Assembly (NCBI RefSeq): GCF_002367995.1
Contig: NZ_AP018207.1
Coordinates: 7,736,199-7,800,198 of the forward strand
Reading direction: 5' to 3'
DNA: 64,000 nt
From: Calothrix brevissima NIES-22
Lineage (GTDB): Bacteria; Cyanobacteriota; Cyanobacteriia; Cyanobacteriales; Nostocaceae
Part shown: in pieces, positions 1-64,000 of the stretch
How positions within the stretch are numbered: position 1 is the stretch's first letter
Layout: each line of letters opens with the position of its first letter
Notes under the pieces: model-generated
The model's input: only the letters and a program-made list of their open reading frames with translations
Told to the model about the DNA's origin: nothing
Databases searched by the model: none
Translations under genes and position numbers: made by a program

Positions 1-997
1 AGGTAACCAAAGTGCGATAGGACGTTTGCGAGGAATCAATACTGTTTTCCCATCGAGTTTTCCAAAAGATTTCGTTACCGCTAAAAAATGCCAAATGCAC
101 GCCGACATTGCGAGCAGCTTCAACTTTGTCGCGTTGCTGTTTAGACCAGTACTCGTCGTGGCCTACTGAGAGGAAGACCTGATGATTACGGATCAGGTCA
201 CCAAAGCGATCGCTATCCATATCAGTAAAGTAGCTAACGTTATAACCGTTAGCCTCTAACCAGCGAACCATTGGGTATTCGGCATTAAAAAGCCAATCTT
301 GACCGTTGTCAACTCCACGCGTGTTGAATGGGCGGTTATAGCTGACCTTATATGCCCTACTTGCAGGCGATCCTTTATAAAGGCTGTTGCCACCGTAGTC
401 GTTGTAAGCCTGCCAGGTCGTATCAGATGTCTGGAACAATAGATCGGAATTGCTAGTATCGTCCCGAACAATGAAGACAATATGGCTAGCACCTCCAGTA
501 TTGAGACGCACCACCTTGGCAAAATAAATTCCCGAAGTAGCATTTGCTGGGATCGGCCATGATGCTGATACTGCCCAGTTACCGCAATCAATTAGCCCAG
601 TAGTCGCATCAGTTAAACAACTTGGTTGGCTCTGAGCCTGATTCACCGAAACGGAAGCTACTTTGCGGGCACCTTGCCCACCATAGTAGCCCATGCGGTA
701 GATATCCAGGCGGTATTGAGTAGCGTTAGTGTTGATTTTGAAGTTAACTGTTTGACCTCGGTTGTAACTGATATCAGTTGCAAAACCTTGGATACTCGCG
801 TCACCGATGCCGCTAATGTCCCATTCTGAGGCTGGATTGCCTGCCAGACAGTTTTCAGCAACAATTGGATTGGCTGGATTAGTGCAGGGATCTACCGCAA
901 GAACCTTCTGTGATGACTGCTGAAAGCCTAAGTTCAGGTATACTACGATGAAAAATGACAACGCTGTCAGCGCGATCGCGCGAATGAACTTTTTCAT
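1..997 (-). CDS. Secreted DUF4082/dimethylformamidase-like protein, 3' part missing
   Basis: An open frame runs from ATG at 997 down to the left edge (332 codons without a stop), so the gene is incomplete. A ribosome site (AAGGGG) lies 8 bases upstream of the start. The N-terminus is a signal peptide or anchor (MKKFIRAIALTALSFFIVVY), followed by a short Cys-containing linker. Motifs such as YRLDIYRMGYYGG, SGIYFAKV and GHDEYWS resemble the N,N-dimethylformamidase large-subunit-like domain of large secreted bacterial proteins, which in cyanobacteria are often joined to Ig-like and DUF4082 modules; those C-terminal modules would lie off the edge. It follows the 1525-residue gene in the same direction, about 310 bases downstream of it. 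The family call is from motif memory; enzymatic activity is unknown. Confidence 0.7.
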   Translation of the reverse strand, partial: MKKFIRAIALTALSFFIVVYLNLGFQQSSQKVLAVDPCTNPANPIVAENCLAGNPASEWDISGIGDASIQGFATDISYNRGQTVNFKINTNATQYRLDIYRMGYYGGQGARKVASVSVNQAQSQPSCLTDATTGLIDCGNWAVSASWPIPANATSGIYFAKVVRLNTGGASHIVFIVRDDTSNSDLLFQTSDTTWQAYNDYGGNSLYKGSPASRAYKVSYNRPFNTRGVDNGQDWLFNAEYPMVRWLEANGYNVSYFTDMDSDRFGDLIRNHQVFLSVGHDEYWSKQQRDKVEAARNVGVHLAFFSGNEIFWKTRWENSIDSSQTSYRTLVT

Positions 998-1235
998 TTA
1001 GCACCCCTTGCTGGCAAGAAGTAGCCACTAGATAACAGCAGAGCACAGCATATATTACTTTCAATCATAATTAGTGAATCAATTTAATTTTGCTGAATAA
1101 GTATATGTTGGTCAATGTAAACATGCTTGAAACTTTTACCAATGACCAATGACAAATGACAGACCTTGCCATTTGTCTTTAATTACGCCAACCTACTGAA
1201 TTTGCAATCTGCTGTCACAAATTTAGACAGGCATT

Positions 1236-1293
1236 GAAAAAGGAGAGCAAGGGTAGGTTTTTGTCATCAAAAAACCCCCTTGCTCTCCTTTTC
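1236..1293 (-). terminator. Intrinsic terminator after the WD40/DUF4082 gene
   Basis: A strong inverted repeat, AAAAGGAGAGCAAGGG facing CCCTTGCTCTCCTTTT, encloses a loop of about 23 bases. It begins 16 bases past the stop of the 1525-residue gene. Because it is symmetrical it could act in both directions. Confidence 0.7.
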
Positions 1294-1308
1294 TCTACTA
1301 TGTTCTAA

Positions 1309-4300
1309 CTACGGTGTTGCAGCAGGTATAAATTCAACATCTACCCAGTAGTTACTCGAGCGATATGTAGAGTTCGGGAAGCCGCTAGTTGAACCATAGC
1401 GATAGACTCCGTTACCACCACTCACTCCATTTTGCAAGGCATGTAGTTGTTGCTTATCCACACCAGCACTGGCAAAGAAATTTTCAGTTAGGGAGTAGCG
1501 ACCAATACTTGTAAAGTAAGAAGCCACGTAGACGGTGTTAGCAGTTATTGGTATTGGACTAGCAAAATCAAATTGCTGCCAACCAGTAGTACTCAGGCTG
1601 CTCTGGCTTGCAGTTCCCAGTAATTGCCCACTATTGTTCCAAAGATTGACAGTATAGTTTCCTGTGTTGCTGTTTCCTTTGTAGAAACGTATTCCCTTGA
1701 TAGAACCAGCGCTATCGGAGCTGAATTTAACACCCAACTCTACTGCCGCTGTATCATTTTCTGATAATACACTTGGGGTTGCCGTGTTATCCCAGATTGT
1801 CAAGCTATTACCGATGCTATTACTGCTACTTGTAGTAAATGACCAAGTGTAATCCTGACTTAGGGTATTACCTGACTGGTCTAACACTCCTGTACTGCCA
1901 CCTTTAATCGTTGCAGTATAGATTGTGTTAGCTGCCAAGGTAGAGCTTGGGGTGAGCGTTGCTGTGTTGCTAGTTGCATCATAAGTAATGTTACCAGTCA
2001 CCGCAATGTTACCTGGAGCGCTCAACAGGAAGGTACTGCTATTAATTGTTGCCGAGTTCATAGCCTTACTGAATGTGGCTGTGACAGTTGTGCCAGTACT
2101 GATACCTGTCGTATTATTACTGGGCGTTGTCGAAGTTACTGTCGGCGGCGTTTGCGCAGGAGTACTGGGGGTAAATATAACATCTACCCAGTAGTTGCTT
2201 GATTGATAATTGGAGTTAGGGAAGATAGAAGTCGCACCATAGCGATAAACACCATTACCTCCACTCGCGTTATTACTTAAAGCATGGAGTGGTGGATTAT
2301 CGACACCAGCACTAGCAAAGAAATTATTATTAATTGCGTATCTCCCAACATTAGTGTGGTATGAAGCTACGTAAGTAGTGTTAGCACTAATTAATACGGG
2401 ATTAGGAAAAGTGACCTGCTGCCAGCCAGAAGCACTCTCGTTAGTAAAGGTTGCCTGGGCTAACTGAGTACCAGTACTACTCCACAAAGTACCGACGTGA
2501 GTGCCTGTATTTTGTCCGCCTTTGTAAAATCTGATGCCAGTAATGTAGCCATCCAAATCAGAGCGGAACTTAACTCCTAGTTCTACAGCATTAGGATCGT
2601 TTGCTGAAGCAGTTGCTGGAGTTGAGGAATTGTTCCAAATTTGATATGACGTAGAGAGTTGTCCTGCTGTCGTGAAAGACCAAGTATAGTCTACTGCAAA
2701 GGCGCTACCAACTTGGTTTTTGATAGTTCCGCCTTTTAGGGTAGCAGTATAGGTTTTGTTGTTTCCTAAGTTACCAGTTGGTTGCAGCGTAGCAGTACGG
2801 GTTGCTGCATCATAGGAAACAGTAGCAGCAACCACAGTATTTGCCGCATCTCGCAAGCTAAAGCTACTGCTATTAATTGTTCCTGGGTCCATAGCTTGGT
2901 TGAATTTAGCTACCACACTAGACCCAATACTGATACCTGTAGCACCGTTGCCAGGGGATGTGGGAGATGGAGATATTGTAGGAGATATTGCCTCTAATTC
3001 TGGTGGAGTTGGGGCGCTGTAGCTTGCAACATAGGAACCAGTATCGCCAGCGAAGATACCATACTCAATACCTTTAATAGCTGCTGTCGTATAAGTAACC
3101 TGGCTCCCGTTAAGCGTAATGCTGCTGAGAATTTTATCACCTGCTCTGGTTGGTAGCATTGCTAGCAAGCCATTTGCGCCAGTAGCTTTGGTAATACTAA
3201 AGCTCAACTGAGCATTGTTACTATCCCATAACAGTGAATTAAAGGAAGAGTTATTTCGACCATCTAGCCAAGTCAAAAGTTGACGAGCGGTAATTACTGA
3301 TACACCACGCGCTTTAGCAGAAGCTACAACCGCATCAGAGACTGATTGAGAAGTTGCTCCCGAGTTATCAGTATGAGCGTTAACATTAAAAACACCGTAA
3401 TATCCCTCTGCTCCCAGTGCCCGATCTAATACCGTATTAATTGTAAAAGGGTATGACTGTCCGGACTCATCAGTCATTTGCGTTGCTGCTTTATAAACAT
3501 CGATGATAGTTCCATCAGTCTTAGCAAACCGCATCGGCATACCACTTCCTGTGAAGAATCCTGGGCGATCCGAAACCCAAATTGGTGGCCAATAGTAATA
3601 CGTAGTGTCGAGCCGTATCCCTTTACTCAGCTCTACTTCCGGTGTGCTAGACCAGTCACTCCACACAAGGCAATGGTGCCGTTGGGTAACAGGAGCGGGA
3701 AGACTCGGGAATTTGCTACTAAACTGACTCAACTGCTGTGTATAATTAGTCGCTAAAGAACTAGGCGTATAATTTGCACAGCCTGTATTCACATGCAACG
3801 CAATTTCAAAACCTTGAGAGTTGTAAGCAGCTACTTGGGAGTCAGTAATATTCGTGTTGGGATAGATATATGAAGTTCCCCGAATACATTCCCAATTGTC
3901 TACATTACAACTAGTAGCACTGTTTGCGAGAAATTGATTAAATCGAGTTGCAGTTCCACCATTTCCGTGATCGTCACCTGTCATCAGCACCGCGGCCTTT
4001 TTACCGTTGGGTAAATACCAAAAGCGTGGTAGTGGTTTTTTGGCAGCATTCATAGCAATAATCAGGTTTGCCAGCAGGCGTTGTTGCTCATCAGCTTGGG
4101 GAATTGCAACTTTGTTGAGGTCTACCCAGTCAGGCTGGGGATTGGTACTGGCAGCACCGTAAAATTGGTCATCAGAGCGAATGGGTGAGAATCCATCACG
4201 TTCTTGACCCGCCCAAGCAGTATTTCCTTGGCGCGTATAGACGATAGAACGTGCTAAGTCAAAGGTAAATGCCGCAGCTTGACCACTACCAACAGTACGC

Positions 4301-5886
4301 AATGTGACGGCAGGATTGGAAGTTTGTGTGGTTGCGTTACTGTACAGTGTAGCTAGACTGGTAGCATTATTTAGGGTGTAGCGATCGGCTTCACTGTGAA
4401 ATTGGATGGTTTGGTTGACAATACCATTACCGGGGAATTTTGTATTGTCTATGAGTAAATAGCCATTGGCGAGAGTAGATCCCGCATCTGTAAGTCCTAA
4501 CAAACTAGCAAGTTGCTTATCAGGACGCATTGCAATCAAATTTCCACCAGCATTCACCCAATCGCTGAACATTGTCACTTGAGCAGGGATCAGAGTAGTC
4601 GTCTGAGCCAGGATGACAACATCATAGTTGTTCAGCGTTCCAGATGAAATTGCGGAAATATCACTGACGTTGAAGTAGTTGAGTCCTTCATTGCGCAAAA
4701 TCTCACTGTAGTAGTTACCAAAGTTATTGTCACTACTCGTTACAAGCAGAATAGGCCCTCCAGGTGGATCTGGGATTGTTGCTATCAGAGTCTTGTCAGT
4801 AGAACTTACAGTGACTTTTGGCAGCAAGTTGTCAGATTTCAGGCTTTTTAAGCTTTTTCCTGGGACTGCTTTAGCTGGCACTTGAATACTTCGATTTTTC
4901 TTCGCCTTTGCTACATCCCAAACAGAAATTTCACCGTCATCTTCTCCTGTAATCAAGTTGTTATCATCTACTGGATTAAATACAACTGCGGTGGTTTTGG
5001 CAGCCTTATTTTTAGCAAGCCTTCCACGTGCTTTGCCAGTACCTATATCCCAGACAAACACTGTGTCTTCTTCACCGGCAGCAGCCAATAACTTGCTATT
5101 GGGGCTGAAAGCAACTGTCTTCATTCTTTTTGTAGGCCCTGGAAGAATCTGGCTTTGTATACCTGTAGTTGCATCCCACAATCGAACTGTGTTATCTTTG
5201 CTGGCACTTGCTAGGAGTTTTCCATTTGGACTAAAAGCGACAGACGTAACTCCAGCAGCATGTCCCAGCAAGGTCAAGTTCGCTTTACCAGACTCTACAT
5301 CCCAAATAATAATCCTGTCGTCTTCTGCTGCACTGGCTAAGATTTTGCTATCTGGGCTGAAAGCAACGTCGTTAACGAAGTTACGGTGACCCTGCAAGAT
5401 ACCGAAGAGTTTATTTCCACGCCACAAGGCGATTCTAGTATCTTCGCCTGCACTAGCTATAGTTGTACCATCGGGACTGTAAGCAACTGTCCGAGTAGGG
5501 CTTTCATGACCAGTCAAGTTCTCGGTTTGTTCTCCACTCTCCACGTCCCATATCCGCAGTACAGTATCCCGACCAACGCTAGCCAGTTTACCGCCTTTTG
5601 GATTGAAGGCTACTTTAGCAACAGGGAGACCTTCATGTCCTTTCAAAGTTCGTTTCTGTTGACCGGTTTGTGCATCGATCAGTATGATTTGGGAATCTTC
5701 TACCCCAGTTGCTACCGTTTTACCATCCGCACTGATGGCAAGGGAAGTTACAGCATTAGTAGGATTTTTGCTTATCTGTTTCCATCCTGGCGAGTCTTGA
5801 GGAAATGCTACTTTTAGCTGACTGATAACTAGGAGTAAACTACAGCAAAATGCCAAGATGTACTTTGAATAACGTCTGATAAACAT
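1309..5886 (-). CDS. Multidomain secreted WD40 / deacetylase-like / Ig / DUF4082 protein
   Basis: 1525 residues starting with a signal sequence (ILAFCCSLLLVISQ). Residues ~35-330 hold about seven WD40 repeats (motifs such as VAFSPDSKILAS and IWDVESG). Residues ~370-560 look like a glutamine-amidotransferase-like fold (ILLVTSSDNNFGNYYSEIL). Residues ~610-880 resemble polysaccharide deacetylases (FWYLPNGKKAAVLMTGDDHG, then QRHHCLVWSD). Two copies of an Ig-like Big_5 module plus a DUF4082 module fill ~960-1525; each DUF4082 ends with a NYWVDV motif. This suggests an extracellular carbohydrate- or surface-modifying protein; substrate unknown. WD40 repeats exported together with a hydrolase are unusual. 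It precedes the partial DUF4082-type gene and is followed by a terminator. Confidence 0.8.
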   Translation of the reverse strand: MFIRRYSKYILAFCCSLLLVISQLKVAFPQDSPGWKQISKNPTNAVTSLAISADGKTVATGVEDSQIILIDAQTGQQKRTLKGHEGLPVAKVAFNPKGGKLASVGRDTVLRIWDVESGEQTENLTGHESPTRTVAYSPDGTTIASAGEDTRIALWRGNKLFGILQGHRNFVNDVAFSPDSKILASAAEDDRIIIWDVESGKANLTLLGHAAGVTSVAFSPNGKLLASASKDNTVRLWDATTGIQSQILPGPTKRMKTVAFSPNSKLLAAAGEEDTVFVWDIGTGKARGRLAKNKAAKTTAVVFNPVDDNNLITGEDDGEISVWDVAKAKKNRSIQVPAKAVPGKSLKSLKSDNLLPKVTVSSTDKTLIATIPDPPGGPILLVTSSDNNFGNYYSEILRNEGLNYFNVSDISAISSGTLNNYDVVILAQTTTLIPAQVTMFSDWVNAGGNLIAMRPDKQLASLLGLTDAGSTLANGYLLIDNTKFPGNGIVNQTIQFHSEADRYTLNNATSLATLYSNATTQTSNPAVTLRTVGSGQAAAFTFDLARSIVYTRQGNTAWAGQERDGFSPIRSDDQFYGAASTNPQPDWVDLNKVAIPQADEQQRLLANLIIAMNAAKKPLPRFWYLPNGKKAAVLMTGDDHGNGGTATRFNQFLANSATSCNVDNWECIRGTSYIYPNTNITDSQVAAYNSQGFEIALHVNTGCANYTPSSLATNYTQQLSQFSSKFPSLPAPVTQRHHCLVWSDWSSTPEVELSKGIRLDTTYYYWPPIWVSDRPGFFTGSGMPMRFAKTDGTIIDVYKAATQMTDESGQSYPFTINTVLDRALGAEGYYGVFNVNAHTDNSGATSQSVSDAVVASAKARGVSVITARQLLTWLDGRNNSSFNSLLWDSNNAQLSFSITKATGANGLLAMLPTRAGDKILSSITLNGSQVTYTTAAIKGIEYGIFAGDTGSYVASYSAPTPPELEAISPTISPSPTSPGNGATGISIGSSVVAKFNQAMDPGTINSSSFSLRDAANTVVAATVSYDAATRTATLQPTGNLGNNKTYTATLKGGTIKNQVGSAFAVDYTWSFTTAGQLSTSYQIWNNSSTPATASANDPNAVELGVKFRSDLDGYITGIRFYKGGQNTGTHVGTLWSSTGTQLAQATFTNESASGWQQVTFPNPVLISANTTYVASYHTNVGRYAINNNFFASAGVDNPPLHALSNNASGGNGVYRYGATSIFPNSNYQSSNYWVDVIFTPSTPAQTPPTVTSTTPSNNTTGISTGTTVTATFSKAMNSATINSSTFLLSAPGNIAVTGNITYDATSNTATLTPSSTLAANTIYTATIKGGSTGVLDQSGNTLSQDYTWSFTTSSSNSIGNSLTIWDNTATPSVLSENDTAAVELGVKFSSDSAGSIKGIRFYKGNSNTGNYTVNLWNNSGQLLGTASQSSLSTTGWQQFDFASPIPITANTVYVASYFTSIGRYSLTENFFASAGVDKQQLHALQNGVSGGNGVYRYGSTSGFPNSTYRSSNYWVDVEFIPAATP

Positions 5887-6029
5887 AATTGATATGATTT
5901 TTGAGCATTGCTGAATGAAAAGGTAATTTATGTGATGTTGGCGCTAGGTAATAGTGGAGCTATAGTTGCACTCCTACTACCCTGAGTTATCAACAGTATC
6001 GTTGTAGAGAACCAGTGGTAAGCTAGCAC

Positions 6030-6150
6030 GGTTTTGGGGCCTCCCCCATGAGCCTAAAGCAAACACTCTGGGCTTGCTTTAGGCTCGGCCAAGCCATCAA
6101 GAAGAAGACACTTCTGCGTAGGGGTTCCCCGTTGAGCAATGTGTCCATCG
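6030..6150. repeat. Palindromic intergenic repeat
   Basis: Within the 430-base gap between the ABC operon and the WD40 gene. It has a 13-bp perfect stem (GAGCCTAAAGCAA at 6050-6062 and TTGCTTTAGGCTC at 6074-6086) and a second fold around the GGGGTTCCCC motif at 6121-6130. This resembles the small palindromic repeats dispersed in Nostocales genomes. A 64-residue open frame across it on the minus strand is an artefact of the repeat. Confidence 0.5.
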
Positions 6151-6231
6151 CCAAGAAAACTGAGAAATAAGTTGATGAATCATTTAGGACAGCTATATCA
6201 TTAACAACCGAGATCATATTATTAAAGATAA

Positions 6232-6261
6232 AAAAATAACAGTATTAATACTGTTATTTTT
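6232..6261 (-). terminator. Perfect palindromic terminator of the exporter operon
   Basis: AAAAATAACAGTATT is followed directly by its exact reverse complement, giving a 30-base perfect palindrome ending in TTTTT. It sits 55 bases after the stop of the ABC ATPase gene, where the three-gene minus-strand operon should end. Being symmetrical it may work in both directions. Confidence 0.65.
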
Positions 6262-6316
6262 CAATAAATATAATTTTTTGCGTGATTTTGGCTCTAATTT
6301 AGTACTAATGGACTGA

Positions 6317-7594
6317 TTAAATTGTTTTCCATATTGCATCTTCTAAGTAAGTACACTCATTAGCTTGCCATTGGTACTCTGCCCGCTCGAAATCGTGCAT
6401 ACTGACTTCAAACTCGCAAATATCTCTCAGATTTTCTAATAGCGTTTCGCTGCGACGCTCAGAAAACCATGTTGTTAAGGTATACGAACCCATGTAAAGC
6501 CGCAATTTTGGTATTTCACATCTAATAATGAATGTTCCTGACTCACGCCTAAAAGGAGCTTGGGGTTCGTAAAACCAGAAAATACAAATAGGTTGTTCTA
6601 GGGCATTGACTATCTGAAAAGAAAACCACAGACTTTCATGAGGTTGAGCCACTTGGATAGCAAACTCAAAGGTAATTGGTTTTCCCCAGCAGTGAATACC
6701 TTGTCCTTCTGAAGTATGTACTTTTGCCCAGGCTACATAGTTACCACTTTTGCTAGTGGGTGCTTGATAATACGCAGATCGTAACGCTTCATCTTGATTC
6801 CCCGCTAAGTATAATTGCACAGCTTTGCCAGTATTACCATCAAACTCAACTTTGCCTTTAGAAAGCAGGATACAACGCTTTGTTAGCTGGGCGATCGCTT
6901 GCATACTATGGCTAACAAATAAGATGGTGCGTCCTTCTTTGGTTGCTACATCCCCCATTTTTCCCAAGCACTTTTTTTGAAAAGCTGAATCGCCCACAGC
7001 AAGAACTTCATCAACAATTAAAATCTCTGGCTCTAAATGAGCTGCTACAGAAAAAGCAAGGCGCACATACATTCCAGAAGAATAGCGTTTTACTGGTGTG
7101 TCTAAAAACTTTTCCACCTCAGCAAAAGCCACTATTTCATCAAATTTCTTCCGAATTTCGACTTTACTCATACCTAGAACAGAACCGTTGAGGTAAATGT
7201 TTTCTCGACCTGTTAGTTCTGCGTGGAATCCTGTACCTACTTCTAATAAGCTGGCTACTCGCCCTTTAATGGCAATGCGTCCAGTCGTTGGTTCGGTAAT
7301 GCGGCTCAAAACTTTTAAGAGTGTCGATTTCCCTGCACCATTACGTCCAATAACACCAATGGCTTCACCTTGTTTAATTTCAAAAGAAACATCATTTAAT
7401 GCCCAGAATTCTTCTGTTTGAGAATCGAGCACTTTTTTAGCAGCAGGTTTGATAATTTTCTGAGTCAGAGATTTAGCTCCATCAGCAATTACATCACGCA
7501 GAGCTTTATAGCGATGGTAGACAGAATTTTCCTGCTGATGACTAAGAACATATTTTTTACCCAGATTATCTACATGAATTACAGTATTAGACAT
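6317..7594 (-). CDS. Polysaccharide ABC exporter, ATP-binding subunit (Wzt/TagH-like)
   Basis: 425 residues. The nucleotide-binding domain has Walker A GRNGAGKST (~83-91), signature YSSGMYVRLAFS (~166-177) and Walker B EILIVDEVLAVGD (~188-200), followed by the H-loop VSHSMQ. The shape matches O-antigen/teichoic-acid exporters, which energise transfer of lipid-linked polysaccharide across the inner membrane. The C-terminal ~150 residues form a Wzt-type beta-sandwich extension, which in some family members recognises the chain end. It lies 15 bases after the permease gene in one operon and is followed by a terminator. The substrate cannot be told from sequence. Cyanobacterial relatives, such as those for heterocyst envelope polysaccharide, make this family relevant to differentiation, but that is inference. 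Confidence 0.9.
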   Translation of the reverse strand: MSNTVIHVDNLGKKYVLSHQQENSVYHRYKALRDVIADGAKSLTQKIIKPAAKKVLDSQTEEFWALNDVSFEIKQGEAIGVIGRNGAGKSTLLKVLSRITEPTTGRIAIKGRVASLLEVGTGFHAELTGRENIYLNGSVLGMSKVEIRKKFDEIVAFAEVEKFLDTPVKRYSSGMYVRLAFSVAAHLEPEILIVDEVLAVGDSAFQKKCLGKMGDVATKEGRTILFVSHSMQAIAQLTKRCILLSKGKVEFDGNTGKAVQLYLAGNQDEALRSAYYQAPTSKSGNYVAWAKVHTSEGQGIHCWGKPITFEFAIQVAQPHESLWFSFQIVNALEQPICIFWFYEPQAPFRRESGTFIIRCEIPKLRLYMGSYTLTTWFSERRSETLLENLRDICEFEVSMHDFERAEYQWQANECTYLEDAIWKTI

Positions 7595-7609
7595 CTGCTT
7601 TACTCCTTC

Positions 7610-8452
7610 TTAAATTACGTCAGCAAATGTCCGTTCCATTTTGCGGAAATACCAGATACCGCTTACCAATAAACAGGTAACTAATCCCATAGATAATATA
7701 AATCCTGGCAAGTAAATTTTTGAATTTCCACCAATAATCGCCCAACGAAAACCATCAATTACTCCCACCATTGGGTTCAAAGAATAAAGCAACCGCCACT
7801 TTTCTGGTACAACGCTACTACTAAAGCCTACTGGTGATATATACAAGCCAAATTGCATGATAAAAGGCACAATATAGCGAAAATCTCGGTATTCTACATT
7901 TAATGCTGCTAACCATAGTCCTGCTCCCATTGAAGCAGCAAAGGCAATACCAATAAATAAGGGCAATGTCAGAATCCGCCAACTAGGCACAAAATTATAC
8001 CAGGCCATCAATCCTAGTAAAATTATGCCTGAAATCATAAAATCAACAAAGCTGACTGTTACTGCACTGATGGGTACAATAAGGCGTGGGAAGTAGACCT
8101 TAGATATGAGGTTGGCATTACTAATCAGACTGTTACTGCACTCACCCAAGGCATTGGAAAAAAATTGCCAAGGTAGCATGGCAGCAAACACCAAAATTGG
8201 ATAAGGCGCACCTTCTGAAGGTAATTTTGCTAAATTACCAAATACCACGGTGAATACCACCATCGTCAAAAATGGCCGAATCAGTGCCCAAGCCATACCA
8301 ATAAAGGTTTGCTTATAACGCACCAAAATGTCACGCCAAGCCAGAAAATATAATAGTTCGCGATAACGCCACAGATCTTTCCAATACTGTTGCTCTGTAC
8401 GTCCGGCTTCAATCACTAATTCTGGCTTAGAGTCTGTTACTTGGCTATTCAT
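7610..8452 (-). CDS. Polysaccharide ABC exporter, permease subunit (Wzm/TagG-like)
   Basis: 280 residues with six hydrophobic segments in the ABC-2 arrangement. The pre-membrane stretch WRYRELLYFLAWRDILVRYKQT is typical of ABC-2 polysaccharide exporters, and the late motif LYSLNPMVGVIDGFRWAI is the conserved signature of the family. It forms the inner-membrane channel for the ATPase encoded 15 bases downstream. The upstream Cys-rich gene ends 5 bases before it, so the three are almost certainly co-transcribed. Confidence 0.9.
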   Translation of the reverse strand: MNSQVTDSKPELVIEAGRTEQQYWKDLWRYRELLYFLAWRDILVRYKQTFIGMAWALIRPFLTMVVFTVVFGNLAKLPSEGAPYPILVFAAMLPWQFFSNALGECSNSLISNANLISKVYFPRLIVPISAVTVSFVDFMISGIILLGLMAWYNFVPSWRILTLPLFIGIAFAASMGAGLWLAALNVEYRDFRYIVPFIMQFGLYISPVGFSSSVVPEKWRLLYSLNPMVGVIDGFRWAIIGGNSKIYLPGFILSMGLVTCLLVSGIWYFRKMERTFADVI

Positions 8453-8457
8453 GACTG

Positions 8458-8979
8458 TTAATGCTGACCCACAATTTGAAAATCTTTGATGCTTTTATAG
8501 CCAAGTACCTTTGCTTGTCTGCGAGTAAACTCACTTACAGAAGGGTTTCCCTGAGGATTCATTACTCCTGTTACCTGCTGCCAAAGCTCTTGTGGCGCTA
8601 GTGAAAGTTCATAAGTGCGTTCACCGCATCTATGGACGTGATACCACTTTGTTTGCTGGCACCGATCGCACCAAAAAGCTTCTAACCATTCTCTTTCTAG
8701 TGGCACGGCACTTTGATTAGCTACCAACATCAATGCATTACGCCGACTTATACCTCGCTGCTGCAACTGTCCTGCTTGAGTGGCATACAGTTGATATTTC
8801 TGACTAACGCTATCAATGTAGCAGCCATGATAAGGACAATTGATAGCACGTCGTTTTGAACGATTCCGATTTCGATCACACCTTCTCTGCAATTTGCCCT
8901 CCCATATTAGTAAATAGACAACACAATTAAGAAGGTTATGTTTGGAGGGACTGAGATCTATAAGACCATCGAAGCCCAT
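8458..8979 (-). CDS. Small Cys/His-rich (zinc-ribbon-like) protein, function unknown
   Basis: 173 residues, first gene of the exporter operon. I do not recognise a named family. Two metal-site-like clusters are visible: CPYHGC in the N-terminal half and CDRCQQTKWYHVHRC near the middle. The first ~35 residues look unlike the rest, so the true start may lie further in, near KLQRRCDRN. Genes of this type sit beside glycosyltransferases and exporters in cyanobacteria as far as I recall. It is probably soluble (no membrane segments). A regulatory or nucleic-acid-binding role is only a guess. Confidence 0.55.
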   Translation of the reverse strand: MGFDGLIDLSPSKHNLLNCVVYLLIWEGKLQRRCDRNRNRSKRRAINCPYHGCYIDSVSQKYQLYATQAGQLQQRGISRRNALMLVANQSAVPLEREWLEAFWCDRCQQTKWYHVHRCGERTYELSLAPQELWQQVTGVMNPQGNPSVSEFTRRQAKVLGYKSIKDFQIVGQH

Positions 8980-9574
8980 CTCCTAAATTAAAAATAAATA
9001 TTTAATTGCTCTACGCTCAAAGAATTGGCTAATTAATTTATAAAATTAATTTTATATAAATTTATTATGAAGCCATTTTTTTGTTTGTGAAGCAAAAGAG
9101 TATTACAGCAATTTAGCATAAGTAATGATTACAACATCCATCAGTATAACATATATTCCTCAAATTAATGCATTATTTTTGAAGCAATTAAGGCAGATTT
9201 ATGCCGCTAAAAAACCAGTCCTAAAAAGCTAATTTAGAACTTAATTATAATTTAATTAGCGTCGAAAAAATCTTGCCACAGAGACTTCTGACTACCTATA
9301 GCAAATGCTGTTCGACGAAACTTAGAACTTAGACTTTAAGAAACGCAAAAGTTTATAAATTATATTTTTGCGTTTCTTAATTTGGGTTAATCTCCTATTA
9401 ACCAAAGTAGTATGGTGCAAAATTTTTATTTAAATTTTTATGCCATAGGCAAAGCTCTCCAATTCTCAATTTTGACTAGATATGAAGTGAGTACGACAGT
9501 AGGAAGCTTTGATATTCAGCTAGTAAGAAGCGACAAGCTGATTGAATTACGTAATTGTGAAAAAGTACAAACTT
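8980..9574. other. AT-rich gap with one terminator, no gene
   Basis: About 600 bases with no convincing coding frame. The plus-strand frame at 9412-9642 overlaps the glycosyltransferase 3' end and has no family features. The only clear structure is the hairpin at 9338-9379. Promoter(s) for the minus-strand exporter operon should lie near 8980-9200, but I see no distinctive motif. Confidence 0.5.
9338..9379 (-). terminator. Terminator downstream of the glycosyltransferase gene
   Basis: The inverted repeat AAGAAACGCAAAA ... TTTTTGCGTTTCTT has a loop of ~14 bases, about 195 bases past the glycosyltransferase stop. It separates this gene from the exporter operon. Confidence 0.6.
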
Positions 9575-10924
9575 TTACTTTGTATGGCTTTCTGACATTG
9601 CCACAACATCTTCAGGCAAAATTGCTTGCTGCAAAACATTAAGATATTGTTTAGAGATAATTTTTGGTGTGAAATGCGATCGCAAATACTGACGACCGGC
9701 CCTACCCATGCGATCCCCGAGTTGCCTATCGTTAAGGAGCAAGCGAATAAATTGAGCTAAACTCTGACCATCTCCATTGTCAAATGTGGCGCCACAGTTG
9801 GCTTCTGCAATCATTTCTCTCAAGAATGAATCCGGCGAACAAATCACTGCTATTGGCCGTCCTGATGCTAAGGCTGAGTACATCTTGCTAGGAACGACTA
9901 AGCTCTCTGTGGATGCATCTACACTCACTAGTGATAAATCGCAAGCAGTTAAGGAATAGGGAAGCACTTGCTGATCTTGATAGGGTAGAAACAAGAAGTT
10001 GCTCAATCCTAATAGTTTCACTTCCTCAATCAGCTCGGTGCGTTTTGCTCCACCACCAATGCACACAAACTGCACTGGCTCATCATGCAGATATTGTGCA
10101 GCTTGCAGGATAGTATCAATGTCATGACAGCGTCCCATATTACCGGAGTAAAGTACGGTAAATTTTTTCACGAGATTGTACTTCCAAGCAAACCAGTTTT
10201 TATGCTTGGCAATTGGTACAATCCATTCAGGATCGGCCCAACTGTGAATTACAGATACTTTATCGGCTATTTGCGGACAATTTGCTACTACTCGTTGTTT
10301 CATCGCCGGACTCAGAACTACGATCCCCTGGGCATTGAGCCAAATCTGTTGATTAAGTTTTTGCCAAAACCGCGCCATCCAATGATGTTTTGAAATGACT
10401 CCTAGAGCGATCGCAATATCTGGATATAGGTCATAGAGTATGCAGACATAAGGAAGTCGGAAAAAGGCGTGAGCTAGATAGCCAACGATGGGTAGAAATG
10501 GCGGGGCTGTAGTTAGCAACAACAGATTACTGCGCCGCCAGCCTCTAATCAGATAAAGGGCTGCACGCAAAGTATATAAGACTCCATTGATGGCTTTACC
10601 ACGAATTCGTCCAGGCCACAGTTGAGCTGTACGGGATCGCTGAATTCGGACTCCATCCCAACGTTCAACAGCTGGAGCATTAGCTGACTGAAATGCATAT
10701 CCAGGTTGACTCGTAAAAACCTCAACATCTATTCCTTGCTGGCCTAAATGCCTCACCAGTTCTTCAATTAACTGTCCTGTAGCTGCATAGTCTGGAGGGA
10801 AAAACTGCGTGATGACAGTCAATTTCAAGGCTTTTTGAGTCTTGAAAGAATGCCGATCCTTCGCTTCTAATTGAGTAGAAATGGATGGAAACAATTTTTG
10901 ATTAATCCATTCATTAAGTCTCAT
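9575..10924 (-). CDS. Family 4 glycosyltransferase (WcaI-like)
   Basis: 449 residues with a GT-B fold. The N-terminal acceptor domain starts after a ~33-residue leader (LKLTVITQFFPPDYAATGQLIEEL), and the C-terminal donor domain begins near KFTVLYSGNMGRCHDIDTIL. The late block VPSKMYSALASGRPIAVI contains the P-x-K-x-x-E-like region of this family; here the acidic position reads S, as in WcaI relatives. The likely role is adding a sugar from a nucleotide donor to a growing exopolysaccharide on the cytoplasmic face. It stands alone on the minus strand, divergent from the BY-kinase, and is part of the polysaccharide theme of the hupS insert. Confidence 0.85.
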   Translation of the reverse strand: MRLNEWINQKLFPSISTQLEAKDRHSFKTQKALKLTVITQFFPPDYAATGQLIEELVRHLGQQGIDVEVFTSQPGYAFQSANAPAVERWDGVRIQRSRTAQLWPGRIRGKAINGVLYTLRAALYLIRGWRRSNLLLLTTAPPFLPIVGYLAHAFFRLPYVCILYDLYPDIAIALGVISKHHWMARFWQKLNQQIWLNAQGIVVLSPAMKQRVVANCPQIADKVSVIHSWADPEWIVPIAKHKNWFAWKYNLVKKFTVLYSGNMGRCHDIDTILQAAQYLHDEPVQFVCIGGGAKRTELIEEVKLLGLSNFLFLPYQDQQVLPYSLTACDLSLVSVDASTESLVVPSKMYSALASGRPIAVICSPDSFLREMIAEANCGATFDNGDGQSLAQFIRLLLNDRQLGDRMGRAGRQYLRSHFTPKIISKQYLNVLQQAILPEDVVAMSESHTK

Positions 10925-12170
10925 CGGTAGTATCCTATACGGTGTAAATCTTGCTTGAGGTGGTAGTGCGTCTGTTAGTTAGCCTGCAAATCCGCCTGGT
11001 TTGATAGCTATTTTTCATTCGCTCCAGGTTAATGTATTAATCAACAGGTATAGAAAATATCCATGTATAGAGCTGCTGGTATATCTTCGAGCTATGTGAT
11101 TGAAACTCGATAATTAGCACGAGAAATCATCTGCAGAAAATAATTCAAGCATCCATAACTAGCCCTCCAAAGAGCTACGTTAAGAAAACTATATACTTAA
11201 TCTCCTCACAAAAAACCAAGTCATCATATCGGGATAAATGGGGTTAGGAGAATTCTTTTGATGAATACAAAACTTTTCCTAGAAAGGAAATTTCTTCTAT
11301 GTCGCTCCTTTCTTTTCCAGACTTTTAAGAGCAATTCATTACATACTTACGTATACAATAATTGCATATTAAATTTTCATTTGTTTTTATTTATTTACAT
11401 TATTAGCTATATTAACTTTTTTGAGTCAATATAGATTAGTTTTAGGCAAGGCTTGAATGACAGTTCCAGTGGGAGAAACTGCATTTTTGGCATCTTTAAA
11501 AATTAATCAGATATTATAAGCTTCTAAGAAGATGTCTGAGAAGTATATAAATTTCGGTTGTATACCCAAAACGAATATACCTAAAAGTAAAACATCTGGG
11601 CATATTCCTTGTTTTAGAGTAAGCTACTCAGTATTTAAAACCAATTTAAAAACTTTTCAGACTTCATCATAGGTTTTTCATTGTTACATAAGTCACAATA
11701 CCACGTTTCTCTTGTTATCCGCGTACTTTATGAGAAATTTATTTTTACTAGAATGTCTTTCATATAAACTTCATAAAGTTTGTTAAATTATCTAAGTTAA
11801 TGATAGATATATGTAAAGAATTTTATAAAAATCATGTATTAATGCCAATCGCCATTAAGTATGATTCATCTATATAGTAGACTAGTCAAAAGTTGACAAG
11901 ACCTTGTCAAGCAGTAAGCTAGTAATCAACCCTATTGTACATACTGCCTCATACATAGACTACCAACAGCTAAAAACTTAATTTTGTGGAGTAGAATTGA
12001 TACTTTAATAGAGTTTTGTAGTTTTTGGAAAAATCCAAATCTAAAATTTTTGGATTACGATCTATTTATAAAGCTGTTATTTGCTGTATCATTACATAAA
12101 TTGAAAAGCTGTTATCGAAATCTTACGTAACTAAGCACAAAACTTTAAGATTACTTATTAAGTATTAATA
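10925..12170. other. 1.2-kb AT-rich intergenic region
   Basis: No gene-like frame on either strand. The region separates the divergent glycosyltransferase and BY-kinase genes and so must contain both promoters and a long leader. I see short A/T runs and imperfect direct repeats but no repeat family, RNA gene or operator I can defend. Its length is unusual for this window. Confidence 0.5.
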
Positions 12171-14324
12171 ATGGAGAATAATTTTTATCAATTCTCAGGT
12201 TATGACCGCAATAGTAAATCTGTACAGTCATCTCTCCAACCACAACCTTTTCTAGGAAATGAAGATTCTGGAAATGATTGGAGTGTTAGTGATTATATCG
12301 ATATTTTAAGACGACGAGGACTAGTAGTTGCTGGAGTAGCTACTGTTGTGATGGTATCTTCTGTTGTTAATCTGAAGTTGAACCAGAAGCAACCAGAATA
12401 TGAAAGCAGTTTTCAGTTGTTAGTGGAACCTGTCAATGATGACAGTAAAGTCGTAGATGTGGTCAAAGACCCCAACTCAACTAACAGTAGTAGTCTAGAT
12501 TATGATAGCCAAATTCAGGTTCTTAAAAGTCCTGAATTGATGGGTAGCCTGATTGCAAAATTGCAATTCTCATATCCAGACATCAGTTACGATCAGCTCA
12601 TCAATGCTTTGCAAATTAATCGTTTAGGTGAAACTAAGATTATAGAGGTGAAGTATCGCAGTAACGATCCGAAAAAAATTAAAGTAGTTTTAGACACAAT
12701 TGCTCATGAATATGTAGAGTATAGCCAGGAAAGACGGCAAACTAAATTGCGCCAGGGGATTCATTTTGTAGAAAAACAACTGCCTTTTCTGCAAAGGCGA
12801 GTCGATCAAGTACAAAGAGACTTGCAAAGTTTTCGGCTAAATTACAAATTTAACGATCCAGAAGCTGAAGCTAAACAAATTGACGATCAAATCGCTGCTT
12901 TGTCTGAGGAACGAGAAAAGGTTGAGATGCAATGGGGACAAACTCGCTCCTACTTCGATATTTTAAAAGGCAAAGATGGATCTGCGGCTGTACTTAAAGA
13001 TGCTAATTTATATCAGCAAGCACTAAATCAGATTCGCCAATTAGACGCGCAGATTGCCCAAGAGTCAACACGCCTGCAACCAGACAATCCCACTCTCCAA
13101 GCGTTGAAAGACAAACGTGACAGTTTATTACCTTTGTTAAGCAATGAAGCACAGCGCTTTGTGGATCTAAAACTTTCAGAGACTGCGGTTCAAGTCCAAA
13201 CTCTAGAAGTACAAAGACAAGAGATAGATAAACTCATAAAAAAGCTTGAACAAAAACGCAAGAGACTGCCAGCACTAGCAAGACAATATAACGTACTACA
13301 GAGGCAGTTACAGATTACTACAGAGAGCCTCAATCGGTTTCTATCTACTCGCGAAAACCTCCAAATTCAAGTATCCCAATCAGAACTAGGATGGCAGTTG
13401 CTGAAGAAGCCTATGCAACCGGGAAACCCTGTAACTGCTTCTGACACCCAACGAAATCTAGTAGTGGGATTGGTAACAAGTTTTGTAATGGCGCTCGGTG
13501 CTGCTGTACTGATTGAAAAACTTGACAGTACATACCATAGTGCCAATGAACTCAAAGACAAGTTGAAACTTCCATTATTAGGAAATATTCCCTTTGAAAA
13601 GCAACTCCAAATTAGTCAATCTACTACGCCTCAAGGAAATATTCCCCTAGTACGCATACCAGATTTACCACCTGAAAGTATTCCAGGATTAGCGGTAATA
13701 CCAGATCAAGACTACAGCAACCATTCTGTAAAATTTTTGGAAGCTTTACGGGTACTTTATACAAATATTCAACTTCTCAGTTGCGATCGCCAGATGCGTT
13801 CTCTCACTATTAGTTCAGCTATGTCTGGGGATGGTAAATCTACAGTTGCTTTCCATTTAGCTCAAATAGCTACAGCAATGGGGCAAAGAGTACTACTTAT
13901 AGATGCAAATCTGCGCCAACCTGTGATTCACAGCCTTTCAGGTTTAAACAACCTGTGGGGATTGAGTAATTTAATTTCTACAAATTTGCCACCAGAGGAA
14001 GTAATTCGCAAGTTTCCTTCTATGAGCCAATTATCTGTAATCACAGCCGGGCCCATACCCCCCGATCCCACAAAGTTACTCTCGTCTGAAAAAATGAAGC
14101 GCCTGATGGCAGATTTTCATAATACATTTGACTTAGTTATTTATGACGCACCACCTCTTTTGGAACTAGCTGATGCTAGTTTGTTGGCACCAAATACTGA
14201 TGGTATTTTATTAGTAGTCAGGATTGATAAAACAGATTCTTCAAAAATCAAACAAGCTTTAGAACACCTCCGCATTTCCCCTATAAATGTCTTAGGTATT
14301 GTTGGAAATGGAAAAAAAGAGTAA
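12171..14324 (+). CDS. Wzc-like polysaccharide co-polymerase / BY-kinase
   Basis: 717 residues. The N-terminal Wzz-type domain has a membrane segment (~52-70) and a long periplasmic coiled coil (~170-400). A second membrane segment (~427-445) is followed by the cytoplasmic kinase: Walker A SAMSGDGKST (~545-554), Walker A' VLLIDANLRQP and Walker B DLVIYDAPPLLELAD. BY-kinases control chain length and export of exopolysaccharide by cycles of tyrosine phosphorylation. The C-terminus ends at NVLGIVGNGKKE without the usual cluster of tyrosines, so autophosphorylation may be altered or absent; many cyanobacterial homologues are similar as far as I recall. It sits in the hupS insert with the exporter and glycosyltransferase. 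Confidence 0.88.
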   Translation: MENNFYQFSGYDRNSKSVQSSLQPQPFLGNEDSGNDWSVSDYIDILRRRGLVVAGVATVVMVSSVVNLKLNQKQPEYESSFQLLVEPVNDDSKVVDVVKDPNSTNSSSLDYDSQIQVLKSPELMGSLIAKLQFSYPDISYDQLINALQINRLGETKIIEVKYRSNDPKKIKVVLDTIAHEYVEYSQERRQTKLRQGIHFVEKQLPFLQRRVDQVQRDLQSFRLNYKFNDPEAEAKQIDDQIAALSEEREKVEMQWGQTRSYFDILKGKDGSAAVLKDANLYQQALNQIRQLDAQIAQESTRLQPDNPTLQALKDKRDSLLPLLSNEAQRFVDLKLSETAVQVQTLEVQRQEIDKLIKKLEQKRKRLPALARQYNVLQRQLQITTESLNRFLSTRENLQIQVSQSELGWQLLKKPMQPGNPVTASDTQRNLVVGLVTSFVMALGAAVLIEKLDSTYHSANELKDKLKLPLLGNIPFEKQLQISQSTTPQGNIPLVRIPDLPPESIPGLAVIPDQDYSNHSVKFLEALRVLYTNIQLLSCDRQMRSLTISSAMSGDGKSTVAFHLAQIATAMGQRVLLIDANLRQPVIHSLSGLNNLWGLSNLISTNLPPEEVIRKFPSMSQLSVITAGPIPPDPTKLLSSEKMKRLMADFHNTFDLVIYDAPPLLELADASLLAPNTDGILLVVRIDKTDSSKIKQALEHLRISPINVLGIVGNGKKE

Positions 14325-14421
14325 TTTTCATGATTAAGAGCTAAACTATCAACCCGATCCAGAAATATATTTGTTCACCCGTGACAGATTAAGATAATTG
14401 CACATTTGTCAAGTACATACG

Positions 14422-14574
14422 AAAAAAAAGGGAACAGATTCACCTTGGCGACTGGCTTTCGGAAAGCTTTTACTACACCTAAATCTTGATTTTCTCAAGC
14501 AGCAAAGTATTGAATCGGGTAATCCAGAAAAGAAAAAACGCTTAGTTCAGCCAAATTTAATCTGGTTTAATTAA
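14422..14574 (+). pseudogene. Possible C-terminal remnant of an unidentified gene
   Basis: A stop-terminated frame without a start reads ..KGTDSPWRLAFGKLLLHLN.. and ends LVQPNLIWFN. The composition looks like a genuine protein, but there is no upstream start or homologous context, so I treat it as a relic of an inserted gene. The family is not recognised. Confidence 0.3.
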
Positions 14575-14610
14575 TACATTATCAAAATACCGTCAATTCA
14601 TTGAAAGCGA

Positions 14611-14772
14611 CGAGAAACTCCATCCCTTTATGGGTGGACGAGGTTGTTTCGCCCGTCGCATAGGGTATAGGGGAGCCACTGCGTTGAACGGGTTCCCCGG
14701 CTCCCTCAGTGGCGTCATTGGTAGCTTCTTCCCCATGCCCAAAAACTCCATCCCCTTGTGGGTGGAGTTTTT
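14611..14772. repeat. IS605-end-like hairpin repeat pair
   Basis: Two near copies of ACTCCATCCC-loop-GGGTGGA flank ~110 bases; the second (14741-14772) is a perfect hairpin AAAAACTCCA...TGGAGTTTTT. Between them lies a GGGAGCC..GGTTCCCC-rich palindromic segment. Hairpins like these mark ends of IS200/IS605-type elements and small derivatives, and the second could also act as a terminator for the serine recombinase gene or BY-kinase. A 60-residue minus-strand frame here is not a gene. Confidence 0.45.
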
Positions 14773-14851
14773 CATATGAACTCTTTGTTCTCCAAGAGCA
14801 GAATTAATTGATCGAAGCTTCCAAAATAAATTACGCTTCAGGACAAACTAA

Positions 14852-15028
14852 ATGTTAGATAAAGATATTTGGCAAAGCATCCGAGAAAAAGCAATTAACT
14901 ATGGCAGAGAAATATCCCGTAAACAAATTTCTATGTCCCTCTCTCCATTGAATACAACGGTTTCGAGAAAACGCAAACAGATAACTTTAAACTCTGTGTC
15001 AGATAACAATTCCCAGAAGTCAGCTTGA
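14852..15028 (+). CDS. Small ORF overlapping the recombinase 3' end
   Basis: 58 codons from ATG, beginning MLDKDIWQSIREKAINYGREIS. The first ~16 codons are outside the recombinase; the remainder overlaps its C-terminal coding region in the opposite strand. The N-terminal segment is helical and plausible as coding, the rest looks like antisense of the recombinase. Either a gene truncated when the recombinase end was joined to it, or chance. Confidence 0.2.
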   Translation: MLDKDIWQSIREKAINYGREISRKQISMSLSPLNTTVSRKRKQITLNSVSDNNSQKSA

Positions 15029-16215
15029 GCAAACGAGCGTAACATTAAATAATCGTCTTCCGTCTTGGATTCACGAGTATTATTTTGTTGCTCGTGATTT
15101 TTCATTTGTTGTTTTAAGTCAGTAATTGCCAAATCAATCGCGGGGTTGCTAGGAAGCGACTGGAGTGTTTGCAATTGATGTTGTAGCGTGATTAATCTTT
15201 GATCGATTGCCATATCCGGTTGTGTTCGGTGATTAACTTCCCGCACAACTTCCTTTGCATATTGCGTGAGAACTTTTGTCACTTCTTGTTTGACTATAGA
15301 TTTAGCGATCGCTTTCCCATTGCTACATCCAGCTTTTCCAAACTTCTTATACTGGGAACATTGGAACTGCTTTCCTGCCTTAGTTTTAGTCATGGCGTAT
15401 CCACAAACACCACATTTAAATATTCCTGCGAGAATATGGGGTTGGAATTTAGCGGGATCTTTCTTGTTGGTATGAGCGGTAGTTTTCGCTAAATCTTGGT
15501 ATTCACTTTCTGTTATCAGTGCTTCATGGGTTCCGTAATGCCGAGCAATTTCTCCCGACTTTAATTTATAAAATGTGTGCCCTCGTAAAGCGGGATTATG
15601 CAGCCAATTACGCAGACTAGACGGATACATCTTGATTTTAAAGCTTTCTGCTAGCCAGCGAGAAATGGAAGCAAAGGAGTTAGTGTAAAACCTGCCAATT
15701 ATTTCTTTGGCAATTAACCAATCTGTTGGGTGAGGGGTGCATTTAGCGTTTTCATCTTTTGCATAGCCAAATGGTGGGTTGCCAAAATATTTTAAATTGG
15801 AGCGGTAATAGTCGGTTCCGTGTGAGATTCGTTCAGACAATAATCGACTCTCAAATTCTGCCAACCCCGCAATATTATTAATAGTCAACCATCCGAAAGC
15901 GGAATTTGTATCGCCTAACGGTGAATCTAAAATGGTAAGCTTAACCCCAACTTTTTGGAGTGTTTCTATTGTTTTGTGGATAGAAATAACATTTCTTCCA
16001 AGTCTATCTAACCTCGTAACAACTATTTCTGTTGCTACTCCGTTTTTAGCAAGGTTAATAAGTTGGTTGAAATTTTTTCTGGTGTCTCTCCTGCCGGATT
16101 CGATGTCATATAAGATTTTTTCAGCCCCAGCTTTCTCTAGTCGGTTTATTTGTTGGTCAAGAGCTTCTGTATCTGCTTGTTGACGAGTTGACACGCGGGC
16201 ATAACCTACGCGCAT
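14899..16215 (-). CDS. Large serine recombinase of the hupS element (XisF-like)
   Basis: 438 residues. The resolvase catalytic domain starts at once, with YARVST placing the nucleophilic serine at residue 9 and an arginine at 7; further catalytic-domain motifs are VTRLDRLGRN and GLAEFESRLLSERI. A recombinase domain follows (~150-250) and a zinc ribbon FKCGVCGYAMTK (~265), then a coiled-coil tail, the usual plan of large serine integrases and of the fdxN-element recombinase XisF. It is clearly related to the nifE-element enzyme in this window. The start codon is ~54 bases from the hupS junction, with the gene reading away from hupS. It should cut and rejoin the element ends; a directionality factor was not identified. 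Confidence 0.9.
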   Translation of the reverse strand: MRVGYARVSTRQQADTEALDQQINRLEKAGAEKILYDIESGRRDTRKNFNQLINLAKNGVATEIVVTRLDRLGRNVISIHKTIETLQKVGVKLTILDSPLGDTNSAFGWLTINNIAGLAEFESRLLSERISHGTDYYRSNLKYFGNPPFGYAKDENAKCTPHPTDWLIAKEIIGRFYTNSFASISRWLAESFKIKMYPSSLRNWLHNPALRGHTFYKLKSGEIARHYGTHEALITESEYQDLAKTTAHTNKKDPAKFQPHILAGIFKCGVCGYAMTKTKAGKQFQCSQYKKFGKAGCSNGKAIAKSIVKQEVTKVLTQYAKEVVREVNHRTQPDMAIDQRLITLQHQLQTLQSLPSNPAIDLAITDLKQQMKNHEQQNNTRESKTEDDYLMLRSFAQADFWELLSDTEFKVICLRFLETVVFNGERDIEICLRDISLP

Positions 16216-16268
16216 AAGGGGTTTCAGGTGGTTTTTGTGGATAAAACAAATAGTACCACATCATTCAC

Positions 16269-16400
16269 AGAACTCAAACAATTATGGGGGTTCCCAAAGA
16301 ATTACCACCAGGAGTCAAACCCAAAGACTATGCCTTACTCACGATGGTAGCCAAAGACATCGCACCATCTTGGGCAGAAGAAGATATTTTCACGATTTAG
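16269..16400 (+). CDS. hupS: Uptake hydrogenase small subunit, 3' fragment
   Basis: The last 43 residues of HupS, read in a frame different from the longest one here: RTQTIMGVPKELPPGVKPKD... to AEEDIFTI and stop. This matches the conserved C-terminus of cyanobacterial HupS (RTQTVMGVPKELPPGV type). Upstream the frame soon meets TAG (~16248), so hupS is broken at about 16251-16272 by the insert carrying the neighbouring serine recombinase. hupL follows 103 bases downstream, the standard hupSL order. The full subunit carries the iron-sulfur relay of the uptake hydrogenase, which recycles H2 made by nitrogenase. The gene should work only after excision. Confidence 0.85.
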   Translation, partial: RTQTIMGVPKELPPGVKPKDYALLTMVAKDIAPSWAEEDIFTI

Positions 16401-16502
16401 TCAATAGTCCAAAGTCAAAAGTCCACAGTCAAGCGACTATTGACTATTGACTATTGACCATTGACCATTGACTCTTGACAAATGACAAAGGACAAATGAC
16501 AA
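16401..16502. repeat. Heptanucleotide repeats between hupS and hupL
   Basis: Degenerate tandem units of the TTGACTA / AAAGTCA / AATGACA type fill the whole gap. The units nearest hupL read ACAAAGGACAAATGAC and seem to provide the AAAGGA ribosome-binding sequence for hupL. Such short tandem repeats are common in Nostocales. Confidence 0.7.
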
Positions 16503-17013
16503 ATGACAATTCAAACATTAGATATATCGCCTGTCGGTAGAGTCGAGGGCGATTTAGATGTCCGGGTGGATATAGAGGATGGGTATGTAGTCAATGCTTG
16601 GACTCATGCGGAACTCTTCCGGGGATTTGAAGTGATTCTACGCGGTAAAGATCCCCAAGCAGGATTAATTGTCACACCTCGGATCTGTGGTATCTGCGGT
16701 GGTTCTCACTTGACTTGTGCATCTTGGGCATTAGATACCGCATGGGGTACAGAAGTCCCGCGCAATGCGATTTTGGCAAGGAATTTAGGGCAAATTGTCG
16801 AAACAATTCAAAGTATCCCTCGCCATTTTTATGCACTATATGCCATTGACTTAACCCATAGAAAGTATCGCAGCAGTCGCTTCTACGAAGAAGCTACCAG
16901 ACGCTTTGGGGCGTTTACTGGCACATCTTACGAACTCGGCGTGACTATTGCCGCTAAACCTGTAGAAATTTATGCATTATTAGGCGGTCAATGGCCCCAC
17001 AGCAGTTATATGG
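16503..17013 (+). CDS. hupL: Uptake hydrogenase large subunit, 5' part
   Basis: The start is MTIQTLDISPVGRVEGDLDV. The first nickel-binding motif RICGICGGSH (~59-68) is the L1 signature of [NiFe] hydrogenases. True HupL sequence ends at WPHSSYM, inside the 17-bp repeat; the frame then continues into element DNA and stops at 17087, so before excision a 194-residue truncated protein would be made. Joining at the repeat to the 3' part (from 28884) is in frame and gives 531 residues, the normal size. The enzyme oxidises H2 in heterocysts. An AAAGGA ribosome site in the upstream tandem repeat supports this start. Confidence 0.95.
16997..17013. repeat. hupL element direct repeat, left copy
   Basis: CCACAGCAGTTATATGG, 17 bp, identical to the copy at 28880-28896. 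It lies inside hupL codons (HSSYM). To my memory this matches the ~16-bp repeat used by XisC in the Anabaena hupL element. Confidence 0.93.
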
Positions 17014-17673
17014 AAATAAATTGGAGAATTGCTTATATAGTCAGGATTTACCAAGATAGGTGTAATCATTCCCTGGCTTTTCCTTAAATTAGGCATATAA
17101 GTCCACAATCAGCTACGCTATCAGCAAATATCGCAAGCAGCAAATCAATTGATTTTTCTCTGCTAAAAGTTATTTAATTTTCTTCAGATATTACCTAATT
17201 TTTCCCTAACCCCAAATTAGCGATGTCTAGCGACAAGCCTTACTCTCCGAGAAGCCTCGCTCCGCTCGTCTACCGCGTCTACGCAGTTAAGGCAGTCCAG
17301 AACAAGTATTTACAGCAGATTACCGTTGATTGTAGGGGCACTGGCACTGCCATGCCCCGAAGCGCGTACCGCATTGACCTGAAATATGCTGTAAGTATAA
17401 TTATTTTCTTTACTTTGAAGTAAAAAGCCGGATTTTTCTCAATATAAATACGCAAATAGTACTATTCCAGTTTTATAATTTACATTAAGTTATAAGTATC
17501 CAGGTATTAATTACTTTGTTTGTCAATTAAGCGATCGCTTTTCTCCAATCCCAATATATCAAGCATCATAACCATTTCCTTTGAGAATTATACGCAAATC
17601 AGTTAGCCTTTCCTACCTCGCCCCAACCCGAAAATCGTCTAAACTCAAAGTGTCCGCCAACTGCCAAAATCCC
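17014..17673. other. Left flank of hupL element, no gene
   Basis: 660 bases without a credible gene. A 66-codon plus-strand frame at 17223 covers a dispersed repeat (17311-17369) and is rejected. A sequence from about 17608 (CCTACCTCGCCCCAACCCGA) to the first ATPase start recurs upstream of the other two ATPase copies, so the ATPase promoter or leader probably lies there. Confidence 0.55.
17311..17369 (+). repeat. Dispersed repeat, copy 1
   Basis: TACAGCAGATTACCGTTGAT followed by TGTAGGGGCACTGGCACTGC and CATGCCCCGAAGCGCGTAC. Similar copies lie at 62523-62603 (same strand) and 38128-38202 (opposite strand), and a shorter relative at 54180-54210. Confidence 0.7.
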
Positions 17674-19233
17674 ATGTCTCGCTGGTTCAACATTGCAGGC
17701 CCTTGTCAAGCTGATATCCACTACATGCTATCTGCAACAACACGATTACCAGATTTGGAAGAGCTAATCCAACAGCGTAGTTATTTTGTGGTTCATGCAC
17801 CGCGACAAACGGGGAAAACCACAGCAATGTTAGCTTTAGCGCAGCAACTTACCGCAACAGGACGTTATGCAGCAGTAATGGTATCGGTAGAGGTGGGAAG
17901 CGCATTTAATCATGATCCCAGTGCAGCAGAATTAGCGATTTTGGGAACTTGGTACGATACAATTGCGATTCGATTACCCAATGAATTGCAACCACCAGTT
18001 CTCACACAAGGGCAAAAAGAAGAACCAGGACGCAGAATTAGGGCTTTTTTCCAGGCTTGGGCACAGTCTTGCCCCCGACCTTTGGTAGTATTTATTGATG
18101 AAATTGACTCTTTACAAGACCAAACACTAATTTCAGTTTTACGGCAATTACGAGATGGTTTTCCCAATCGTCCAGAAAATTTCCCTTCATCTGTAGGATT
18201 AATTGGTTTGCGGGATGTGCGAGATTACAAAGTTGCATCCGGTGGTAGTGATAGATTAAATACATCCAGTCCTTTTAATATTAAAGTCAGTTCCATCACC
18301 CTGAGAAACTTTAACGCTACAGAGGTGCAAGAACTATATCAACAACATACAGAAAATACAGGACAAATTTTTACAACAGAAGCCACAGCAACAGCCTTTG
18401 ATTTAACTCAGGGACAACCTTGGTTAGTTAATGCCTTAGCCAAGGAAGTTGTGGAAAAAATGGTTAAGGATAGAAGTATTGCTATTACAAAAGAACATAT
18501 TTTACAAGCAAAAGAAATATTAATTGCTCGTCAAGATACTCATCTTGATTCTTTAGCTGAACGCTTACGGGAACCAAGAATAAAAGCGATTATCGAACCG
18601 ATATTAGCAGGTTTGGAATTGGGGGATATACCCAATGATGATATTCAATTTGTGATTGATTTGGGGTTGTGTAAAATGCATCCCCAGGGTGGATTAACCA
18701 TTGCTAATCCCATTTATCGGGAAGTTTTACCCAGAGTATTAACGGTGACACCAATGGCATCTCTACCAATGATTGCACCGACTTGGTTAACCCCAGAAGG
18801 GGAGTTAAATATAGATGCATTGCTAGCAGCATTTCTCAAGTTTTGGCGACAGCACGGGGAACCGTTATTAGGTAGTACTGGCTACCATGAAATCGCCCCC
18901 CACATCGTCTTAATGGCTTTCTTGCATCGTGTTGTTAACGGTGGTGGAACCCTGGAAAGGGAATATGCAATTGGTAGCGACAGAATGGATTTATGTCTGC
19001 GTTACAAAGATGTAACTTTAGGTATTGAGTTAAAGGTATGGCGGGAGAAAAAGCGCGATCCCCAAACTGAGGGAATTGAGCAATTAGAATCCTATTTAGG
19101 GCGTTTGGGGTTGGATTTTGGTTGGTTATTTGTGTTTGACAGGCGTAAAAATGCCCTACCAATGGAAGAACGTTTATCAACTGAGGTTGTGCTGACGGAA
19201 AATCAGCGTAGAATTACTGTGATTCGGGCGTGA
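17674..19233 (+). CDS. AAA-like ATPase with C-terminal PD-(D/E)XK nuclease, copy 1
   Basis: 519 residues from MSRWFNIAGPCQADIHYM, the conserved beginning of this cyanobacterial AAA-like family; an upstream in-frame start at 17581 lacks support. Walker A APRQTGKTT (~42-50), Walker B PLVVFIDEIDSL (~135-146), a sensor-like region around VGLIGLRDVRDYK, then a winged-helix-like part. The C-terminal ~90 residues look like a PD-(D/E)XK nuclease: D439 in RMDLCL, E452 and K454 in GIELKVW, and Q in GIEQLESYL. It probably couples ATP use to nucleic-acid cleavage; target unknown. From codon 275 (18496) onwards it is identical to copy 2; before that it is a distinct paralogue (MVSVEVGS versus VVSAEVGS). 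Confidence 0.85.
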   Translation: MSRWFNIAGPCQADIHYMLSATTRLPDLEELIQQRSYFVVHAPRQTGKTTAMLALAQQLTATGRYAAVMVSVEVGSAFNHDPSAAELAILGTWYDTIAIRLPNELQPPVLTQGQKEEPGRRIRAFFQAWAQSCPRPLVVFIDEIDSLQDQTLISVLRQLRDGFPNRPENFPSSVGLIGLRDVRDYKVASGGSDRLNTSSPFNIKVSSITLRNFNATEVQELYQQHTENTGQIFTTEATATAFDLTQGQPWLVNALAKEVVEKMVKDRSIAITKEHILQAKEILIARQDTHLDSLAERLREPRIKAIIEPILAGLELGDIPNDDIQFVIDLGLCKMHPQGGLTIANPIYREVLPRVLTVTPMASLPMIAPTWLTPEGELNIDALLAAFLKFWRQHGEPLLGSTGYHEIAPHIVLMAFLHRVVNGGGTLEREYAIGSDRMDLCLRYKDVTLGIELKVWREKKRDPQTEGIEQLESYLGRLGLDFGWLFVFDRRKNALPMEERLSTEVVLTENQRRITVIRA

Positions 19234-19249
19234 GTATTTTGAATGAATG

Positions 19250-19406
19250 ATTGATTTCTTTGTTTGGATATTGAGCGATCACATTTCTCAAAAATGTTTA
19301 ACGGCAAATCTAACTCCTCTAGACTGCGATCGCACTTGCTTAAAGTCCACAATCTTGGTACGTTAAGAGGAATTTATCAGCAGATTCATCAGGAGTATTA
19401 TGGGGA
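19250..19406. repeat. ATPase tail repeat, copy 1
   Basis: A ~155-base noncoding segment following the ATPase stop: TTGAGCGATCACATTTCTCA, then CTCCTCTAGACTGCGATCGC, then TTAAGAGGAATTTATCAG. Related tails follow ATPase 2 (22197-22353, identical) and ATPase 3 (25138-25262), and a fourth lies at 26246-26400 with no ATPase before it. Confidence 0.8.
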
Positions 19407-19431
19407 ACTAACTTGAAAAAATAAAATAAAT

Positions 19432-20208
19432 TCATCTTGAAAGAATCTTATTGATTTCATTCACAACATCTTCAAAATTTGAGTTCTCGTGTATATCAAT
19501 TGGCGGAATTAGAAAATCTCTCAGATGACCAATAAATTCACTTATCGTTCGTGTTATTTTTGAGTATAAGTCGATATCTTCTCTTATATTTGGCGCTAAA
19601 TTGGCAAGTTTAACAGACTTCATTGCTTTGTCCGCAGCCTCAAGTTGCTCTTCCCAAAATTTAATATACTTAACAATATCAACTACATCATAAATCTCCG
19701 CATCCTCTAAAACAAGGGGGACAATTCTTTCTTGAAAATTTCCATTTTCAATAAACTCAGTTAGCTCAAACATACAGTATTTAGATTTGAGATATTTATC
19801 ACTTATGACTGTAACAACACATTTACCTTTCCCCAATCTTTGCATAAAGTTTTTTAATGAGTCTTTATACTCCAATTCTTCCGAATCACGAACAATATCA
19901 ATATTTTTGTCCTTAAGAATTTTACATGTATCATATATTAATCTCTTATATTTTGACGGCAAATTTCCTGATTTTTTATTTTCTTCAGAAGGAACTTCAC
20001 CAATTTCAGAAGCTACATCAAAAGCACATCTAAAAAAAATCATAAACTTCTGACGGCAATTACTAAAGAATGGATCTTTTGACTTAAAAACTTGGAATGG
20101 ATCTATACATAAATGGGTATCTCTATCAAGACGAGGATTAAACCAGTCATCTTGTTCTGATGCCTCAATATTGTAAACTTCAGAGAAAAGAACGCTTTCT
20201 TGTTTCAT
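19432..20208 (-). CDS. TIR-domain protein with unusual N-terminus, copy 1
   Basis: 258 residues. Residues ~85-235 match a bacterial TIR domain from helix A onward: IYDTCKILKDKNIDIVRDSEEL (BB-loop region), KGKCVVTVISDKYL, then SKYCMFEL with the candidate catalytic Glu148, RIVPLVLEDA and FWEEQLEAADKAMKSV. The usual opening strand (VFISYAWG type) is absent. In its place residues 1-70 carry a different motif, FNPRLDRDTHLCIDPF ... DPFFSNCRQKF, seen in another family of hypothetical proteins as I recall. TIR domains often cleave NAD+ in antiphage defence; activity here is uncertain given the missing strand. It sits 5 bases after the small helical gene in the same operon, convergent with the ATPase. 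Confidence 0.8.
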   Translation of the reverse strand: MKQESVLFSEVYNIEASEQDDWFNPRLDRDTHLCIDPFQVFKSKDPFFSNCRQKFMIFFRCAFDVASEIGEVPSEENKKSGNLPSKYKRLIYDTCKILKDKNIDIVRDSEELEYKDSLKNFMQRLGKGKCVVTVISDKYLKSKYCMFELTEFIENGNFQERIVPLVLEDAEIYDVVDIVKYIKFWEEQLEAADKAMKSVKLANLAPNIREDIDLYSKITRTISEFIGHLRDFLIPPIDIHENSNFEDVVNEINKILSR

Positions 20209-20213
20209 AAAAG

Positions 20214-20480
20214 TTACTCAGGTAGTTCTAAAATTTCTTCTAGGTACTTTCTCGCTTTTGCAGCTTCAGGTAAAGCTTCTTTATAAGCTGAAAGTGCTAC
20301 AGCATAATCTCTAATAAGCTTCAGGCTTTTTTTAATCTCATTAAAATCACTTTCAGCCAACAATCTCTCATCAAACAATAAGTCCATATTTTTGCGTACT
20401 TCCAAAGATTGCTTATACAGATTTTGAGCTTTTTGCTTACTTAAATAGTGGTAGATAGCAAGAACTTTTCTGGCTATCAT
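20214..20480 (-). CDS. Small helical partner of the TIR gene, copy 1
   Basis: 88 residues, almost entirely helical and charged (YHYLSKQKAQNLYKQSLEV ... AAKARKYLEEILELPE), with no membrane segment or known motif. It is the first gene of a two-gene operon; its stop is 5 bases before the TIR start. An identical copy lies at 23161-23427. The constant pairing suggests an inhibitor, adaptor or sensor for the TIR protein, but this is inference from position only. Confidence 0.65.
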   Translation of the reverse strand: MIARKVLAIYHYLSKQKAQNLYKQSLEVRKNMDLLFDERLLAESDFNEIKKSLKLIRDYAVALSAYKEALPEAAKARKYLEEILELPE

Positions 20481-20620
20481 CTTTTTCCGAGTAATAGACG
20501 GAATGATTCGGTATATCTACCCGATGTTTAAACAAACAAAAATCCCCAATTAGCCCTTCCTACCTCGCCCCAACCCGAAAATCGTCTAAACTCAAAGTGT
20601 TCGCCAACTGCCAAAATCCC

Positions 20621-22180
20621 ATGTCTCGCTGGTTCAACATTGCAGGCCCTTGTCAAGCTGACAAAAACTATATGCTATCCCCTACCAGTCGTCTCCCTGA
20701 CTGGGAAATTCTGATTCAACAAGAAAGTTATTTTGTTGTTCATGCACCGCGACAAACGGGGAAAACCACAGCAATGTTAGCTCTAGCGCAGCAACTTACC
20801 GCAACTGGACGTTATGCAGCAGTAGTAGTATCTGCGGAGGTGGGAAGCGCATTTAATCATGACCCCAGTGCGGCAGAATTGGCGATTTTGGGAACTTGGT
20901 ACGATACAATTGCGATTCGATTACCGAATGAATTGCAACCACCTGTTCTCACACAAGGGCAAAAAGAAGAACCAGGACGCAGAATCAGGTCTTTTTTTCA
21001 AGCTTGGGCACAGTCTTGCCCCCGACCTTTGGTAGTATTTATTGATGAAATTGACTCTTTACAAGACCAAACACTAATTTCAGTTTTACGACAATTACGA
21101 GATGGTTTTCCCAATCGTCCAGAAAATTTCCCTTCATCCGTGGGATTAATTGGTTTGCGGGATGTGCGAGATTACAAAGTTGCATCTGGTGGTAGTGATA
21201 GATTAAATACATCCAGTCCTTTTAATATTAAAGTCAGTTCAATTACCCTGAGAAACTTTAACGCTACAGAGGTACAAGAACTATATCAACAACATACAGA
21301 AGATACAGGACAAATTTTTAGTTTAGAAGCCGCAGCAACAGCCTTTGATTTGACTCAGGGACAACCTTGGTTAGTTAATGCGCTGGCTAAAGAAGTTGTA
21401 GAAAAAATGGTTAAAGATAGAAGTATTGCTATTACAAAAGAGCATATTTTACAAGCAAAAGAAATATTAATTGCTCGTCAAGATACTCATCTTGATTCTT
21501 TAGCTGAACGCTTACGGGAACCAAGAATAAAAGCGATTATCGAACCGATATTAGCAGGTTTGGAATTGGGGGATATACCCAATGATGATATTCAATTTGT
21601 GATTGATTTGGGGTTGTGTAAAATGCATCCCCAGGGTGGATTAACCATTGCTAATCCCATTTATCGGGAAGTTTTACCCAGAGTATTAACGGTGACACCA
21701 ATGGCATCTCTACCAATGATTGCACCGACTTGGTTAACCCCAGAAGGGGAGTTAAATATAGATGCATTGCTAGCAGCATTTCTCAAGTTTTGGCGACAGC
21801 ACGGGGAACCGTTATTAGGTAGTACTGGCTACCATGAAATCGCCCCCCACATCGTCTTAATGGCTTTCTTGCATCGTGTTGTTAACGGTGGTGGAACCCT
21901 GGAAAGGGAATATGCAATTGGTAGCGACAGAATGGATTTATGTCTGCGTTACAAAGATGTAACTTTAGGTATTGAGTTAAAGGTATGGCGGGAGAAAAAG
22001 CGCGATCCCCAAACTGAGGGAATTGAGCAATTAGAATCCTATTTAGGGCGTTTGGGGTTGGATTTTGGTTGGTTATTTGTGTTTGACAGGCGTAAAAATG
22101 CCCTACCAATGGAAGAACGTTTATCAACTGAGGTTGTGCTGACGGAAAATCAGCGTAGAATTACTGTGATTCGGGCGTGA
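20621..22180 (+). CDS. AAA-like ATPase/PD-(D/E)XK nuclease, copy 2 (chimera)
   Basis: 519 residues from MSRWFNIAGPCQADKNYM, with the same Walker A/B and nuclease residues as copy 1. Up to base 21442 it is identical to copy 3 (GAG codon, ADKNYMLSPTSRLPDWEIL, VVSAEVGS); from 21457 it is identical to copy 1 (GCA codon, AERLREPRIKAIIEPI). The switch is within the 14 bases 21443-21456. It is therefore the recombinant expected from unequal crossover between copies 1 and 3. It faces a divergent TIR operon (19432-20480) across a ~140-base gap, so the two may share a promoter region. Confidence 0.88.
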   Translation: MSRWFNIAGPCQADKNYMLSPTSRLPDWEILIQQESYFVVHAPRQTGKTTAMLALAQQLTATGRYAAVVVSAEVGSAFNHDPSAAELAILGTWYDTIAIRLPNELQPPVLTQGQKEEPGRRIRSFFQAWAQSCPRPLVVFIDEIDSLQDQTLISVLRQLRDGFPNRPENFPSSVGLIGLRDVRDYKVASGGSDRLNTSSPFNIKVSSITLRNFNATEVQELYQQHTEDTGQIFSLEAAATAFDLTQGQPWLVNALAKEVVEKMVKDRSIAITKEHILQAKEILIARQDTHLDSLAERLREPRIKAIIEPILAGLELGDIPNDDIQFVIDLGLCKMHPQGGLTIANPIYREVLPRVLTVTPMASLPMIAPTWLTPEGELNIDALLAAFLKFWRQHGEPLLGSTGYHEIAPHIVLMAFLHRVVNGGGTLEREYAIGSDRMDLCLRYKDVTLGIELKVWREKKRDPQTEGIEQLESYLGRLGLDFGWLFVFDRRKNALPMEERLSTEVVLTENQRRITVIRA

Positions 22181-22378
22181 GTATTTTGAATGAATGATTG
22201 ATTTCTTTGTTTGGATATTGAGCGATCACATTTCTCAAAAATGTTTAACGGCAAATCTAACTCCTCTAGACTGCGATCGCACTTGCTTAAAGTCCACAAT
22301 CTTGGTACGTTAAGAGGAATTTATCAGCAGATTCATCAGGAGTATTATGGGGAACTAACTTGAAAAAATAAAATAAAT

Positions 22379-23155
22379 TCATCTTGAAAGAATCTTATTG
22401 ATTTCATTCACAACATCTTCAAAATTTGAGTTCTCGTGTATATCAATTGGCGGAATTAGAAAATCTCTCAGATGACCAATAAATTCACTTATCGTTCGTG
22501 TTATTTTTGAGTATAAGTCGATATCTTCTCTTATATTTGGCGCTAAATTGGCAAGTTTAACAGACTTCATTGCTTTGTCCGCAGCCTCAAGTTGCTCTTC
22601 CCAAAATTTAATATACTTAACAATATCAACTACATCATAAATCTCCGCATCCTCTAAAACAAGGGGGACAATTCTTTCTTGAAAATTTCCATTTTCAATA
22701 AACTCAGTTAGCTCAAACATACAGTATTTAGATTTGAGATATTTATCACTTATGACTGTAACAACACATTTACCTTTCCCCAATCTTTGCATAAAGTTTT
22801 TTAATGAGTCTTTATACTCCAATTCTTCCGAATCACGAACAATATCAATATTTTTGTCCTTAAGAATTTTACATGTATCATATATTAATCTCTTATATTT
22901 TGACGGCAAATTTCCTGATTTTTTATTTTCTTCAGAAGGAACTTCACCAATTTCAGAAGCTACATCAAAAGCACATCTAAAAAAAATCATAAACTTCTGA
23001 CGGCAATTACTAAAGAATGGATCTTTTGACTTAAAAACTTGGAATGGATCTATACATAAATGGGTATCTCTATCAAGACGAGGATTAAACCAGTCATCTT
23101 GTTCTGATGCCTCAATATTGTAAACTTCAGAGAAAAGAACGCTTTCTTGTTTCAT
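22379..23155 (-). CDS. TIR-domain protein, copy 2
   Basis: Identical in all 258 residues to the protein at 19432-20208, with the same missing first TIR strand and the IDPF-type N-terminus. It is part of the duplicated 2,947-bp unit, lies 5 bases downstream of the second small helical gene and is convergent with ATPase copy 2. Confidence 0.8.
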   Translation of the reverse strand: MKQESVLFSEVYNIEASEQDDWFNPRLDRDTHLCIDPFQVFKSKDPFFSNCRQKFMIFFRCAFDVASEIGEVPSEENKKSGNLPSKYKRLIYDTCKILKDKNIDIVRDSEELEYKDSLKNFMQRLGKGKCVVTVISDKYLKSKYCMFELTEFIENGNFQERIVPLVLEDAEIYDVVDIVKYIKFWEEQLEAADKAMKSVKLANLAPNIREDIDLYSKITRTISEFIGHLRDFLIPPIDIHENSNFEDVVNEINKILSR

Positions 23156-23160
23156 AAAAG

Positions 23161-23427
23161 TTACTCAGGTAGTTCTAAAATTTCTTCTAGGTACTTTCTC
23201 GCTTTTGCAGCTTCAGGTAAAGCTTCTTTATAAGCTGAAAGTGCTACAGCATAATCTCTAATAAGCTTCAGGCTTTTTTTAATCTCATTAAAATCACTTT
23301 CAGCCAACAATCTCTCATCAAACAATAAGTCCATATTTTTGCGTACTTCCAAAGATTGCTTATACAGATTTTGAGCTTTTTGCTTACTTAAATAGTGGTA
23401 GATAGCAAGAACTTTTCTGGCTATCAT
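23161..23427 (-). CDS. Small helical partner of the TIR gene, copy 2
   Basis: Identical to the 88-residue protein at 20214-20480. First gene of the second TIR operon, divergent from ATPase copy 3. Confidence 0.65.
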   Translation of the reverse strand: MIARKVLAIYHYLSKQKAQNLYKQSLEVRKNMDLLFDERLLAESDFNEIKKSLKLIRDYAVALSAYKEALPEAAKARKYLEEILELPE

Positions 23428-23567
23428 CTTTTTCCGAGTAATAGACGGAATGATTCGGTATATCTACCCGATGTTTAAACAAACAAAAATCCCCAATTAG
23501 CCCTTCCTACCTCGCCCCAACCCGAAAATCGTCTAAACTCAAAGTGTTCGCCAACTGCCAAAATCCC

Positions 23568-25127
23568 ATGTCTCGCTGGTTCAACATTGCAGGCCCTTGT
23601 CAAGCTGACAAAAACTATATGCTATCCCCTACCAGTCGTCTCCCTGACTGGGAAATTCTGATTCAACAAGAAAGTTATTTTGTTGTTCATGCACCGCGAC
23701 AAACGGGGAAAACCACAGCAATGTTAGCTCTAGCGCAGCAACTTACCGCAACTGGACGTTATGCAGCAGTAGTAGTATCTGCGGAGGTGGGAAGCGCATT
23801 TAATCATGACCCCAGTGCGGCAGAATTGGCGATTTTGGGAACTTGGTACGATACAATTGCGATTCGATTACCGAATGAATTGCAACCACCTGTTCTCACA
23901 CAAGGGCAAAAAGAAGAACCAGGACGCAGAATCAGGTCTTTTTTTCAAGCTTGGGCACAGTCTTGCCCCCGACCTTTGGTAGTATTTATTGATGAAATTG
24001 ACTCTTTACAAGACCAAACACTAATTTCAGTTTTACGACAATTACGAGATGGTTTTCCCAATCGTCCAGAAAATTTCCCTTCATCCGTGGGATTAATTGG
24101 TTTGCGGGATGTGCGAGATTACAAAGTTGCATCTGGTGGTAGTGATAGATTAAATACATCCAGTCCTTTTAATATTAAAGTCAGTTCAATTACCCTGAGA
24201 AACTTTAACGCTACAGAGGTACAAGAACTATATCAACAACATACAGAAGATACAGGACAAATTTTTAGTTTAGAAGCCGCAGCAACAGCCTTTGATTTGA
24301 CTCAGGGACAACCTTGGTTAGTTAATGCGCTGGCTAAAGAAGTTGTAGAAAAAATGGTTAAAGATAGAAGTATTGCTATTACAAAAGAGCATATTTTACA
24401 AGCCAAGGAAATATTAATTGCCCGTCAAGATACTCATCTTGATTCTTTAGCTGAAAAACTCAGGGAGAAACGAGTTAAAGATATTATTGAACCCATTTTA
24501 TCAGGACAAGCATTACCCGATACTCCAGCCGACGATCGCCAATATTTAATCGATTTAGGGTTATTGCGACGCGATCCTGCGGGGGGACTAGTTATTGCTA
24601 ACCCGATTTATCGCGAAGTTATTCCCCGCGTTTTAGTGCAAGGAACCCAGGATAGTTTACCCCATATTAGTCCCAGTTGGTTAACCCCAAAAGGAGAGTT
24701 AAATATAGATGCATTGCTAGAAGCATTTCTCAAGTTTTGGCGACAGCACGGGGAACCATTACTTGGTAGCGCTGTTTACCATGAAATCGCCCCCCACATC
24801 GTCTTAATGGCTTTCTTACATCGTGTTGTGAATGGTGGTGGAACCCTGGAGAGGGAATATGCAATTGGTAGTGACAGAATGGATTTATGTCTGCGTTACA
24901 AGGATGTAACTTTAGGTATCGAGTTAAAGGTATGGCGGGAGAAAAAGCGCGATCCCCAAACTGAGGGAATTGAGCAATTGGAATCCTATTTAGGGCGTTT
25001 AGGGTTGGATTTTGGTTGGTTATTTGTGTTTGACAGGCGGAAAAATGCCCTACCAATGGAAGAACGTTTATCGACTCAGGTTGTGCTGACGGAAAATCAG
25101 CGTCGGATTACTGTGATTCGGGCGTGA
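23568..25127 (+). CDS. AAA-like ATPase/PD-(D/E)XK nuclease, copy 3
   Basis: 519 residues. The N-terminal half is identical to copy 2 (Walker A APRQTGKTT, Walker B VVFIDEIDSL). From codon ~278 it diverges from the other two (EKLREKRVKDIIEPILSGQALPD, LLRRDPAGGLVIANP), then becomes nearly the same again in the nuclease part (RMDLCL, GIELKVWREKK). The variable middle segment, ~100 residues of winged-helix-like sequence, may set partner or target specificity; that is inference. Together with copy 1 it is the likely parent of the chimeric copy 2. Confidence 0.85.
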   Translation: MSRWFNIAGPCQADKNYMLSPTSRLPDWEILIQQESYFVVHAPRQTGKTTAMLALAQQLTATGRYAAVVVSAEVGSAFNHDPSAAELAILGTWYDTIAIRLPNELQPPVLTQGQKEEPGRRIRSFFQAWAQSCPRPLVVFIDEIDSLQDQTLISVLRQLRDGFPNRPENFPSSVGLIGLRDVRDYKVASGGSDRLNTSSPFNIKVSSITLRNFNATEVQELYQQHTEDTGQIFSLEAAATAFDLTQGQPWLVNALAKEVVEKMVKDRSIAITKEHILQAKEILIARQDTHLDSLAEKLREKRVKDIIEPILSGQALPDTPADDRQYLIDLGLLRRDPAGGLVIANPIYREVIPRVLVQGTQDSLPHISPSWLTPKGELNIDALLEAFLKFWRQHGEPLLGSAVYHEIAPHIVLMAFLHRVVNGGGTLEREYAIGSDRMDLCLRYKDVTLGIELKVWREKKRDPQTEGIEQLESYLGRLGLDFGWLFVFDRRKNALPMEERLSTQVVLTENQRRITVIRA

Positions 25128-25137
25128 GTATTTTGAA

Positions 25138-25473
25138 TGATTGATTTGTTTGTTTGGAAATTGAGCGATCGCATTTCTCAAAGATGTTTAATAGCAAATC
25201 TAACTCCTCTAGACTGCGATCGCTTGCTTAAAGTCCACAATCTTGGTGCGTTCCCAAGAATTTATCGGCTGAGTAATTATGAGTTTTCATCGGGAACGCA
25301 CCCTACACGATCGGCGATCCACTCCCTTCCTTCACCGATGCTTATTATTATATAAATCTAATTATAGATATACAAGAATTACGCAAAAATGACGTAAAAG
25401 CCTTGATTTACCCTATGGGCAATTCATGAATTGCCCCTACATTCCGTACTTGCTGCGTAAGTCCTAATATATC
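25138..25473. repeat. ATPase tail repeat copy 3, then palindromic spacer
   Basis: Bases 25138-25262 are a diverged copy of the ATPase tail. The rest contains an inverted pair (GGTGCGTTCCC near 25246 and GGGAACGCACC near 25292) and the palindrome GGGCAATTCATGAATTGCCC near 25418. No gene is evident; a 72-codon plus-strand frame here lies in repeat sequence. Confidence 0.6.
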
Positions 25474-26160
25474 TTATTTGAGTTTTTCACATATTAGTTC
25501 TACAAAATTTCTGACTATGCATTGCTCACCTACATTATAGCTAAATGAAGAGGGAGATGAACTTGATGAACTCCACCATGAACCACCAGAAAAGATATTT
25601 ATGCCTATGCCCAAGGAATACTGAGCAACCTCGTAAGGGATCTCGATTTCAAACTCTTCTTCTAATACCATCAAAATTTGCTGTAAATCACATTCGTCTG
25701 CACCCAGATGGTTCGATAGATGGCTGTCTAAACTTACTTTTTTCTCTTCTACATCTAACTGTTCACTAATTAGTTCCCTAACTCTAACAAAAACTTTTGC
25801 TTTGCGCTCATCACCTCCGAACTTGCCTAGTGCATCAGTCACATTGGAAAGAAATTGTTGAGCTTTTTCGGCATCAGCAATACGATGGGCTTCTTCGGCA
25901 TCAGCAATACAACGGGCTTCTTCGGCAAGTTGATTCTTTATAGACCTAATTCGAGAATCAACTATATCTCGTACTAAACTAAGTTCAACTTTATGTCCGC
26001 TTTGTTGATAAATTCTTGTTGCTGTATCCCACACAAATTGGTCACGATTAATCTCAGATTTATGAATATTTTCTTTCTTAAATAATGTGCTTTCGTCTAA
26101 GTGCTTGTTAACTATCATCTTCAGTATTTGTAGTTCGTAGCTCTTATCAGCTTCACTCAT
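25474..26160 (-). CDS. Acyl-carrier-like protein lacking the carrier serine
   Basis: 228 residues. The N-terminal ~75 residues are helical and unassigned, followed by an Ala/Glu-rich coiled coil with a short repeat (CIADAEEAHRIADAEKAQQ). Residues ~120-180 look like an acyl carrier domain: KVFVRVRELISEQLDVEEKK, LSNHLGADECDLQQILMVLE, EFEIEIP. The expected GADSLD reads GADECD, so the serine that holds phosphopantetheine is missing. A Ser/Trp-rich insertion (SGGSWWSSSSSSPSS) interrupts the end of the domain. It probably acts as a protein-interaction module rather than a carrier. It occupies the same position relative to ATPase 3 as the TIR genes do to ATPases 1 and 2. Confidence 0.7.
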   Translation of the reverse strand: MSEADKSYELQILKMIVNKHLDESTLFKKENIHKSEINRDQFVWDTATRIYQQSGHKVELSLVRDIVDSRIRSIKNQLAEEARCIADAEEAHRIADAEKAQQFLSNVTDALGKFGGDERKAKVFVRVRELISEQLDVEEKKVSLDSHLSNHLGADECDLQQILMVLEEEFEIEIPYEVAQYSLGIGINIFSGGSWWSSSSSSPSSFSYNVGEQCIVRNFVELICEKLK

Positions 26161-26245
26161 CAGCTAATTTCCTATAGGTTTATCCATAACCATAATATCA
26201 AGAACAAGTTTAAATAATTTCAAATTATCCTGAATTATAGAAGTA

Positions 26246-26400
26246 TTGATTTCTGGGTTTGGAAATTGAGCGATCACATTTCTCAAACATCCTCTAACAA
26301 CAAATCTAACTCCTCTAGACTGCGATCGCTTGCTTAAAGTCCATAATCAGGGTGCGTTAAGAGGAATTTATCAGTAAATTCGTCAGGAGTATTGTGGGGA
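26246..26400. repeat. ATPase tail repeat copy 4, orphan
   Basis: Matches the ATPase tails (GAAATTGAGCGATCACATTT, CTCCTCTAGACTGCGATCGC, TTAAGAGGAATTTATCAG) but has the ACP-like gene before it instead of an ATPase. A short further piece (GCGATCGCATTTTTCAAAGA TGTTTAACG) follows at about 26442-26470. It suggests an ATPase gene was lost here. Confidence 0.7.
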
Positions 26401-26576
26401 AAGCATCCTACAAGATTGGCGATCGCACTAACTCGATATTAGCGATCGCATTTTTCAAAGATGTTTAACGTTCCTGTTGAGCGGTTGTCAGAACTTTTGC
26501 AATCTTACAAGCGACTCTCGACAATCCGCTACACCGGGTTTGTTAGACCGCGCAATACCATCTCAAGCTTATAGGG

Positions 26577-27161
26577 TTAATTTGCAAAGCTCCATCTTTG
26601 ATCTGTATTTGAGCCGTTATCGCGGTTACGTCCAGACAGTTCGCAATCCCAAAGTTGCAATGCTGCACCATTTGTCTGACCTGGAGCACCAGCTACATCA
26701 ATACATTTACCAGACAAAGTATTTCTGATGAATCCATTAGCTGTAATTGTCCATTTTTGATCTGTATTTGAGCCGTTATCACGATTACGTCCAGACAGTT
26801 CGCAATCCCAAAGTTGCAATTTTGCAGCGTTAGTTCGCCCTGGAGCACCAGCTACGTCAATGCACTTCCCAGACAACGTATTCCTGATGAATCCACCACT
26901 TGTTAATATCCATTTTTGATCTGTAGTTGAATTGTTATCAGGGTTGATTCCACTTAATTCACAATCCCAAAGCTGTAATGCTGCACCGTTACTTCGCCCT
27001 GGAGCGCCAGCTACGTCAATGCACTTACCAGAGAATAAGTTGTTAATAAATCTTCCGTTAGTTCCTTGTGCTTCACCTGGTTGTTTGATGAGAAAAAGTG
27101 AAGTTGTAAGGCTAGAGAGTACGACGAGTAAACTAGGCAAAAACTTAGCAGAGAATCTCAT
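26577..27161 (-). CDS. Secreted ricin-type beta-trefoil lectin
   Basis: About 194 residues from MRFSAKFLPSLL; six codons further upstream also give a start (27179). The signal peptide ends near GEAQG. Three consecutive ~46-residue repeats follow, each with GKCIDVAGAPG, LQLWDCELSG and a Q-x-W motif (DQKW, DQKW, DQRW), which is a complete beta-trefoil (ricin B / CBM13). It likely binds carbohydrate outside the cytoplasmic membrane. It lies between the orphan tail repeat and xisC. There is no enzymatic partner, so it may be an adhesin-like or toxin-binding module; that is a guess. Confidence 0.88.
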   Translation of the reverse strand: MRFSAKFLPSLLVVLSSLTTSLFLIKQPGEAQGTNGRFINNLFSGKCIDVAGAPGRSNGAALQLWDCELSGINPDNNSTTDQKWILTSGGFIRNTLSGKCIDVAGAPGRTNAAKLQLWDCELSGRNRDNGSNTDQKWTITANGFIRNTLSGKCIDVAGAPGQTNGAALQLWDCELSGRNRDNGSNTDQRWSFAN

Positions 27162-27279
27162 GTAATTGTCCTTTGACAAAATGTCGAATAATTTAAATAC
27201 AGGCTAGTCTCCGTACTTCTGCTTTGTCAATGTTATAATTATTCACCAACAAGAGAAAAAAGCTTCCAGTTTGGTTTAT

Positions 27280-28764
27280 TTAGACATTCTCTGAAAATCT
27301 CAACTTTTCAACTTCCAACCTTAACCTTTCATTCTCCATCTTGAGCGCTAAGATTTCATTCTTCTGCAACTCAATTAATGCTTTCTGACTAATGACCTCA
27401 CCAAAGGCTTTTTTCCGATTTTCAATCCCAAACCATCTTTGATAAGTTTTTGTATGTTCATCAACAGTATGACCTAAATTGTCTGCTGCGGCTTTGATGG
27501 GGATTCCCTGAAGATGCGCTCGAATCGCGCAAGCATGACGCAAATCGTAGGGTTGAAACTCAATTCCCACTTTTCTAAACCATCTGGATATATCTCTCCG
27601 CATCCAATTAATATTTTGCACAGAGGCAATTTTTGTCACCTTTTTTTCTAAAATATTTAATGGCTTGGGATTTTGTAAATCAAATAATTCTATCCATTCT
27701 GGTACAAAAGGTATAACTTCTCGATATCCAGTTTTTGTATTTTTATTGACTTTCCAAGTATGGTCTATATTTTGGGGAGATATCCACCAATTAATATCAG
27801 GTTCTACAAATAATTCCCTTGGTCTTAACCCAAAGGTTGCTAACATCCCATACACCCAACGCCACATTTCCCAAGTGTCGATTTCATCGCTGATGTTTGT
27901 ATTTTTGCGGTTGAGGGCGAATTTTTCAAATAGGTGAAAAGCAGAGATTATTTTATCATCTTCGGGGATTTCTCGATGGGCAGGAGTGACATTATCCCGT
28001 GTGACATCGAGTGTAAATCCTAACTGAAAAGTTTTAATAAAAACAGAAGTTACGGCTATCAGTTCATTTTTTTTATTTCCCTGAAATGAATTAATAATTT
28101 CCTCAAAGTTATTTTTTGTGGCTAAAGTCGTTAAAGGAAAGTTTCTTTTAATTACAGATATATAGTTAGCAAAAGTATTTTGACTGGTGATAGTCTGCTG
28201 ACGGTTTTGATAATATTTTTCGGCAAATTTATCTAATAATTCCCCAATAGTTTTTATCTCTTGCTTCTCTCTTGACTTAATTCCTAAATACTTCTCATTC
28301 CACTGGAAAGTATGACGGGCGATTAATTTACCCAACTCGTAACTTTCTTCAATTGCAGTTTTTAATCCCTCTAAATTTGCTGGTATCCCTAAAGACAAGT
28401 CATACTGCTTTTTTTCTTTACCTAAACTGCGATCGCCTGGTTTTAACGGTAGGGTAGCTCGTAACTGAAGAGAATTGCCAGTTTGTTTAATGCTAACTCT
28501 AATTCTATCCCTTTTTAAATTACTATTAGCTTCGACTAACTTCTGCTCAAAAACTGCTTGATACTGTAGTTCTGTTGCTTTAATTTTCGCCATTATTCCC
28601 CTGTAGCTACCGTCTGTGGTGCTGTGCGGCTCAAAATCTGCAAACATATCGGCGAACAAATCCCTTGAGTCTGCATTTGCAGATTCATCTGTAGATAGGG
28701 GATATGTCTTTGATATTAAATTTTGGCGATAGCAATTACCCTGATTTTGATTTTGCTCGCTCAT
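27280..28764 (-). CDS. xisC: XisC-like tyrosine recombinase of the hupL element
   Basis: 494 residues, typical of the XisA/XisC group. The C-terminal catalytic domain has box I ATFGLRPREL (R314), a lysine-bearing hairpin (KVNKNTKTGYREV), box II YDLRHACAIRA (R409), LGHTVDEH (H432) and the nucleophile in TKTYQRWF (Y441). The usual first histidine of box II (HxxR) is tyrosine (Y406), which I recall as a peculiarity of this group. A C-terminal coiled coil follows. Its start lies ~116 bases from the right 17-bp repeat. Expected role: excision of the hupL element in differentiating heterocysts. Confidence 0.92.
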   Translation of the reverse strand: MSEQNQNQGNCYRQNLISKTYPLSTDESANADSRDLFADMFADFEPHSTTDGSYRGIMAKIKATELQYQAVFEQKLVEANSNLKRDRIRVSIKQTGNSLQLRATLPLKPGDRSLGKEKKQYDLSLGIPANLEGLKTAIEESYELGKLIARHTFQWNEKYLGIKSREKQEIKTIGELLDKFAEKYYQNRQQTITSQNTFANYISVIKRNFPLTTLATKNNFEEIINSFQGNKKNELIAVTSVFIKTFQLGFTLDVTRDNVTPAHREIPEDDKIISAFHLFEKFALNRKNTNISDEIDTWEMWRWVYGMLATFGLRPRELFVEPDINWWISPQNIDHTWKVNKNTKTGYREVIPFVPEWIELFDLQNPKPLNILEKKVTKIASVQNINWMRRDISRWFRKVGIEFQPYDLRHACAIRAHLQGIPIKAAADNLGHTVDEHTKTYQRWFGIENRKKAFGEVISQKALIELQKNEILALKMENERLRLEVEKLRFSENV

Positions 28765-28879
28765 TCCCTAAATATTCCCTTATTTATAAGCTGAAATAGT
28801 GAAAATAAAATGTTCTTGCCGAGCAAAATTACTTTACATAACAAGTTACTCATGAACATTTTCAGCATATCACCAGTTA

Positions 28880-28896
28880 CCACAGCAGTTATATGG
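28880..28896. repeat. hupL element direct repeat, right copy
   Basis: CCACAGCAGTTATATGG, identical to 16997-17013. The crossover in this repeat keeps the hupL frame: AGC AGT TAT ATG is read in phase on both sides. Confidence 0.93.
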
Positions 28897-29981
28897 TGCC
28901 TGGTGGTGTGATGTGCGCCCCCACCCTGACTGATATTACTCGCGCTTGGTCGTTGTTAGAATATTTCCGCACCAACTGGTTAGAACCTGTATGGTTAGGT
29001 TGTTCTCTAGAACGTTATGAGGAAATTCAGACTTATGACGACTTTATGAACTGGCTAGACGAAGACCGGAAGCATCGGGATTCGGACTTGGGTTTATATT
29101 GGCGCATGGGTTTGGATATCGGTTTGGATCGATATGGTGCAGGTGTGGGTAAATATGTCACATGGGGATATTTACCTCACGAGGACAAATACCAAAACCC
29201 CACAATTGAAGGGCGCAACGCCGCCATGATTATGAAAAGTGGAGTGTATGACAGTTTTACTAATACTCATACCTTGATGGATCATACCTTTACCCGTGAG
29301 AATACTACTCACTCTTGGTATGATGAAGGCACAGCAGATATTCACCCCTTCGATCGCACTACTAATCCGATCCAAAAGAATACTAAAGACTTTGATAATG
29401 CTTATTCTTGGTCTACTTCTGTGCGTCACCAAGACTTTGGACGTTTAGAAGTTGGTGCTTTATCACGCCAATTAGTTGCAGGTGGTAAGCATGGAGAACC
29501 TTGGCAACATCAAGATGGGTTTATCCTCGATGTATTCAAACAAATGGGTGGTGCTAGTATCCATGTGCGTCAATTAGCCAGAGTTCACGAACTGGTGAAG
29601 CTATATCGTCAAGCTGAACATTGCTTAAGGGAATTCAAATTAAACGATCCCTGGTATATTAGACCGAAAGAGAAAGATGGTAGAGGTTGGGGTGCAACTG
29701 AAGCTGCCAGAGGTTGTTTAAGCCACTGGGTAGAAGTAGAGGGTGGTAAGATTAAGAACTACCAAGTGATTGCACCAACTACTTGGAACGTCGGCCCCCG
29801 TGATGGTGAAGGTGCAAGAGGCCCAATTGAGGAAGCTTTAGTTGGTACGCCAATTTACGATCCGAGAGATCCAGTAGAAGTAGGTCACGTAGCGCGATCG
29901 TTTGACTCTTGTTTGGTGTGTACAGTTCACGCCCACGATGCGAAAACTGGTGAAGAACTGGCACGTTTTCGGACTGCTTAG
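28884..29981 (+). CDS. hupL: Uptake hydrogenase large subunit, 3' part
   Basis: 365 codons continuing HupL from inside the right repeat (SSYM then VPGGVMCAPTLTDITRAW). The second nickel-ligand motif is near the end: FDSCLVCTVHAHD, with DxCxxC preceding the His typical of the C-terminal cleavage site; HupW should remove the residues after VHAH. No start codon of its own is expected, and the ATG at 28893 is internal. After excision it joins the 5' part to give 531 residues. A hairpin follows the stop. Confidence 0.95.
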   Translation, partial: SSYMVPGGVMCAPTLTDITRAWSLLEYFRTNWLEPVWLGCSLERYEEIQTYDDFMNWLDEDRKHRDSDLGLYWRMGLDIGLDRYGAGVGKYVTWGYLPHEDKYQNPTIEGRNAAMIMKSGVYDSFTNTHTLMDHTFTRENTTHSWYDEGTADIHPFDRTTNPIQKNTKDFDNAYSWSTSVRHQDFGRLEVGALSRQLVAGGKHGEPWQHQDGFILDVFKQMGGASIHVRQLARVHELVKLYRQAEHCLREFKLNDPWYIRPKEKDGRGWGATEAARGCLSHWVEVEGGKIKNYQVIAPTTWNVGPRDGEGARGPIEEALVGTPIYDPRDPVEVGHVARSFDSCLVCTVHAHDAKTGEELARFRTA

Positions 29982-29988
29982 ATTCAGT

Positions 29989-30021
29989 TAATAGCTAATG
30001 GTGAGTAATCATTAGCTATTA
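29989..30021 (+). terminator. Hairpin after hupL
   Basis: TAATAGCTAATG and CATTAGCTATTA form a 12-bp perfect stem with a 9-base loop, 8 bases after the hupL stop. There is no T-run, so it may be an mRNA 3' stabiliser rather than a strict terminator. Confidence 0.5.
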
Positions 30022-30255
30022 GCATGATACACAGTATTAATAGTGAGAATATCAAAGTTTACGAACTGTATAATTACATAGCAAACCATGTTTAATAGCG
30101 ATCAATTATCGTATATATATGGTTTTAAGACCCCTTCGCCTTGTAGTAGCCCAATTAGTAGGTTTTTACATCACCGACTGAAAATGTCTTTAATTTTGAA
30201 TTTTGAATTTTGAATTATTAATTTGCCTTGTCGATATCACCAAACAGCGATCGCC

Positions 30256-30918
30256 TTACATTGTCATATTCAACAGCCAATATAACCAAAATACAATATG
30301 AACACCTGCTATCAGCCAAAACACAACTTGATAGGAAACTTTGCTTGTCTTATGACGTAGTATCTGTTGCGCCACAAACCCACCTAACCATCCGCCTGCA
30401 GTTTCACATATATGTAAAGTATTTTCTGATACCCGCCATTTACCTTGTTTTGCACGAGATTTATCGTCAGCATATAGTGCAAAGGTAATTAAACTCATGA
30501 GAAGATAAATAATCAACGGAATTGGGTTGCTAGCTTTGATGAGAATAAAAATAGAACCCAAAACAGGTAGTAAAGATAGCAGCAAAGTCTTGAATACTAA
30601 GGGTAAAAATTTCTTGATTCGCTTCTTGATCCGCTTGATTTGAGACTGTGCTGGTTTGCGAGAATATGAGGAATTAACTATAGGTGCTGGTGTTCCCCCT
30701 TGAATAGAAGCCTTACAGGCACTTAGTTTACCGTTTTTATTAACTACTAGTTGATATTGAATTAAATCTCCTACTTGGGGACGATGATTAACATTCTTAA
30801 ATGCGCTGATGTGAATAAAGACTTCTTCACTACCATCGCTAGGTTGTATGAAACCAAACCCCCGGTTGTCTATCCATCTAATTATTTGACCTTTACTGAA
30901 AACGGGTTTCATGAACAA
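30256..30918 (-). CDS. Cold-shock-domain / DUF1294 membrane protein
   Basis: 220 residues. The N-terminal ~70 residues are a cold-shock domain (KGQIIRWIDNRGFGFIQPSD, VFIHISAF) that binds single-stranded nucleic acid. A basic linker (KRIKKRIKKF) leads to several membrane segments and the DUF1294 pattern (ADDKSRAKQGKWRVSENTLH, GGWLGGFVAQQILRHKTSK). It may tether RNA binding to the membrane; physiological role unknown. It is convergent with hupL and monocistronic. Confidence 0.85.
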   Translation of the reverse strand: MFMKPVFSKGQIIRWIDNRGFGFIQPSDGSEEVFIHISAFKNVNHRPQVGDLIQYQLVVNKNGKLSACKASIQGGTPAPIVNSSYSRKPAQSQIKRIKKRIKKFLPLVFKTLLLSLLPVLGSIFILIKASNPIPLIIYLLMSLITFALYADDKSRAKQGKWRVSENTLHICETAGGWLGGFVAQQILRHKTSKVSYQVVFWLIAGVHIVFWLYWLLNMTM

Positions 30919-31171
30919 GCTTTGTGAAAATACTTGCTTATATTGTGCCCATTTATCAATAAATAAACAATCACAAGGTTACTTTTATATATTGTGCGAT
31001 CGCTTTAGCTAAAATAGTTGTATTTTATACAATCTCAAAGCGATCGCCCTTGTATCCTCACGATCCCCAAAGTAACCTATGGGCAGCTAATTCATAATAT
31101 TTGCCTACAATGTACATTGATTCCTCATCAAGAACCAATGTACATTGACAGTAGAAATTACTACTTATGCC

Positions 31172-31612
31172 CTATTTACCAAAAGCATCTTTAACGCTAT
31201 CTACAGCACGTTCAACAGCATTCTTAGTGTTGTCTACAGCTTTTTGAGTGCGTGCTGCGTCTTCTTCTGCTCTGCGTTCAATTGTCGCTCTGTCTTTTTT
31301 GGCTTTGCGCTCTACAAAACTACCATCGTTATCGTTAGCGCGTTCAACTTTACGAGCATTTTTATTTGCAGTTTCTTCAACTTTATCTGCTGCGTCGCGG
31401 ATAAAATTCTTCGCGCGTCCAGCATCTTCACTAGCTTTATTTTGAATGCGATCGCCTGCGTCTGCTGAGGCAATTACAATCGGATTAGCCATTGCTGTGG
31501 TATTCGCCAAAAATCCACCATGCCAAACAACAGCGAATGCTGACAAGCAAAATAGAGTTGTAGCTAGCCAACGACCTACAGTAGAGAGCTTTTTGGTAAA
31601 ATAATTTAGTTG
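31172..31612 (-). CDS. Secreted charged helical protein, unknown
   Basis: About 146 residues from MQLNYFTKKLSTVGRW. A hydrophobic segment (WLATTLFCLSAFAVVWHGGF) is a signal peptide or anchor ending near TAMA. The rest is Ala/Lys/Glu/Asp-rich with irregular 11-residue-like repeats (DAGDRIQNKASEDAGRAKNF, DAADKVEETANKNARK), resembling stress-type LEA/CsbD proteins in composition but without a firm family match. Confidence 0.6.
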   Translation of the reverse strand, partial: QLNYFTKKLSTVGRWLATTLFCLSAFAVVWHGGFLANTTAMANPIVIASADAGDRIQNKASEDAGRAKNFIRDAADKVEETANKNARKVERANDNDGSFVERKAKKDRATIERRAEEDAARTQKAVDNTKNAVERAVDSVKDAFGK

Positions 31613-31988
31613 CATAGAATACAATCTCCTTTAGATTTAGCATTCTATTTTTACTGCATCAGACTCATCAGCTAAAACGCACCTGAGACAGAGGTTATAA
31701 GTTTATTACCTGTCGAAAGAATTAGCTCTTTCTACAGAGTTAGTTAAAGTTAGCCATTCACGCTAGGTTTTGGCACAAATAAGCATGAAAATTTCTCTTC
31801 CCTAGCCCCTAGCCCCTAGCCCCTATAAAACGACTTGTGATAAAAAATTATCTTTCCAGCCAAATTGGCGTGGAAAATTGAGTGAAGTCTGTAAGAATAA
31901 AACTGTATAAAAAACCATTTTAAATTTATCACTCAAGCGCAGTTATTCAAACTTGTTTTAACTTATCATCCTTGAGCAAAATACTAAC
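31613..31988. other. Intergenic gap with short tandem repeat
   Basis: The only structure is three tandem CCCTAGC-type units at about 31800-31823 (CCTAGCCCCTAGCCCCTAGC), a repeat seen again near 33893-33940. It contains the divergent promoters of the helical protein and the RTX gene; no motif identified. Confidence 0.45.
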
Positions 31989-32621
31989 ATGGCAATTATC
32001 AATGGCAATGAGGGGAATAATTTTCTCCTTGGTACCATCCATAACGATCGCATTCATGGCTTTGGCGGTTCAGATGTGCTGATTGGTGGTTTGGGTCAAG
32101 ATAGCCTGGATGGCGGCGATGGTAACGATTATCTGTATGGAGGAAAAGGTAAAGATACTCTCATTGGTGGCGCAGGTCAGGATACTCTTCTTGGTGGACT
32201 TGGTGATGATATCCTCATTGGAGTGAATCTTGCTGACGATCAACCAGGTCAGTTAGAGCGGGATACCTTAATTGGTGGTGCAGGCAATGACACCTTCGTT
32301 TTAGGAGATCCCTTTAGAGTTTACTATGATGACAGCAAGATTCGATTTATTGTCGCACCACCTCCTACAGAACCCCCACCAAGTTATGCTTTAATTGCTG
32401 ATTTTGAGCCTGGTAAAGATGTTATTCAACTCAAAGGAGGCATAAATTATCAGCTACTAGATGTGAATTTACCTAATGGAGTTTCTGGTTTAGGGATATT
32501 CTTTGATGCTGATAGTGTTAAAGATAATGGTGCTGAACAATTAATAGGTATTATTCAAAGCCAGCAATCTTTAGATAGCCTACAAATTAATCTAGGTCGA
32601 GCCATCACAACAATCACTTAA
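31989..32621 (+). CDS. RTX calcium-binding repeat protein
   Basis: 210 residues. Residues ~20-105 hold nonapeptide repeats ([39 protein letters not shown]) that bind Ca2+ in a beta-roll. The remainder follows the common cyanobacterial tail ([13 protein letters not shown] ... YQLLD). No signal peptide; secretion would be by a type I system through the C-terminus. No enzymatic domain, so it is a short stand-alone RTX protein. A terminator follows. Confidence 0.85.
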
Positions 32622-32641
32622 ATGAAAATCGAGAGCCTCGT

Positions 32642-32673
32642 ATCCCCAGCTTATTTAAGTTGGGGATTTTTTT
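32642..32673 (+). terminator. Terminator after the RTX gene
   Basis: ATCCCCA ... TTGGGGAT stem followed by a run of T. Confidence 0.75.
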
Positions 32674-32836
32674 CAATGGTAGCGATCGCTAATATTGCTT
32701 CTATGATAATGCTCCCTGAGTGAAGCCAAAACTAAATTATGCAATAGCCGTAGCTTAACACACTAAAACTGCTCTACACATTGCGTTAGGCTTGCCTTAA
32801 TTCACTGCAAAAAATTGAAATCTATAAGGTAAGCTT

Positions 32837-33259
32837 GTGTCTGATATTGCGCTACATAAATATCTCCCTCGCCTTCCCGATATCGCCCTGCAAGAATTTA
32901 CAGAATGGTGTGTTTTAGAACAGGCAAAAACAGCAGGATTTAACTTTACTCCTGATAATAGTAAGTTACAAAACTTACCACCACAAGAATATATTCCCAA
33001 GCTGATTGAGCAGTTTATGAAAGTCAAACCAGACCCAATTAAAGCGGGTTTAGTGGCTGCGATCGCCGGAAAAGAAGCCGACCAACATAATTTATCGGGC
33101 GTAGCAGCTTTAACTGATTTTATTTCTATTTATGTCAAATACTTAGTACCAAAAGACGGTACTACCCCTGACCAAGCCAAGGCTTTATTGTTAGAAGCAG
33201 CACAAAAACAATGCGAGCAACTAACTCAAATTGCCAAAAAACATGGTGTAGAGTTTTAG
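32837..33259 (+). CDS. Conserved helical protein upstream of hupW, unknown
   Basis: 140 residues from a GTG start (SDIALHKYLPRLPDIALQEF), mostly helical, no membrane segment or metal motif. It precedes hupW by 77 bases on the same strand and may be co-transcribed, which would hint at hydrogenase maturation or regulation; this is positional inference only. I do not recognise the family. Confidence 0.6.
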   Translation: MSDIALHKYLPRLPDIALQEFTEWCVLEQAKTAGFNFTPDNSKLQNLPPQEYIPKLIEQFMKVKPDPIKAGLVAAIAGKEADQHNLSGVAALTDFISIYVKYLVPKDGTTPDQAKALLLEAAQKQCEQLTQIAKKHGVEF

Positions 33260-33336
33260 TTTGTAAATAACTAATTTTCAGATATAATAAACATTAGGGA
33301 CACAATCGGTTGTGCCCCTAAAAGCCATCCATAACA

Positions 33337-33810
33337 ATGCTAACTATTATTGGTTGTGGTAATCTCAATCGCAGCGATGACGCTGTAGGCGTAATTATTG
33401 CCCAACGCCTACAAAAATATCTAGCCGAAAATCCTCATCCCAACGTGCGAATTTACGACTGTGGAACCGCCGGGATGGAAGTGATGTTTCAAGCTAGAGG
33501 AAGCAAACAACTCATTATTATTGATGCTAGTTCGACAGCTTCCGAACCAGGTGCAGTATTTAAGGTTCCAGGAAAAGAATTAGAAGCTTTACCGGAACCT
33601 AGTTATAACTTGCATGATTTTCGTTGGGATAATGCTTTAGCCGCCGGACGGAAAATCTTTCACAATGACTTTCCCGAAGAGGTGACAGTGTACCTCATCG
33701 AAGCAGCAAATCTAGATTTGGGATTAGAATTAAGTCCTGCGGTGAAACATTCTGCGGAACTAGTTTTTGAAGAGGTAGCTGCAACCATCAGACAGATTGT
33801 TGACTGTTGA
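33337..33810 (+). CDS. hupW: Hydrogenase maturation protease
   Basis: 157 residues of the HyaD/HupD-type endopeptidase family. The start LTIIGCGNLNRSDDAVGVI contains the G-N-x-x-R-x-D-D metal-binding motif, and IYDCGTAGMEVMF and LIIIDASSTAS follow family blocks. It cleaves the C-terminal extension of HupL after nickel insertion, consistent with hupSL ~3.4 kb upstream. The last residues (VDC) and the stop are provided by a tandem heptanucleotide repeat. Confidence 0.9.
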   Translation: MLTIIGCGNLNRSDDAVGVIIAQRLQKYLAENPHPNVRIYDCGTAGMEVMFQARGSKQLIIIDASSTASEPGAVFKVPGKELEALPEPSYNLHDFRWDNALAAGRKIFHNDFPEEVTVYLIEAANLDLGLELSPAVKHSAELVFEEVAATIRQIVDC

Positions 33811-33840
33811 CTGTTGACTGTTGACTGTTGACTGTTGACT
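33799..33840. repeat. TTGACTG tandem repeat
   Basis: About six perfect copies of a heptamer, beginning inside the last codons of hupW. This is the short tandem repeat type typical of Nostocales. Confidence 0.9.
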
Positions 33841-33937
33841 TCCAAGACAGCTAAATACGAGAACATCTCACAAACCAGGCTATGAAAATTTCTCTTCCCT
33901 AGCCTCTAGCCTCTAGTCCCTAGCCTCTCTAGCCTCT

Positions 33938-34312
33938 CTAGCCGGCTAAATCACGATAAACAGATAATTCATCTACCCGCATTTCAAAAGGTATACCTTG
34001 GCTTTCGGGAGGACAAACGCGAATTTTAGCGCTGCTGACGATGGGATTAAGAATAGCCGCCATTGGGACGATTTTTTGTAAAACGCGCCAGTTGGTGACA
34101 GGATCGGTACATTCGATGACTAGTACCATAACAGTGGCTTGGGTAGTCATATACCAACGACAGCTAGATAATAGGTTTTGAATAGTGCGATCGCAGGCTT
34201 CGTAAAAGTATCTGCTAATCGAATATTCTAGTTGCTGACGGAGAATAATATCTGCTGAAGTTAGCTGCATTGGATGAGAATCATCTTGTGGAGAGAAAAT
34301 TTCTTTAGTCAT
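33938..34312 (-). CDS. Conserved cyanobacterial protein, unknown
   Basis: 124 residues. Features: an amphipathic early segment (ILRQQLEYSISRYFYEACDR), then a beta-rich part (ATVMVLVIECTDPVTNWRVL). No motif I can assign. It is the last gene of an apparent three-gene operon (ankyrin, SagB-like, this), 18 bases downstream of the SagB-like gene. Confidence 0.6.
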   Translation of the reverse strand: MTKEIFSPQDDSHPMQLTSADIILRQQLEYSISRYFYEACDRTIQNLLSSCRWYMTTQATVMVLVIECTDPVTNWRVLQKIVPMAAILNPIVSSAKIRVCPPESQGIPFEMRVDELSVYRDLAG

Positions 34313-34330
34313 TGCTGTTGAGTTCCTTAA

Positions 34331-35617
34331 TTATGTACCAATTGCCATTGCATAGAGTACATCTTTGTTAGTTTCCAAGAACTCTTGAGTTTCATCATCA
34401 TAGAAAGCACCAATCCCACTACAATGAATACCCCAAAAATTGCTAACAAGATAAACTCTTTGCCCTAAAAAACCAGCTATTTGCATAGCTGTTTGATAAT
34501 TTATATAGTCGGACACAAAAAATAAAGTTACTGCACTGTCTTTGGCGATCGCTTGATTGATGCACAAGTAACCTGTTTTTTCCCTAAAATTGCCCGCCTT
34601 GATGAGATGCTTTCCCTTGTATAATCCTGGCGTCATTCCCCTGACTTGATGCACAACAGAATAAATCTCTATTTCTTCAATATTCTCTGAGGGTATTGGC
34701 TGTGTAAGATGTTGCAATATCCGCCAATAATTTTCTTGAGAAATCGACTGTTGATAAAATCGCCTACTTGAGCGTCTCATCCAAACAGTCTGAAAGAATT
34801 TATCCTTGTCAAAGTTGAATTGGGGATGCACTAATTTTTGTTGGCGACTTTTCTGGAGAGATGTTTTTTGATAGCCTGATTCTATAAACTCATTGGCTTC
34901 AAAATAATCAGTGCCACAGACAAAAGGAACTTGCAACCTTAAATGTCTGATTTTCTTTTCTTGCACCGTCCCCGAAATCGCACAAGCGCTAACAAACTCT
35001 TTATTCTCAAACCCTAAAGCTGCATTGAGAGCGAGTTTATCAAAATCGAAAATTAACTGTATCTCTTTGTCGTGAATGTAGGCTGAAGCAGCAATTGCAC
35101 CTAAATGGTGTCCGCTATCAAGCCAACAATATCTCAGGCTCCTGTCTTTATATTTCCAGCTAGACCTATAATAAACACAACTAATTAAAAAAATGAATCC
35201 ATTAATACATTTTCCTGGTATTACATAATTCTCTAGCCCATCATCTATTAATTCATAGATGAGAGTTAGACAATTATTCTCAACTTCTAAATGATATATC
35301 CCATTCACAAATCCTTCAATACCGCGAATCTGGACATAAACCTCAGTTGGATATAAAGCCCCAGCAGATGGATTAACGCGCAGTTTTTGTATCCCATCCT
35401 TATACATTTTCTCCAGAGTAACAGTACTGGTTAAGTTAATAAAAGAGTGATTGGGATTATTGAGATTTAATTTCACTCGTCTATAAAACTTTGGGTAAAA
35501 TTTAAAAGCCGCAGGTTGAGTTGATGCATCAACATAATTTGGATCGAGCTGCACCGATAAGTAAGAATGCTTTGTTGCTTGATGATAATCTGACTCTGAA
35601 AGCTTACTTTGAGGCAT
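34331..35617 (-). CDS. SagB/ThcOx-type two-domain nitroreductase-like protein
   Basis: 428 residues. The first half has the flavin-site motif LRVNPSAGALYPTEVY of SagB-like oxidoreductases. The second half repeats a nitroreductase-like layout (RRSSRRFYQQSISQENYWRI ... VRGMTPGLYKG ... GIGAFYDDE). Such FMN enzymes oxidise azolines in ribosomal peptide pathways, but no precursor peptide or cyclodehydratase is visible nearby, so the substrate is unknown. The start overlaps the ankyrin gene stop by 14 bases (translational coupling). Its position between the hup and nif clusters raises a possible link to nitrogenase function; this is conjecture. Confidence 0.8.
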   Translation of the reverse strand: MPQSKLSESDYHQATKHSYLSVQLDPNYVDASTQPAAFKFYPKFYRRVKLNLNNPNHSFINLTSTVTLEKMYKDGIQKLRVNPSAGALYPTEVYVQIRGIEGFVNGIYHLEVENNCLTLIYELIDDGLENYVIPGKCINGFIFLISCVYYRSSWKYKDRSLRYCWLDSGHHLGAIAASAYIHDKEIQLIFDFDKLALNAALGFENKEFVSACAISGTVQEKKIRHLRLQVPFVCGTDYFEANEFIESGYQKTSLQKSRQQKLVHPQFNFDKDKFFQTVWMRRSSRRFYQQSISQENYWRILQHLTQPIPSENIEEIEIYSVVHQVRGMTPGLYKGKHLIKAGNFREKTGYLCINQAIAKDSAVTLFFVSDYINYQTAMQIAGFLGQRVYLVSNFWGIHCSGIGAFYDDETQEFLETNKDVLYAMAIGT

Positions 35618-36068
35618 TTTTGAGAATCCTTAAGACTTCTACATTACTCGCAAAATCAATTGCCTTAAAATCGTCTAAGTTTTTTAAATTTATGTTAGGA
35701 TGATGATGTAACAACAATTTAACTACTTCTGTCTTGCCTGCTGATGCCCCATACATCAAAACAGTAGCCCCATTATCATTTTGGTTATCAATATTGATGT
35801 TGGCAGCTAGCAACAAATTAATTAAATCGAAGTAGTTCCCAAAACAAGCAAACCACAAAGCATTATTACCGTCATTGTTTCTGGCGTTAACATCTGCACC
35901 TAAAGCAATCAATTCTTCAACTACCGCGTAAAGTCCCTCTCTGGTAGCTTTCATCAAAGCTGTATCGCCATTTTCACCAGCTTGATTTAAGTCATCAGCA
36001 TGATAACCTTTTTCGCTTAACCATTGACTAGTTATTTGACTCAAACTTTGCTGATTTCTTTCACTCAT
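35604..36068 (-). CDS. Ankyrin-repeat protein
   Basis: 154 residues with about four ankyrin repeats (GDTALMKATREGLYAVVEEL, GNNALWFACFGNYFDLINLL, GATVLMYGASAGKTEVVKLL). It is probably a cytoplasmic protein-binding scaffold. It overlaps the SagB-like gene by 14 bases and is likely its partner or regulator. Confidence 0.88.
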   Translation of the reverse strand: MSERNQQSLSQITSQWLSEKGYHADDLNQAGENGDTALMKATREGLYAVVEELIALGADVNARNNDGNNALWFACFGNYFDLINLLLAANINIDNQNDNGATVLMYGASAGKTEVVKLLLHHHPNINLKNLDDFKAIDFASNVEVLRILKNASK

Positions 36069-36462
36069 AAACTTCCTTTCTCCCGATTCACATCCCCACG
36101 ATTATCTGTCATAGCAATTCAAAAAAAAGGTAATGGTGGGCATTACCCACCACGTTAAAGAAATGCTATGAGACCCATTAAACTATGAAGAATGGATGTT
36201 TACTGTTAACTGTTAGACCACAACAATTAACAGTAAATACTTCAGAATCACGAACCATTGCTGATTGGTACAAAGCACCAATTTAGTCAGTATGTAATAG
36301 TTGCATTACCCAACCCGGTATCTATCCAAACTATCTTAGTTTTGCAACTTTGATTTAGGAGAGAGAAAGCTAACAAGAGTTAGAGAATTAGCAAGGTTAT
36401 GAGTTAGGCGATGAGAAAATTGATGCTTTCAACAATGCAATGTATCTCACCAGACAAATCAA
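36069..36462. other. Intergenic gap
   Basis: Contains an inverted repeat GTGGGCATTACCCACCAC near 36137 and a TTAACTGTTA-type repeat near 36205-36230. No gene. Confidence 0.45.
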
Positions 36463-37059
36463 TTAACCGACAGTGACATATTCTCTACCTTCAGAGAATA
36501 GCTGTCTGGCTTTTTTCTCTGGTTTAGGCGAGCCATAATAACCAGCTTCAGCTTCTAGTTCGTCTACTAAATCCCAAGCTTCCTCGGCTCGTTTAGAATC
36601 TGCGCCATAGTTAGCCGCAACAGAACGAGCATTTGAGATAGCTTTATGAAGTTCTTTCTGCACAAATTTTAATTTTGGTTTTTCGACAAAATCGCCTTTG
36701 GTAATAATATCTGTGACAGAAATAATGCCAAGTAATTCACCTTGGATAACGGGCGCACGCCATACACCAGTATTAGCAAATAACCGCGCTACATATTCTA
36801 CATCTAGGTCTGGATTAACCACAATGCAGGGCTTGCTCATGACTTCGTAGACATGCATTGCTTCTGGATCTTTACCATAAGCAACAACCTTACCTACAAT
36901 ATCAGTCTCGGTAACAATGCCGTAAGCATCACCACTGTGACGAGGTTCAACAATCAACGCCCGTAATTCTTTGAGCCGCATTAATTTGACTGCTTCTGCT
37001 ACAGTTGCGGAACCGCGAATAGTAGCTACATTTTGAGTCATAATTTGTTTAGCTTTCAT
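36463..37059 (-). CDS. Two-CBS-domain protein
   Basis: 198 residues. Two CBS domains (~1-60 MTQNVATIRGSATVAEAVKL; ~70-125 VMSKPCIVVNPDLDVEYVAR) probably bind an adenine nucleotide. The C-terminal ~60 residues are helical (AWDLVDELEAEAGYYGSPKP). Homologues sit close to nif clusters in heterocystous cyanobacteria as I recall, so an energy-sensing role in nitrogen fixation is plausible, but no partner is shown here. Confidence 0.85.
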   Translation of the reverse strand: MKAKQIMTQNVATIRGSATVAEAVKLMRLKELRALIVEPRHSGDAYGIVTETDIVGKVVAYGKDPEAMHVYEVMSKPCIVVNPDLDVEYVARLFANTGVWRAPVIQGELLGIISVTDIITKGDFVEKPKLKFVQKELHKAISNARSVAANYGADSKRAEEAWDLVDELEAEAGYYGSPKPEKKARQLFSEGREYVTVG

Positions 37060-37178
37060 GATTCTGGCTCCTTAAATTTGTTTTGCAAGTCAGGGAATTA
37101 ATTCTAAACTGCTGCAATTTTTCCCAAACTGCATTTCATCGAGCTAACTTATTCAACATCAAATTAAATAATCAGAAA

Positions 37179-37313
37179 ATGAATAAGCCACATGAAAAAG
37201 TGGTTACGGAAGTAAGACATTCCGTGGAAGAAACATTTGCTATTTCATCACTTAAGTACTCTGGTTATTGGGAGACAGAAGATTTACGCATTTTCCCCTC
37301 TGACTTCTCTTGA
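37179..37313 (+). CDS. Small ORF, unknown
   Basis: 44 codons from MNKPHEKVVTEVRHSVEETF; a longer frame from 37083 has a less protein-like start. No family known. Its composition looks coding, and it lies divergent from the CBS gene. Confidence 0.3.
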   Translation: MNKPHEKVVTEVRHSVEETFAISSLKYSGYWETEDLRIFPSDFS

Positions 37314-37839
37314 AGATCTCAGATTATCTGCCTCATCTTTGAACTTAACCAGCATTAAGTTGGGAATGTCTGAGTTAAGTCTGTAATCGCTTTTGCTGAA
37401 GTCTGGTTGACTGGCAACAATTTAGCTTACTTATATAGTATCACTCTCATAAGTTGGAATTATGAATGCTTTATAAAGATCCCTAGATATTTCATCAATG
37501 AAAGGGTTAAAAAACGCTAAGAAGTATTAGCCTGAACTTTTTATTTTGAAAAATATGATATTTAAGTAATCTCAATTTAAATCGGAGGATATTGATTAAC
37601 AATAAATAGCTCATTTTTCCATAAAAATAAGCATTAAATTCTGTATTTATGCTAAATATAAGCATGGATCGGGATTGACTATTAGGTCATAGTATATATA
37701 GTTAATTTTTGATTATTGCAATATATTGATGCACCTTACAACAACTAATTTTATTAAGAAAAAATTAAAGATTTCTCTGCTGACTATTTTTGTTTGCTAA
37801 GGTTATCCTGGATACAAAATTCAAATAAGGTGTCAAAGA
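37314..37839. other. AT-rich promoter region of mop
   Basis: 526 bases without a gene, strongly A/T rich near 37450-37800. It should hold the mop promoter; I see no clear operator. Confidence 0.4.
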
Positions 37840-38049
37840 ATGGAAATCAGCGCTCGTAATTCTTTAAAAGCTACTGTGAAAAAAGTTGTTGCTGGTTCTG
37901 TAAATAGTGAAGTAACTTTAGAATTAGCGCCGGGAATAGAAGTAGTTGCAATAATTACAAAATCCTCAGCAGACAAACTCGGATTGGCAGAAGGTAAAGC
38001 AGCTTATGCTGTAATTAAGGCATCCGATGTATTAATTGCTGTGGATTAA
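37840..38049 (+). CDS. mop: Molbindin-like molybdate-binding protein
   Basis: 69 residues, one Mop domain: EISARNSLKATVKKVVAGSV ... VAIITKSSADKLGLAEGKAA ... VIKASDVLIAVD. Molbindins oligomerise and store molybdate. It lies opposite and beyond the 3' end of the nif cluster, so it probably supplies molybdenum for FeMo-cofactor synthesis. Confidence 0.93.
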   Translation: MEISARNSLKATVKKVVAGSVNSEVTLELAPGIEVVAIITKSSADKLGLAEGKAAYAVIKASDVLIAVD

Positions 38050-38127
38050 GAAAGAGTAAATAATTATATATTTAGTAGGGTGTGTTATGCCGTATGCTAA
38101 CGCACCTTTAATATTTGATATTAAGAT

Positions 38128-38202
38128 GTACGCGCTTCGGGGCATGGCAGTGCCAGTGCCCCTACAGTCAACGATTATTTGTCCCTCACCAACTGGCTAC
38201 TG
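38128..38202 (-). repeat. Dispersed repeat, copy 2
   Basis: Reverse complement of the 17311 and 62523 repeats (GTACGCGCTTCGGGGCATGG). It fills the gap between mop and the feoA-like gene, followed by a TGCGTTGCGCTGCGCGACAA palindromic motif that recurs near 48940. Confidence 0.7.
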
Positions 38203-38236
38203 TATGCAGGTGCGTTGCGCTGCGCGACAACACACC

Positions 38237-38476
38237 CTACATGTTTAAACGGACATAAATTTTTCGGGCAATTTCTTTGTCTATTGAGATAATTGTATTA
38301 TTAACTTCTATTTGAAATATAGGATTTTTGGCTTTTACTTTGATAAAAGTTCCAGGTGTTAGCCCAATTTCTATTAATTCCTGCTCATGGGTAATTTTAA
38401 AATCAGGGATTATTCCTTGTTCTCCAGGTTGCATTAATTCTAAGGAACAACCCTGAACAGTAAAGGGGGTAAACAT
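38237..38476 (-). CDS. feoA: FeoA-like protein of the nif cluster
   Basis: 79 residues starting at MFTPFTVQGCSLELM; a longer frame to 38557 has an unlikely leader. It is a single FeoA/SH3-like domain (TVQGCSLELMQPGEQGIIPD, IGLTPGTFIKVKAKNPI). A FeoA domain usually assists ferrous iron uptake or acts in protein contacts. It is the last gene of the minus-strand nif series, 100 bases after fdxH, the usual place in Nostocales. Confidence 0.8.
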   Translation of the reverse strand: MFTPFTVQGCSLELMQPGEQGIIPDFKITHEQELIEIGLTPGTFIKVKAKNPIFQIEVNNTIISIDKEIARKIYVRLNM

Positions 38477-38576
38477 GAAATATATCACCTCAATTAAAAT
38501 AGCTTGCTTGAACCTAAGATAAAGATACTTTTCATCCTTCATCCTAGATTCAAGCAATAACTACACTTGAAAAACT

Positions 38577-38876
38577 TTATACAAGATATGGTTCTTGGTG
38601 GGTTTTAATTGTGCAGTTAGAACGGGGGTAGGTAACACAAAGTAAAGCAAATCCCTTAGACATTTGCTCGTCATCTAAGAAGATTTGATCGGATTGATCT
38701 ACTTCACCTTCAACAACCTTACCAACACAGCTAGAGCAAGATCCAGAGTGGCAAGAGAAGGGTAGTTCAATACCGTTTTCTGCTGCTCCTTCGAGGATGG
38801 TTGTATCTTCATCAATCTCAATTGTGCTGTCGAGATCTTCTTTTTTGTTGATTAATCTAACTTGGTAGGTAGCCAT
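38577..38876 (-). CDS. fdxH: Heterocyst [2Fe-2S] ferredoxin
   Basis: 99 residues of plant-type ferredoxin. The cluster ligands are in [11 protein letters not shown] (Cys at ~42, 47 and 50) and LLCVT (~80). The order within the nif cluster (hesA-hesB-fdxH) identifies it as FdxH, the electron donor to nitrogenase reductase in heterocysts. Confidence 0.95.
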
Positions 38877-39068
38877 TTTCCGATTCTCCTCAAACTTTCT
38901 ACAATTAGGTTTAATTCCCGGATTGGGGGTTCTACTTTTGATGCAGCTACGCGGAGCGATTTTGTGACAGATTTGACAGTATTACTGCTAGGCAGAATTC
39001 AATTTTTTCACCCTGTTTTTTGAATTCCGCAAAGCAGTTTTAATGTATTGATTAAATCTGAAACATTA

Positions 39069-39443
39069 TTAGCTGCAAGGTACACCGTTAGGCGAACAAT
39101 CACCGGCTTTAAAGGACTTACCACAACCACAGGTATCGGTTGCATTGGGGTTAGTAAACTTAAAACCGCTATCCATCACCCCATCAATAAAATCGATGAC
39201 GACGCCTTCTAATAACGGTGCGCTGTTTGCATCAACGTAAAGTAGTACTTTACCTTGCTGAATTACTAAATCGTCTGGTTGTGGCTTGCTAGTAATTTCG
39301 ATACCATACTCATAGCCACTGCAACCACCATCTTTTACAGAGATGCGAACGCCTTTAGTTGCACTATTGGAGTCGGGAGCAGAACCGACTAAGAACGCCC
39401 GCAGACGAAATTCAGCTTTTTCTGTTAACGTAACAGTCATCAC
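39069..39443 (-). CDS. hesB: HesB/IscA-type Fe-S scaffold
   Basis: 124 residues. A-type carrier fold with the conserved cysteines in DGGCSGYEY and DTCGCGKSF. It transfers Fe-S clusters to nitrogenase-related proteins and lies between hesA and fdxH. A short Cys-containing tail (GDCSPNGVPCS) extends beyond the CGCG motif. Confidence 0.93.
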   Translation of the reverse strand: MMTVTLTEKAEFRLRAFLVGSAPDSNSATKGVRISVKDGGCSGYEYGIEITSKPQPDDLVIQQGKVLLYVDANSAPLLEGVVIDFIDGVMDSGFKFTNPNATDTCGCGKSFKAGDCSPNGVPCS

Positions 39444-39614
39444 ATCTCCTGATATGTCGCGATAGTGGTTTTGATTACAGGTGGGGTTTTTTAAGCTGTT
39501 AGGCGTGCTAATTGCATATTTTTCCTTGATAATGAGTTATTTGAATGGGCAGAATCCAAACAACTAATTAAGGTAGGAACGAAGAGATAGGCAATTGTGA
39601 CGCAAATAAGCTGA

Positions 39615-40415
39615 TTATTTTGTGAAATTACTGGTGGGTTCCATTGAACCTGATTGTGCGTATCTCCAGGGGGCGCTATTTCCGCAAACTGGACAAGCGC
39701 GATCGCGTTGAGAACGTCGTTTGGCAAATTCCATCCGATTGAGGTCGATTGTCAACAGTTGTGACAGTAACGGTTGACTAAACCCAGTAATCAACTTAAC
39801 CGCTTCTAATGCTGTGAGACAAGCCAGGGTTCCCGAAACAGCCCCCAGAACTGAAAAGCCACGCCGATCCCAATCAGGTTTTTCTGGGAACAAGCAGGAC
39901 AAACAAGGAGTCACACCAGGAATAATGGTTGTCAGGTAAGCCTCCATTCCGTCCATTGCTGCTTCCACCATCGGCTTACGCCAACGCACACAAGCTGCAT
40001 TCAACAAATTACGCTCGGTAAAATTGTGGGCGCAGTCAAGAGCCATATCAGCAGACTGTACCAACTCATCTACATTTTCTGGGGTGATGTAATCGTGAAT
40101 TGCTTCGACTTGGACATCAGGATTAATTCCTTCCAAAGTTTCTTTCGCTTTGAATACCCTTGGCTGACCGACCCAATCGTGAGTCATGAGAATCTGACGA
40201 TTCATATCATCGAGCCGCAGGTCACCACCCCGGACTAAGATTAGTCGCCCAACGCCCGCTACAGCTAGGTAAAGCGCCGCCGTACCGCCTAATCCCCCCA
40301 CACCTGTAACCAGAACCGTCGCTGACTTCAGGCGCTTCTGAGCTAATTCGCCAAAATTAGGGAGCATCATTTGGCGACTATAGCGTTCTAATTCGGTAGG
40401 CGTCAGGTTTACCAC
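39615..40415 (-). CDS. hesA: HesA, ThiF/MoeB-like adenylyltransferase
   Basis: 266 residues. Nucleotide site VLVTGVGGLGGTAALYLAVA (~32-51), the acidic R-x-x-D-like block LRLDDMNRQI and paired cysteines CLSCLF and CPVCG for zinc. E1-like enzymes adenylate small protein C-termini; the partner in nitrogen fixation is unresolved. It starts 10 bases after nifW. Confidence 0.93.
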   Translation of the reverse strand: MVNLTPTELERYSRQMMLPNFGELAQKRLKSATVLVTGVGGLGGTAALYLAVAGVGRLILVRGGDLRLDDMNRQILMTHDWVGQPRVFKAKETLEGINPDVQVEAIHDYITPENVDELVQSADMALDCAHNFTERNLLNAACVRWRKPMVEAAMDGMEAYLTTIIPGVTPCLSCLFPEKPDWDRRGFSVLGAVSGTLACLTALEAVKLITGFSQPLLSQLLTIDLNRMEFAKRRSQRDRACPVCGNSAPWRYAQSGSMEPTSNFTK

Positions 40416-40425
40416 TTTTTACCTC

Positions 40426-40743
40426 CTAATCAGAAGTGATTTCTGTCAGCTTGACTACATTTTTTTGCTTGTCGTTAAACACCTTAAACAGCTTTTGTTC
40501 TTGAGGTGTGGATTCGACAAATACGTCAGCAGCTTTTTGCAAAGCTATAGCGTATTGTGCGAGTTTTTCTTCTGGTGTTAAATCAGGAGAATTATCATCA
40601 ATTTCTCTGATGAATTGGGAGAATTTTTTGAGAATATGTAAACGGTTAACATTCACAAAATTTTGGTCGTAGGGCAGGTTAAAGAATTGAAAGAATTCTT
40701 CTGCATCTACGAGCTTTTTAAAGTCATCAATATTCTGGCTCAT
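40426..40743 (-). CDS. nifW: Nitrogenase-protective protein NifW
   Basis: 105 residues. The beginning FKKLVDAEEFFQFFNLPYD matches the NifW family, which helps maturation or O2 protection of the MoFe protein. The start overlaps the DUF683 gene stop by 4 bases. Confidence 0.92.
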   Translation of the reverse strand: MSQNIDDFKKLVDAEEFFQFFNLPYDQNFVNVNRLHILKKFSQFIREIDDNSPDLTPEEKLAQYAIALQKAADVFVESTPQEQKLFKVFNDKQKNVVKLTEITSD

Positions 40744-40943
40744 TGACCTTTCTCCATTTTTTTAAGCTGTTGCTTAAGTTCATCTAACTCGCGATAGATG
40801 GCGTAAGTTTCAGCAGCCACATCCATTAATTTTTCAAAGTCGGTGGGTAATCCCTCTGCTAAGTCATGCAGATCCATTTTCATTTGACCTGCTTTACTAT
40901 TGAGCCTTCTGATTTTGCCTTGTAGTTCTTCGGTTGTCGTCAT
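40740..40943 (-). CDS. DUF683 nif-associated small protein
   Basis: 67 residues, a helical pair (LQGKIRRLNSKAGQMKMDLH ... YREL DELKQQLKKMEKGQ). This family always accompanies nifX-DUF269-nifW; structural work on a Cyanothece member described a helical metal-binding dimer as I recall. It overlaps nifW by 4 bases. Confidence 0.88.
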   Translation of the reverse strand: MTTTEELQGKIRRLNSKAGQMKMDLHDLAEGLPTDFEKLMDVAAETYAIYRELDELKQQLKKMEKGQ

Positions 40944-41073
40944 TTGTCAAGAATCCAAAGTCCAAAGTCAAGAGTCAAGAGTCCAAAGTCAAAAGTCCAA
41001 AGTCAAAAATTCAAAATTTGATATTATTGACCATCGACTATTGACCATTGACCACTGACTATTGACTAATTAA
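40944..41073. repeat. AAAGTCC/TTGACTA heptamer repeats inside the nif cluster
   Basis: Degenerate heptanucleotide units (AAAGTCCAAAGTCAAGAGTC, then TATTGACCATTGACCACTGA) fill the gap between DUF269 and DUF683. Similar arrays occur at about 41965-42085 and 51290-51480. Confidence 0.75.
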
Positions 41074-41550
41074 TTAAAGCTTGCCAACTTCAGGGAAGCG
41101 TTTTGCTAAATCGATGCCTTTTTCTACTAGCTTGGCTCCTTCTTCGGCGACTTTTTCTAAGGAATCAAAGCCAAAGCGGTGAGCATCGCGTAAGGTTCTG
41201 GCTACTAACAAAAGGCGACCAGAAAATACAAGTACCCAGCCAAATCCTTCATGGCTTAAGTCAACTACGACTTGGGAAATTAAACCGGTTTCTTTTTCAA
41301 TACAAGCGGCTACGGCTCGATAGAATGCCATAATTCTGGCTTTGGTGAGGGGGTCTACTTCACCATCGAGGGGGATTTCCCGTTTTTTTTGTTTGCTAAC
41401 TACGTAAGGTTTAAGAATTAAATCATCTGCCCAATTTCGATAGGTTCCATAGGTATCTTGACCCCGGATTTGTTGGACGATTGTTTTGAGGAATGGTGAG
41501 TTAGATACGGTAGTGCTGGCGGTACCGTTAACGCTATTATCTAAGGTCAT
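41074..41550 (-). CDS. NifX-associated protein (DUF269)
   Basis: 158 residues. Family blocks ADDLILKPYVVSKQKKREIP, YRAVAACIEKETGLISQVVV and LSHEGFGWVLVFSGRLLLV. The gene overlaps nifX by 4 bases, and DUF269 proteins are constant partners of NifX in cofactor assembly. Confidence 0.92.
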   Translation of the reverse strand: MTLDNSVNGTASTTVSNSPFLKTIVQQIRGQDTYGTYRNWADDLILKPYVVSKQKKREIPLDGEVDPLTKARIMAFYRAVAACIEKETGLISQVVVDLSHEGFGWVLVFSGRLLLVARTLRDAHRFGFDSLEKVAEEGAKLVEKGIDLAKRFPEVGKL

Positions 41551-41960
41551 ACTGTTGCTTCATTCTCTAATTCATCGGCAAAGTTTGTGTCTTTCTGCTT
41601 TAATGCTTTCCGCAACCAAGGTGGAGGGTTACCTTTGAGTGTTTGCACTAATTTAGTTAATACTTCGGCGATTTCTTCTTCTTCCGATCGCGCTTTAATT
41701 GGGGTGACACCTTTTTTGATTAAACGAGCAGCAGCGCTACCACCAATTGCTAATACATAAACAATTGTACAATCACCTAGCGCTTCTAGTTTTGGGGTGA
41801 TTTTATCTTCGTTACCATCTTCTTTGAGGTCGCCGTCAAAGGTTAATGTCTCAACAAATGTAGATCCTTCTTCTGAGACTTCATAAACCTCAATTTGTCT
41901 TGCCCATCCAAAGTGAGCATTAACATGAATTCGGTCACTTGTTGTAAAGGCAATTTTCAT
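41547..41960 (-). CDS. nifX: Nitrogenase cofactor carrier NifX
   Basis: 137 residues. MKIAFTTSDRIHVNAHFGWA and the VLAIGGSAAARLIKKG block are typical. NifX holds NifB-co/VK-cluster between NifB and NifEN. It overlaps DUF269 by 4 bases. Confidence 0.95.
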   Translation of the reverse strand: MKIAFTTSDRIHVNAHFGWARQIEVYEVSEEGSTFVETLTFDGDLKEDGNEDKITPKLEALGDCTIVYVLAIGGSAAARLIKKGVTPIKARSEEEEIAEVLTKLVQTLKGNPPPWLRKALKQKDTNFADELENEATV

Positions 41961-42087
41961 TTTATTTGTCCTTTGTCAGTTGTCAGAGACAGAGACGCGA
42001 TGAATCGCGTCTGTACAAGAGTCAAAAGTTCAAGGTCGTTGTTTATATACTGTTAACTATTGACCATTGACTATTGACTCTTAACTA

Positions 42088-43407
42088 TTACCAATCTCCG
42101 TGGAAGTTTTTTACTCTCTCTTCTTCTGCTTCTAAAAACAGGTTACCCATGCCAAACAAAAGTTCCATTGTGCCTCGGTAGCCAACTTTGGTAAACTGAC
42201 CGTTACCAAGGCGATCGTAAATGGGGATGCCGAGGCGATAGAGGGGAATGGATAGACGTTTAGCGATCGCGCCGACGTTAGAATTGCCAATTAACAAGTC
42301 TGAGCCTGTGGCTAGTTCCTCAAAGTCTTCTAAATCGCCAATGGTGACGCTTTTGATGGGGAGTTTTTCTAATAAAGGCGATCGCGTAGTTGTCACCGCC
42401 CCATGAATTTGCGCTCCCATCGATTGCAGAAAATGAACTGTTGACCACAATAAATCTGGTTCTAAAGCTAAGGATACTCGTTTGGCACCAAAATAAAAGT
42501 GAGTATCTAACATTGCGTCTTGCAATTGGCGACGCTGGCGGCGATATTTTTCCGGGACGCTGTTACCGCTAAGAACTGCTAAAGCGTGAAGGAATTCGTC
42601 TACAGGTTCTAAACCTGTGACTTGTCCAAAGACTTCATAGGGAATCCCAAATCTGTCTTGGAGAATCCGCGCTGCACCGCGCATACTTTCACCCAAGGCG
42701 ATGGTGAAGGCGGAACCACCAACTTCTCGCAGTTGGGCTAAAGTTGTTCCACTAGCTGTAATAGCACTGTAGGAATCTTCTAAATGTCCATCTAAGGAAA
42801 CGCTTAAATCGGGGACAACAATGGGAACTAAGCCAAAGCTAGTTACCATTTCTTTAATTTCTTGGATGTCCCCTGGTGTAAAAGATGAACCCGCCAAGAT
42901 GGTGACTTGTTCAATTCTCGTAGCACAAGGACGGGGGATTTCTTTAACGATGCTTTCTACTGCTACTGCATAACCATCTTGCAAAGCACCTTTAAAATCG
43001 GGTGTGGGTGCAAATATAATTGGTAGCTTATCTAATTCTGGATGGCGATCGCGAATTTCTTTAAGGAAACGTTCGATGTCATCGCCGCGAGTTTCCGTTA
43101 ACCCTGTGCTACATAAACCGATAATTTCCGGCTGGGATTTTTCTACCAAGGTGAGAATTGCTTGTTCGACGTTTTCCTCACCACCTAAGATGGTAGTTAC
43201 TTCGGTCATGGCTGTAGTTGCTAGGGGAATTGCTTCCCGAAAATGCCGCACTAATACAACTTTGGCAAAAGCAGTACAACCTTGAGAACCGTGAAATAAG
43301 GGAATCATCCCCTTTAATCCCAAAAAAGCTAGAGATGCACCCAAAGCTTGACTTTGTTTTAAAGGATTAACTGTAACTGGTTTGTTGGGAGTAGTAACGA
43401 TCGCCAT
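42088..43407 (-). CDS. nifN: FeMo-cofactor scaffold subunit NifN
   Basis: 439 residues with the family blocks NPLKQSQALGASLAFLGLKG, LFHGSQGCTAFAKV and DLLIGNSNVGAIAKRL. NifN pairs with NifE to mature the cofactor. It lies 148 bases after nifE, a gap filled by CCTTGTC-type repeats. The gene is intact. Confidence 0.96.
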   Translation of the reverse strand: MAIVTTPNKPVTVNPLKQSQALGASLAFLGLKGMIPLFHGSQGCTAFAKVVLVRHFREAIPLATTAMTEVTTILGGEENVEQAILTLVEKSQPEIIGLCSTGLTETRGDDIERFLKEIRDRHPELDKLPIIFAPTPDFKGALQDGYAVAVESIVKEIPRPCATRIEQVTILAGSSFTPGDIQEIKEMVTSFGLVPIVVPDLSVSLDGHLEDSYSAITASGTTLAQLREVGGSAFTIALGESMRGAARILQDRFGIPYEVFGQVTGLEPVDEFLHALAVLSGNSVPEKYRRQRRQLQDAMLDTHFYFGAKRVSLALEPDLLWSTVHFLQSMGAQIHGAVTTTRSPLLEKLPIKSVTIGDLEDFEELATGSDLLIGNSNVGAIAKRLSIPLYRLGIPIYDRLGNGQFTKVGYRGTMELLFGMGNLFLEAEEERVKNFHGDW

Positions 43408-43409
43408 TT

Positions 43410-43555
43410 AATAATACCAAGTTTTAGTAGGGGCATGGGGCATGGGGCATTGGGCATGGGGCAGGGGGTAGGGAGCAGGGAGCAGGGGGAGTATTTTCTA
43501 CTTTGTCTCCCTTGTCCTCCTTGTCCCCCTTGTCCCCCTTGTCTCCCTTGCCTTT
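43410..43555. repeat. GGGCATG and CCTTGTC repeats between nifE and nifN
   Basis: The gap consists of GGGGCAT-type units followed by CCCTTGTCTCCC/CCTTGTCCC units on the plus strand. It may have expanded by slippage within the nif operon. Confidence 0.8.
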
Positions 43556-44407
43556 TTACCCTTCCAATACTTCAGTCAGTACACCAGATGTCTCAACCAC
43601 ATCCCAAGGCGCGGGCTTGCGAATTTGTTCCCAAATTGGGCTGTAGAGCGCTTCATACAATTCTCGTGCCATTTCTACCATGCCTACATAACCTGCATAG
43701 GGATGGTGACGTTCTTGGTTAATATCTAGGAAGGGAATCCGGGCTTTGAGGGCGGTATATTGGTTACGTCCCCCAGCAATTAACATATCGGCGTTGGTAT
43801 CTTTTACTAGTTGCAGCAATTCTTTGGCATTGCCTTTTTCTAGCATAATGCCTTCTGTACCAAGTAATTTCCGAATCTTGGCTTTGTCTTCTTCCGTACT
43901 TTTGCGGGTACTGGTAGCGACAACTTCGATACCCAAGTCTTTAGCTGCGGAAATAATTGACCAACTTTTGACACCGCCTGTATATAAGACAACGCGCTTG
44001 CCTTTGAGACGGGCGCGATAGGGAGCCAGAGCGATATCTAAAGCCGCTGTTTCTTCAGCAATCAGCTTTTCTGTGCGCTCTTGTAAATCGGGATCTCCCA
44101 ATTTAGCGGCAATATTTCGCAAACAACGGTTCATGTCATCGATGCCGTAAAAAGACTCTTCAATGTAAGGAATGCCGTAACGTTCCTCCATTTTTCTCGC
44201 CATGTTCAGCAATGCACGCGAGCAAATCATCACATTCAGCTTGGCGCGGTGAGCGTGTGTTATTTCTTGATAACGAGCATCACCTGTGATTTTTGATAAG
44301 ACGCGGATACCCAATTTTTCCAACAGTGGCGTTACTCCCCACATTTCGCCGGCGATGTTGTACTCGCCGATTAAGTTAATATCATAAGGTGTTGTATATT
44401 CCGGTTC
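43556..44407 (-). CDS. nifE: FeMo-cofactor scaffold subunit NifE, 3' part
   Basis: 283 residues continuing from [20 protein letters not shown]. The first internal ATG (44344) gives a 262-residue frame that would lack the N-terminal third and is not a natural start. NifE-type blocks are [25 protein letters not shown]-like GIMLEKGN and [14 protein letters not shown]. Joined through GAACC to the 5' part (50701-51259) it yields 469 residues in frame. Expressed only after excision. Confidence 0.95.
44403..44407. repeat. nifE element core, left copy
   Basis: GGTTC on the plus strand (GAACC in the gene), the same as 50697-50701. Element-side sequence ACAGCAACGCTTGATGCAAC follows; its GTGTTGCATCAAG arm (reverse strand) pairs imperfectly with GTGTTGTTGTAAG at the other end. 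Confidence 0.8.
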
Positions 44408-44661
44408 ACAGCAACGCTTGATGCAACACCTTGAATAGTTGCAATTAGCTTGAGCAATAATTTATACGAGTTTATCTCTGCGGTGGAGGAAAGACAAGAC
44501 AGGCGATCGCATTTCCACAGATTTGAACAAAACTTACGTATAATTACAGACTTATTTACCTAAATTTTGTTAAAAAAGTGAAATTTATGTAATTTACCCT
44601 GAGCCAAAATCCAGCTTGTTTAAGACAAACTAACACAAGAATATTCATTAGGAGTACATCT

Positions 44662-45024
44662 ATGCGTCAGAGACGTTCATCTCGTATTCTCAAAAAAGCT
44701 CAACTCAGAGTATGGGGACTTCAAACTATTGACGCCAATCTCGATTTTGGTAATTCTCTGAGCTTGGAAAATCTGCGTCAACAAATTGATGATTTAGGTA
44801 ATAAGCTGATGACTCATAACACAAATCTGGCTAGGATTCATGGTATGAGAATGGAGATTAAAACACTAGAAAAAACATTGAGTACTTTGTGTGAAAGGAT
44901 GCTGCTGGGAGTTGCTGTTAAATATGGCAAAGATAGCCAAGAGTATGCAATGGCTGGTGGTGTGCGCCAGCGCGATCGCGTCCGTAAAAGTACTATTGCT
45001 AGCCTTGAAGATGTGTCGGAATAA
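44662..45024 (+). CDS. Helical conserved protein, unknown
   Basis: 120 residues. Coiled-coil centre (LENLRQQIDDLGNKLMTHNT ... MEIKTLEKTLSTLCERM) and a C-terminal motif GVAVKYGKDSQEYAMAGGVR. Homologues of this pattern are widespread in Nostocales as I recall, without known function. A GGAG ribosome site lies ~8 bases upstream. Confidence 0.65.
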   Translation: MRQRRSSRILKKAQLRVWGLQTIDANLDFGNSLSLENLRQQIDDLGNKLMTHNTNLARIHGMRMEIKTLEKTLSTLCERMLLGVAVKYGKDSQEYAMAGGVRQRDRVRKSTIASLEDVSE

Positions 45025-45101
45025 ATATAATTAAGGTATTGGGCATTGGTGGTTTTCCTCTGCCCACAAGCTTAATGTTTAATCAGGTAAAAAAGCTGTG
45101 A

Positions 45102-45458
45102 TTATCTTGGTAAGCATGGTAATTGCGTTATTTGCGATATTTGCTGCTGGGATGGCAATGGTTGTAATTGCGGTTTGTTAAGCTGACAAAGGCTAATATA
45201 AGGAATATGCTTGGCGTTTTCTTGTTGACGAATCTGCTGTTTTTGCTCGTTTGTTAAATGTTGGATTCTATTGCAGAAGTTTTGGTTCCCATTAGTGCAT
45301 CTACGCTGTGCCTCATTCAAAAAATATCCGCTTACGGGTATTTCTCTTTGTTCTTGGGGAAAAACGCCCATATCTGCAATTGCTTTAGTTTCTGATACAA
45401 GCAAGCAAGAGCTAAAAAATAAAACGGCTGTCATCAGTGTCTTTTTTGTAGCTATCAT
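45102..45458 (-). CDS. Small secreted protein, unknown
   Basis: 118 residues from MIATKKTLMTAVLFFSSCLL, a good signal peptide ending near SETKA. The mature part contains two Cys in CTNGNQNFC and another two further on, and is Gln/Pro rich (QPLPSQQQISQITQLPCLPR). No family recognised. A longer frame to 45536 adds an unlikely leader. Confidence 0.5.
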   Translation of the reverse strand: MIATKKTLMTAVLFFSSCLLVSETKAIADMGVFPQEQREIPVSGYFLNEAQRRCTNGNQNFCNRIQHLTNEQKQQIRQQENAKHIPYISLCQLNKPQLQPLPSQQQISQITQLPCLPR

Positions 45459-45691
45459 CACAATTATGCCTATTATTTGATTGTGGGAAAGATACGTAGT
45501 AGCGTAGCACGCCACTACAATTATGTTAACCGTCAAGTTTACTTTTAAGTTACGTTAGGCTTTGGATAAATTCGTCTAATAAATTGAAAGCGATCGCTAC
45601 AGCCATGAAATTTTCGGCGTTGCTGATTGATGGGATGATTTTTATCTCACGCAAAGGCGCAAAGGCGCAAAGAATCGACTTTCAGCTTTGT

Positions 45692-45842
45692 CTAGAAGTC
45701 TAAATTCATCCCGCAAATATGCAACGCCAAATTTTCTAGTTGTTCTATGCTTTGATTCTCCAGATTGGCTTGTATTGACTGGGGAATTTCGCCAAACCGC
45801 AGCCGTAATATTTGGATCAATTGAAACGCGATCGCTTTATTC
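45692..45842 (-). pseudogene. DUF4351 C-terminal remnant
   Basis: The minus frame reads FQLIQILRLRFGEIPQSIQA then LENQSIEQLENLALHICG, which matches the C-terminal DUF4351 module of Rpn-type PD-(D/E)XK proteins. The nuclease part is gone; the frame runs into the CRISPR repeats on its upstream side. Inactive relic. Confidence 0.55.
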
Positions 45843-45864
45843 TTCCACACACGGTATCTGGGAT

Positions 45865-46094
45865 GTTTCCGCAACCAATTACCCCGCAAGGGGATTGAAA
45901 CACAAATATACTAACATTGATAGCCCAAGATATGCCGTTTCCACAACCAATTACCCCGCAAGGGGATTGAAACTAGCGAGTGCCAGATTTTAGAGTGACT
46001 ATTCCAGTGTTTCCGCAACTAATTACCCCGCAAGGGGATTTAAATTCTTTTTATACGCCAGCACTGCACGAAATCGAGCAAGTTTCCACAACCA
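45865..46094 (+). CRISPR. Orphan CRISPR mini-array, 3.3 repeats
   Basis: Three 37-bp repeats at 45865-45901, 45937-45973 and 46009-46045, beginning GTTTCCGCAACCAATTACCC and ending GCAAGGGGATTGAAAC. Copy 2 has one change (GTTTCCACAACC); copy 3 has three (AACTAATT, GGGATTTAAAT). A truncated fourth repeat, GTTTCCACAACCA, is at 46082-46094. Spacers are 35, 35 and 36 bases. Repeat decay at the right end suggests the leader side is left. No cas gene is near; this repeat type is common in cyanobacteria with type I-D/III systems, so processing in trans is possible. Confidence 0.93.
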
Positions 46095-46679
46095 AAAATA
46101 AACTGAAAAAAGAGCGATCGCAATCACGATAAATATTGTTTTTCTTAAAACTTCTGAATCTCCGTGTCCTCTGCGCCTCTGTGGTTCAATTAAATAGTTT
46201 TAAACCGCAGAGTACGCAGAGAGCGCGGAGAGGCTATTTTATAACTGCTGCGTGTTGTGACAAAGCATGTAAATCTATGTTTAGTAATATTACTGAAAAT
46301 ATCAAGGCTTTATTTAAGAGTTACATCAGAAAAATTGGGTAGTAACTGGGTAGTAATTGGGTAGTTTTACCCTATATAACTACCGGAGATTGATCCATAA
46401 TAATTGATATAAATCATCGCTGGCAACCACATTTAAAGCTAGCATTTAGTAAATCTTGCGATAGACCAAAACCCTTAGGCAAAACTCAGGGTTTTTTAAA
46501 TTTATTTATCAGTTTTAATCCGTAAACTGACTCACCACCTCTGATGCGCGATTAAGCAATGAAAGAGCGATCGCCTGTTACGGGAAAAATTAACCGAGAA
46601 TTGCTGTTGTAAAATCTTGAGAGTATTTTATATAACAAGTATACGTAACTTTATTTTTAACCAGCAGCCGCAAGCTTGA
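46095..46679. other. Repeat-rich gap left of the TnpB insertion
   Basis: Contains a CCTCTGCGCCTCTGTGGTTC ... CCGCAGAGTACGCAGAGAGC inverted repeat (46168-46232) and a hairpin AAAACCCTTAGG...CAGGGTTTTTT at 46467-46498. Near 46325-46370 the unit AACTGGGTAGTA/ATTGGGTAGTT is repeated. No gene. Confidence 0.55.
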
Positions 46680-48240
46680 TGAAATTACCTGAAACAGCAA
46701 GAAGGCTCACACCAACCCGGAGGGAGGTGTCGAGATGAATTGCGCGTGAGGCTTCCGGTGAGCGTCAGCCGAACCGTTGACGACAGCCCTCTGACCAATA
46801 TTGAGCGTCAGCGAAATCAGGGAAGAGGGCATGGAGGAAACGAACAAAATATTTGTTTAAGTTGCGATATTTTTAACTATTTGTGTTACCATGAACAAGT
46901 AAACACGGTAAGGTCGATACCATGTATAGAGCAATTAAAGTTAGAATCTATCCCACTGATGAGCAAGAATCCTATTTAGCTCAATGTTTTGGCAATACTC
47001 GTTGGTTGTGGAATTATATGCTTAACGCCACAACAACTGCGTATAAAGAAACAGGAAAAGGTCTTTCTAAGGCGGCAATGGATAAGTTGCTTCCAGCGTT
47101 AAAGAAAGAATATGAATGGTTAGGACTTGCATATAGTCAAGTATTACAGCGAGTGACATTCAACCTTTCTAGCGCTTTTGTCAATTTCTTTGAGGGACGC
47201 GCTAAGTATCCTAACTTTAAATCTAAGCATGGTAAACAATCGATTCAATATCCGCAAAACGTGAAGTTAATGCCACAGGATAGCTTCATTAAGTTTCCTG
47301 GCAATTTGGGGATAGTTAAAACTGTGTTTCACAAGGGACTACCAGATGCTAAGTTCACGACTGTAAGTATATCTAAAAATGCAGATGGTAGATACTACGC
47401 TTCCATTCTGTTCAATCAAGAAGATGAACCAATAGCAGCTATTAATGAGGCTATTGGCGTTGACCTTGGATTAAAAAACTTTGCTATAACTTCTGATGGG
47501 TCAAAGTATGACCTACCTAAGAAGCTACTAGCAAAACTAGAGAGAAATAGGAAGCGTAAACAGAAAAAATTAGCGAGAAAGAAGGATAAAACATCTAATA
47601 AACGTCAAAAAGCTAGATGCTTAGTAGCTAAAATTTCTGGCAAAATCTCTAGAGTTAGAGAAGATTTTCTGCACAAGCTATCTCGCAAAATAGCATACGA
47701 AAATCAAGTAATTTGTGTGGAAGATTTGGCAGTCAAGAACATGGTTAAAAATCCTAACCTTGCAAAAGCTATTAGTGACCAAGGATGGGGGATGTTTCTC
47801 ACCATGTTGAAATACAAAGCTGAAAGATTTGGACACACATACCAAGAAATCAATCGTTTCTTCCCCTCATCTCAACTTTGTAGCGAAACTCTACTACCAA
47901 TTCCAATGCTGCAAAAAGGTTATGATTCATTGAAAATTAGGTTTATAGATTGTCCACACTGCCAAAAGCAGCATGATAGAGACATCAATGCTGCGATCAA
48001 CATAAAAAATGAAGCTTTGCGACTTTTGGTGAGCCAGTACGGTCTTGGGGTTTCCCCAAATGAAGTAACTGGCGAACTCGTAAGAGTGTTAGGAACTAGC
48101 ACTTCTGCCCAAGGAGGGGATGTAAGACCAAAGACTTCTGGACGTAAAAAATCCACCAAGTCTGAGGCAATCCCCAATGATTTGGGAAGCCTACACTCAC
48201 CCGTCAGGGGAGTGTAGGTAGTTCACTACCCTACGATAGC
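46680..48240 (+). mobile_element. IS200/IS605-type element with tnpB only
   Basis: The left boundary is approximate, in a structured region (46690-46860). The right end contains the CTACACTCACC-loop-GGGGAGTGTAG hairpin (48189-48216) overlapping the tnpB stop, as is usual for the right end/omega-RNA of these elements. No tnpA. The coding frame downstream of it is open through the right end, so the insertion seems to have cut another gene. Confidence 0.6.
46922..48217 (+). CDS. tnpB: TnpB RNA-guided endonuclease with degraded zinc finger
   Basis: 431 residues. N-terminal part typical of TnpB (YRAIKVRIYPTDEQESYLAQ). RuvC residues present: D181 in GVDLGLKNFA, E267 in VEDLAVKNM, D354 in HDRDINAAINI. 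The zinc ribbon, normally CxxC...CxxC, retains CPHC (344, 347) but the first pair reads CSET, so one ligand is lost, with an added insertion (LLPIPMLQKG). TnpB cuts DNA guided by RNA from the element end. The loss suggests reduced function, but the reading frame is intact. Confidence 0.9.
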   Translation: MYRAIKVRIYPTDEQESYLAQCFGNTRWLWNYMLNATTTAYKETGKGLSKAAMDKLLPALKKEYEWLGLAYSQVLQRVTFNLSSAFVNFFEGRAKYPNFKSKHGKQSIQYPQNVKLMPQDSFIKFPGNLGIVKTVFHKGLPDAKFTTVSISKNADGRYYASILFNQEDEPIAAINEAIGVDLGLKNFAITSDGSKYDLPKKLLAKLERNRKRKQKKLARKKDKTSNKRQKARCLVAKISGKISRVREDFLHKLSRKIAYENQVICVEDLAVKNMVKNPNLAKAISDQGWGMFLTMLKYKAERFGHTYQEINRFFPSSQLCSETLLPIPMLQKGYDSLKIRFIDCPHCQKQHDRDINAAINIKNEALRLLVSQYGLGVSPNEVTGELVRVLGTSTSAQGGDVRPKTSGRKKSTKSEAIPNDLGSLHSPVRGV

Positions 48241-48693
48241 TTTACGATTGTCATACCTCAACCACTATCTGTGGTTTTGCAACGATTAAATGCAAAAGTT
48301 GAAGCACCAAAATTATATCGATTCTCTAGAGAACACGCGCCATATCAAGGAACTGTTTCTGAGCAAGGTTTTCAAATTACGCGGATTATTCACTATCGCA
48401 ACTCGTTTTTACCAGTCATTAAAGGACGCTTTCAAGTCGAGTCTTCTTATCAAACAGAAGTACATATTAAAATGAGCCTACATCCTTTTGTGATGGCGTT
48501 TTTAGGATTTTGGTTTTTCTTTTGGTATAGTGCAACTATTCCTATAAGTTTGCTAGGTTCTATACCTAATGGAATGCCAATAATATTTTTAGGAATGCCG
48601 ATATTAATGTTGATTATATTTTGGTTTGCTTTTTGGAACGAAGCAAATCGCAGCCGTAATGAATTGACGCAAATTCTTCAGGGAGAATTATAA
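48217..48693 (+). pseudogene. Membrane protein gene cut by the TnpB insertion
   Basis: An open frame of 158 codons continues upstream of the first possible start (GTG 48271) to the end of the IS: SSLPYDSFTIVIPQPLSVVL. The protein has a beta-rich N-part (YRFSREHAPYQGTVSEQGFQ) and two membrane segments (FVMAFLGFWFFFWYSA; MPIIFLGMPILMLIIFWFAF). The 5' end was probably removed by the insertion. A 140-residue product from GTG is still possible. Family not named. Confidence 0.55.
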
Positions 48694-49106
48694 GTTGTCA
48701 GTTGTCAGTTGTCAGTTGTCAGTTGTAAGGACTTAATACCGTTTATCAATGAATATGCACTTAATTAGCCCACTTCTGTGGGCTTTGTTTGTTTAGCCCC
48801 ACCCTTCTAGGGTGAGGGCGATATAGCGCAACTTCACATAGAATTAGTATAAGTTCTTCATGACCTTTACGTAAGTTTGGAATATATGATTTGTATGGTG
48901 GTAGACTAGCGCACCTCTAATTATTATGAAGCATTGGTGCGTTGCGCTACGCAACAACACACCCTACTTTAATTTTGAATTTTGAATTTTGAATTTTGAA
49001 TTGTTATTATCCCATCTTCAGCACGATTAATAGTATTATGTCGTTCGCTATTAACAGAAAAAATCTGCATAATAAATAAGCTAAAAATAGCGCTACAGAA
49101 TGTTTT
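48694..49106. repeat. GTTGTCA repeats, terminators and palindromes
   Basis: About five GTTGTCA heptamers (48694-48728), a terminator AGCCCAC-TTCT-GTGGGCT followed by T-rich DNA (48767-48792), a CCACCCTTCTAGGGTGAGG hairpin (48799-48818; also at 59607), GTGCGTTGCGCTACGCAACA palindromes (48940) and AATTTTGA tandem units (48970-49005). Confidence 0.7.
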
Positions 49107-49373
49107 ATGACTTCAACACATTCTCAAAAAGTCCTAAAAATGATTGAGGATAAATTACTGGAAGCTTATGCAAGATACTACGGGGACTTGAATGTTGGAG
49201 ATATGTCTCCCGAAGAATTCGTTAACACCTACGGACGCATTGAAGATAGGGTTAATGGTAATTTAAACTTAGGCGCGATCGCACCTGATGAATCTACTTC
49301 TACTTTCTCGACAAACTCAGCTAAAGCCGATCGCAATTCAGAATCATCCAAAGATTCCCAAAATGTCGCCTGA
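49107..49373 (+). CDS. Small protein overlapping the recombinase 3' end
   Basis: 88 codons. The first ~45 (SQKVLKMIEDKLLEAYARYY ... MSPEEFVNTYGRIEDRV) look like a genuine helical protein; the last ~48 codons overlap the recombinase gene on the other strand and are low-complexity (STSTFSTNSAKADRNSESS). Possibly a gene whose 3' end was replaced when the recombinase came to lie against it. Confidence 0.45.
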   Translation: MTSTHSQKVLKMIEDKLLEAYARYYGDLNVGDMSPEEFVNTYGRIEDRVNGNLNLGAIAPDESTSTFSTNSAKADRNSESSKDSQNVA

Positions 49374-50635
49374 GATGCGATCGCGATTTTGCGTTTAGCA
49401 TTCTCAAAAGCATCCTTATCAACTATTCTTGTGGGCGTTGATAGGGTGCTAATTGTTACCTCAATTTTGGCGATCGCTTCAATGATATTTGGGTTAGAAC
49501 TGCGTAACCCCCGCAAAACAGATAATTCGTTGGTTAAGTTTTCAATTTCTTTGGTGTTAATTACCTCAATTTTGCTTGACTGGATTTGTAAATAGTCAAT
49601 TAAATTTGGTGCATTGTCACATAAAGCCGCGATCGTTTGGGCGATGATTTCCCGCAATCGCGGACATTTGGCATTATCGCAATGATACTTACCGGGTTTG
49701 TTGTAGTTAACACAACGTATATACTCGACTTTCGTTTTGTGGCGGGAGAAGTTGCGATACATACTTCCGCCACAATGAACGCATTTAATTAAACCTGCGA
49801 GTGGATATTCACCACGGGTAGATGTGGCGGAACTGCGATACTTTTTATTGGCTAATAACTTATTTTGAATTGCGGCTACGGTATCTGCGGTAATTAAAGC
49901 TGGGTGGGTGTTGAAATTAATAATAGGTTCCCGATTTACCCCTGGCTTTTTTTTGACAAAATAAGCTGTATGTCCCTGCAATGCGGGATTTTTCACCCAA
50001 TCTCGCAACCCAGCGACGCTAAACACTACCTCATATTCCTGGTAAATATAATTGCAGACATCCTTAAGCGATCGCATCGACAAAGTTAAATCAATAATTA
50101 TCTTAGCTAGCTCAAAATAAGTTTTCCCCGATTTCTCGTGAATCTGATAATTCGGCGTTAATCGCTGATTTTCGTTTTTACTATAGCCAAAGGGCGGTAC
50201 ACAATACTTTAATTGCTGGCGAAAATAATTATTACCATGCTTAATCCTCTGAGATAACAACCGCGATTCAAATTCCGCCAAACCAGACATTTGATTAATA
50301 CTAAACCAGCCAAAGGGCGAATTTGGATCAACCGGTGCATCCAATATCCGCAGATTGACGTTATGCTTAACGAAAATATCAATCGCTTTATGAATCGCAA
50401 TTACACTGCGCCCTAAGCGATCCACACGAGTGATAATAATTTCATCAACTTGATTGTGCTGCGCCAACTTCAGCAACTCGTTATACTGTTTTCTCCCATC
50501 GTTGCGTCCCGATTCTATATCTATTAAAACTTCCGTTGCACCCGCCGCTTTTAATCTCGCTATTTGCTGATTTAAGGCGTCAAACTCCTCAGCTTGTTCT
50601 TGCGTACTCACGCGGGCGTAACCGTAAACTCTCAT
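49229..50635 (-). CDS. Large serine recombinase of the nifE element (XisF-like)
   Basis: 468 residues. Catalytic domain with YGYARVST (nucleophile Ser10), TRVDRLGRSV and GLAEFESRLLSQRI; recombinase domain, zinc ribbon IKCVHCGGSMYRN, then coiled coil. Similar throughout to the hupS-element enzyme. The gene begins 62 bases inside the junction with the nifE 5' fragment and reads in the same direction as nifE, so nif transcription would run into it. Confidence 0.92.
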   Translation of the reverse strand: MRVYGYARVSTQEQAEEFDALNQQIARLKAAGATEVLIDIESGRNDGRKQYNELLKLAQHNQVDEIIITRVDRLGRSVIAIHKAIDIFVKHNVNLRILDAPVDPNSPFGWFSINQMSGLAEFESRLLSQRIKHGNNYFRQQLKYCVPPFGYSKNENQRLTPNYQIHEKSGKTYFELAKIIIDLTLSMRSLKDVCNYIYQEYEVVFSVAGLRDWVKNPALQGHTAYFVKKKPGVNREPIINFNTHPALITADTVAAIQNKLLANKKYRSSATSTRGEYPLAGLIKCVHCGGSMYRNFSRHKTKVEYIRCVNYNKPGKYHCDNAKCPRLREIIAQTIAALCDNAPNLIDYLQIQSSKIEVINTKEIENLTNELSVLRGLRSSNPNIIEAIAKIEVTISTLSTPTRIVDKDAFENAKRKIAIASQATFWESLDDSELRSALAEFVEKVEVDSSGAIAPKFKLPLTLSSMRP

Positions 50636-50696
50636 GGGAATTTATCTAAAATCAGTCCCCAAATCATATCACAAAAAGTGTTGTTGTAAGTGCTAT

Positions 50697-50701
50697 GGTT
50701 C
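50697..50701. repeat. nifE element core, right copy
   Basis: GGTTC (GAACC on the coding strand). The element-side arm is GTGTTGTTGTAAGTGCTAT. Confidence 0.8.
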
Positions 50702-51259
50702 TGCCGTACCTACTACATATTCCAACAAAGCTTCGCCACCAAAGCGGTTACCCAGGTTTTTACTGCCAATAAATCCGGGAGCAATCACCGGAATCACAGG
50801 AGTTCCTAACTTTTCCGCCGCAGTTTTGCACACAGCATCCATATCATCGCCAATCAAAGCGGTGACGCAGGTAGCGTAAACAAAGATAGCTGCTGGATTA
50901 TAACGTTTATGTATTTCCGCGATCGCTTTATAGAGTTTCTTCTCGCCACCAAAGATGACATCATTTTCAGTTAAGTCAGTGGTAAACCCCGTTTTGTAAA
51001 GCATGGGGCCTGAAGAGAGACTACCACGACTACCCCAGGAATTACCAGCGCAGGCGATCGGCCCGTGGACTAAATGAGCAGCATCCGTAATAGGTACTAG
51101 AGCAATCATCGCCCCATCAAACGCGCAACCGCCTTGAGCTGCTCCCGGTTGTGCTTGTTGGGTACAAGATTTATTTTTCTTTTCGCTCTGTTTGTGCTGA
51201 TTATGTTCGCATCCTGACTCACTAAGCAGCTCGTTGATTTTACCTTGGGTGATTTTCAT
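50697..51259 (-). CDS. nifE: FeMo-cofactor scaffold subunit NifE, 5' part
   Basis: 186 codons plus the core codon: [20 protein letters not shown] ... [16 protein letters not shown]. The cysteine motifs [11 protein letters not shown] and [13 protein letters not shown] match NifE. The sequence departs after GTAEP at the GAACC core; a stop follows at once (TAG), so before excision a 188-residue fragment would be made. Confidence 0.95.
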
Positions 51260-51289
51260 CTCTCTTCTCTTGCTGGATGGCAGGTTTAT

Positions 51290-51480
51290 ACCAATTCAAA
51301 ATTCAAAATTCAAAATTAAGATATTGCTGAATTTAGTAGAATTGGTGTGAATTGTTCTCTGAGTGTTGTCCGTTGTCATTTGTCGTTGTACTTTGAATAA
51401 CTAATAACTAATAACTAATGACCAATGACTAATGACCAATGACTAATGACTAAATGGTAATAGGTAATGGGTATTGATTA
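51290..51480. repeat. AATTCAAA and TAATGAC tandem repeats
   Basis: AATTCAAA units (51294-51320) and TAATGAC/CAATGAC units (51400-51455) in the gap between the Mo-nitro_C gene and nifE. Confidence 0.8.
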
Positions 51481-51491
51481 ATGTCTCAGGT

Positions 51492-51830
51492 CTAACAAAT
51501 GTATTGCGTCACATCCTCGCCACATTCATCGCTCAGAAAAGATAAAGCCCGCAAACGCAAACTAATTACCTCGTCATACAAAGGATTAAATTTGCACAGT
51601 GCTGGAATATGATAAGTATGCCCAAATAAATTAATGTCGCGCTCAAACGGGCAACAGCAGGGAATGACGCGACAAATTAAATGAGCAAAATTAGCATTCT
51701 TTACTTTAATACCATCTACCAGACGACGCAAAGGCTTAAGAATATCAAAAGAACCAGAGCCTTTATAGTTAGGTGGATGGTAATTTGGCTGAGGATGAGG
51801 GTGATGGTGAGTTATACTTGCCATAATCAA
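51492..51830 (-). CDS. Mo-dependent nitrogenase-associated protein (Mo-nitro_C)
   Basis: 112 residues. His/Pro-rich N-terminus (HHHPHPQPNYHPPNY) then the domain LKPLRRLVDGIKVKNANFAH, CRVIPCCCPFERDINLFGHT and LRLRALSFLSDECGEDV. This short family often lies between nifK and nifE in Nostocales; function unknown. It ends 233 bases upstream of the nifE start. Confidence 0.85.
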   Translation of the reverse strand: MIMASITHHHPHPQPNYHPPNYKGSGSFDILKPLRRLVDGIKVKNANFAHLICRVIPCCCPFERDINLFGHTYHIPALCKFNPLYDEVISLRLRALSFLSDECGEDVTQYIC

Positions 51831-51916
51831 TACCTCAATTACAGGAAAAAGTAAAAAGTAAAAGATATTTCTTGTTACTTTTTACTTTTAAAATATGCCG
51901 CGAGTGACTGTAATTT

Positions 51917-52174
51917 CTAACGAACTAAGTCGTAGGAAATATCGGTCTTAGAAGGAATGTTGGTACGTTGATCGATGTCCTCGAAGATTGTATTAACAAC
52001 CCAGTTGAGGAGGTTAATTACACCTTGGTAACCGATGGTGCTGTAGCGGTGCAAGTGGTGACGATCCATGATAGGATAGCCGATTCTGACTAAGGGTACC
52101 TTGCAATCGCGCCATAGGTACTTACCGTAGGAGTTACCGATTAACAAATCAACTGGTTCGGTGAACAACAGAGA
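51917..52174 (-). CDS. nifK: Nitrogenase MoFe protein beta chain, 3' fragment
   Basis: About 85 residues from SLLFTEPVDLLIGNSYGKYL to TDISYDLVR and stop: the conserved C-terminus of cyanobacterial NifK, including DRHHLHRYSTIGYQG. The frame stays open upstream to 52270, but sequence before SLLF (DSQRIS..) no longer resembles NifK, so the junction lies around 52174-52180. The 5' part of nifK is outside the window. Confidence 0.88.
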   Translation of the reverse strand, partial: SLLFTEPVDLLIGNSYGKYLWRDCKVPLVRIGYPIMDRHHLHRYSTIGYQGVINLLNWVVNTIFEDIDQRTNIPSKTDISYDLVR

Positions 52175-52230
52175 ACTAATGCGCTGACTATCAGGTAAAA
52201 TTAAACTAACGCTGCAATGGTTGAATATAT

Positions 52231-53779
52231 GAACGTTTGGGGTTATGCGCGGGTTTCCACAGATGAACAAGCAGAAGATAAAGGCGCGTTAATTAAGCAG
52301 ATGCGACGGTTGCGGGATGCTGGCGCAACGCAGATATATTATGACGTAGAAAGCCGGACGAGCGATCGCCGCAAAGGACTGTTACAGTTAATTGAAGATA
52401 TTAATGCAACCCCACCGGGGAAAGTAGCCAAGCTGTTATTTATTCGCATCGACCGATTAACATCTTCATCAATGACATTTTATCGGTTGATGGATGCGTT
52501 AAAAAAGAAAGGTATACAGCCATCTGCCCTAGATGAACCATTTGATTTATCAAGTATTGGTGGTGAGTTAACTATTGATGTCAGACTAGCAGCATCAAAG
52601 TATGAGGTGAAAATGCTGGCGATGCGAGTCAAAAAAGAACGCGACACCCGCAAAGAAAATAAAAAACCTCACTGGAATGCCCCATTGGGGTATATTGTGG
52701 AGGATGATAAATATAAACGCGATGAACGTCCTTGCGTTTGCTTGCTTGCAGGTAAGCGAGAATTTACGCGATCGCAATTAATGCGATTTGTCTTTGATAC
52801 CTTTTTTACAGTCGGTACAGTCTCCCAAACCGTAAAAGTTCTTCACGATACTTTTGGTATTCAAGCCAACGCAGTCCCCAAAGCCACAGATAGCAAAATA
52901 AATATCCTCACAGAAAATGAGGACATTGTATTAGAAAATATAAATAAATCCCGTAGCGGCGCATTAAATCTGCGTTATCCCCACACCGGCTTGAAATGGT
53001 CTGTTTCTGGGTTACGCTCGATACTGGTTAACCCTATCTATGCAGGGGGAACGCTGTACAATATTATGGTTCGCCCCAAAGGACACCGCAAACCCTTCGA
53101 TGAATGGGAAGTCACCTGGGGAACCCACGAAGACGAAGCCATTATCACCCGCGAAGAACACGAACGCATCAAAGCCACGATTCGAGAGAACCGCAATAAT
53201 CGCTGGGCTACCGAACAAAAACATATTAACCCATTTGCCAACTTAGTTAAATGCGCTCATTGTGGCGCAGCTTATAGCCGCCAGTGCAAAAAATTAGTGA
53301 AACGCCAAGGTTTTATTCGCCATCATTATCAATGTAGTTTTTACCGCACAAACGCTTGTCAAAACGGACGCATGATAGCTTCCGATGAATTAGAAAAGCA
53401 AGTAATTAATCATCTAGTTCATGAAGCAGAAAAATTAGCAGGATTAGTAGAACAAAAAGTTGATAATACTGAAGAATCAGCAGAAATTAAAACACTCCGT
53501 ACATCTTTAAACACCTTAGAAGCATTACCATCAAATCCCGCCATTGAAAAAGCCAAAGAAGAGATGAGAATGCAAATAGCCACAGCTTTAGCGATGACAA
53601 ATAACACATCAAAACAATATTTAATTGCCAAAGAACGGATTATTTCTGCCTTTTCTAACGAGAGATATTGGCAACAATTAGAACCAGAAGATAAACAAGC
53701 TTTACTTAAAGGTTGTATCAAAAAAATCGTGGTAGATGGCAACCTAGTAACAGGAGTTGAACTACTATATTTACACTAA
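52231..53779 (+). CDS. Large serine recombinase of the nifK element
   Basis: About 515 residues from MNVWGYARVSTDEQ (nucleophile Ser10); an upstream start at 52217 is also possible. The catalytic domain has IRIDRLTSSSMTFY. Zinc ribbon VKCAHCGAAYSRQC. It is more distant from the hupS and nifE enzymes than they are from each other, indicating a separate origin. It faces away from nifK with its start ~50 bases from the break. Confidence 0.9.
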
Positions 53780-53955
53780 GCAACTTTTTTCGATTTACGT
53801 TGCTTAGTAGCTTTTTTCTCTGGCTTTACCTGATGCACCTGAGCGTTTTGGCGTTCTAGTTCCCGTTGCTCAAATTCAATCACAGTGCGGGCAACCAATT
53901 CAGCAAGTGTTTCATATCGTGTCATTTGTAGCGGCTCCATCATTACCTTAAACAT
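53776..53955 (-). CDS. Small basic-tailed protein convergent with the recombinase
   Basis: 59 codons (several in-frame ATGs; 53955 is the longest): MFKVMMEPLQMTRYETLAEL, VARTVIEFEQRELERQN, and a Lys-rich tail KKATKQRKSKKVA. The stop overlaps the recombinase stop by three bases. A small DNA-binding accessory such as an excision factor is conceivable, but there is no family evidence. Confidence 0.5.
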   Translation of the reverse strand: MFKVMMEPLQMTRYETLAELVARTVIEFEQRELERQNAQVHQVKPEKKATKQRKSKKVA

Positions 53956-54253
53956 AGCGAAGAAATCAAAAAAATCTGTTAGCCGTAAGCTTTTTTTATG
54001 TATTAAAATTTTCCAGATTAATTAATGGTAAAAAGCGCTATGAATGCAGAGGTAATTATGCTGATTACAAAGAGCGATCGCTAAAAAATTGACACCAAAA
54101 TTATTATGTATTCAAGCAATCAAATATATAGGCAATATCCACACACATTCTAAGTAAAAAATATATTAATCCCAATAATGTGTAGGGGCATGGCATTGCC
54201 ATGCCCTCTAGAATATATAGATGTGTCGCCAATATTATTTAAATTGGTATCAC

Positions 54254-54475
54254 CTAAGCCGAACTTCCACTTTCGCTAGTCATCACCGCAGCTGTAATTA
54301 AATGTGCTAACCGTAAAGCTTCGGGAACTTTCCCGCAGTCAGTTAAACGTTCCAAAACTTTAGCTATCACAGCAGGTTCTTCACCGCTAACTTGAAAGAA
54401 AAACGGTGCATAATCGTAAATTGTCCCGGCTTGCTGTAATATTTGATATCGCTTTAGTTGTAATAGGATAGCCTA
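54254..54475 (-). pseudogene. C-terminal remnant of an unidentified gene
   Basis: The frame ends YDYAPFFFQVSGEEPAVIAK, VLERLTDCGKVPEALRLAHL, ITAAVMTSESGSSA and stop. It opens after a TAG with no start codon. The composition is clearly protein-like. It is probably the 3' end of a larger gene truncated by rearrangement. The remaining gap (53956-54253) holds a GGGGCATGGCATTGCCATGC palindrome (54185). Confidence 0.5.
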
Positions 54476-54611
54476 GAGATACCTAAATATAACCTTTGAC
54501 TGTAGAATTTATCACCTCAGATAGATGAAAACATTAGTTAAGATATAGTGTTTTTTTTAACAAAAAATGGTAATCTACAAACTCATTTTGAGTCAAAACT
54601 GAGGTAAGTAC

Positions 54612-55052
54612 ATGGAAGCTCTTGCACTGCCTATATTTCTGATTTTGATGGCGTTGACTATTCATCTTCCCCAAAGAGGGCCAGCTAAAATCAGCAGGAC
54701 AAGAGGTGGAAGCGTAGTTATTAATGTCACATTCAATCAAAACAAGACATTTCCCATGATTTTGGATACAGGCGCAGATATGACAATCATCACGCAAAAA
54801 ATGGCCAGTGCTTTAAAGGTGGAACAAATGGGTGCAATCCCTTTTAGGGTAGCTAATAATCAAGTAGTGCTTTGGCCTGTAGGAATGGTAAAGTCGGTAG
54901 AAGTTGGTGGTGCGGTAGTAGATAATGTTAATGTAGCGATCGCACCAGAAAGGTCAATAGGTCTTTTAGGACAAAGCTTTTTAGCAAAATGTGATTACAC
55001 CATCGAGGGTGATGTTTTAAAATGCACTCGCAAATGGACGCCAGAAGGTTAA
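54612..55052 (+). CDS. Retropepsin-like aspartic protease
   Basis: 146 residues. N-terminal membrane anchor (LALPIFLILMALTIHL) and a single catalytic motif MILDTGADMTIIT; a second block IGLLGQSFLAKCDYTIEGDV is typical of the bacterial clan AA group. It should act as a dimer at the periplasmic face; substrate unknown. Confidence 0.88.
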   Translation: MEALALPIFLILMALTIHLPQRGPAKISRTRGGSVVINVTFNQNKTFPMILDTGADMTIITQKMASALKVEQMGAIPFRVANNQVVLWPVGMVKSVEVGGAVVDNVNVAIAPERSIGLLGQSFLAKCDYTIEGDVLKCTRKWTPEG

Positions 55053-55199
55053 TATTTTCGCAATTAAGAAACTGAGATGTAGCCAAATCTGATTTTAATT
55101 AATTAGGATAAGACGTACTCTTCTGTGTCATTTTTATCATTTATATTAGGATGAGGCGAAATATAAAATCCTCAATATATTTCGCACAAACAACTAGCA

Positions 55200-55901
55200 T
55201 TAGTTTTCTTCTAGTTCTGCACTCGGCTTATATTTTTTGACGATAACCATCAGACAGAGACAACTTAATACTAAAGCGAGTGGATTTAACGCTCCACTAT
55301 CTAAGATAATGTAAATACCTAATCCTACCAAAACGAAGGGAACAAGATTATTAGCGTAACGCTTGAGGATAGCGCCGATATTATTTTGGCTAATTAATTT
55401 GTAGCTAGCGTAACACCAAACTCCTACCAGCAAAAAGAAAATACTGATAATTATTACTAGTCTGATGATATTACTGTTAGCAAATAATGGCATATAAATA
55501 CTAACATTATCGCTACCATTGGCAATAGTAATTGCTGCCACACTATAAGTCTGTGGGGAAAGAAAGCTAGCGAACGCAGAATTTTTATCTAATTGCAATG
55601 CTTCATTTTCTGTATCTGCATCATCGCTTTCTTGATTGAGCCAAGTATTCAGACCAATAGCTATTGGAACTAATCCCAGTAATCCAATCCAATGTTGGGG
55701 TATAATTAAACCACCCAAGAAACCAGCTAGGCTAGCAATTACTAAAACAGCAAATCCGAGAAATTGACCAATAACAATATGCCGATAGCGAAAATTTTGA
55801 TTTATTTGTGAAAACCAAAGGGACAAAATCACTAAATCATCAAGATTAGTGGCGGTAAAAGCTGTGATTCCTGTAGGGATGGCTGTAATTAATTCTTCCA
55901 T
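55200..55901 (-). CDS. CadD-like permease, copy 1
   Basis: 233 residues, six membrane segments. Motifs FTATNLDDLVILSLWFSQIN, IPIAIGLNTWL and TIANGSDNVSIYMPLFA are those of the cadmium-resistance transporter (Cad) family. The metal or other substrate is not proven. It is paralogous to the gene at 57419. Confidence 0.85.
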   Translation of the reverse strand: MEELITAIPTGITAFTATNLDDLVILSLWFSQINQNFRYRHIVIGQFLGFAVLVIASLAGFLGGLIIPQHWIGLLGLVPIAIGLNTWLNQESDDADTENEALQLDKNSAFASFLSPQTYSVAAITIANGSDNVSIYMPLFANSNIIRLVIIISIFFLLVGVWCYASYKLISQNNIGAILKRYANNLVPFVLVGLGIYIILDSGALNPLALVLSCLCLMVIVKKYKPSAELEEN

Positions 55902-56224
55902 TGCACAGTTGGGGATATTGGATAATATATTGCTATTCGTTAATCAATATTGTTAGGTGAATGAGCCAAAATGGCGCATAATTTAGGAGTGATTTATCGT
56001 TGACTTTTTTTGTGCGATCGCTATCATTACTTAAGTTTCAAATTACCTGGATTTTAAAATAAATGCAAACATTTATTTTTGTTGAATCTATAAATAAAAA
56101 TAATCGATTTTCCATTTTCTAGCAAAATAATCATTTATGAATTTCTAGAGCTTGAGAACAGATTACTCAAAAATGAAAATCTACAATATAAAATACAGAA
56201 TTTGTATAATTAGAGTTAAAAGTA
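55902..56224. other. Intergenic promoter region
   Basis: 323 bases, AT-rich, between divergent genes; no repeat or gene. Confidence 0.4.
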
Positions 56225-56581
56225 ATGACAGAAAAGATTGTGAATATTACTAATTTTCATGCTCATGTTTACTTCGATGTCACAAATCGTGAGGCGGCTG
56301 CACGTGTACGCGAAGGCTTAGGTACAAATTTTGATGTGCAACTAGGACGTTGGCACGAAAAGCCGATAGGGCCACATCCAAAATCAATGTATCAAGTTTT
56401 ATTTTCTCCAGAACAGTTTGGTAAGGTTGTTCCTTGGTTAATGCTTAATCGTGAAGGACTAGATATTTTAGTTCACCCTTCAACAGGAAATGATGTAGCA
56501 GATCATACAAGCCATGCTTTATGGTTAGGAAACAAACTAGAGCTAAATATCAAAATTCTCGAACAGATTCGTAATTCGTAA
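56225..56581 (+). CDS. DOPA 4,5-dioxygenase family protein
   Basis: 118 residues. FHAHVYFDVTNREAAARVRE, WHEKPIGPHPKSMYQVLFSP and ILVHPSTGNDVADHTSHALW give the His-rich metal site of this family. Plants and fungi use relatives for betalain pigments; the bacterial role is unknown, probably extradiol ring cleavage. Confidence 0.9.
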   Translation: MTEKIVNITNFHAHVYFDVTNREAAARVREGLGTNFDVQLGRWHEKPIGPHPKSMYQVLFSPEQFGKVVPWLMLNREGLDILVHPSTGNDVADHTSHALWLGNKLELNIKILEQIRNS

Positions 56582-56713
56582 TATAAGGATGCAGCAAACC
56601 CTAATTAATTCATGAACACATCAATTAAATATATGTAGGGTACAGATAAAAGTCTTGGTGGGCAATGCCCACCCCACTAAATTAATTATGAATTACGAAT
56701 TACGAATTACGAA

Positions 56714-57358
56714 TTAGTAATTACTTGTCATCATTCCTGGTGGTAAGGTTGCATCTTCTAAATCAGCACCTAGTAAGTTTGCTCCTTGAATATTTGCAGT
56801 TAGAAGATTAGTTTTTTGTAAATCAGCTTTTTGTAAATTTGCGCCTTGTAGATTTACTCCTTGTAGATTTGCGCCTTCTAAATCGGCATCAAATAGATTA
56901 GCACCTTGTAGGTTAGCCCCTGCTATGTTGGCTTTGCTTAAATCTACTCCTTGCAAATTAGCATTTTTGAGATTTGTTCCCTGTAAATTGGCTTTTTCTA
57001 ATTCTACATCTTGGAGATTTGCACCTGCTAAATTAGCTGCTTGTAGGTTTGCTCTTTCTAGTTGTGCGCCAATCAAATTACATCCTACACATTCATTAGT
57101 TGTTAATAAACGTCTCACATTTTCAGCTACCGGATCTACAGGCCAAATTGTAGGAGAAGTAACTGGCGCTGGTGTAACTACTGGTGCTGCTATAGGTTCG
57201 CTAGTCACAGCAGGTGTAGATTGTGTTTCTATCGTTTGTGTTTCTGTTTGCGCTAAAGCGTTAGGTTGATCGAAGAAAGAAAATACTGTGACTACTACTA
57301 GAAATAAAGCTGTGAAAATCCAAGAGCCAAGTTTTTTGAGATTTACGTTCATCATCAT
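56714..57358 (-). CDS. Secreted pentapeptide-repeat protein
   Basis: 214 residues. Signal peptide (WIFTALFLVVVTVFSFF), a Pro/Thr-rich linker, CVGC motif, then ~20 A(N/D)LQX pentapeptides (ANLQGTNLKNANLQGVDLSK) forming a right-handed beta-helix. Probably periplasmic or thylakoid-lumenal; binding partner unknown. Confidence 0.9.
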   Translation of the reverse strand: MMMNVNLKKLGSWIFTALFLVVVTVFSFFDQPNALAQTETQTIETQSTPAVTSEPIAAPVVTPAPVTSPTIWPVDPVAENVRRLLTTNECVGCNLIGAQLERANLQAANLAGANLQDVELEKANLQGTNLKNANLQGVDLSKANIAGANLQGANLFDADLEGANLQGVNLQGANLQKADLQKTNLLTANIQGANLLGADLEDATLPPGMMTSNY

Positions 57359-57418
57359 GTCCCCCTGATAGAAATTTTGGTTTAATCAACAGTAATACGT
57401 TGTGATAAAAGTGCAAAT

Positions 57419-58108
57419 TTAATGAAACAGCGTTGCCATACTTGGTAATAGTTGAAAAGTTCCACTTTTGCTCATAATAGATATACCCAACCAAATTAAG
57501 ATAAATGGAAAGATTTTTCGCCCGTAGCGAGTGAGAACAGGAGCCATGAGCGGATTACGAGTCAAGTTGTAAGACAGAAAGCACCACAACCCAACTGTCA
57601 AATAACAAACACACAAAATGACGCCTAAACTGGGAAGATTTGTACTAGCAAATAGTGGTACATAGATGCCAATATTATTACCACCATTGGCAATAGTTAC
57701 CGCAGATACACGGTATGTTTGGGGATCGCGAATAGTTGCTAATAATGATTTTTTCCGTCGCTGAGGTTTAACTGGATGACCAAAGTTTAATGATACATCT
57801 TGTACAGTTTCTCCATTATCCTCACGACTCATGAGATTACTAATACCTATAGTAATCGGGAGAATACCTAATAATCCTACCCAAGCTTCTGGCAAAACTA
57901 AACCACCGAAGAAACCTGGAAGGCTAGCAGCAACTAATACAGTAAAGCCAATAAATTCACCGATGATAATGTGTTTAGGGCGAAAGACATGATTAACTTT
58001 GCCAAAAAAAGCAGTTAAGTATATATTGTCATCAAAGGTAGTTGCAATCGCAGTAGATATACCAATAATTGATGTTCCAATTAGCCAATCCATAGTTGTT
58101 GCTCGCAA
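57419..58108 (-). CDS. CadD-like permease, copy 2
   Basis: 229 residues: ATTFDDNIYLTAFFGKVNHV, GILPITIGISNL and TIANGGNNIGIYVPLFA match copy 1 in order, with moderate similarity, so this is an older duplication. It lies 60 bases upstream of the pentapeptide gene on the same strand. Confidence 0.85.
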   Translation of the reverse strand: MRATTMDWLIGTSIIGISTAIATTFDDNIYLTAFFGKVNHVFRPKHIIIGEFIGFTVLVAASLPGFFGGLVLPEAWVGLLGILPITIGISNLMSREDNGETVQDVSLNFGHPVKPQRRKKSLLATIRDPQTYRVSAVTIANGGNNIGIYVPLFASTNLPSLGVILCVCYLTVGLWCFLSYNLTRNPLMAPVLTRYGRKIFPFILIWLGISIMSKSGTFQLLPSMATLFH

Positions 58109-58977
58109 TAATTCAATAATGTACTCGCTATATCTGCTCTGCTGATAGAAGAAGTAAGCATAGTTCAGCAGATGCTTAAATCAAATTTTTTGCTTTTGAT
58201 GGCGATGTCTACAACGGGCGACGCCTACGCAATCTTGTCTTTGATGTTTGCTAGCAAGCTTAACTGTCTATGGTGTTAATACTACGGTTTACTGCTCAAT
58301 CAAAGCAAATATTATTTTTTTTCTAAACGATAAACAGAATTTATTAATGTTGGGCATTGGGCATTGATTATTAGTAAGATTATTTTGGCTTAACGTGCAT
58401 CTACAGTTTCTGATAATTCTCGGCTAACGGACTGACTATGCATAATTTTTATTTATTCTTTTAAAAAGAAAGAATATTTGCTTTAATTATGGACTTGGTT
58501 TTATCTTGTAAATACAAGGTATTCAACACCAGGCTAAAACATTTATAGCTTGATTTTTAACCAAATATGCCTATGAGTTATGTTTCTCATGCAGGATGAA
58601 AATATTTTTGTCATCCTCACTATTCTCTAGTTTTTACCTGAATTAAATGCCCTATATGTGCGTGTGATTATGGGTGTTTTTACCAGAGGAATATTTTTTT
58701 AATAATTCGGATATCTCTCTTGTAAAAATGTCAATAATTAAGCCAGAATATATTTGCCATGTCCGAAAATTAGGCTGGGGAAGATGAAGTCTTCAGTAAG
58801 ATGATAAACCCTTGGATATATTATCTTGAGGCTGTTTCATCATCTACTTGCGTAGGCATATCAACAAAAGTGGCGTCAGCTTATAGTCATAAATTGGCTA
58901 TAAATTGAAGTCGGTTTTGTCATTGAATTGCCAATTTTAAAGCCTAATTTTAAATATCCATCCCGTCCGTAACTGCC
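58109..58977. other. 870-base gap without a gene
   Basis: AT-rich, with HIP1-poor sequence and no long frame. I see no repeat or RNA gene that I can support. It includes the upstream regions of the divergent CadD-like and DUF2808 genes. Confidence 0.45.
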
Positions 58978-59511
58978 ATGAAGAATATTTTTAGATTATC
59001 TAAAGCTGTTTTGGCTTTCAGTTTTGGATTGTGTTTGCTGCCTATTTCCAAAACCTATGCCAATACTAACCCTGATTTTCAAGTAGCTTTGTCTGCCAGA
59101 ACTACTTATAATCAAACTTACGTTTCAACAGCAACGTATTATTTCACCATCTCAGTACCCGCTTCTGCAACAAAACCGTTACAACAGGTGACATTAAGCC
59201 AGATTCAAGGCGGCGAAAATATTGAGTTTGATGCTCAAAAGAGTAGCGCCTTTGTGGGAACAAGCGAACGCGCTGGACAAAACCTCCAATTTGCGATCGC
59301 AAATAACCCCAGTCAAGACGATTCTGTCACACTCCAGTTTGCTCAACCCTTACCACCGGGACAGACTGTAACTATCGCCCTCAAGCCTTACCGCAACCCT
59401 GCTTATGAAGGCTTTTATTTGTTCCATGTCAAAGCTGCTCCCGCAGATCAAAGTACAGAGGGACAATCTCTAGGCGTAGCACGGTTACAATTTTACCAAA
59501 ATGACTTTTAG
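58978..59511 (+). CDS. DUF2808 secreted protein
   Basis: 177 residues. Signal peptide (SKAVLAFSFGLCLLPISKTY), then the DUF2808 pattern: ATYYFTISVPASATKPLQQV, FVGTSERAGQNLQF and VTIALKPYRNPAYEGFYLFH. Cyanobacterial envelope family of unknown function. A terminator follows at 59575. Confidence 0.88.
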   Translation: MKNIFRLSKAVLAFSFGLCLLPISKTYANTNPDFQVALSARTTYNQTYVSTATYYFTISVPASATKPLQQVTLSQIQGGENIEFDAQKSSAFVGTSERAGQNLQFAIANNPSQDDSVTLQFAQPLPPGQTVTIALKPYRNPAYEGFYLFHVKAAPADQSTEGQSLGVARLQFYQNDF

Positions 59512-59574
59512 TTAGATAACTGAGAGCATCCCAATTTTGACGCAATACCCTAGAAGGGTATTGCTATAGGAACA

Positions 59575-59625
59575 AAGCCTGCAAAGGCAGGCTTCGTATT
59601 TCTAGCCCCACCCTTCTAGGGTGAG
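59575..59625 (+). terminator. Double hairpin after the DUF2808 gene
   Basis: AAGCCTGCAAAGGCAGGCTT (59575-59594) and CCACCCTTCTAGGGTGAGG (59607-59625); the second recurs at 48799. Confidence 0.65.
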
Positions 59626-59678
59626 GGCGTTTTTGTATGTACTTTTTTATAACTGAAAATTTTCTCTTCAACGCAAGT

Positions 59679-60629
59679 TTAATAGCCAGCTTCTTTATCA
59701 ACAATATTCCGCAGAGGTTGACCGTTATAATAGCGTGTAAAATTATCGAGAAAAAGTGCGATCGCTCTTTCTTTCGTCCTGGGAGAATGACCAGAAAAAT
59801 GCGGTGTAAGAAAAAGATTTGGTTGTGTCCATAAAGGGCTTTCTGGTGGTAACGGTTCTGTAAATACTGTATCTAAAGCCGCACCAGCAATTTGACCAGT
59901 TTGTAAGGCATTAATTAATGCAGGTTCATCAACAATTGCACCACGAGCAATATTAATTAAATAAGCATCGGGACGCATTAAGCTAAACACTTCCGCATCT
60001 ATTAAACCCTTAGTTTCTTTCGTTAACGGCGTGGCAATAACTACATAATGTGCTTCGCTTAATAGTGGTTTCCATTCATTTGCACCCACAACCTTATCAA
60101 AGTTTTCTAATGGTTGGGGATGGCGACGACTACCATAAATATTGAAACCAAAACCTTGAGCGCGTTTAGCAATTTCTTGCCCAATTCCACCCGCACCAAT
60201 AATTAATAAGGTTTTATCTAGCAATTCTTCATTTTTTAAGCCACGTTGCCAACTCTTTTGTATTTGTTGTTCGCGTAATTTAGGAAAATTCTTGGCGTAA
60301 GACAAAATATAAGCCAGCACAAATTCTGCCATCGGAATTGCATGAAGTCCTGCACCATTAGTTAAAAGAATTTCTCTCGCTAAATATTCCGGTGTCAAAA
60401 TATTATTGACACCTGCATTTGTTGCTTGATGCCAACGTAATTTAGGCGCTGCGGCTAAAACTTTTTGTAAAGTCGTTGGTTTTATATAATAAAGCCAACT
60501 AAAATATACTTCTGCATCTATGGCATCGCCATCAATATTCCCATCCACATCAGCCCGGACATATTCTACATCTTTAGGTAGATGCGGTTTAATTTCATCA
60601 GCTACTTCTATGGGTAGAATTAATTTCAT
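59679..60629 (-). CDS. D-isomer 2-hydroxyacid dehydrogenase
   Basis: 316 residues. NAD-binding site LLIIGAGGIGQEIAKRAQGF; catalytic Arg in NIARGAIVDE, Glu in DTVFTEPLPPESPLW, His in TPHFSGHSP. It probably reduces a 2-keto acid (glyoxylate or hydroxypyruvate type); exact substrate not assignable. Confidence 0.9.
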   Translation of the reverse strand: MKLILPIEVADEIKPHLPKDVEYVRADVDGNIDGDAIDAEVYFSWLYYIKPTTLQKVLAAAPKLRWHQATNAGVNNILTPEYLAREILLTNGAGLHAIPMAEFVLAYILSYAKNFPKLREQQIQKSWQRGLKNEELLDKTLLIIGAGGIGQEIAKRAQGFGFNIYGSRRHPQPLENFDKVVGANEWKPLLSEAHYVVIATPLTKETKGLIDAEVFSLMRPDAYLINIARGAIVDEPALINALQTGQIAGAALDTVFTEPLPPESPLWTQPNLFLTPHFSGHSPRTKERAIALFLDNFTRYYNGQPLRNIVDKEAGY

Positions 60630-60730
60630 GATAGCTTACTCCCTTTTTGCAGTTGGTCATCGTCACAGTGAAATTTGGGGCTTAATTTCCCTAGCTGGGA
60701 TACTACAAGAACGCTGGACTAAGGAGTCAT

Positions 60731-60840
60731 GTAAAAATAAGTTGAACAATTTAATATTTGTAGTGCGGGCAGGGTTCGACTGAGCGCTCACGCCGAAGTC
60801 TTGCCCGCGCGAGCAAGATGCTCGCACTACTTATTTTTAC
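60731..60840. repeat. Small inverted-repeat element (MITE-like), 110 bp
   Basis: Perfect 12-bp terminal inverted repeats GTAAAAATAAGT and ACTTATTTTTAC; internal palindromes GTGCGGGC/GCCCGCGCG and GCGAGCAAGATGCTCGC. No coding capacity. The flanking GTTGGGTT...AACCCAAC hairpin (60945-60972) is a separate repeat. Confidence 0.65.
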
Positions 60841-61089
60841 TTGATGCCTAACTTGCAAATCTTTATATGTGATAAATCATGGAGACAGTCATGATTTTAC
60901 TTTTATATAAGTAGGTGGTTGGAATTAAATATAAGATTGACGTAGGTTGGGTTGAGGAACGAAACCCAACACCAGCATGGGTTACGCTATCGCTAACCCA
61001 TCCTACAAATAATTATGTCTCCCTACTTAATAAATCCTAATCAGAAATCACCCATGCCCAATAAAAACCTATTTTTTTACCAAAGTCAT

Positions 61090-61485
61090 CGCGCCGTGGA
61101 AGCCCCTGGCTTTAGACATGGGGGTAAGGCGCACTTCGAGTGAGCTTCAGTGACCACAGGCGAATTTATTCGCTGTCAAAAATACCTGTGTTTCATGAGA
61201 TGATAAGTGTATGTCGAAATGGGTAAAGGCACTGTGCAACCCCACAGAAACGGCTTGGCCAGTAGACGTAAAGGCTGTCGAGTAGCCTTGGCAGGGTAGA
61301 AACACACTGCTTGCTAAGTGGCAAAACAATGTGTTTTTGGGGCGTGGGGATGAGTCCATCCTCTGTTCAATCGTAACCGCGCCTAGAGGTTCGGGGTATA
61401 GTGTTTCGGAACCTGAACAGGAACCAAACCGCTATTTCTCAGGGCTACTAAAAGCCCCCGCATTTATGCGTGGGGAATGCGTTAC
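61090..61485. mobile_element. IS605-derived noncoding element
   Basis: Flanked by GAAGCCCCTGGCTTTAGACA TGGGG (61100-61124) and AAAGCCCCCGCATTTATGCG TGGGG (61449-61473), hairpins of the right-end/guide-RNA type of IS200/IS605 elements. No transposase or TnpB frame inside. It overlaps the end of the sulfonate-type binding protein gene. Confidence 0.5.
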
Positions 61486-62475
61486 AATCCAATCATCTAA
61501 TTTAAAATCAGACTGGGCTAATTTTTGCGAAACTAAAAATTTTTTTGTACCTTCTAAAAGTTGCACCCCTTGTTCTGGTAAAGGTTCTATTGGGAATTGG
61601 GTAATCGGAAAAGAAGCCTTCACCACATCTAGAGGATATCCCGATACATCAGCATGAAATTTATAGTAAGCTTCTGGATTTGCTTGAATATCTTTGACAG
61701 CTACTTGTTTAATCTGATTCCATTTTTGCGGTAAATCGGGATGTTTAGCCAAAAATTCTTCTGTAGCTACCGTCACGCTAGTTCCCCGTAAGTCTGGGTG
61801 TTGAATTGCTTCATCAATTACAGGATAGCCTTTTGATTTTAACAACGGCCCGGTTCCTGTTGATGCTGCTATAGCCGCCACATCTCCCCGTTCTAGTGCA
61901 GCTTGAGCTTCGCTTGGTAGCATATGAATAACTTTAACGCGATCGCTAATTCCATTCTTCTGCAATAATCCAATTAAATAGCGATGCATATAAGAACCTT
62001 TAGAAGTCGCTACCTTCTGTCCTTTCAGTTCCGCAACAGAACGAGGGCCATCTTTTTTCGCCAATAACCAAGCATTGGTTCCTACTTGTTCTTGACCTAT
62101 TAAGCGTGTGGGTAGTCCTTTAGCTTTCCCCACCAATGCGGGAGTATCCCCATAAATTCCTACATCCACTTCCCCAGCAACTAAAGCTTCATTCAAATTC
62201 GGCCCGTTGGGGAAATTCAGCGTCTTAATTTCTGTAATCCCCAATTTTTGCAACTCTGGTAAAAGTTTACCTTGATGCATTGCCCAACCAGTCGGCCCGG
62301 TGGGTGTTTTCACTTTACCGTTACTTATAAAACCTAAACGCAAGGTAGAAGTTTTAACTTCCGCCTTAGTTGTAGTTGCGGGATTGGGTACAGCTTGGGA
62401 AACAGTTTGATTGGAACTGCAAGCCGTATTTAGAAATAACAAACTAGATATAGCTATAGTTGATAGTTTCAGCAT
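61432..62475 (-). CDS. ABC substrate-binding protein, SsuA/TauA-like
   Basis: 347 residues. Lipoprotein signal (LLFLNTACSSNQ). The body matches nitrate/sulfonate/taurine binding proteins (LRLGFISNGKVKTPTGPTGW, VDVGIYGDTPALVGKAKGLP, LKGQKVATSKGSYMHRYLIG). The last ~13 residues (HSPRINAGAFSSPEK) derive from the adjoining IS-like element, replacing the native C-terminus. With the ferredoxin and flavoprotein upstream it forms a probable sulfonate or organosulfur operon. Confidence 0.85.
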   Translation of the reverse strand: MLKLSTIAISSLLFLNTACSSNQTVSQAVPNPATTTKAEVKTSTLRLGFISNGKVKTPTGPTGWAMHQGKLLPELQKLGITEIKTLNFPNGPNLNEALVAGEVDVGIYGDTPALVGKAKGLPTRLIGQEQVGTNAWLLAKKDGPRSVAELKGQKVATSKGSYMHRYLIGLLQKNGISDRVKVIHMLPSEAQAALERGDVAAIAASTGTGPLLKSKGYPVIDEAIQHPDLRGTSVTVATEEFLAKHPDLPQKWNQIKQVAVKDIQANPEAYYKFHADVSGYPLDVVKASFPITQFPIEPLPEQGVQLLEGTKKFLVSQKLAQSDFKLDDWIVTHSPRINAGAFSSPEK

Positions 62476-62522
62476 GAAAAACGAACCACAGAGACACAGA
62501 GAACGCAGAGGAAAAAAACAAT

Positions 62523-62603
62523 TACAGCAGATTGCCAGTTGGTGAAGTACAGATTATCGTTGATTGTAGGGGCACTGGCAATGCCATGCCCCGAAGCACG
62601 TAC
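62523..62603 (+). repeat. Dispersed repeat, copy 3
   Basis: TACAGCAGATTGCCAGTTGG ... TTGATTGTAGGGGCACTGGC ... GCCCCGAAGCACGTAC; longer variant of the 17311 copy. It is inserted between the binding-protein and ferredoxin genes. Confidence 0.7.
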
Positions 62604-62628
62604 TTTGGACTCATCTTAATAGATTGTG

Positions 62629-62958
62629 TTATTTCATCAGCTTCAGAACTTGGTGTGTAGAATCTTCTTGCGCAGAAGAAGTGCGATCGCGTCCCCAACC
62701 AACATTTCTTCTATAACTTCCTAAAAGTTCAGCCTCTTTCAGCAATCTTTCATCTACAGCATCTAGAGGATCGACTTGTGGTGCTACATACAAAGCATCC
62801 ACCGGACAGTACAATTCACACATAAAACAAGTTTGACAATCACTCTGTCTACCAATCGTCGGCGGTGCATCTGGTACTTTATCAAACACATTCGTCGGGC
62901 AAACATTCACGCAAATATTACATTGAATACAGCGCGATGCACTAACTAACTCAATCAT
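62629..62958 (-). CDS. 4Fe-4S ferredoxin-type protein
   Basis: 109 residues with two clusters: CIQCNICVNVCPTNVF and CQTCFMCELYCPVDAL. It resembles the beta subunit of adenylylsulfate-reductase-like complexes and lies 110 bases downstream of the flavoprotein gene, its probable partner. Confidence 0.9.
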   Translation of the reverse strand: MIELVSASRCIQCNICVNVCPTNVFDKVPDAPPTIGRQSDCQTCFMCELYCPVDALYVAPQVDPLDAVDERLLKEAELLGSYRRNVGWGRDRTSSAQEDSTHQVLKLMK

Positions 62959-63068
62959 ACAATTTTAGATTTTGGATTTTGGATTTTAGATTGAGGAACG
63001 AGGCGCATTAGTCAAGAACTTTCATCTCTTCCTTTGCGCCTTTGCGTCTTTGCGTGAGAAAAAAATAA

Positions 63069-64000
63069 CTAAGAAGACACGCCTACCAATTCCTTCTCAC
63101 TCCCTAATCCCTCATTTCTCACCCAAACTTCGTCCAACCCACCACTAACTAAATAGTGCTGCTGATGAACATCCATCTCTGGAAAATCCAGATGCTTATG
63201 CATACCGCGAGTTTCTTTCCGTTCTAGGGCACTACTATACATCCATCGCGCTGTAGCCACCATTGCAGCAGCCTCCCGCAACTGAATAATATTCCGCCCA
63301 TCACCAGCTTGACTGCTACGAATTTCCTGCCAAAGATGATTTAACCTTTGCAACGATGCAGTTAAACCTTCTTGTTTGCGGAACAAATTGCGATCGTAAG
63401 GGAAAACTTCAGCCTGAGTAGCTTTAATCACCTCTTCCGCTTTAATTTGATGTTGGCTACCGCTAATCAATCCAGCTTCGCCCACAGCTTGTACAGGGCG
63501 TTGTTTTGTCCAATCTCCCAAATTTTTGGCATATTCCGCCGCCGATTTACCAGCCCAACAGCCGGAAGATATTGCCCAAGCTGCATTATGGCTACCACCA
63601 CCAGTAAAGCCGCCACAAATTAATTCTCTGGTAGCCGCATCCCCAGCTGCATAAAGTCCACGAACTGATGCAGCGCAGGTAGAATCAACAATTCTAATTC
63701 CACCTGTACCCCGAACTGTTCCTTCTAAACGCAAAGTTACGGGGAAGCGTTGGTTAAAGGGATCGATCCCGGCGCGATCAAATGGTAAGAAGAAATTCGG
63801 CTGTGCTTTACGCATGTGTACCTGCATATCTTCATTCGCCTGATCTAAGATGGCATACACAGGTTGAGTCAACAGCGTTTGAGCAATTACGGAACGCCCT
63901 CTTTGGGAACCCGCACCGGGGATTGGGGTGCCATCCTCGTATGTGAAAGTTGCCCAATTGTAAAATAGGGTTTTGGTAACTGAGGAAAAGGCGGGAGAGA
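63069..64000 (-). CDS. FAD-dependent reductase (fumarate/APS-reductase-like), 5' part missing
   Basis: The frame is open to the right edge; the TTG at 63872 is not the start since FAD-protein sequence continues upstream (TYEDGTPIPGAGSQRGRSVI). Family blocks: VRGLYAAGDAATRELICGGF and NAAWAISSGCWAGKSAAEYA (FAD site), followed by the helical C-terminal domain. Partner of the ferredoxin gene. Substrate unknown; the neighbouring binding protein suggests a sulfur compound. Confidence 0.88.
   Translation of the reverse strand, partial: SPAFSSVTKTLFYNWATFTYEDGTPIPGAGSQRGRSVIAQTLLTQPVYAILDQANEDMQVHMRKAQPNFFLPFDRAGIDPFNQRFPVTLRLEGTVRGTGGIRIVDSTCAASVRGLYAAGDAATRELICGGFTGGGSHNAAWAISSGCWAGKSAAEYAKNLGDWTKQRPVQAVGEAGLISGSQHQIKAEEVIKATQAEVFPYDRNLFRKQEGLTASLQRLNHLWQEIRSSQAGDGRNIIQLREAAAMVATARWMYSSALERKETRGMHKHLDFPEMDVHQQHYLVSGGLDEVWVRNEGLGSEKELVGVSS

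Follow-up and report, generated by a model that had tools for sequence, protein, structure and literature searches.

Relatives of the nitrogen-fixing cyanobacterium Calothrix brevissima NIES-22 excise DNA elements from hupL in heterocysts, and such heterocyst-gene excision elements, with cargo that differs from strain to strain, have been known for decades. The locus described here also has to be set beside chromosomal integrons, integrons being devices by which bacteria capture genes, and beside CALINs, the latter being defined as two or more attC sites close together without an integrase. The closest described excision element is that of Anabaena PCC 7120, whose programmed removal from hupL by XisC was reportedly set out by Carrasco in 1995 and 2005, as cited in PMC3610870 and PMC4874684. 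Passages of Hilton 2016 describe element content as highly variable and dynamic, and state that changes in the elements have made connecting them to their origin difficult. We consider it likely that the hupL excision element whose cargo forms the array analysed here descended from an integron, and that the array was later changed by homologous recombination between repeats.

The window, meaning the whole 64,000-nucleotide stretch of contig NZ_AP018207.1 that was analysed, holds a hupL gene split into two halves of the same orientation and order, both on the plus strand. The 5' half runs from 16503 to 17013, up to the XisC repeat (placed by sequence and by Pfam NiFeSe_Hases, 1.3e-19), with its reading frame continuing to 17087 inside the element, and the 3' half occupies 28893..29981 (NiFeSe_Hases, 9.1e-51). 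Between them lies an 11.9-kb excision element filled by the array, bounded at either end by the 16-bp direct repeat CACAGCAGTTATATGG (16998..17013 and 28881..28896, plus strand, located directly in the sequence), which is identical to the XisC repeat given for Anabaena PCC 7120 in a portion of PMC3610870, and carrying an internal gene for an xisC-type tyrosine recombinase (27280..28764, minus strand; Pfam Phage_integrase, 7.4e-7). These features bear out the initial annotation, which had placed the array inside an excisable element. In this strain, too, XisC is expected to cut the entire array out in heterocysts, and the cargo would therefore be kept only in vegetative, dividing cells.

Three ATPase genes, each followed by a homologous tail and then by minus-strand modules, had been described within this element, and the coordinates confirm that arrangement throughout. 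A partial tail repeat at the left end (the leader tail; 17496..17548, plus strand; nhmmer 8.8e-10) is followed on the plus strand by the ATPase genes A1 (17674..19233), A2 (20621..22180) and A3 (23568..25127), each of 519 aa with its ATG at the first position given; A1 is AAA_35-like with a C-terminal PD-(D/E)XK-like domain and carries the class I form of a middle segment described below, of which A3 has the class II form. Their tails, also on the plus strand, lie at 19245..19405 (tail 1, long form; nhmmer 7.8e-43), 22192..22352 (tail 2; 7.8e-43) and 25134..25295 (tail 3; 9.9e-46), and the second half of tail 1, judged by eye to resemble an attC site of locus L188, may be a decayed attC. On the minus strand, tails 1 and 2 are followed by identical copies of a TIR-domain gene (19432..20208 and 22379..23155; Pfam TIR_2, 2.4e-10) and of a small helical gene (20214..20480 and 23161..23427; matches only below Pfam cut-offs, the best being DUF7118). 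Tail 3 is followed by a minus-strand ACP-like gene (25474..26160; Pfam PP-binding, 1e-5, with NCBIfam ACP models below their cut-offs), the domain of which reads GADE where active ACPs have GADS, and which has a 78% homologue in the hupL element of L194. Beyond it come tail 4, with no ATPase before it (26236..26400, plus strand; 1.4e-39), and a partial tail 5 (26436..26504, plus strand; 1.5e-8) that runs into the core GTTTAAC of an integron attC site on the minus strand (26463..26548; covariance model R1, 56 bits). This site stands 29 bp 3' of the stop codon of a minus-strand gene for a ricin-B-type lectin with a hydrophobic N-terminus (26577..27161; Pfam Ricin_B_lectin, 2.7e-22), and the lectin gene and adjoining attC together are built like an integron cassette.

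Unit 2 repeats unit 1 at a distance of 2,947 bp, and a run of 2,961 bp is identical between them. A2 follows A3 in its 5' part and A1 in its 3' part, with a single switch at 21442-21457 dividing 184 informative sites into 65 that are A3-like and then 119 that are A1-like. Judged on these sites, A2 is what an unequal crossover between ATPases 1 and 3 would be expected to produce; such an event would have duplicated the TIR/helical module and left the chimeric ATPase in the middle. Of the three ATPase modules first proposed, the three genes are thus present, with only two distinct ATPases behind them because A2 is an A3/A1 chimera; the accompanying idea, amplification through homologous ATPase segments, is matched by the middle unit, which has the form of such a product. 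In this respect the window offers a clear case from nature of a module duplicated by unequal crossover.

Relatives of xisC at 80% identity or more occur in 65 of 217 genomes of the family (counted by hand, fragments included). We fetched 51 of these 65 as stretches of at most 20 kb and obtained 38 complete elements. Elements that were split or inverted, contig-broken or longer were left out before counting; genes in the elements were called with a simple in-house caller. In these elements the tail recurs as a constant sequence in one fixed direction, often abutting an attC core, and interchangeable small modules sit between its copies. Every element has at least one, and all 86 copies lie on the plus strand, as found with a profile iterated on those same elements, whose matches rose from 57 in round one to 86 in the final round. 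The initial annotation treated the tail as belonging to the ATPase, a tie that the survey dissolves: an ATPase is the upstream neighbour of only 18 of the 86 tails, in another 18 cases the element contains no called gene upstream of the tail, and 16 of the 38 elements contain tails but lack the ATPase. The tail was accordingly rejected as the ATPase's own 3' UTR, most copies being without an adjoining ATPase, and it was rejected as a genome-wide repeat, since all five matches in this genome lie within the element (40 of 185 first-look candidates scored). In a search of the 217 genomes, 63 of the 68 listed matches were in or near hupL elements when sorted by hand, with at most four candidates scored per genome, so that weak dispersed copies elsewhere could be missed. 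Ordinary integron insertion leaves the presence of tails between modules unexplained; they were probably copied there by recombination.

Evidence for an integron comes from attC sites and from integrase remnants; the initial annotation had noted neither the attC site nor a link to integrons. The covariance model R1 was built from 15 attC sites beside intact IntI (L209-L212), none of them from hupL elements, and 11 of its 18 pairs show two-sided compensatory change. Applied to 40 sources (804,473 bp, about 0.31 Mb of it elements), it gave 22 matches at E ≤ 1, and the window attC (E 2.8e-9 over 804 kb) is one of two such matches in the whole genome. All 17 mapped sites (E < 0.01) lie inside hupL elements and on the minus, or cassette, strand; 10 of them adjoin a tail, and 12 follow a minus-strand gene by no more than 120 bp on its 3' side, xisC itself being that gene in four cases. 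Two or more sites at E < 0.01 occur in L039, L166, L169, L171 and L176; the window has one clear site, and any attC at its TIR and ACP modules is degenerate at best. A PWM trained on seven IntI-side attC sites, which scores the window attC at 39.9, found 23 minus-strand and no plus-strand matches in the 314 kb of the 38 elements at a score of at least 22. First-order Markov resamplings gave 1.5 per strand at that score, and 406 kb of flanks had 5 on the plus and 12 on the minus strand; at 28 or above, the counts were 15 minus and 0 plus, against 0.05 in resampled copies and 1/1 in flanks. Detection by stem energy had failed to separate elements from flanks and was replaced by the PWM and then by the covariance model; the window attC folds modestly better than shuffles (z -1.38).

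In 10 of the 38 elements the plus strand carries fragments of IntI no more than 60 bp from the xisC stop, in canonical integron geometry. They match intact cyanobacterial IntI at 45-93% identity, with a best E-value of 2e-39 and three that lie between 2e-4 and 3e-5. None was found in the flanks of those loci; decayed fragments also occur in G409, G411 and G415, and a search of the window's own element found neither an integrase fragment nor an intI gene. The model TIGR02249 alone proved unspecific, matching 198 of 217 genomes and all 14 controls at E ≤ 0.001, with 10 of 217 over its cut-off. Because attC sites (PWM of at least 22) are found in 14 and IntI fragments in 10 of the 38 elements, neither feature is clear in most elements. 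One could read all this as an ordinary excision element with randomly collected genes, the attC sites and integrase fragments being incidental debris of separate integron insertions, and the highly variable, dynamic content noted in passages of Hilton 2016 and the transposase-type genes found among the cargo would suit such a history. It is nevertheless unlikely, given that the integrase fragments keep one position and orientation against xisC in ten elements, that the 17 mapped attC sites share one strand, 10 of them beside a tail, and that all 38 elements have the direction-locked tail.

Across 41 ATPase sequences, D439 and E452 are invariant and K454 is kept in at least 90%, giving a D...ExK motif in the conserved C-terminal domain, on which we predict that this domain is of the PD-(D/E)XK type; weak Pfam matches among the 41 were to PDDEXK_9 in two and NucS_C in one (E 0.002-0.004). 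Sequence comparison found no relative of solved structure at E ≤ 0.01 and no NCBIfam name at E ≤ 0.001. A middle segment of about 75 residues (296-372) occurs in two exchangeable classes, as tested with FastTree on classes defined from the segment itself. The ATPase is present in 22 of the 38 hupL elements, a share that may be high because 8 of the 38 entered the sample via an ATPase search. Matches also occur in 15 plasmid records, and at the three of these loci that were examined the neighbours are unrelated (parA/dnaB, transporters and transposases, for example). A link between ATPases and integrons outside hupL was rejected, attC matches near ATPases being no denser by eye than in flanks. 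It has some appeal that ATPase and tail might form a small mobile unit that inserted repeatedly into the array and left tails behind after loss, as all 28 ATPases in elements share one orientation, their 5' and 3' flanks are conserved, and a tandem array of five ATPases exists outside hupL (L046). We think this quite improbable: most orphan tails start like the leader tail (GTATAGAAG) and not like the ATPase 3' end, in 10 of the 22 elements a distance of 236-238 bp separates the first ATPase from the left end, and no further ATPase copies were found elsewhere in this genome.

The survey of relatives suggested at the outset did yield recurrent toxin- or effector-type modules, counted in hupL elements alone. 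At least one toxin-antitoxin-like cluster occurs in 30 of the 38 elements, each cluster being named from one representative; the cargo includes DUF433, DUF5615, DUF2281, DUF6036, DUF5674, UPF0175 and DUF3368 proteins, which we take to form toxin-antitoxin pairs, and a 62% homologue of the DUF433 module protein is encoded directly beside intI in L213. Among single cargo proteins of at least 60 aa, 64 of 87 were scanned, and the families considered are 25 of the 84 that matched in Pfam and 25 of the 194 that matched in PADLOC. Other hupL elements carry restriction-modification, SEFIR and ThsB-type TIR cargo, and 84 of 276 cargo genes lie on the plus strand, against the canonical cassette direction. 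In the window, the TIR and helical proteins had no PADLOC match at E ≤ 0.01, nor did the ACP and lectin proteins, and the ATPase had only a weak match to mad8 (1.3e-5); NCBIfam retron-TIR gave the window TIR 21 bits against a cut-off of 600, and no known defence model for a TIR-based anti-phage system was matched by the TIR or helical gene. The modular defence system envisaged by the initial annotation, which would pair AAA/PD-(D/E)XK ATPases with TIR, ACP or lectin effectors in alternation, is highly improbable in spite of the TIR domains, the defence-type cargo of other elements and the frequency of the ATPase, as the tail is untied from the ATPase, modules occur in 16 elements without it and vary regardless of it, the cargo that recurs is of toxin-antitoxin-like type, the PADLOC results are as above and the three plasmid loci have unrelated neighbours.

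Under descent from an integron, the reading we prefer, the ancestral element would have carried xisC and a convergent intI. Cassettes ending in attC, many of them toxin-antitoxin-like pairs, would have been captured beside intI and have built up, for the most part on the minus strand, in the direction of the hupL 5' half; intI would then have decayed, leaving the fragments that some relatives still carry next to the xisC stop. Originally the tail was probably the far boundary of the array, beside a resident AAA/PD-(D/E)XK ATPase gene. Without intI, the array would now change by homologous recombination between direct repeats (ATPases and tails), and the cargo would presumably serve retention by addiction with some defence. 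If true, an integron origin offers a testable answer to where such elements come from, brings together integrons and, in a multicellular bacterium, programmed somatic DNA excision, and would account for a cargo rich in toxin-antitoxin-like pairs. A wider generalisation is possible, and we put it forward tentatively: hupL elements may be distinct integron-derived islands, a germ-line-only store of toxin-antitoxin and defence cassettes that XisC removes as a block when cells differentiate terminally. In these islands, homologous recombination at a direction-locked repeat, and at ATPase genes that themselves swap an ancient two-class specificity segment, would have taken over the cassette traffic once run by the lost integrase.

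Set beside the hupL element and XisC excision of Anabaena PCC 7120, the window likewise has an interrupted hupL and a 16-bp direct repeat, and both have xisC at the hupL 3' side and variable cargo. Portions of the published surveys (PMC4874684, PMC3610870) call element content variable and make no mention of integrons, tails or toxin-antitoxin arrays, and an open-access literature search turned up no paper that connects integrons with hupL or xisC. With AAA-like ATPases of the AAA_35/ATPase_2 type that bear a C-terminal PD-(D/E)XK domain, the ATPase shares the P-loop core and the D...ExK motif, and it is likewise a multi-copy, patchy family; it differs from them in its fixed place in many hupL elements and its two-class middle segment. 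With chromosomal integrons and CALINs, the elements share attC sites of the cyanobacterial-intI type on the cassette strand, small toxin-antitoxin-like cassettes and, in relatives of the window element, an integrase remnant in canonical geometry. Unlike those systems, many modules are without a recognisable attC or lie on the opposite strand, a constant tail and a resident ATPase punctuate them, the integrase has decayed, and the array lies inside a developmentally excised element.

Our re-analysis of the window bore out the inventory of ATPases, tails, opposite-strand modules and lectin made in the initial annotation: three plus-strand ATPase genes of 519 aa (A1, 17674-19233; A2, 20621-22180; A3, 23568-25127) are each followed by a noncoding tail and then by minus-strand modules, and a fourth tail stands before the gene of a ricin-B-type lectin. 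The entire array is enclosed by two hupL halves, and because a 16-bp repeat (CACAGCAGTTATATGG, 16998-17013 and 28881-28896) flanks it at both ends and an XisC-type recombinase gene (27280-28764) also lies between the halves, its host is the hupL element, here ~11.9 kb long. The structure is real and its bounds are well defined. Active carrier proteins have GADS where the ACP-like domain at 25474-26160, which has a 78% homologue in the hupL element of a related genome (L194), has GADE, suggesting that this protein may not carry a prosthetic group. The hupS gene is interrupted too (window 14899-16397; G000:C1:7697033-7752595), with residues 1-265 and 260-304 ~54.6 kb apart and the gene for a large serine recombinase (14899-16215, minus strand) at the right end of the intervening element, within which window positions 1 to ~16262 fall. 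The identical 16-bp repeat is reported for Anabaena PCC 7120 in a Nodularia genome paper (PMC3610870).

By hand count, xisC is present at ≥80% identity in 65 of 217 family genomes, of which 51 were fetched, yielding 38 elements cut out whole (3.7-17.9 kb). A tail profile, seeded with three window copies and iterated on these hupL elements themselves (E≤1e-4), grew from 57 matches in the first round to 86 in the last, at least one per element and all 86 in the orientation of hupL. All five tail matches found in the NIES-22 genome lie inside the element (40 of 185 candidates scored), and a family survey at E≤1e-4 returned matches in 43 of 217 genomes (up to four scored candidates from each genome). 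Among the 68 matches listed from those 217 genomes, sorted by hand except for one each in G347 and G529, a true xisC lies within ~20 kb of 59, and another four are on contigs bearing the hupL 5' half; in the stretches fetched, neither feature accompanies two matches in G514 or one in G532. The upstream called gene is an ATPase for 18 of the 86 tails; for another 18 the element contains no called gene upstream of the tail. Many tails terminate at GTTTAAC, beyond which the elements differ from each other, and in several cases an attC site follows this end. In G289 (L221 and L222) the hupL element is apparently split by inversion, with the hupL 5' half and an ATPase on one strand and the 3' half on the other with xisC ~62 kb away. 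Another genome with an interrupted hupL has a second, uninterrupted hupL reading frame ~5 kb away (L053:16562-18157).

ATPase genes occur in 22 of the 38 elements (28 copies, all on the plus strand, the first gene in 15), and cargo modules recur in varying order. With clusters named from one annotated representative each, these include DUF433/DUF5615 (17 elements, both genes in 12), DUF2281/PIN (13, both in 8), an unnamed gene with DUF5674 (10, both in 8), an unnamed gene with a DUF6036 nucleotidyltransferase (10, both in 7), a pair including an aspartyl protease (8, both in 4), papain-fold toxin 2 with a partner (5, both in 4) and UPF0175/DUF3368 (2, both in 2). We take such recurrent families to be toxin-antitoxin modules; at least one toxin-antitoxin-like cluster is present in 30 of 38 (29 on a stricter list). 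Single cargo proteins also include methylases, HNH, ThsB-type TIR, NADAR, Ntox16, XisI and others (64 of 87 scanned), and PADLOC matches comprise restriction-modification components and a SEFIR/GUN4-type protein; defence is a possible role for part of the cargo.

To avoid circularity, an attC covariance model was built from 15 aligned sites that adjoin intact integrases of integron type elsewhere in the family (two-sided change in 11 of 18 pairs). Run over 40 sources (elements plus flanks, 804,473 bp), this model gave 22 matches at E≤1; those below E 0.01, 17 in number, were mapped, and all of them lie within hupL elements on the minus strand. Across the 9.26-Mb genome there are two matches at E≤1, one being the window site (26463-26548, minus strand, 56 bits, E 2.8e-9). 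The other, very strong (85.4 bits), lies on a 190-kb contig (G000:C5:62372-62458; L226:4373-4459), 12 bp past the end of a gene on the minus strand that, judged by eye, encodes a pentapeptide-repeat-like protein. An earlier weight matrix (score ≥22) gave 23 minus- and no plus-strand sites in elements, and 12 and 5 in flanks; stem energy by itself was uninformative for attC recognition. attC sites of similar type lie 64-118 bp behind the xisC stop in L166, L171, L175 and L176 (element coordinates 5077, 6833, 3104 and 8206). Ten of the 38 elements have plus-strand integron integrase fragments ≤60 bp from the xisC stop, with none found in the flanks of those loci and none detectable in the window element; a family search also placed fragments beside xisC in G409, G411 and G415. 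As the integrase is convergent with xisC, and the attC sites, like the bulk of the cargo (192 of 276 genes), run away from it on the opposite strand, this arrangement is integron geometry.

Several findings weigh against an integron origin: weight-matrix sites at ≥22 occur in only 14 of 38 elements, integrase fragments in only 10, and three of these fragments score weakly (E 3e-5 to 2e-4). The opposite direction is taken by 84 of the 276 cargo genes, and repeated tails do not arise by normal cassette insertion. On its own the integrase family model lacks specificity, since every one of the 14 control genomes matches it at E≤0.001; its cut-off is passed by 10 of 217 family genomes. The array is best read as a decayed integron within a programmed excision element, not as a system organised around defence.

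Of the three ATPase modules first described, all three genes are present, but the modules number only two, A2 being an A3/A1 composite. Of 1,560 positions, 184 distinguish A1 from A3; A2 matches A3 at the leading 65 and A1 at the other 119, with a single switch within 21442-21457. The repeat formed by units 1 and 2 has a period of 2,947 bp and an identical 2,961-bp run, which is possibly an assembly error. The single switch and this identity are what a lone unequal crossover of A1 with A3 would be expected to produce, and no later change is visible. On the crossover reading, homologous recombination would have amplified the decayed-integron array in NIES-22. ATPase family members (E≤1e-10) occur in 88 genomes out of a sample of 388 in the order, and all 41 scanned have AAA_35-type matches. 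Two classes can be told apart at residues 296-372 (~75 residues; 51 I, 58 II, 15 neither; n = 124 sequences), and the class label changes 25 times on the tree of the remaining protein versus once on the segment's own tree (FastTree), the latter partly by construction as the classes were defined on that segment; the segment thus appears to be frequently swapped. A1 and A2 are class I and A3 class II, so the crossover would also have moved this segment. Elsewhere (L046:6811-14906), five directly repeated ATPase genes follow one another at intervals of ~85 bp, uninterrupted by modules, with no hupL or xisC found in that stretch.

We found no hupL-integron link in the open-access literature, which misses most subscription papers; there, xisC with integron led only to work on a Plasmodium recombinase, and heterocyst with integron integrase only to work on integrase evolution. 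The main text of Hilton 2016 contains no word starting 'toxin', and the paper describes a hypothetical protein conserved among five hupL elements. Integrons as such are already known in cyanobacteria (PMC2426708, PMC8352920).
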